Part shown: piece after piece, positions 1-20,200 of the stretch | Position numbering within the stretch: position 1 is the stretch's first letter | Layout: each line of letters opens with the position of its first letter | Source: a virus | Length of the DNA stretch: 20,200 bases | Direction: 5' to 3' (one strand) | Virus record (IMG/VR): IMGVR_UViG_3300024490_000059 | Coordinates: 1-20,200 of that record | Program-made: the position numbers and the translations under genes | The notes under the pieces: model-generated | Database searches by the model: none | What the model saw: only the letters and a program-made list of their open reading frames with translations | What the model was told of the DNA's origin: nothing

Positions 1-1
1 G

Positions 2-1282
2 GACGGCTGGGACGAGCAATGGGTGGAGGCCGCGATCCAGAAGGTGCGCGGCAAACTGATCAGCATGTCTCCCAGCGAGTACATGCAGCCGATTTCCCGC
101 TCGTTCGTCTACACGCAGCAGCGGTTCACGGATCGCATCGGTGTCGTCTACGCTTATCAGCGGTTGTCCGATGAGGACGGCACGCCGGGCATCTACTGCA
201 CGGTGTTCAACCCGATGCTGCCGCCCGACCAGAACCACGATGGTTGCGCGAAGACCGGCCTACTCGGCTACGCCCACGGTGAGTATCCATTTGTTCTGTA
301 CAGGCGCGAGTACTTGAGCCGTAAGCTCCACGATTCCCGTGGTCTGCCCGAGCCGGGCAAGCCGTGGCAGGATCAGATCAAGGCGCACAAGGACTCCCGC
401 ATTGACGCCGCCTCCCTCGGCATCCTCCCGCCCATCTGCTACCCGCAGGGCCGCCCGCCGGGACGTTGGGGTCCAGGTGCGATGATTTCGGAGCGGCGTC
501 CGAACGAGTACCACTACGCCGACCGTCCGATACCGGACATGAACACGGACAAGTCCGAGCAACTGCTGGAGACTTCGTTCAAGGAGTACAACGGCTTTGC
601 CAGCCGCGAGGGCGATCCCGCCATCGACCCGATCTACAACCAGTTTGAGGTCGATAAGTTCCTCGGCTGCCTCGCCAAGAGTTTCCGCCAAGTCTGGAAG
701 CTCTACAAGCAGTACGGCATGGATCAGGTCACGTTCCGCGTAATGGGCGTCAAAGACCCCAACTTCCAGCTCTTCAACAAGGGCGACGTGAACGAGGAGT
801 TCGACTTCTACCTCGCGTGGGATGTGCAGTCGCCGGACTTCAAGCGCATGAGCGAGAAGTGGACGGCGATCATCCAAGCCGCGCAGTCCCTCGACCGCGA
901 AGGCGTCATCGACTGGTCTGCCCTTTGCACCGCGTTTGTGTCCACCATCGACCCGAACATTGCCGAGCGCATCATCCGTCCCGCGCAGCAAGGCCAGCAG
1001 CAGATCGTGCAGGACGAGCAGCAGGATCTGGCGCAAATCTTCGCGGGTATCCCGAAGAACATCAAGCCCGGCACCCCGCCGCAGATCGGCCTCCAAGTCA
1101 TCCAGCAATACCTGCAACAGCCCGATGTTCAGCAGAGGTTTCAACAGGATCAGCCGTTCCGCGAGCGTCTGGAGGCGAGAGCCAAGCAGTACCAGTTCCA
1201 GCTCCAGCAGCAGCAGAACGCTGTCATTGGACGCCTCGGAGCGCAGATGCCAGGGCCGATGCCCGCCACCACTAGCACATGA
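2..1282 (+). CDS. Portal protein, 5'-truncated
   Basis: This is probably the portal: the dodecameric ring at one head vertex through which DNA is packaged and ejected. The frame is open to the window edge (it reads DGWDEQWVEAAIQK from base 2), so the in-frame GTG at 23 is not the true start and the N-terminus is missing. About 427 residues remain. The segment YPFVLYRREYLSRKLHDSRG followed by a PWQDQIKAHKDSRIDAAS helix and LGILPPICYP resembles the portal core in podovirus-type phages: an arginine-rich strand, then a helix-rich region of the kind that lines the channel. The last 120 residues are very Gln-rich and helical (QQGQQQIVQDEQQD, QFQLQQQQ), as in portal C-terminal barrels. It overlaps the next gene by ATGA. 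Position directly before scaffold and capsid genes supports the call. No family search was possible. Confidence 0.75.
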   Translation, partial: DGWDEQWVEAAIQKVRGKLISMSPSEYMQPISRSFVYTQQRFTDRIGVVYAYQRLSDEDGTPGIYCTVFNPMLPPDQNHDGCAKTGLLGYAHGEYPFVLYRREYLSRKLHDSRGLPEPGKPWQDQIKAHKDSRIDAASLGILPPICYPQGRPPGRWGPGAMISERRPNEYHYADRPIPDMNTDKSEQLLETSFKEYNGFASREGDPAIDPIYNQFEVDKFLGCLAKSFRQVWKLYKQYGMDQVTFRVMGVKDPNFQLFNKGDVNEEFDFYLAWDVQSPDFKRMSEKWTAIIQAAQSLDREGVIDWSALCTAFVSTIDPNIAERIIRPAQQGQQQIVQDEQQDLAQIFAGIPKNIKPGTPPQIGLQVIQQYLQQPDVQQRFQQDQPFRERLEARAKQYQFQLQQQQNAVIGRLGAQMPGPMPATTST

Positions 1283-1575
1283 AGAAACGCCGCGACCCGA
1301 ATCTGACGTCAGCCGAGAAGTTTGGCCGGCTGCGTCAGGCGATGTTCCGTCTCGTTGGTAACGATGCCTTCCAAGATTTTGTGGAGGAGCTGCGCGAGAT
1401 GCAGCACTCGACGATGATCGACCTCTGCGCTGACGCCGTGGTGAAGGACGAGCGGATGACGCTCGCCGCCACGGGTGAACTGCGGGCGTACTCGCAGATC
1501 ATCGGCCTGTACGATGACTTTGTGCAGCAGCAGATGCAACAGGCGGAGATCGACGCCGAGCAGCGGGCGGGATAA
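1279..1575 (+). CDS. Small head-region protein of unknown function (98 aa)
   Basis: I do not recognise this gene. It encodes a 98-residue, soluble, charged and mostly helical protein (SAEKFGRLRQAMF, DFVEELREMQHSTMIDL, FVQQQMQQAEIDAEQRAG). The start overlaps the portal stop in an ATGA, which points to translational coupling. A small helical protein between portal and scaffold genes is common in phages with SU10-like capsids; it could be an assembly factor or a minor head protein, but that is inference from position. No catalytic motif, membrane segment or metal-binding Cys/His pattern is visible. It is the last gene before a 142-nt non-coding interval. Confidence 0.75.
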   Translation: MKKRRDPNLTSAEKFGRLRQAMFRLVGNDAFQDFVEELREMQHSTMIDLCADAVVKDERMTLAATGELRAYSQIIGLYDDFVQQQMQQAEIDAEQRAG

Positions 1576-1586
1576 GCGTTGTTACT

Positions 1587-1603
1587 GCGGCGAGTAGCGC
1601 CGC
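1587..1603 (+). terminator. Hairpin after the portal/98-aa genes, weak terminator candidate
   Basis: GCGGCG (1587-1592) pairs perfectly with CGCCGC (1598-1603) around the loop AGTAG. The stem starts 11 nt after the stop of the 98-aa gene. The sequence that follows is TAATAATTCCTG, which is AT-rich but has no clean T-run, so it would be a poor intrinsic terminator. It could instead be an RNA-processing or stability element at the portal/scaffold boundary. Confidence 0.35.
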
Positions 1604-1624
1604 TAATAATTCCTGTTGACAGAT

Positions 1625-1643
1625 GGGTGCGTGAATCGCACCC
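1625..1643 (+). other. Second hairpin in the scaffold leader
   Basis: GGGTGCG (1625-1631) pairs perfectly with CGCACCC (1637-1643) around the 5-nt loop TGAAT. It lies in the non-coding stretch 1576-1717 before the scaffold gene. No T-run follows, so it is not a standard terminator. In an mRNA it would sit in the 5' leader, about 75 nt before the scaffold start codon. Role unknown. Confidence 0.4.
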
Positions 1644-1669
1644 GTAGCGTCACTTGGCATCCGCTAGGT

Positions 1670-1725
1670 AGTTCTTGGGACTCAAACCCATGCCCAAAGT
1701 TCTTGGGACTTAAACCCATGCCTAA
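1670..1725 (+). repeat. 28-bp tandem duplication covering the scaffold start codon
   Basis: Two directly adjoining 28-nt copies, 1670-1697 and 1698-1725, differ at only two positions, both C/T. Each runs from AGTTCTTGGGACT through AAACCCATGCC. Each copy holds an ATG: 1690 in copy 1 and 1718 in copy 2. Because 28 is not a multiple of three, the first ATG is out of frame; it opens a seven-codon ORF (MPKVLGT) that stops at 1711-1713, four bases before the real start. This looks like a recent slippage duplication of the translation initiation region. Confidence 0.9.
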
Positions 1726-2818
1726 CGAAACAGTTGAAACGGCTCCTTCACAGCCCGCTGATGTGGCTCCGGCCACGGAGGCAAAAAATGATGCCCCGAA
1801 AAAGAGCAACTTGAGTGTCGCGCAAGCCGCGCAACGCCTTCTCAACATGGAGGCGGAAAATGCGAAGGCCCAACGACAGGCTGAACAAGCTGCTCCGGCG
1901 CGGGACCAAGCGCCAAACGATTCAGCCAACCCAGATGAGGCTACCGCCGAGTCTGCCGAGCCAAGCCAGCAGGCGGAAACGCCCGAAGGTGAGGCCGACG
2001 TTCCTTCTCAAGACGATTCCACCGAAGACGCCAAGACCGAGAAGAAGATAGAGAAGCGTATCGGGAAAGAGATTGCCAAGCGCAGAGCTTTGGAAGCCCA
2101 AGTGGCGGAATTGCAGGCGCAACTGACCCAAAAGGCCAGCCAACCCGAGCAAGCCGCCCAACCTGCACCCGCCCAGCCGTTGCCCAGCAATGTGCCGTTG
2201 GCGCAGATTGAGGACTTCCAGTCGCTCCAGACCTTGAGAGATCAAGCGAAGGAGGCGAAACGCTTTGCCCAAGAGCAACTCGACCGGGATGATTTCGAGC
2301 CTGTCCGCGTGGGTGATACCGTGCTAGGCAGACCCGAACTCAAGGCAATCCTCCGTAACGCGGAGAAGACCCTTGATGATGATATTCCCGCCCGAGCGCA
2401 GTTCCTGACGCAGAAGCAGGAGGCGCAAAAACTTGCTCATCAGATGTTTCCATATCTGAAGAACAAGGAAACGCCCGAGTACGTCCTCGCCCAGCAGGCA
2501 TTGTCGCAGATGCCCTGGATGCGGAACTTGCCCAATGCCGACTGGATCATCGGGGTGCAGATAGAGGGGTTGAAAGCCCTAGAGGCGAAGCAGAAGGCGA
2601 AACCAGAATCCAAGCCAAAGCCCGCCATGAGCAGCAAGCCCCCCGCGAGTCAGTCAGTCGTATCTTCAGCCGGCGGCGATGTTCGTGCTCCAAGCGCGAC
2701 CAAAGCAGCCAATCAGATCGAAGCTCTTCGGATGCAGTTGTCCAAGAAAGGCGGCGTCACGGCAAATGAAGCAGCAGCGTTTCTTCTGGCCCGTGAAAAA
2801 GCTAAACTCAACCGATAA
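1718..2818 (+). CDS. Capsid scaffolding-like protein (366 aa)
   Basis: This is probably the internal scaffold, which guides capsid assembly and then leaves the head. The evidence is position (just before the major capsid gene) and composition: a very charged, Gln/Ala/Glu-rich and apparently disordered N-terminal half, a strong coiled coil near residues 105-140 (EKKIEKRIGKEIAKRRALEA, QVAELQAQL), a second helical part around 180-280, and a Lys-rich C-terminal tail (LSKKGGVTANEAAAFLLAREK), the usual capsid-contact end of scaffolds. The ATG at 1718 (MPNETVETAP) was chosen over a TTG at 1616 in the same frame, because the extra residues would read through hairpin and repeat DNA. No clear Shine-Dalgarno precedes it, and the start lies in the second copy of the 28-bp duplication. 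No protease motif (Ser-His or ClpP-like) was seen. Confidence 0.7.
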   Translation: MPNETVETAPSQPADVAPATEAKNDAPKKSNLSVAQAAQRLLNMEAENAKAQRQAEQAAPARDQAPNDSANPDEATAESAEPSQQAETPEGEADVPSQDDSTEDAKTEKKIEKRIGKEIAKRRALEAQVAELQAQLTQKASQPEQAAQPAPAQPLPSNVPLAQIEDFQSLQTLRDQAKEAKRFAQEQLDRDDFEPVRVGDTVLGRPELKAILRNAEKTLDDDIPARAQFLTQKQEAQKLAHQMFPYLKNKETPEYVLAQQALSQMPWMRNLPNADWIIGVQIEGLKALEAKQKAKPESKPKPAMSSKPPASQSVVSSAGGDVRAPSATKAANQIEALRMQLSKKGGVTANEAAAFLLAREKAKLNR

Positions 2819-2830
2819 CCTTCGTTAGTC

Positions 2831-3832
2831 ATGGCCCTATCAACCACTTACAACGTAGCGGGAGATCGTGAAGATCTTACCGACTTCCTCACCATCCTCG
2901 CCCCCGAGGATACTCCGAAGATCTCGACCTTCGCCAAGACCAAGCGCATGACGAATGCGTATCAGGAGTGGCAGGTTGACACCTTGAGCCCCGTCTCCTT
3001 CGGCGGCGTGCTCGAAGGTCAGGACGTTCTGGCCTTCTCCAACCAAGCCGTTAATCGCGCTCGTCTGGGCAATTACGTCCAGCAGTTCCGCGAGCAATGG
3101 ATGGTCTCCCGCCTCCAAGAGGCTTCCGACGTCGCTGGCGTGTCCAGCGAGGTTGCGAACGCCAAGATGAAGGCGATGCGCGAGATCAAGCGCGACATCG
3201 AAGCCTGCATCGGCTCCGACAATGATCGCCAGCAAGAGGCTCCTCCGGCGCCTTACAAGCTGCGCGCTCTCGGCAAGTGGATCAGCAACACGCCCGGTTC
3301 GGACGTGCCTGCCGCTTTCCGCACCCCCACGGGCAACATCAACAGCACCGCCACCGGTTCGCTGTCGGAGTCTGCCTTCAACGACGTCTTCCAGTCGATC
3401 TTCCAACAGGTCGGCGGCCGTCGCTCCTACACCCTGTTCGCTGGTCCGTCGCTCAAGCGTGCGATTTCCAAGTTCCAGCGTTCCGAGGGTTCGTCCGGCA
3501 CCACGAAGACCTATCAGGTCACGCAGGATGCCTCCGAGCACCAGATCGACCTCGATGTCACGATGTACGTCGGTGACTTCCATACCGTCACCATCGTGCC
3601 TGACCTCTTCAACGGTATCCTCGATGGAGCTGATCCGTCGAGCACCAGCGATGTGCAGAAGGCCCGTGGCTACGTTATCGACCCCGAGCTGGTCGGTATC
3701 GGCTACATGCTCGGTATCGAGTCCAACGAACTGCCGGACCTCGGCGGTGGTCGCCGTGGGTTCATCCTCGCGGCCCTCACCCTGATGGTGAAGAACCCGC
3801 TCGGCCTCGGCAAGTTCGCCGCGACCAGCTAA
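2831..3832 (+). CDS. Major capsid protein, SU10-like (HK97 fold)
   Basis: This 333-residue protein builds the icosahedral shell. The N-terminus, with NVAGDREDLTDFLTILAPED, TPKISTFAKTKRMTN and then YQEWQVDTLS, matches the pattern I know from SU10-type major capsid proteins (the DUF5309 family), which share the HK97 fold. The later parts fit as well: an RDIEACIGSDN spine-helix region, SESAFNDVFQSIFQQVGGRR, DLDVTMYVGDFHTVTIVPDL, and a C-terminal GYMLGIESNELPDLGGGRRG with ALTLMVKNPLGLGKF. Length is normal for the family. It starts 13 nt after the scaffold stop with the leader CCTTCGTTAGTC and no Shine-Dalgarno, which is surprising for a protein needed in hundreds of copies. The decoration-like gene follows after 31 nt. 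Confidence 0.88.
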   Translation: MALSTTYNVAGDREDLTDFLTILAPEDTPKISTFAKTKRMTNAYQEWQVDTLSPVSFGGVLEGQDVLAFSNQAVNRARLGNYVQQFREQWMVSRLQEASDVAGVSSEVANAKMKAMREIKRDIEACIGSDNDRQQEAPPAPYKLRALGKWISNTPGSDVPAAFRTPTGNINSTATGSLSESAFNDVFQSIFQQVGGRRSYTLFAGPSLKRAISKFQRSEGSSGTTKTYQVTQDASEHQIDLDVTMYVGDFHTVTIVPDLFNGILDGADPSSTSDVQKARGYVIDPELVGIGYMLGIESNELPDLGGGRRGFILAALTLMVKNPLGLGKFAATS

Positions 3833-3849
3833 TAGCCAACCACCTAACT

Positions 3850-3855
3850 AGGAGG
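3850..3855 (+). promoter_or_regulatory. Strong Shine-Dalgarno for the decoration-like gene
   Basis: A perfect AGGAGG stands 8 nt before the ATG at 3864 (AGGAGGAAACTACCATGG). It is one of only two near-ideal ribosome binding sites seen in the window and suggests very high translation of the following capsid-associated protein. Confidence 0.85.
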
Positions 3856-3863
3856 AAACTACC

Positions 3864-4331
3864 ATGGCTGATACTGCTGTCACAATCGCCCGCGCCCGTA
3901 CCTCGCAGCTCTCGCTGCAAGAGCAGGCTCGCGGCTTCTCGCACAAGTTCACCGTCAAGTCGTCCGACGTTGCTCTCGGTACCGGTTCCACCGACACCGT
4001 GACGGTTACGCTCGGCGCCCTGCCGTCGAAGTATGTGCTCAACAACGCTCTGGTGAACGTCACGACTGCCTTTGCGGGCACGACGGCGTTCTCCATCCAG
4101 GTTGGCACCACGACCACGACCAACAGCCTCGTCACCGCGCAATCGGTGCTGACCGCTGGTGTTCTGGCCGGCGTTCCGACGACTGCCACGATCCGCACCG
4201 CTACCGCGACTGCGAACCTCGTTGCCGTCTTCACGAACGCTACCGGTGGCAGCCCGTCCGCCCTCACGGCGGGCGAGTTGGACATCTACCTCAACATCGT
4301 CGATCTGTCCGATCCGACGAAGCTCGGATAA
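3864..4331 (+). CDS. Probable capsid decoration (head fibre) protein (155 aa)
   Basis: This 155-residue protein is very rich in Thr, Ala, Val and Ser, with almost only predicted beta strands (TDTVTVTLGALPSKYVLNNA, TTAFSIQVGTTTTTNSLVTA, GELDIYLNIVDLSD). It lacks Cys and has few charged residues outside the first 25. It lies directly behind the major capsid gene, has a perfect AGGAGG at 8 nt, and is followed by a terminator-like hairpin. Together these suggest a virion protein needed in numbers close to the capsid protein, such as a trimeric decoration protein that stabilises the shell. The function is inferred from position and composition; no specific family was recognised. A minor beta-sandwich tail protein is the main alternative. 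Confidence 0.65.
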   Translation: MADTAVTIARARTSQLSLQEQARGFSHKFTVKSSDVALGTGSTDTVTVTLGALPSKYVLNNALVNVTTAFAGTTAFSIQVGTTTTTNSLVTAQSVLTAGVLAGVPTTATIRTATATANLVAVFTNATGGSPSALTAGELDIYLNIVDLSDPTKLG

Positions 4332-4345
4332 CCGAGATTGCTACT

Positions 4346-4383
4346 GGGGGCATCCCGAAAGGGCTCTGCCCCCTCCCTCTTTT
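4346..4383 (+). terminator. Terminator-like hairpin after the capsid genes
   Basis: GGGGGCA (4346-4352) pairs perfectly with TGCCCCC (4367-4373). Inside it CCC (4354-4356) can pair with GGG (4361-4363) around a stable GAAA tetraloop. The pyrimidine tract TCCCTCTTTT follows, ending at the ATG of the next gene at 4384. It fits a partly effective intrinsic terminator placed between abundant capsid genes and the low-copy connector and tail genes. The tract holds C residues, so read-through is likely. Confidence 0.65.
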
Positions 4384-4746
4384 ATGGTGAGCGAGAGCGG
4401 CATAGTCACCCAAGTTCCCAAGGAGTTCGTCCGCAAGTGGTGGGGCGAGATCGTGAACGGTCTCCCAGACGAGAAGGCCAAGGTCCATGAAGACCAAGCC
4501 CGTCTGGCCGCCAAGATGCGCGAACAAGGCTCAACCCGCATGGATGGGTTGGGACAGATGGCCGCCCGCATCAACAGTCGCTTGTTTTTCCGGCTACAAG
4601 CGCAGCATGGCAATAATGTCCATGAGTGGATGCCGGAGTATTTGAAGGACAACCCGCATCTGTGCGCGGTTGGCTACCGCCCAAAGGTCAACCCCGCCCG
4701 GCATGGGCTGACGGGTGGCTGGATGGGTAAGCAGAAAGACGCTTGA
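4384..4746 (+). CDS. Connector-region protein of unknown function (120 aa)
   Basis: I do not recognise this gene. It encodes a 120-residue soluble protein, helical in its first two thirds (VPKEFVRKWWGEIVNGLPDE, KAKVHEDQARLAAKMREQ, MAARINSRLFFRLQ), then a Trp/Pro-rich part (VHEWMPEYLKDNPHLCAVGY) and a Gly-rich basic tail. The ATG at 4384 directly follows the T-run of the capsid terminator, leaving no room for a Shine-Dalgarno; a longer reading in this frame would run back through the decoration gene and is unlikely. The stop overlaps the next start as TTGA. From its place it may be a small head-completion or tail protein, but nothing in the sequence proves this. Confidence 0.7.
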   Translation: MVSESGIVTQVPKEFVRKWWGEIVNGLPDEKAKVHEDQARLAAKMREQGSTRMDGLGQMAARINSRLFFRLQAQHGNNVHEWMPEYLKDNPHLCAVGYRPKVNPARHGLTGGWMGKQKDA

Positions 4747-6059
4747 GGACGACCCCGTACAGCACGGCTTTGTCGCAGCTTTGCGGCCTGATTGGCGTGC
4801 CGACAAGCCGTCTGACGACGGAACTCGCCTCCAGCCTCAACACGCTGTTTAACGCGAATGTACGGCAGGTTTGGGGCGCTGGTAACTGGCCCGACCTGTC
4901 GATCTGGGGTGAGGCGCGGTTTGCGGGTAACCTGCTGACGTACCCGAACGATGTGGCCCAGACGTCCAACTGGACGGCTACGAATGTTACGGCTACGGCC
5001 AACTCCATCAATAACCCTGCTGATAACCGGGTTACGGCCAGCAAGCTGCTGGAGACGGTCACGAATGGTCAGCACAAGGTAGCCCAGACGGTTACCGGCT
5101 TCCCGAGCACGCAGTACCAGGCGTCCGTGTACGCCCGTCCCAATGGACGTAATTACATCCAGATGGTGGTCAATGACGGTACGACCAGCTTCAGCACGTT
5201 CTTCAACGTGCAGGCTGGCACGATTGGCACGCAGGCCAACGTGACGTCGGCCAACATCCAGCAATGCCCGAACGGGTTCTTCCTCTGCACGATCACGTTT
5301 ACGACCGGCACCGCTTGCACCAGCCTTGCTTACTCCGTGGGCATTTCCACGGATGGCAGCACGGTGTCCTACGCGGGCGACGTCACCAAGGGCGTTTACC
5401 TCTGGGGCAACCTGATGGTGCAGCAGACGAATGTCAGCCCCAACCAGTTCATCGTCCCATACGACCAGACTGGCGAGAAGGTGATTGATGTGTTGTTCCA
5501 AGCGTGGATCGACAATCCCGCGATGGTTACCTACCCCCGTCCCCAAGGCTTTGTGGTGACGACCGAGGGGTTCCAGATGATTTCCACGGCTGGTGGCTTC
5601 ATGGGGACGAATGGCTACGTCTCGTACAACACCAATCCTGCCAACCCGGTCTACCTGTTCTACCGCCGTGCTCCTTACACCTACGCTGGGGACACGTTCA
5701 GCGCCACCGCCACCTACGTTGCCGGTCAGTACGTCTACTACACGCGGACCACGGGGGCGCAGGCGGGTACATCCGATTACTGGAAGTGCTTGAGCGCCAC
5801 CACGGCGGGCCAAGATCCCGAGGACACCCCGTCCAAGTGGGAACTGCAAGAGCTGCCCGAGGCGCTGTCCGGTATCTTGGTCTGGCAGACCTTCGGGGAC
5901 TGGCTGACGCAGGATGGACAGATGGAGAAGGCGGCGTCCGCCTACCAGACCGCAGAACTCAAGAAGCTCAACGAATGGGACCGCATCGAGCGGCAGATGC
6001 CAGATAACTTCCAGCTACAAGTGTTTAATCACGTTACCAGTCAGAATAGGTCTTGGTAA
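4743..6059 (+). CDS. Head-tail adaptor with inserted carbohydrate-binding-like domain (438 aa)
   Basis: The protein appears to be an adaptor (gp4/gp6-like or tail-tube-A-like) split by an extra domain. Residues 1-60 are helical (LCGLIGVPTSRLTTELASSL, NTLFNANVRQVWGAGNWP). Residues 62-243 form a separate beta-rich unit starting NLLTYPNDVAQTSNWTATNV and running through ASKLLETVTNGQHKVAQTV to GVYLWGNLMVQQ. That unit matches the jelly-roll, carbohydrate-binding-module-like domains usual in tail fibres. Residues 245-312 and 370-425 return to adaptor character (VFQAWIDNP-like strand, ALSGILVWQTFGDWLTQDGQ, helix AELKKLNEWDRIERQMP). Residues 325-368 (YVAGQYVYY, then YWKCLSATTAGQDPEDTPSKW) resemble a small chitin-binding-type module. 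The start is TTG overlapping the previous stop. The last 45 bases overlap the antisense HNH gene. Confidence 0.65.
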   Translation: MRTTPYSTALSQLCGLIGVPTSRLTTELASSLNTLFNANVRQVWGAGNWPDLSIWGEARFAGNLLTYPNDVAQTSNWTATNVTATANSINNPADNRVTASKLLETVTNGQHKVAQTVTGFPSTQYQASVYARPNGRNYIQMVVNDGTTSFSTFFNVQAGTIGTQANVTSANIQQCPNGFFLCTITFTTGTACTSLAYSVGISTDGSTVSYAGDVTKGVYLWGNLMVQQTNVSPNQFIVPYDQTGEKVIDVLFQAWIDNPAMVTYPRPQGFVVTTEGFQMISTAGGFMGTNGYVSYNTNPANPVYLFYRRAPYTYAGDTFSATATYVAGQYVYYTRTTGAQAGTSDYWKCLSATTAGQDPEDTPSKWELQELPEALSGILVWQTFGDWLTQDGQMEKAASAYQTAELKKLNEWDRIERQMPDNFQLQVFNHVTSQNRSW

Positions 6060-6584
6060 TTCTGGTTTCCAATGCAAATTATCGCGTATCCGATAGGCGT
6101 GAGTTGCCGTGATGCCAAAGTCTTTGGCTATTGCGGGGCCTCCATGTCCATCGGCAAAACGCTTTTGAATTTCAGCTATTTGCGTGGAGTTCAGTTTGGC
6201 ATGATGAGCGCGTTCGCCTCTTGGCGACACATGCGTTCCAACGCGCCAAGAATGCTTCATGTTATCCGCGTGCGAAACCCACTCCAAGTTGCTGACATGA
6301 TTGTTCAGCTTGTTGGAATCCTTGTGATTAACTTGCGCCAAGTCATTGGGATTTGGCAGAAAGGTCAGCGCAACAAGGCGATGAACCAAAACATTCCAAA
6401 TCGGTTTTTCGCTTTTGGACAAAATAACAGCTGCGTATCCAAATTTGTTGATTCTCCATTTGATAGGTCTTGGGCGTCTTCGTCTCCTGTGTGGCCCAAG
6501 AGACCAAGAGCGAATTTGTCCGCTTTCGGTAATTTCGTACAAGGTTTCGTAGCCCCGAATCGGGGTGTAGGTTTCAGTAGTCAC
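6015..6584 (-). CDS. HNH homing endonuclease with NUMOD4 and HTH domains (189 aa)
   Basis: This is a free-standing homing-type endonuclease on the strand opposite to all neighbours. Residues 6-50 (YTPIRGYETLYEITESGQIR) are a NUMOD4 DNA-binding motif. Residues 67-112 are an HNH_3-type nuclease, with VHRLVALTFLPNP, NHKDSNKLNNHVSNLEWVS and DNMKHS; H68, H87, N99 and E101 fit the active-site pattern. Residues 125-173 look like an IENR1-type helix-turn-helix (LNSTQIAEIQKRFADG, AIAKDFGITATHAYRI). The start is GTG at 6584; an ATG 5 bases upstream is out of frame and stops at once. The stop lies inside the adaptor gene, whose last 15 codons are overlapped. It is more AT-rich than its neighbours, a sign of horizontal transfer. 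On the + strand 6060-6639 has no credible gene; 6585-6639 is a short leader. Confidence 0.9.
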   Translation of the reverse strand: MTTETYTPIRGYETLYEITESGQIRSWSLGPHRRRRRPRPIKWRINKFGYAAVILSKSEKPIWNVLVHRLVALTFLPNPNDLAQVNHKDSNKLNNHVSNLEWVSHADNMKHSWRVGTHVSPRGERAHHAKLNSTQIAEIQKRFADGHGGPAIAKDFGITATHAYRIRDNLHWKPELPRPILTGNVIKHL

Positions 6585-6639
6585 GCATTGATACCTAACT
6601 CCGTTCTGGGTTACGTCAACGTTTAATTAGAACAAAGCC

Positions 6640-6963
6640 ATGGCCTACAATCTAAACAATCTCTTCCCCAAGCCGGCGATCTACCGCAACTCGCCGGTAG
6701 CTGACCAGCGACTGACCGTTGACGGCACGGCGGGTGGCGTCCAGTTGTCCGCGTTTGCTGACACGACGAACATGATCGTGCTGGACGTGCAGGACGCCGA
6801 CGTGATGTGCACGTTCGACGGCTCGGCCCCGACCAGCACCAATGGTCACCGGCTGTACAGCGGCTCGCATTACACTTGGAGCACGGCCACGGCTGGGGCG
6901 GCCAAGTTCATCCGCCAAGGCAGCACCAGCGCCGCCATCCAAGCCAGCGAGTTCCAACTGTGA
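6640..6963 (+). CDS. Small beta-rich structural protein of unknown function (107 aa)
   Basis: I do not recognise a family. The 107-residue protein is beta-rich and Ala/Thr/Ser-rich (PVADQRLTVDGTAGGVQLSA, NMIVLDVQDADVMCTFDGSA, TAGAAKFIRQGSTSAAIQAS). The pattern (a strand on a response to a condition such as VMCTFDGSAPTSTNGHRLYSG) is typical of small phage virion proteins found between connector and fibre genes, perhaps a decoration or tail-attachment protein. No signal peptide or membrane segment is seen. The leader TTAATTAGAACAAAGCC has no Shine-Dalgarno. The stop overlaps the GTG start of the next gene by 4 nt. Confidence 0.7.
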   Translation: MAYNLNNLFPKPAIYRNSPVADQRLTVDGTAGGVQLSAFADTTNMIVLDVQDADVMCTFDGSAPTSTNGHRLYSGSHYTWSTATAGAAKFIRQGSTSAAIQASEFQL

Positions 6964-7145
6964 CCCCCGGCACGTTCGCCTCTTTCGTTGATATGCTTGG
7001 TCGCAGGTTTGCGACTGGGCTGAACGATACCGTCATCTACGATTCCAATGAGCCGGTGCAGCCGGACGGGTATCTGGTGACGGCAACAGGCGACCGTTTC
7101 CAAACGTCTGCTGGTGACCTGATCGTGTACGTCCAAACTCCTTAA
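6960..7145 (+). CDS. Small protein of unknown function (61 aa)
   Basis: The GTG at 6960 overlaps the previous stop as GTGA, which supports this start by translational coupling; in the same frame the reading is open further upstream but that part is a shadow of the previous gene. The 61-residue product (TPGTFASFVDMLGRRFATGL, NDTVIYDSNEPVQPDGYLVT, ATGDRFQTSAGDLIVYVQTP) has a short amphipathic helix followed by strands. I do not recognise it. It may be a small tail component made together with the 107-aa protein. Confidence 0.6.
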   Translation: MTPGTFASFVDMLGRRFATGLNDTVIYDSNEPVQPDGYLVTATGDRFQTSAGDLIVYVQTP

Positions 7146-7157
7146 CGCCCTACTTCC

Positions 7158-8594
7158 ATGGCTGACATTCGCATTAACGCCCTAGCCACGACAGCCGCGA
7201 GCACGGCGTCAGATGATTTCGTAGCCGTTGACGGCAGCGCGAACGGCACGCGCAAGCTGAACGCCTTCAGCCCCACGTTTGGCGGCAACCTCACCGTCAG
7301 CGGGACGGGGACGAGCGCTATCAACAATCTTTCGATCACTCCAACAAGCGGTCATGTTTATTTAACTGGGCCAAGTGCAGCTGGTAAATTCATCACGCTT
7401 CAAAATGGAAATGCTACAGGCGGCATCAATTTTAGAGATAGCGCAGGTAATGAAGTAGGTAGCTACTATCAGGTTACTGATGTGTGGACATTTTCTAAAA
7501 ACACCACCATCTCCGGCAACCTCACCGTCAGCGGAGGGACGATCACGGGCGGGACGAGCGGAATGTCGCTGGCTAGTGGCGGCACCAATCAGAACTTATC
7601 AATTACGCCAAGCGGTACAGGCCGCGTTCACATTGCAAAGTCGGCTGGCCAAGACTCGTACATTGAACTTGCTGGAAATGGTAACACCGCAGGGACAAGC
7701 AGCGTAGTGATCGGGCAAAGCGGCGCTGATCTAGGTGTTCTCTACAACCGAAAAAACGCTGCCCTTTCTTTCGGTACTAACGGTACTGAAGCGGCTCGCT
7801 TCTTCGCCAACGGCAATCTGTTCATCGGTGCATCTCCGGTGGACGGCGGGCAGAAGTTGCAGGTGAACGGGACGGCGGCGATTACTGATCAAACGATTCT
7901 TGGTTCATCTGCTATTTCAGCTAACCAACTTTTGAGCATTAAAAAAGATACAGCCAATTATGGATTGATTGGATTATCAAACTCAAATACAGCGGGTTAC
8001 TCATCCATTGAGCTGTTTGATAATACATCTACACAAACTGGCGCGATTGGATATGGTAATGCTTCGGTTGGAGTTACGGGTGTGCGCGGTAAGGTTTATA
8101 TGTATTCAACTGGTGACATTGCTTTCCTTTCTGGAGGCACCACCACCGCCCTGACGCTCGACTCCTCTCAAAACGCGACGTTTGCGAAGAGTATCACCGC
8201 AAGTGGACCGCTTACGCTATCGTCATCCACACAAGGAAATGCGAATTTCTACGCTATTTCTACATCTGCGAGTGCCAACTTTGGTGCGTTGTACGAAGCT
8301 GATGCAAGAACCCAATCTGCAAATGCGCGTTGGAATTGGGGAACCGGCTCTACAGATGGCGGTGCAGCAGCGGATTCATTCCGTATTCGTGAACGGGTAA
8401 CTGGCGTAAATACATTGGTGATTAGTGCCGTAACTGGCAACGCGACGTTTGCAGGAAGCCTCACAACCTCTGCTCCTACTGGCGGCGCTGGCGCGTGGGA
8501 GCTAGGCGTCTATAGCGCAACCGCTCCGACTGCTACCGGCTACGTCACCATCGAAATCGGCGGCGTTCAATACAAGCTCCTAGCCTCAACCTAA
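7158..8594 (+). CDS. Tail fibre protein, mosaic (478 aa)
   Basis: This is probably a trimeric tail fibre that contacts the host surface. The N-terminus (ADIRINALATTAASTASDDF, VAVDGSANGTRKLNAF) is the common attachment type of phage fibres. The shaft consists of repeated beta units: GGNLTVSG (residues 43 and 119), LSITP followed by a Gly-rich turn (58 and about 146), and NATFA-SxTxS (339 and 428). The end (AWELGVYSATAPTATGYVTI, EIGGVQYKLL) looks like a short beta cap. No intramolecular chaperone (S74 peptidase Ser-Lys) motif was seen. Stretches around 7321-7500, 7900-8140 and 8210-8430 are much more AT-rich than the GC-rich repeat borders, which suggests module exchange. The leader is CGCCCTACTTCC without Shine-Dalgarno. 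Confidence 0.8.
   Translation: MADIRINALATTAASTASDDFVAVDGSANGTRKLNAFSPTFGGNLTVSGTGTSAINNLSITPTSGHVYLTGPSAAGKFITLQNGNATGGINFRDSAGNEVGSYYQVTDVWTFSKNTTISGNLTVSGGTITGGTSGMSLASGGTNQNLSITPSGTGRVHIAKSAGQDSYIELAGNGNTAGTSSVVIGQSGADLGVLYNRKNAALSFGTNGTEAARFFANGNLFIGASPVDGGQKLQVNGTAAITDQTILGSSAISANQLLSIKKDTANYGLIGLSNSNTAGYSSIELFDNTSTQTGAIGYGNASVGVTGVRGKVYMYSTGDIAFLSGGTTTALTLDSSQNATFAKSITASGPLTLSSSTQGNANFYAISTSASANFGALYEADARTQSANARWNWGTGSTDGGAAADSFRIRERVTGVNTLVISAVTGNATFAGSLTTSAPTGGAGAWELGVYSATAPTATGYVTIEIGGVQYKLLAST
7284..7534 (+). repeat. Direct repeat pair in the tail fibre gene
   Basis: The 20-mer GGCAACCTCACCGTCAGCGG occurs at 7284-7303 and again at 7515-7534, both in the same frame and encoding GNLTVSG. 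A second pair, AACGCGACGTTTGC, is at 8172-8185 and 8439-8452 and encodes NATFA. The GC-rich identical borders enclose AT-rich DNA, so they could serve as recombination joints for exchanging fibre modules. Confidence 0.8.
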
Positions 8595-8603
8595 CCTTCA
8601 TCC

Positions 8604-8978
8604 ATGAATACAGCTATTGTACCAGTCGCCGTCTATCCGGCCACCGCCAACACGCTCTACCTGCGCAGCATCGGTTTAGGCCCGCCGCCCTCCTACTACT
8701 ACGAGTTGCAGGATGTGCAGGTGGTCGAGAAGACCCGCGAAGTCGCCAATCCCGCCTACGTCCCCGCTTCCGTGGACGCTGACGGCAACGACGTTCCCGC
8801 GCAGGGCGAGCCCACGATCACGGAGACCTACACGGAGACGACCGTTGTCGTTCTGAAGAACGGCAACGTGAACATGACCATCGACCAATGGGACAACTGG
8901 GCGGCTGGTCCCGAGACCGAGGACGAGCCCTACCAGCTGGACTGTATCGCCTTGAATCTCGGCCTGGTTCGCGCCTAA
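8604..8978 (+). CDS. Hypothetical protein after the tail fibre (124 aa)
   Basis: I do not recognise a family. The 124-residue acidic protein is beta-rich (IVPVAVYPATANTLYLRSIG, YYYELQDVQVVEKTREVANP, TYTETTVVVLKNGNVNMTID) and ends with QWDNWAAGPETEDEPYQLDC. It sits directly behind the fibre gene (9-nt leader CCTTCATCC, no Shine-Dalgarno) and may be a fibre accessory or chaperone; this rests on position only. The stop TAA overlaps the ATG of the next gene by one base. Confidence 0.7.
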   Translation: MNTAIVPVAVYPATANTLYLRSIGLGPPPSYYYELQDVQVVEKTREVANPAYVPASVDADGNDVPAQGEPTITETYTETTVVVLKNGNVNMTIDQWDNWAAGPETEDEPYQLDCIALNLGLVRA

Positions 8979-9124
8979 TGAAGTCCAAGGAACTCATCAA
9001 AGCCGAGATCGTCAGCCAGCTCCAGCAGCAGTCCATGGCTGTCTTGGTGGACACGCTCACCGAGGCCCATGCCAAGATTGCGGAGCTGGAGCAAAAGCTG
9101 GCTGAACTGAAGAAGGACGCCTAA
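8978..9124 (+). CDS. Short coiled-coil protein (48 aa)
   Basis: The ATG at 8978 shares its A with the previous stop codon (TAATG), a strong sign of coupling. The 48-residue product (MKSKELIKAEIVSQLQQQSM, then AKIAELEQKLAELKKDA) is almost entirely a heptad-repeat helix and probably oligomerises. Similar very short helical proteins behind fibre genes may help fibre assembly, but no specific function can be assigned. Confidence 0.65.
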   Translation: MKSKELIKAEIVSQLQQQSMAVLVDTLTEAHAKIAELEQKLAELKKDA

Positions 9125-9154
9125 ACAGGCGCTCCCTCGGCTGGTGGGGATGCG

Positions 9155-11668
9155 ATGAACCGTTACCGCTCATACGGGGAGCTTGATGACCAGCCGAAAA
9201 CGGTTGGGGACGGATCGTTCATCGGCGTGGACGAGTACAACGCCGGGGAGAACATCCAGCCCGGCAACGTCCAGAAGGCCGTAAACCACGACTTCACCTC
9301 GCAGGATGCCAATACGCGGGGTGGGTTCGTCTGCTATCCCGAGCTTGGCACGGTGCCGTTCGGCCAGGCTTGGACGTACAATGCTGTTGGCGCTGTTCCT
9401 AACTTCAGAGACGTAAGCTACGGAGCTGGCGTGTTCGTGGCGGTAGGGCTGGGTGGCGCCATTTACAGTAGTCCAGACGCCGTAACGTGGACGGTACGGA
9501 CGCCACCTAATGGGGCCAACTACACGGACATTGCTTACGCCAATGGACGTTTTGTGGTCGTTGGAGGCACCGTGGTTGGCGTAACGGAGCCCGTCGCTTA
9601 TTCCGATGATGGCATCACTTGGACGCTGCCCGCGACTCCTTTTACCGCCACGCGTACCGGGATTGCCTATGGCGATGGGAAGTGGGTGGCGGTAGGCAGC
9701 CAAGCCGTTTCAATCAGCACGGACAATGGCGTTACTTGGAGCAGCACGACTGGCATTTCCGCGCTAGCCTTGGCCCAAGGTGTTAGCTTTGGAAACGGAA
9801 TCTTCTCCGCTGTTGGAATCAACGGTGTGGTCACATCTCCAGATGGGGTGACGTGGACTTCCGTTTCAATCCCGTCGATTGGCATACCGTTGGACATTGT
9901 TTTCGGTAATCAGAAGTTTGTCGCCCTTGATGCCAACGGGCAGATCTTTACCTCGCCAGATGCGGTGACATGGACCCGCACCCGTTTGTCCGATGGTGAT
10001 ACTTGGCGCACGATAACCTACGGGAATGGCTTTTTCGTAGCGTTTGCCGATTTGACCGGCGGCGACAATGTGATGTATTCCATCGACGCCACCAACTGGA
10101 TTAGGCCGAGTGGCGTACCGAACTACTCCTGGCAGGGAAGCACCTACGGTAACGGCTTATTTGTAGCTGTCGGGGATAGCGGAGCTACGATGTACTCCGA
10201 GAGCGTCTCCACATCCATCTTTGCCTCCGGTATCTACTCGGACCCCAACAACGTCGGGGAAACGTGGATAATGATGTTGGCGTACGACGAGGTTGGCTTC
10301 TTCGCCAACGGTCGTACCAAGAAGACAATCAGCTTGGGAAGCTACACGGTCACTGAACAGTCCACGATTGTTCAAGCCAACAACTACGTCTACATCTTCC
10401 GGGGGCCGGACCAGACCCCGCTGTACTGGGACGGTAACTGGAACGGGACGTTCGCCCTTGTCCCCGATACCAACCTTCCTGACTCATTTGAGTCGATTCC
10501 GAACAGCAACCAAGCCACCTACTACCAGAACCGGCTTTGGGTCGTAAAAGGCAAGGACGGGCTGGCTGCGTCGGACGTGCTGGAGTTCACGGACTACGAC
10601 CCGCTGGCGAACGAGTTTAACCTCAACACGGGTAACTCGGACTACATCGTAGCCACCTACCCCTTCGGCCAGAACAGCCTAGTCGCCTTCAAGAACAAAT
10701 CGATCTTGCTGCTCCAGAACGTGGAGGGCAGCCTGTCCGACGTCACGGTCACCGAGATCACCCGCCAAGTGGGCGTGGTGGGCATTAACGGGGTTACGTC
10801 CATTGGACCAGACTTGGCCTACGTCAGCAACCGGAACATCAACCTGCTGACGCTGACATCCACCAATAACGCCCTCCAGCACAAGATCCTCCCGCTATCC
10901 ACCCGCATCCGTAAGATCATGGATCGGGTCAACTGGGAGGTGGGCTACAAGATCAGCTTGGGCTATTGGAACAACAAGCTGTACGTCGCCCTCCCGCTGG
11001 ACAACAGCTTGGTCTGCAATGCCGTGGTGGTGTACAACTTTACCACGGAGAACTGGTACGGTGAGTGGGCGTTCTCGGACACGCTCAACATGTGCATCCA
11101 AGGCTGGCAGGTAGTGAACTACTTGGGGCTGCAACGGATGCACGCCATCACGGAGGATGGGCGGATCTTCGTCACGGATGAGGGGCAGAACGACATCAGC
11201 GGGACGACGGTAGCCGAGATCAGCACCCAGCTTGTCACCCGTGCCTACGACACGGACAACCTGAACCACTTCCAGCGGCGGATCTACCTGGATGTGGCTA
11301 CCAACCGACCCAAGTTCTCGGCTGCCGCCTTCACGGAAGGGGCGAGCGAGGAGAGCACGCTACTGACGGACCAGACGTACAGTCGGTCAGAGACGTGGAA
11401 ATTTGCGGATTCCGCTTACGATCTGACCAACGCCAATAACGACTACAATCGGGCGTACCGGAAAGATTACTCGACCGGACCCGATAGCGTGCAGCCGGGA
11501 ACCGGCTTTGAGCCCGAGATGGTGCAGGAGTTCCGCCTTCCGCTTATCACCCGCCGTCAGGGCCGGTTGAGCTGGATTGAAGTGACGAACACCCAAGGCT
11601 TTATCAGCGTCATGTCGCTCGGCTACGAGACCCGAGCCGGTCAGCGAGCCAACCTTGTACAAGTCTAA
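9155..11668 (+). CDS. Tail nozzle/stabilisation-like protein with seven propeller-like repeats (837 aa)
   Basis: This large virion protein is best read as the distal tube or nozzle protein of a short tail (P22 gp10/T7 gp12-like role). Residues 1-80 start with a basic segment and GSFIGVDEYNAGENIQPGNV. Residues 84-352 hold seven repeats of about 40 residues of the form YGNGxFVAVG, then a strand, SPDGVTWT and a loop. Residues 370-680 return to the nozzle type: YQNRLWVVKGKDGLAASDVL, EFTDYDPLANEFNLNTGNSD, LVAFKNKSILLLQNVEG, then WNNKLYVALPLDN and VVVYNFTTENWYGEW. The C-terminal 150 residues are beta-rich. The start at 9155 follows GGTGGGG; another ATG at 9150 is out of frame. The assignment to a nozzle role comes from position and these motifs and could be checked by structure prediction. 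Confidence 0.65.
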   Translation: MNRYRSYGELDDQPKTVGDGSFIGVDEYNAGENIQPGNVQKAVNHDFTSQDANTRGGFVCYPELGTVPFGQAWTYNAVGAVPNFRDVSYGAGVFVAVGLGGAIYSSPDAVTWTVRTPPNGANYTDIAYANGRFVVVGGTVVGVTEPVAYSDDGITWTLPATPFTATRTGIAYGDGKWVAVGSQAVSISTDNGVTWSSTTGISALALAQGVSFGNGIFSAVGINGVVTSPDGVTWTSVSIPSIGIPLDIVFGNQKFVALDANGQIFTSPDAVTWTRTRLSDGDTWRTITYGNGFFVAFADLTGGDNVMYSIDATNWIRPSGVPNYSWQGSTYGNGLFVAVGDSGATMYSESVSTSIFASGIYSDPNNVGETWIMMLAYDEVGFFANGRTKKTISLGSYTVTEQSTIVQANNYVYIFRGPDQTPLYWDGNWNGTFALVPDTNLPDSFESIPNSNQATYYQNRLWVVKGKDGLAASDVLEFTDYDPLANEFNLNTGNSDYIVATYPFGQNSLVAFKNKSILLLQNVEGSLSDVTVTEITRQVGVVGINGVTSIGPDLAYVSNRNINLLTLTSTNNALQHKILPLSTRIRKIMDRVNWEVGYKISLGYWNNKLYVALPLDNSLVCNAVVVYNFTTENWYGEWAFSDTLNMCIQGWQVVNYLGLQRMHAITEDGRIFVTDEGQNDISGTTVAEISTQLVTRAYDTDNLNHFQRRIYLDVATNRPKFSAAAFTEGASEESTLLTDQTYSRSETWKFADSAYDLTNANNDYNRAYRKDYSTGPDSVQPGTGFEPEMVQEFRLPLITRRQGRLSWIEVTNTQGFISVMSLGYETRAGQRANLVQV
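9404..10210 (+). repeat. Seven protein repeats (beta-propeller-like) within the nozzle gene
   Basis: Repeats begin at residues 84, 125, 169, 209, 247, 286 and 328 (FRDVSYGAGVFVAVG, DIAYANGRFVVVG, GIAYGDGKWVAVG, GVSFGNGIFSAVG, DIVFGNQKFVALD, TITYGNGFFVAFA, GSTYGNGLFVAVG). The first five also end in SPDAVTWT-type strands; the sixth has SIDATNWI, and the seventh has lost the Trp. Seven units suit a seven-bladed propeller. The DNA copies have diverged, so this is an old duplication. Confidence 0.85.
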
Positions 11669-11682
11669 CGACCTTCACTACC

Positions 11683-12288
11683 ATGCCAACTGTTAGTCCA
11701 GGCTACACTTTCACCGGCACAAACGACCCGATCACCTACACCAAGCTAAACCTGTTGGGTCAGCCGACGGTGGCGGCGGTGGGGCCGAACGACGTTACGA
11801 CCACGACTATCGCTAATCTGGCGGTGACTACGGCAAAGATCGCCGACGATGCTGTGACCACGGCAAAGATTGCCGATGATGCGGTGACGACGGACCAGAT
11901 CGCTTCGGGGAACACCTACGATGCCGCCACGCTGTCGGGCGGCACGACCATCACGCAAGGAACGCCCCTTTACGAGACATACAGCACGGTTAGCTTTGGC
12001 TCTCCGATCAGCCTGACGTTTACGGCTACGGACGGAAACACTCGCCGCATTGCTTGCAGTAGCAGCACGGCGGCTACCATCAACGCCGCTACGGTTCCCC
12101 GTGCTGGATACGCGCTTCAGCTTTCATTCACCACGGATGCCACGGGTGGCAACGTCATCACGTTTGGAACAAACTTTAAGACCACGGGAACGTACACGCT
12201 GACTGGAGCGAGCAAGTACTTCCAAATCACGTTCATCTCTGACGGAAACAATCTCTTGGAGGTCAGCCGTACCGCTGCTGTCGGATAA
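11683..12288 (+). CDS. Small fibre or spike-like protein with 10-residue repeats (201 aa)
   Basis: The 201-residue protein has a short N-terminal part (PTVSPGYTFTGTNDPITYTK), four 10-residue repeats at 37-76 and a beta-rich C-terminal domain (ISLTFTATDGNTRRIACSSS, GYALQLSFTTDATGGNVITF, ASKYFQITFISDGNNLLEVS). The repeat type (AVTTAKIADD) is common in stalks of trimeric phage fibres, followed here by a beta sandwich that could bind a receptor or cap the trimer. It follows the nozzle gene with the leader CGACCTTCACTACC without Shine-Dalgarno. The stop shares a base with the next start (TAATG). The fibre role is inferred from the repeats. Confidence 0.7.
   Translation: MPTVSPGYTFTGTNDPITYTKLNLLGQPTVAAVGPNDVTTTTIANLAVTTAKIADDAVTTAKIADDAVTTDQIASGNTYDAATLSGGTTITQGTPLYETYSTVSFGSPISLTFTATDGNTRRIACSSSTAATINAATVPRAGYALQLSFTTDATGGNVITFGTNFKTTGTYTLTGASKYFQITFISDGNNLLEVSRTAAVG
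11791..11910 (+). repeat. Four 30-bp repeats encoding decapeptides
   Basis: The units DVTTTTIANL, AVTTAKIADD, AVTTAKIADD and AVTTDQIASG follow each other without gaps at residues 37-76 of the 201-aa protein. The two middle units are identical in protein but differ at several third-codon bases, so they are not the result of very recent slippage. Confidence 0.9.
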
Positions 12289-14435
12289 TGGCTATCAAAC
12301 TTCCAGCTTACGGGTTTGAAGACGTAATGGACGATGAGTCCTACGGGACAAACCCCGCTGGAGAAGACATTACTCAAAACGAGATTCAAGAACAAGAGGG
12401 AGAAGCCATGGCTGAACCAACAAAATTCCTAGTCGAAAACGAAGCTATCAGCCAAGGCGGCGGCCTCGGCAGCATGTTCGACTTCAGCTCTGGCGGCAGC
12501 ATCTTCAGCGTCCCAAGCAGCATCCTTGGTGGTTCCGACGTCACGGGTTTTGGTACGCCAACCTTCCTTGGCGGTGCTGGGCCGACGTTTAGCGTTCCGT
12601 TTACTGGGAGCACTCTGGCTGGTGCCGGCTTGGGGCCGGGCGAGATGTCGTTCTTCCAGCCCAGCGGTCAGATCGCACCCGGCAGCACCTACATCGCTCC
12701 GGCTGATTTTGCCGTGGGAGGCGGTAATCCGTTCGCCACATTCGGCACTGCTCCGCTGGAACGGATTGACCTCGGAGAAACTGGTGGTGCCGACATGACC
12801 GGCGTTACCTTGCAAGGCACGCCTTATCGCAATGTCGGGATTGACCAAACTGTTGTTCCTGCGGGAGCAGCCGGTTCCGATGTTTTAACCACGACCGGCG
12901 CCCAAACGCCGACCGTCACGGCTGGCAGTGATGTTGTGACTACGGGGGCTGAAGGCGGTGGCGTTACACGCCTTGATCCATTTGTTGTTTCTGGAACAAA
13001 ACCTCCCGGCGGCACAATAAACTTGAGTGACATTTACACGCCGGGGCCGACCGGCGGTAGTGCATTGCTTGGAGGCGTTAGTACATCTGCCCCCGGTGCT
13101 ACCGTGGTCATGGACCCGTTCCAAGTTACGGGAACACGGGAACCTGCTCAATTCACGCTCAATTTGGCCCCCGGGACCACCCAGCCAACTGCTGGAGGCA
13201 CCGATGCTGGCGTTCAGACGTTGCCGACGATGGTAGTGTCGGAAACCCGCCAGACGACGCCTACGGCTACCCCAGAGCAGATGCGCGACTTGCTGAATCA
13301 AGCGACGCAGGCTTGGGGCCAAACGCTGACACTTCCCCCGGTAACGGTCGGAACTGGTGGCACGGTGACACCGGAACCCGTAACGACGACGATTCCTCCC
13401 GTTACGCCTCCTCCGATAGCTCCGATCATTCCGCCGGCTGTGTCCGTGCCGACGACGACCACCCCAACGCCCACTGTTCCGACGCCGCTGCCGTCAACGC
13501 CTGCACCAACCACGGTGACTGGTGGCACAACGACGCCAACCACCACAACAACCTCTTCCGCCATGACTCAACGTGACATTGCCGCAGAGCTGGCGAAGAC
13601 GATGCCCGCTCTCCAGCAGTACCAAGGCGCCATCCAGAAGATGTATGGCGACCTGTACAGCCAGTTCCTGCCCAAAGGCATTAGCCAGACGGAGCAGGGG
13701 CTGATTAACCAGTACCAGAGCGATCTTGCCCGCTTGCAGCAACGGCAGGCTGGTATGCTGTCCCCCGAGGACGTTCGTCAGGCCCAGCAGTCAGCCCGTG
13801 AGGCTTATGGCGCCCGTGGTCAGGTAATGGGTCCGGGAGCGATTGGAGCCGAGATCCTTAACCGTGAGGCCATCCGCCAGCAACGGGAGGATCAAGCCCG
13901 TGCTGCTCTCCAGCAGAGCTACGGCAACATACTGAACATGTCCAACATCCAGACGGGCAACTTGTTCAGCCCGATTGCCAGCCTAATGGGATCCACGTTC
14001 AACCCGCTCGGTGCCTACCCGGCTGACGTCTACGGAACAAACGTCAACGCCCAGCTTGCCCGCGAGATTGCCCAGAAGAACTACGAAGCTGCGATTGAAT
14101 CTGCTCGTTTGTCTGGTGCAGCTGGTCGTTCGGCTTCCACTACATCCGCAGCGGGTCAGATCGGTGCTGCTGCTCTTCCCTACCTGCTTTCCAGCATCTT
14201 CTGTTGGGTCGCCCGCGAGGTTTACGGCGAAGACAACCCGAAGTGGATGCAGTTCCGCGATTGGATGTTCCGCCATGCGCCCGCTTGGTTCTTCAACTTC
14301 TACCTAGAGAATGGCGAGAAGATCGCTGCTTGGTTAAAGCGCCATCCGTGGGCGAAACGTCCGATCCGCATGTGGATGGACAGCCGTATCCGTTCGATGG
14401 AAAAACGTGAACTGGCACTGAAGGAGGCCGTTTAA
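12288..14435 (+). CDS. Large Gly/Thr/Pro-rich virion protein with TonB-box-like repeats (715 aa)
   Basis: No full-length family was recognised. In order: residues 1-60 acidic; 60-220 Gly/Ser/Thr-rich and low-complexity; 229-238, 275-284, 312-321 and weakly 349-358 repeats of the form LDPFVVSGTK, MDPFQVTGTR, LPTMVVSETR, LPPVTVGTGG; 350-425 Pro/Thr linker; 426-620 helical, Gln/Ala-rich (VRQAQQSAREAYGARGQVMG), with a short MGPGAIGAEI turn; 621-700 hydrophobic-then-aromatic end (ALPYLLSSIFCWVAREVYGE). That C-terminal part is known to me from many phage virion proteins and recalls the CFI-box C-terminal domain. Start ATG overlaps the previous stop; a second ATG at 12408 has a GAGGGAG sequence before it and could be an internal start. 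Position between fibre and ejection genes suggests a tail or internal virion protein acting during host entry. Confidence 0.6.
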   Translation: MAIKLPAYGFEDVMDDESYGTNPAGEDITQNEIQEQEGEAMAEPTKFLVENEAISQGGGLGSMFDFSSGGSIFSVPSSILGGSDVTGFGTPTFLGGAGPTFSVPFTGSTLAGAGLGPGEMSFFQPSGQIAPGSTYIAPADFAVGGGNPFATFGTAPLERIDLGETGGADMTGVTLQGTPYRNVGIDQTVVPAGAAGSDVLTTTGAQTPTVTAGSDVVTTGAEGGGVTRLDPFVVSGTKPPGGTINLSDIYTPGPTGGSALLGGVSTSAPGATVVMDPFQVTGTREPAQFTLNLAPGTTQPTAGGTDAGVQTLPTMVVSETRQTTPTATPEQMRDLLNQATQAWGQTLTLPPVTVGTGGTVTPEPVTTTIPPVTPPPIAPIIPPAVSVPTTTTPTPTVPTPLPSTPAPTTVTGGTTTPTTTTTSSAMTQRDIAAELAKTMPALQQYQGAIQKMYGDLYSQFLPKGISQTEQGLINQYQSDLARLQQRQAGMLSPEDVRQAQQSAREAYGARGQVMGPGAIGAEILNREAIRQQREDQARAALQQSYGNILNMSNIQTGNLFSPIASLMGSTFNPLGAYPADVYGTNVNAQLAREIAQKNYEAAIESARLSGAAGRSASTTSAAGQIGAAALPYLLSSIFCWVAREVYGEDNPKWMQFRDWMFRHAPAWFFNFYLENGEKIAAWLKRHPWAKRPIRMWMDSRIRSMEKRELALKEAV
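12972..13361 (+). repeat. Three to four TonB-box-like peptide repeats
   Basis: The encoded motifs LDPFVVSGTK (12972-13001), MDPFQVTGTR (13110-13139), LPTMVVSETR (13221-13250) and the weaker LPPVTVGTGG (13332-13361) share hydrophobic-x-x-x-x-V-T/S-G/E-T-R/K. The start points are 46, 37 and 37 codons apart. The DNA copies are dissimilar, so the peptide pattern appears conserved while codons have drifted. Confidence 0.6.
14421..14427 (+). promoter_or_regulatory. Strong Shine-Dalgarno for the 546-aa internal protein
   Basis: AAGGAGG lies 9 nt before the ATG at 14437 and within the last codons of the preceding gene. It is the second near-ideal ribosome binding site in the window. Confidence 0.8.
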
Positions 14436-14436
14436 G

Positions 14437-16077
14437 ATGCCCTACGCACCTGGAATCCAAGACATCAGCGGTCAGCTCATAGCGCAGGGCATGTCCCAAG
14501 CCGGGGCAGCCCGTGCGCGGGCGATTGAGAGCCTAGGGGAGAGCATCTCCGGTGGCATCAGGCAGTACCAGCAGAACCAACTATTTACCCAGCAAGCTCT
14601 GGGCAAGTTTGGTCAGGGGCTGATGGATCCCACGTTCCAAAAGTACGTCAATCAAATCGTAAACGACGATCCCAATGCCCCGCAGGTGCCAGATGCGCTG
14701 AAGAAGGCGTTCAAAAACGCGGCGGCCGGCAAGCCCGACATTTACGATGCTGCTTTGCTTGGGACGGCGGCTGAAGGGTATCAACAGAACAAAGCACGGG
14801 TGGCGCAGACCGCTTTGGTTCAAGCGCAAGTCGATGAGATGCGTGCGGAGATGGGCCGTCGGCAAGCTGTTGCACGGATGCTGGGACTTCCTACTGGAGA
14901 GCTTCCGGTTGAGCCCACCGTTTCTGGGCGTCCAGCAATGCCTCCTGCGCCTGCTCTTCCCGCTGGTGCTCCTCCGGTTGCTGCTGAAGCACCAGCAGCG
15001 CCTCAAGAACCTACCCCTGTAGCTCCACCGCGTGCTCCAGCAGAAGCCCCTCCGTCGGTTCAAGCTGCCATTCGCGGTCTTGAAGCCTTCGCCCCTGACA
15101 TTGCTCAACAGGCGCAACGTGAGGCTGCGTTGAAGTTCCTGTCCTCTGGGCAATACTCCGATCCTACGCTGATTGCTCAACGCCTAGTAGCGGAAAAACG
15201 GAAGCAATCGGCTGAAGAGCGTCAGATGACGCTTGATGAAGCAAAGCAGCAACAAGAGGCGTTTAATGAAAGCCAGAAGGGTCTTCCGCCAGGACAGCGA
15301 CGAGCCGCTACTGTCAAGGAGTCGGGAACTAGTGGTTATTATGTCCTAAACATCGGCATTGCCGAGCTAACTCCTCTGGAAAAAAAGCAACTTGAAGCGG
15401 AAACAAAGCAAGAGGAGTTTCGACTCGCTCGCATTAATGATCGCATAAAGGCAGACATAGCAACCGCTCAAGCCGACCGTTTGATTGCTCCAGCAGTAGC
15501 CAACCTTGAGCGTATCATTAGGGAAGGAAGCCTTGATGAAGGCGCTTTTGCTACCGTAAAAGCCAACATCATGAATTTCGGGAAAGCACTAAACTTCCCG
15601 ATTGATGAACGAAAGCTGTCAGACACCCAGCAGGCTTTGGCTTACTTCGGCCAGATCGTTCTTCCCACGTTTGCCGCCACCAAGGGAAGCATTTCCGATA
15701 AGGAAACGGAGTTGTTTAGGTCTTGGAATCCGCAACTTGGTTTAAGCAACAAGGCTAATCTTGAGCTTCTTGGTGTGCTTCAAAAACGCATCAATTTGAA
15801 CCGAGAGATGGAGTCGTTGGCTAACAAGGTTGATGCTCAAGAGATCAGCGAGAAGGATTACATGAACCGTCGTAACAAGCTGATTAAGGCCTACGACGAT
15901 TCGATCCCGTCCGCCAACGAACTGCGGGAACGCTCTGGCGTGCGCGATCAGCCAATCGCTGAAGGTCTTGGAGTTGGGACCAGCGGTGAACCCGCTGCCA
16001 CCACGCAGCCCGTGACCAATGCCAGCTCAATGTTCAATACGCTTCTGCAAAAGGCCAAGAAAGGGCAGACACAATGA
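14437..16077 (+). CDS. Putative internal virion/ejection protein (546 aa)
   Basis: This is probably an ejected internal protein. The sequence is almost fully helical and rich in Ala, Gln and Glu. Residues 1-135 (GQLIAQGMSQAGAARARAIE, SLGESISGGIRQYQQNQLFT) are amphipathic helices; residues 165-210 form a Pro/Ala linker (PAMPPAPALPAGAPPVAAEA); residues 215-500 are long helices, including LEKKQLEAETKQEEFRLARI and LSDTQQALAYFGQIVLPTFA. It has no Cys, signal peptide or clear transglycosylase Glu motif. The order (after the tail proteins, before the lysis genes) and a linker-split helical build fit podovirus ejection proteins, but no specific homologue was identified. The start has a strong AAGGAGG; the stop overlaps the next start as ATGA. 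Confidence 0.6.
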   Translation: MPYAPGIQDISGQLIAQGMSQAGAARARAIESLGESISGGIRQYQQNQLFTQQALGKFGQGLMDPTFQKYVNQIVNDDPNAPQVPDALKKAFKNAAAGKPDIYDAALLGTAAEGYQQNKARVAQTALVQAQVDEMRAEMGRRQAVARMLGLPTGELPVEPTVSGRPAMPPAPALPAGAPPVAAEAPAAPQEPTPVAPPRAPAEAPPSVQAAIRGLEAFAPDIAQQAQREAALKFLSSGQYSDPTLIAQRLVAEKRKQSAEERQMTLDEAKQQQEAFNESQKGLPPGQRRAATVKESGTSGYYVLNIGIAELTPLEKKQLEAETKQEEFRLARINDRIKADIATAQADRLIAPAVANLERIIREGSLDEGAFATVKANIMNFGKALNFPIDERKLSDTQQALAYFGQIVLPTFAATKGSISDKETELFRSWNPQLGLSNKANLELLGVLQKRINLNREMESLANKVDAQEISEKDYMNRRNKLIKAYDDSIPSANELRERSGVRDQPIAEGLGVGTSGEPAATTQPVTNASSMFNTLLQKAKKGQTQ

Positions 16078-17687
16078 ACCCAATGGAAGACGACATTGAG
16101 AGTAAGGCGTTGGAATTGGCAAAGGCTGGCGTTGCTCAAAGCGACATCGAAGCGTGGATTGATGTTGCTCGCAAAGAGCGGGACTCGTCGGCGCCAAAAG
16201 TTGCTGCTCAATCCGGGCCTTCTACTTCCGATCAACTAAAGGCCGATGTGGGATACCTAGGCAAGACGGGTGGAGAGATGGCCGCCCGAGGAGCTGCTAT
16301 TGCCGCTGGTCAAGGGGCGGGCCTTCGTCTTCCTGGTGCAATGAAGGCTATTGGCGTTCCGGCTGGCGGAGCGATTTCGGCTGCAATGACCGATGTTGCC
16401 TTGCAGCGCATGAGCGGAAAGCCCTACAGCTTGGGTCAGACTATTGAGGAGGCTGCTATTGGAACGCTTCCGGGCATATCCGCGACCCCAGCAGGAATGG
16501 CTACGGCCAGAAGCGCCATTCAAGCTGCTCCCAAGGTTTTGGAGTACTTTGCCTCACCCCAAGGCTTTCGCACTTTGGGGACGTTGATGGCTGGAAAAAC
16601 AGCCAAAACGATGACCGAGGAAGGTCGTGTTCCCACCATGGGAGAAGCGGCTTTGGTTGTAGGAGGTGCAGCCGTTGCTGGAAAGACCTCGGTAGTTCCG
16701 CCAACTAAAGGCCAGATCGAACAAGCCAAACGGGCTGTTGATGATGCGGTCACGAATACTAACGTAAAGGAATGGCTGTCCAAGGGAGGGAAAATTGACC
16801 CGACTTTGAGTTACCGCGATTCAGCGGTTAATCGGGGCGTCTCTACTGTGGCCGGACCTAGTTCCGTTCAGCGTGAGGCTAATGCCGAGAACGCACGGGT
16901 CGTTAATCGCCTTGCCCGCGAGGAGATGGGATTCCCCGAGACACAATCGTTGGCACCCATCAACTTCACGGATCTGATCGTGAAGAAGTCCCAGTCGCTG
17001 CGTGATGTGGAATCGCTCGGTAGCAACTTCAAGGACCAAGTGAATGTTGTTCGCATGGCCCGCGAGGAGTCCAGCAACGCTTGGAAGGGCTACACAGCAT
17101 CGGCTGCCAAAGGCAAACCCGACACCGCCGCCCGTGAGGAGGCTAAACAACTCACCGCAAAGGCTGTTCAAGAAGAGGGCAATCTTGAGCAGATGCTTTT
17201 GAAGGCCGGTGAAAAAGACCTACTGTCCCAGTGGAAGTCAGACCGTAAGATTCTGGCCAAGATTTACGGCTACCGCGATGCGCTGATTGAGGGAAACATT
17301 TCCCCTGGCATCATCTCCGACCAGAAGTCCATCCAGCGTCGTTACGTTGACGGCAACTTTGACCTAATTGCCCGATTCCACGATACGATGCCTAAAGTTA
17401 TGCGGGACATCACCGACGTCCAAGTCGTTGAGCAAAACATCCCGCAAATGCTGCAACGTGGAGCGGCAGCTACCGCAGCCATAACCGGCGCTGCTCAACT
17501 CGGCGCCAGTCCATTGGCGACCGCTGGAATTGGTATGCTCGGCGCAGCCTCACCGGAAATCGCCCGCAAGATTGCCATGAATCCCTTCTATCAGCGGGCG
17601 ATGGCGGCTCCTCGCTACGGTGCTGAAGATCCAGCCTTTGCGTCCTCGTTGGCCCGTTTTGCGGGTATCCGCGCAGCTTCCCAATAA
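16074..17687 (+). CDS. Putative internal virion/ejection protein with Ala/Gly-rich hydrophobic segments (537 aa)
   Basis: The protein starts with a short helical pair (DDIESKALELAKAGVAQSDI, EAWIDVARKERDS) that recalls motifs at the N-termini of phage internal proteins. Hydrophobic, Ala/Gly-rich segments follow at about 70-110 (EMAARGAAIAAGQGAGLRLP, GAMKAIGVPAGGAISAAMTD), 130-145 and 185-205 (MGEAALVVGGAAVAGKTSVV), then a charged helical part at 210-460, and a last hydrophobic stretch at 465-500 (GAAATAAITGAAQLGASPLA). Such segments might insert in the host membrane to form a DNA passage. There is no recognised enzyme motif. It overlaps the 546-aa gene by ATGA, so the two are likely made together and probably work together in DNA ejection. 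Confidence 0.55.
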   Translation: MNPMEDDIESKALELAKAGVAQSDIEAWIDVARKERDSSAPKVAAQSGPSTSDQLKADVGYLGKTGGEMAARGAAIAAGQGAGLRLPGAMKAIGVPAGGAISAAMTDVALQRMSGKPYSLGQTIEEAAIGTLPGISATPAGMATARSAIQAAPKVLEYFASPQGFRTLGTLMAGKTAKTMTEEGRVPTMGEAALVVGGAAVAGKTSVVPPTKGQIEQAKRAVDDAVTNTNVKEWLSKGGKIDPTLSYRDSAVNRGVSTVAGPSSVQREANAENARVVNRLAREEMGFPETQSLAPINFTDLIVKKSQSLRDVESLGSNFKDQVNVVRMAREESSNAWKGYTASAAKGKPDTAAREEAKQLTAKAVQEEGNLEQMLLKAGEKDLLSQWKSDRKILAKIYGYRDALIEGNISPGIISDQKSIQRRYVDGNFDLIARFHDTMPKVMRDITDVQVVEQNIPQMLQRGAAATAAITGAAQLGASPLATAGIGMLGAASPEIARKIAMNPFYQRAMAAPRYGAEDPAFASSLARFAGIRAASQ

Positions 17688-17691
17688 TACC

Positions 17692-17832
17692 ATGCCCTTT
17701 CGCTCAAAAGCCCAGTCCCGAGCCTGCTTCGCTTCCGGTGGCTTCGACGGCTCCGTCGATTGCATGAAGTGGGCGAAGTCCACCCAATACAAGAAGTTGC
17801 CTGCCCGCGTGAAGAAGCCAAAGAAGAAATAA
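17692..17832 (+). CDS. Small basic protein (46 aa), MPF-SKAQ type
   Basis: The 46-residue product starts MPFRSKAQSRACFASGGFDG and ends in a Lys/Arg-rich tail (KKLPARVKKPKKK) after SVDCMKWAKSTQY. The start MPFxSKAQxR, then a Trp-Ala/Lys helix and LPxRVKK, resembles a widespread type of short phage protein whose function I do not know. The start lies 4 nt after the previous stop (leader TACC only), so re-initiation is likely. The strong positive charge suggests nucleic-acid or membrane binding, but this is inference. Confidence 0.65.
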   Translation: MPFRSKAQSRACFASGGFDGSVDCMKWAKSTQYKKLPARVKKPKKK

Positions 17833-17841
17833 TCTCCTACC

Positions 17842-18102
17842 ATGAAAAACGGTCTACCTAGGTCCAACAACGGTCCCTGCCAGTGCTCACCCCAGAAGGG
17901 TGACAGCCTCCAGGGCATTCCCGATCACGTTCAGCGGCCCGCCCGCAAGGAAGTGAGCGTCAAAGCCATCGGCCCCAACATGAAACTGTCCAACGGCGGC
18001 TACAAGGTCGTCGAAGTCCGCTCCGGTGGTGAGCCGGTGGGGATGGGAGAGGGCCGGAAGATGCGGAAGCGGGAGATGGATTACGAAGACGACGAGGATT
18101 GA
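17842..18102 (+). CDS. Small hypothetical protein (86 aa)
   Basis: I do not recognise this gene. The 86-residue protein has two Cys close together near the start (GPCQCSP), a basic middle part (VQRPARKEVSVKAIGPNMKL), Gly-rich strand GGYKVVEVRSGGEP and a tail with charge separation: RKMRKRE then MDYEDDED. It has no membrane segment. The leader is TCTCCTACC without Shine-Dalgarno. It lies between the 46-aa protein and the holin candidate. Confidence 0.65.
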   Translation: MKNGLPRSNNGPCQCSPQKGDSLQGIPDHVQRPARKEVSVKAIGPNMKLSNGGYKVVEVRSGGEPVGMGEGRKMRKREMDYEDDED

Positions 18103-18115
18103 TCCCTAGCCTGCC

Positions 18116-18514
18116 ATGCTCGATCTACTGACCAATGCCTTGGGTGGTGGTGCGCTGGGCGTCCTGCTCCGCATCGGCAATGGCTTTTTCGAGACATGGC
18201 GGGCGGACAAGGAGAGCAAGCTGAAGATCGAGGAGGCGAAGGCCATGGCAGCCATCGCAGCGGACAAGGCGGCTTGGGATGCTTTCACTGCTTCCCAAGC
18301 ACAGGCGACTCCGCCCTCCAACACGCCCGGCTGGGCAGCCGCCATCCTGACGCTTTTCCGGCCCTTCATCACCCTGTTGCTGCTCATCATCACAGCAGTG
18401 ATCTTCTTCAACGTAACGGGGCAGGAACAGGCGGATATGGTCGATGAGTTCCAGTTCGCCGCCATGAACTGCATCGGCTGGTGGTTCGGTGACCGGATGG
18501 TGAGGAAGAAATGA
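18116..18514 (+). CDS. Holin-like membrane protein (132 aa)
   Basis: This resembles the three-transmembrane holin type found in phages and gene transfer agents (GTA_holin_3TM-like). A weakly hydrophobic N-terminal helix (residues 8-24, ALGGGALGVLLRIGNGF) is followed by a charged helix at 28-60, a strong membrane segment at about 74-100 (WAAAILTLFRPFITLLLLII), and a third at 112-126, ending IGWWFGDRMVRKK. The TLFRPFIT and WWFGDR motifs are the features I recall from this group. Holins form lesions in the inner membrane to start lysis. The leader is TCCCTAGCCTGCC without Shine-Dalgarno. It overlaps the next gene as ATGA. Confidence 0.7.
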   Translation: MLDLLTNALGGGALGVLLRIGNGFFETWRADKESKLKIEEAKAMAAIAADKAAWDAFTASQAQATPPSNTPGWAAAILTLFRPFITLLLLIITAVIFFNVTGQEQADMVDEFQFAAMNCIGWWFGDRMVRKK

Positions 18515-18867
18515 GCATCGACACCCACATCGAGACAGCCAAGGAGGTGGCAGGTAAGTCGATTGGCCGGTACGGGTTGGCTTACATCACCGGCATTGTC
18601 CTGATCGGCGTGGGTGCGTCCGCTTTTCTCCCCGAGTCAGCCATCACCGCCGTGATGACCATGATCGGCGGGGCGCTGGTGGCCTTGATCAACATGATGC
18701 AGGGCATCACCGGGACCAAGGACAAGGAGGAGAAGCCCGAGTACAAGATCATCGGGGAGCTGATTGAGCGGCTGGAATCCAGCAATGAGCCCATGTCAGT
18801 CACGGTGGATGGACACAAAGTGATCGTCCAGAAGGGCGGATCGACTTTCAAGACCCAGAAGCAATGA
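18511..18867 (+). CDS. Two-transmembrane protein, lysis candidate (118 aa)
   Basis: Residues 22-40 (GLAYITGIVLIGVGASAFL) and 44-66 (AITAVMTMIGGALVALINMM) form two membrane helices with a short loop, followed by a cytoplasmic-type charged domain of about 50 residues (EYKIIGELIERLESS, then VTVDGHKVIVQKGG). The 2-TM hairpin with charged tail fits a class II holin or a holin partner; a family was not recognised. GAGGAAGAA just before the ATG gives a reasonable ribosome binding site inside the upstream gene. It overlaps both neighbours as ATGA. Confidence 0.65.
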   Translation: MSIDTHIETAKEVAGKSIGRYGLAYITGIVLIGVGASAFLPESAITAVMTMIGGALVALINMMQGITGTKDKEEKPEYKIIGELIERLESSNEPMSVTVDGHKVIVQKGGSTFKTQKQ

Positions 18868-19022
18868 ACATGAAACCCGCTGATTTCATCGCGGCCACGG
18901 CTCCAGCCGTATCGGCCACCATTCTGGGGCAGATCAATGATCTGATTGGCATCATTGCTGGCGTTCTCGGCATTGTGTATCTCTTGTGGAGATGGCGCCG
19001 GGAGGCTAGTCAGGACAAGTGA
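18864..19022 (+). CDS. Single-span membrane miniprotein (52 aa)
   Basis: The ATG at 18864 overlaps the previous stop (ATGA) and the stop at 19020-19022 overlaps the GTG of the next gene (GTGA). The 52-residue product has a hydrophobic helix at about 27-43 (LIGIIAGVLGIVYLLW) followed by RWRREASQDK, so the positive-inside rule puts the C-terminus in the cytoplasm. It may be a third holin/antiholin-type part of the lysis cluster or a regulator of the neighbours. It is easily missed because of its size; the double overlap is the main support. Confidence 0.65.
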   Translation: MNMKPADFIAATAPAVSATILGQINDLIGIIAGVLGIVYLLWRWRREASQDK

Positions 19023-19759
19023 AGGGTGACCGCAGGTTTGTCGTCGTCTCGGACAACCATGGGGACATGGTTGATGGTACCGCAAAAGCCGCCTTACAGG
19101 CCTTTTTGATCGATTTTAAGCCCGAGGTTCGGGTTCACGCTGGAGATAATTGGGACTTCCGCAATTTGAGGCGGGGAGCGACGGATGACGAACGGGCGGA
19201 TAGCTTGGTGGATGACTGGGAAGCGGGGACGGAGTTTCTGACCAGCTTCTTCGCTGGCGGTAAGGAGAACTGGTTCCTGCGCGGCAACCATGACGAACGG
19301 CTGTGGATGTTCGCCCATAGCGCCACCGGGCTCCTGCGGGACTACGCCACGGATGGGATCAAGCGTGTTGAAGGTTTAATTCGGAAGTCCCATGCAAAGA
19401 TGTTGCCTTATGATTCAGCCCTAGGAGTGCTGGATCTGGGCAAGCTGCGGGTGCTGCATGGCTACCATACGGGTACCGCCGCCTGCCGGTCCCATGCGAA
19501 CGTCTACGGCAACTGCCTGTTCGGCCACGTCCACTCCATCGAGTCCGCTGCGGTAGCTTCCTTCCAGCCGGCGGAGGCTAGGAGCATCGGCTGCCTTTGT
19601 AAGCGTGACATGGACTATGTAGCTGCTAAAACGGGGAAGCTGCGGTGGGGCCACGGCTGGGCTGCTGGCATCCTCCACGGTGACGGAAGCTACACACTCA
19701 CACAGATCAGGCGTATCAATGACACATTCACCGCACCGACGGCGTTCAAAAGCTATTAG
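19019..19759 (+). CDS. Calcineurin-like metallophosphoesterase (246 aa)
   Basis: All parts of the two-metal phosphoesterase site are visible: SDNHGD (D12, H14), HAGDNWD (D43, D46), RGNHDE (N90, H91, D92), LHGYH (H147, H150) and FGHVHS (H170, H172). The length is normal for the superfamily. Members cleave phosphomonoesters or phosphodiesters of proteins, nucleotides or nucleic acids; the substrate here cannot be told. The residues between the motifs (DDWEAGTEFLTSFFAGGKEN) do not resemble Mre11/SbcD or lambda PP. The GTG start at 19019 overlaps the membrane miniprotein stop as GTGA, so it is translated with the late cluster. The next gene starts 41 nt before its end. Confidence 0.88.
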   Translation: MKGDRRFVVVSDNHGDMVDGTAKAALQAFLIDFKPEVRVHAGDNWDFRNLRRGATDDERADSLVDDWEAGTEFLTSFFAGGKENWFLRGNHDERLWMFAHSATGLLRDYATDGIKRVEGLIRKSHAKMLPYDSALGVLDLGKLRVLHGYHTGTAACRSHANVYGNCLFGHVHSIESAAVASFQPAEARSIGCLCKRDMDYVAAKTGKLRWGHGWAAGILHGDGSYTLTQIRRINDTFTAPTAFKSY

Positions 19760-20021
19760 TTGGGCCGCAAAGTTTGCGGAGATGCAGGAGGAACAAACGG
19801 GTAGGCCGGAGGAGGGCTTCTACACCACGGTGGAATGGGCGGAGAAGATCCATCGTAGCACCCCGCAAGCGTCTCGGCTCTTACGGACTGCCATCGCGGA
19901 TGGAGCGGCGGAGATGCGGATGTACAAGGTGCAGGTTGGCCGGTGGAAGCGCCCCATACCGCACTACCGGCTCATTCAACCCGTTCGATCAAAACGTGGG
20001 TGTTCCGGTACGGCTTCTTGA
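19719..20021 (+). CDS. Putative winged-helix DNA-binding protein (100 aa)
   Basis: The ATG at 19719 lies within the end of the phosphoesterase gene; a GTG at 19680 in the same frame would add 13 residues and is less likely. The product has a basic N-terminus (HSPHRRRSKAISWAAKF), then EEGFYTTVEWAEKIHRSTPQ and ASRLLRTAIADGAAEMRMYK, a helix-turn-helix-like pattern in which STPQASRLLRTAI would be the recognition helix, and a beta wing (VQVGRWKRPIPHYRLI). This type (GFYTxxEWA...YRxPHYRL) occurs in small phage proteins near replication genes. It may regulate transcription at this module border. The 3' end overlaps the convergent resolvase gene by 50 bp. Confidence 0.65.
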   Translation: MTHSPHRRRSKAISWAAKFAEMQEEQTGRPEEGFYTTVEWAEKIHRSTPQASRLLRTAIADGAAEMRMYKVQVGRWKRPIPHYRLIQPVRSKRGCSGTAS

Positions 20022-20200
20022 CCTGGTACTGGCGGAAGTGGAAGTCGATGGTCGTCGGATCGTCGTCCGGGATCAGACCCTCGTAGCGGATGGCGTCTAG
20101 GAGGGGTTTGCAGCCTCCGGCGCCGTTATCGACGTCGAGGGGGCGGGAACCGTAGCGCGTGATGACAACGCGGAAACGAGCGCGTCCCTCGCCTCCTTCT
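19972..20200 (-). CDS. RusA-like Holliday junction resolvase, 5'-truncated
   Basis: On the - strand a frame runs from the window edge (first complete codon 20199-20197) to TGA at 19974-19972, giving the last 75 residues. The sequence RPLDVDNGAGGCKPLLDAIR followed by YEGLIPDDDPTTIDF shows the RusA core: acidic pair in LDVDN, the following Lys, and the PDD acidic residue. With a three-residue insertion after DVDN the spacing matches the catalytic Asp residues of E. coli RusA. The enzyme would cut branched DNA during recombination, replication or before packaging. The N-terminal part lies outside the window. It belongs to an oppositely transcribed, probably early or replication module. Confidence 0.8.
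   Translation of the reverse strand, partial: EGGEGRARFRVVITRYGSRPLDVDNGAGGCKPLLDAIRYEGLIPDDDPTTIDFHFRQYQVKKPYRNTHVLIERVE

Follow-up and report, generated by a model that had tools for sequence, protein, structure and literature searches.

TonB-box-like motifs in a phage structural-cluster protein suggest borrowing of the host TonB motor for entry

The locus and the domains of P0001

The DNA analyzed here, a 20.2-kb virus record of a tailed phage that is called the window throughout, codes for an SU10-type major capsid protein and a portal-like fragment. On its + strand lies the gene (9155 to 11668) for an 837-aa protein of the tail nozzle or head-closure type, which has 34 relatives and whose homologue in phage C75C1 is annotated as head closure. 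A gene for a 201-aa fibre-like protein with PHROG tail-fibre matches follows (11683 to 12288, + strand), and then comes the open reading frame of P0001 (12288 to 14435, + strand), the 715-aa protein that bears the motif array and that was delineated from its translation and its orthologues. Alignment with the start of the orthologue in contig L011 suggests that translation may begin at the ATG at 12408 (MAEPTKF). The next two large genes, for proteins of 546 aa (14437 to 16077, + strand; no convincing family match) and 537 aa (16074 to 17687, + strand; no family match), are presumed from their position to belong to an ejection cluster. An identical P0001 is present in a 36.6-kb contig of the same species as the window.

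The gene for P0001 thus has nozzle/fibre genes on one side and two large genes on the other, and this arrangement in the window and its relatives is the gene order of podovirus ejection proteins. The ejection genes of T7 likewise follow the nozzle gene and precede two further large ones. We infer from gene position and homology that P0001 is a virion protein, and from position that it is ejected. It can be regarded as a functional analogue of the T7-type ejection proteins (gp14/gp15/gp16), with which it shares gene position and a helical domain. It differs from them in an added 430-aa arm that is predicted to be disordered and in the absence of detectable sequence homology, and searches of PHROG and of solved structures revealed no homology to any characterised ejection protein.

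No family in Pfam or PHROG matched P0001, and a profile search of solved structures with this protein returned weak chance or Hint/intein matches only. Its N-terminal arm (aa 1–430; 12288 to 13577, + strand) is of low complexity, and AlphaFold2 modelled these residues without secondary structure except for short helices (pLDDT mostly under 36, with a mean of 36 for the model and about 30 for the arm). The earlier sequence-only reading would have been contradicted by a fold that buries the motifs. No such fold appeared, but a model of this low confidence is too poor to place the protein and merely fails to refute a flexible arm. The arm is followed by a conserved helical domain (aa 431–624; 13578 to 14159, + strand), recognized from the model helices and an invariant REAYxARGQ..GAEI..R block. 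P0001 was rejected as a TonB-dependent receptor because it has no plug or beta-barrel domain (Pfam), and no TonB homologue was found in the window.

The protein ends in a module with the signature FCWVAREVYG...WMQFRDWM (aa 638–715; 14199 to 14432, + strand), which is found in 279 viral stretches, fused to varied N-terminal parts. Among phage isolates, likeness to P0001 is limited to the corresponding C-terminal module of HMO-2011. In the orthologues of L308, L310, L312, L313, L333, L336 and L337, a Hint-like (intein/hedgehog-type) domain replaces this module (sub-threshold Pfam matches), and the orthologue at L339:4285-6873 has an additional internal PT-HINT/intein-like insertion downstream of its box array.

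The window and sister contig L009, which seemingly represent one species, do not differ in P0001 or in the two genes downstream of it. An HNH homing-endonuclease gene of the window (HNH_3, NUMOD4; 6015 to 6584, − strand) is flanked by two structural genes and looks like a recent insertion, because only about 12 bases occupy this site in L009. At 7158 to 8594 the window has a 478-aa fibre-like gene, whereas L009 has different genes (697 and 145 aa), which likely reflects swapping of a surface-exposed region.

Four motifs and the TonB boxes of Opitutales

The arm of P0001 contains four motifs within a Gly/Thr/Pro-rich stretch, all encoded on the + strand: LDPFVVSGTK (motif 1, aa 229–238; 12972 to 13001), MDPFQVTGTR (motif 2, aa 275–284; 13110 to 13139), LPTMVVSETR (motif 3, aa 312–321; 13221 to 13250) and LPPVTVGTGG (motif 4, aa 349–358; 13332 to 13361). 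Translation confirms these peptides, with spacings of 46, 37 and 37 residues, as they had been reported in the sequence-only reading, which likened them to TonB boxes.

A scan of 84,980 genomes for DNA coding for DPFxVTGT produced 56 matches. Three of these sites are at the start of a TonB-dependent receptor just past the signal peptide, and all three are from the class Opitutia (APFALDPFTVTGTQ, PLQLDPFEVTGTR and PYTLDPFTVTGTQ); the receptors were recognised by eye from their plug sequence. The doubled motif was not found in a second phage species among viral contigs. Segments upstream of plug domains were then gathered from Opitutales and from other groups, and the box was located by an unsupervised sampler. 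The resulting Opitutales profile has 12 columns and is derived from 52 boxes, which are those accepted as clear among 66 sampled segments. It reads [VE]-[ED]-L-[DE]-[PA]-[F/Y]-x-[VI]-T-[GA]-[ST]-R. Position 6 is F or Y in 33 of the 52 boxes, whereas V, I or L usually stands there in the other groups (..DEVVVTGS).

Motifs 1 and 2 match this profile at the level of true boxes, scoring 19.5 and 17.5 bits when true Opitutales boxes scored by leave-one-out have a median of 17.6 bits (lower quartile 11.5, tenth percentile 7.4). Shuffles of residues 1–430 gave a mean maximum of 3.0 bits (sd 2.9), and none of 3000 reached the top score. Two sites at the second score also arose in 0 of 3000 shuffles, and three at the third score in 1 of 3000. 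The proposed likeness to TonB boxes is therefore upheld, strongly for the first two of the four motifs. The third is weaker (8.4 bits), and the fourth is marginal (2.9 bits) and not significant alone.

Relatives were collected by means of the nozzle gene, blind to the motif, which yielded 34 phage contigs. The gene after the fibre gene in these relatives codes for an arm so diverged that it often cannot be aligned, but boxes are present, including VVLPPFEVPGTK, VNLPQVEVTGTK, GMMSPFVVTGDR, VVLPPFTVSSRE, TNLDPFIVAENK and TTLPTMTVTGSR. Eleven of 18 loci have top-three profile scores that exceed shuffles at P<=0.01. Besides the window species and L011, these comprise nine loci whose discovery owed nothing to the motif. 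The core [LM]xP[FYMVI]x[VA] occurs at 40 sites in 13 orthologues, when 1.4 are expected from composition and 2.0 from dipeptide-preserving shuffles. Of these orthologues, 11 were chosen blind to the motif; two of the 13, L308 and L314, score more weakly by the profile alone (P=0.019 and 0.18). Among permutations of the spacing within the core, the next best count is 36 and the median is 0, and the permutation that gives 36 is likely to pick up the LPP sites of the core again in a shifted register.

Individual motifs can also be followed between species. MDPFQVT of motif 2 is kept in L011 and L339, the counterparts of motif 3 are LPAVAVTGTR in L011 (10.3 bits) and LPTMTVTGSR in L339 (14.4 bits), and LPPVT or LPPVI of motif 4 is kept in orthologues. 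The sequence-only reading had called for motifs that stay conserved while their linkers vary, and the count of 40 core sites bears this out. Between P0001 and L339, boxes are 64% identical and linkers 33% (P=0.004), but between P0001 and L011 the values are 56% and 47% (P=0.18), so box conservation there is not above that of the linkers. The motif is not essential to the nozzle family, because by the top-three profile scores significant boxes are absent at the family loci L311, L314, L318, L319, L324 and L327, which apart from L314 are more distantly related. Nor is it linked to the FCWVAREVYG module, since 80 loci found via this module have no repeated boxes besides those of the window species and L011. 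The motif itself is almost certainly real and conserved.

A reciprocal profile was made from 36 distinct phage copies only, collected with a regular expression inspired by the reported motif, while the receptor boxes had been located independently of phage data. For 41 of the 52 Opitutales receptor N-termini, the best window of this phage-only profile coincides exactly with the TonB box (0.65 expected by chance), and column-permuted phage profiles achieve a mean of 1.05 and a maximum of 18 in 100 permutations. In other taxa the box is the best window in 27 of 44 cases, with a median score of 1.7 versus 4.9 in Opitutales. Because of this reciprocal test, we consider the phage motif to be a TonB box in sequence, nearest to the Opitutales dialect. 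A small phage protein in L094 and L100 also starts with a single Opitutales-type box (MTAAINPTIEVDPFTVTGTN).

Box arrays in other phages and the likely host

The proteobacterial-type peptide VVVTGTR shows no excess in raw counts from viral contigs (73 stretches, versus 107 for the reversed peptide), and given this result only open reading frames with multiple boxes were taken as evidence. Two or more boxes are present in 5 of 49 frames with VVVTGTR (one of them dubious) versus 0 of 41 with the reversed peptide. Among these multi-box frames is one in L389/L400, where a 779-aa protein encoded after a virion structural gene in the nozzle position has four boxes of the proteobacterial type (15.4, 24.7, 21.0 and 20.3 bits). 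They also include the T4-type contig L410, in which three boxes stand at the C-terminus of a tail-tube protein and a baseplate tube-cap protein encoded nearby has three at its N-terminus. A tail-tube protein of other T4-type contigs, as in L385, begins MTTALTQLPTVVVTGTR. These tail-tube and tube-cap proteins with terminal VTVTGTR or VVVTGTR are encoded at L410:371-1561 (− strand), L410:2566-3267 and L385:1144-1734 (− strand).

Among isolates, GP066c of Caulobacter phage RW, encoded at a position comparable to that of P0001, contains VDEIVVTPSQ (20.0 bits) and VDPVVVNPPQ plus weaker copies. Its top-three score has a z of 4.6 with the non-Opitutales (mostly proteobacterial) profile and of −0.6 with the Opitutales profile. 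Phages RW, KcrB, RLK and GB2A are identical at this protein and were counted as one case. As in P0001, the array is located in a Pro/Thr/Gly-rich arm and in a structural cluster, here one with an endolysin-bearing virion protein. GP066c is nevertheless a different protein, with proteobacterial-type boxes and a tape-measure-like C-terminal module. No significant boxes were detected in the Pelagibacter phage Mosig and phage DSL-LC04 relatives.

The related phage C75C1 (OQ984151; host not recorded) has seven F-type sites of at least 9 bits, versus 0.31 in shuffles. They are in a giant protein of about 2,770 residues that occupies the same gene position as P0001 but is a wholly different protein. 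Giant structural-cluster proteins with at least seven L-P-x-F-x-V-like sites between other stretches were observed in C75C1, L374:1-7576 and L003.

The conserved half of the nozzle protein offers an indication of the host of the window phage. Distant relatives of this half were found in 7 of 373 genomes of the order Opitutales, versus 0 of 299 from Pseudomonadota and 0 of 296 from Bacteroidota. An initial genome search had mostly returned generic repeat matches at model positions 70 to 380 and was redone with the conserved C-terminal half. One of the Opitutales relatives is inside a 3.75-Mb contig, in a prophage-like stretch with similar gene order; for those on other Opitutales contigs, binning errors are possible. 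All are distant and are without boxes. TonB C-terminal domains were identified in 9 of 10 genomes of the order that were checked. These sequence data suggest that the host is an uncultured member of Opitutales. As far as hosts are known, which is the case for two groups, box dialect appears to follow the host among these phage groups.

A proposed role for the boxes in entry

These findings may bear on how podoviruses pass proteins and DNA over the outer membrane and periplasm, and on what powers the first steps. We propose that the arm, predicted to be disordered, is injected and that its host-type TonB boxes enlist the Ton motor as the phage enters. This reading draws on gene position and on the precedents of colicin B and phage T1, and we give it a probability of roughly 0.6. 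P0001 would travel in the particle and be ejected at an early stage; its helical and C-terminal portions would be inserted in the envelope or reach across it, with the flexible arm dangling in the periplasm. There, one or several boxes would probably pair with the TonB C-terminal domain by strand addition. TonB-ExbB-ExbD would in this way anchor or pull the ejection proteins, plus DNA, across the outer membrane, as for group B colicins, and several boxes might provide avidity or stepwise pulling.

For passage through FepA, colicin B depends on a TonB box of its own, and it can take single-stranded DNA with it (PMC8546555). P0001 resembles group B colicins and S-type pyocins as a foreign protein with one or more TonB boxes in an arm, here predicted to be disordered, through which it would engage the Ton motor for outer-membrane passage (PMC8546555). 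It differs in having a box array, in belonging to a virion gene cluster and in not being a toxin. Pfam and PHROG searches revealed no receptor-binding or killing domain in P0001, which would be colicin-like at most in the import step. With TonB-dependent transporters such as FhuA, FepA, BtuB and the Opitutales receptors, the likeness is in sequence, including the taxon-specific form L-[DE]-[PA]-[F/Y]-x-[VI]-T-[GA]-[ST]-R, and in placement within a segment that in P0001 is predicted to be flexible. The difference is that P0001 has several copies and is a phage protein without plug or barrel. In the known TonB-dependent phages, T1 and phi80, TonB is understood to act via the own box of the receptor FhuA. 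Infection by these phages needs TonB and proton-motive force, which for T1 are required for irreversible adsorption (PMC11658791), and a similar need is proposed for the window phage from sequence. On the proposed reading, the window phage would exploit the Ton motor by mimicking TonB boxes. In a search of open papers, no description of TonB boxes in the virion proteins of phages came up.

The main rival explanation is that LxP[F/V]xV ties the disordered arm to a partner within the virion, such as the portal, the nozzle or another ejection protein, and that the resemblance to TonB boxes reflects a shared chemistry of strand addition. Repetition of the motif in an internal-type virion protein would suit such docking, as would the like L-P-x-F-x-V motif of C75C1, whose giant protein at this gene position is entirely unlike P0001. 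Some orthologue copies (LPPVTVNEPP, LPPFKVNENT) are also less TonB-like than those of the window. Docking leaves unexplained, however, why the window phage uses the F/Y form common to Opitutales boxes when RW and L389 use the V/I form, why arrays recur in unrelated phages, T4-type tube proteins included, and why the reciprocal match rate is 41 of 52. Distant relatives, moreover, retain the helical domain without the motif. We favour TonB over a virion-internal partner mainly because the dialect tracks the evidence on the host, and we regard docking as unlikely.

Less probable still is a role in which boxes that reach the periplasm, or that are produced late in infection, sequester TonB and shut receptors, causing superinfection exclusion or starvation and not serving entry. 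Many boxes per molecule would fit a competitor, and among phage lipoproteins Llp of T5 is known to block a TonB-dependent transporter (PMC9586334). This role sits poorly with a gene within the structural cluster and with a protein in which no signal peptide is apparent by eye at either candidate start. Chance origin of hydrophobic-Thr-Gly strings in a low-complexity protein, a caveat of the sequence-only reading, is suggested by the Thr/Pro/Gly/Val-rich composition of the region and by the chance-level score of motif 4 alone, but is rejected as very improbable given the composition- and dipeptide-preserving shuffles, the permuted-spacing and reversed-motif controls and the motif-blind orthologues.

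If the arm does recruit the Ton motor, entry would have in it a direct source of power, or an anchor, that can be put to the test, and phage ejection would be tied to colicin import. A host signal would also be readable from sequence, because box dialect differs between bacterial groups. A broader generalization is more tentative and has somewhat less than even odds in our estimation: host-type TonB-box arrays on ejected or tube-tip virion proteins might be a widespread device of the tailed phages of diderm bacteria, powering or anchoring genome entry via TonB-ExbB-ExbD, with a dialect that reports host lineage. Caulobacter phage RW, an isolate on a genetically tractable bacterium, has an array, so the idea is testable now. 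Opitutales genomes G003, G004, G005, G026, G056, G068 and G077 each have 6 to 32 matches to TonB-like C-terminal domains, and with so many per genome it is possible that boxes are specific for one among several TonBs.
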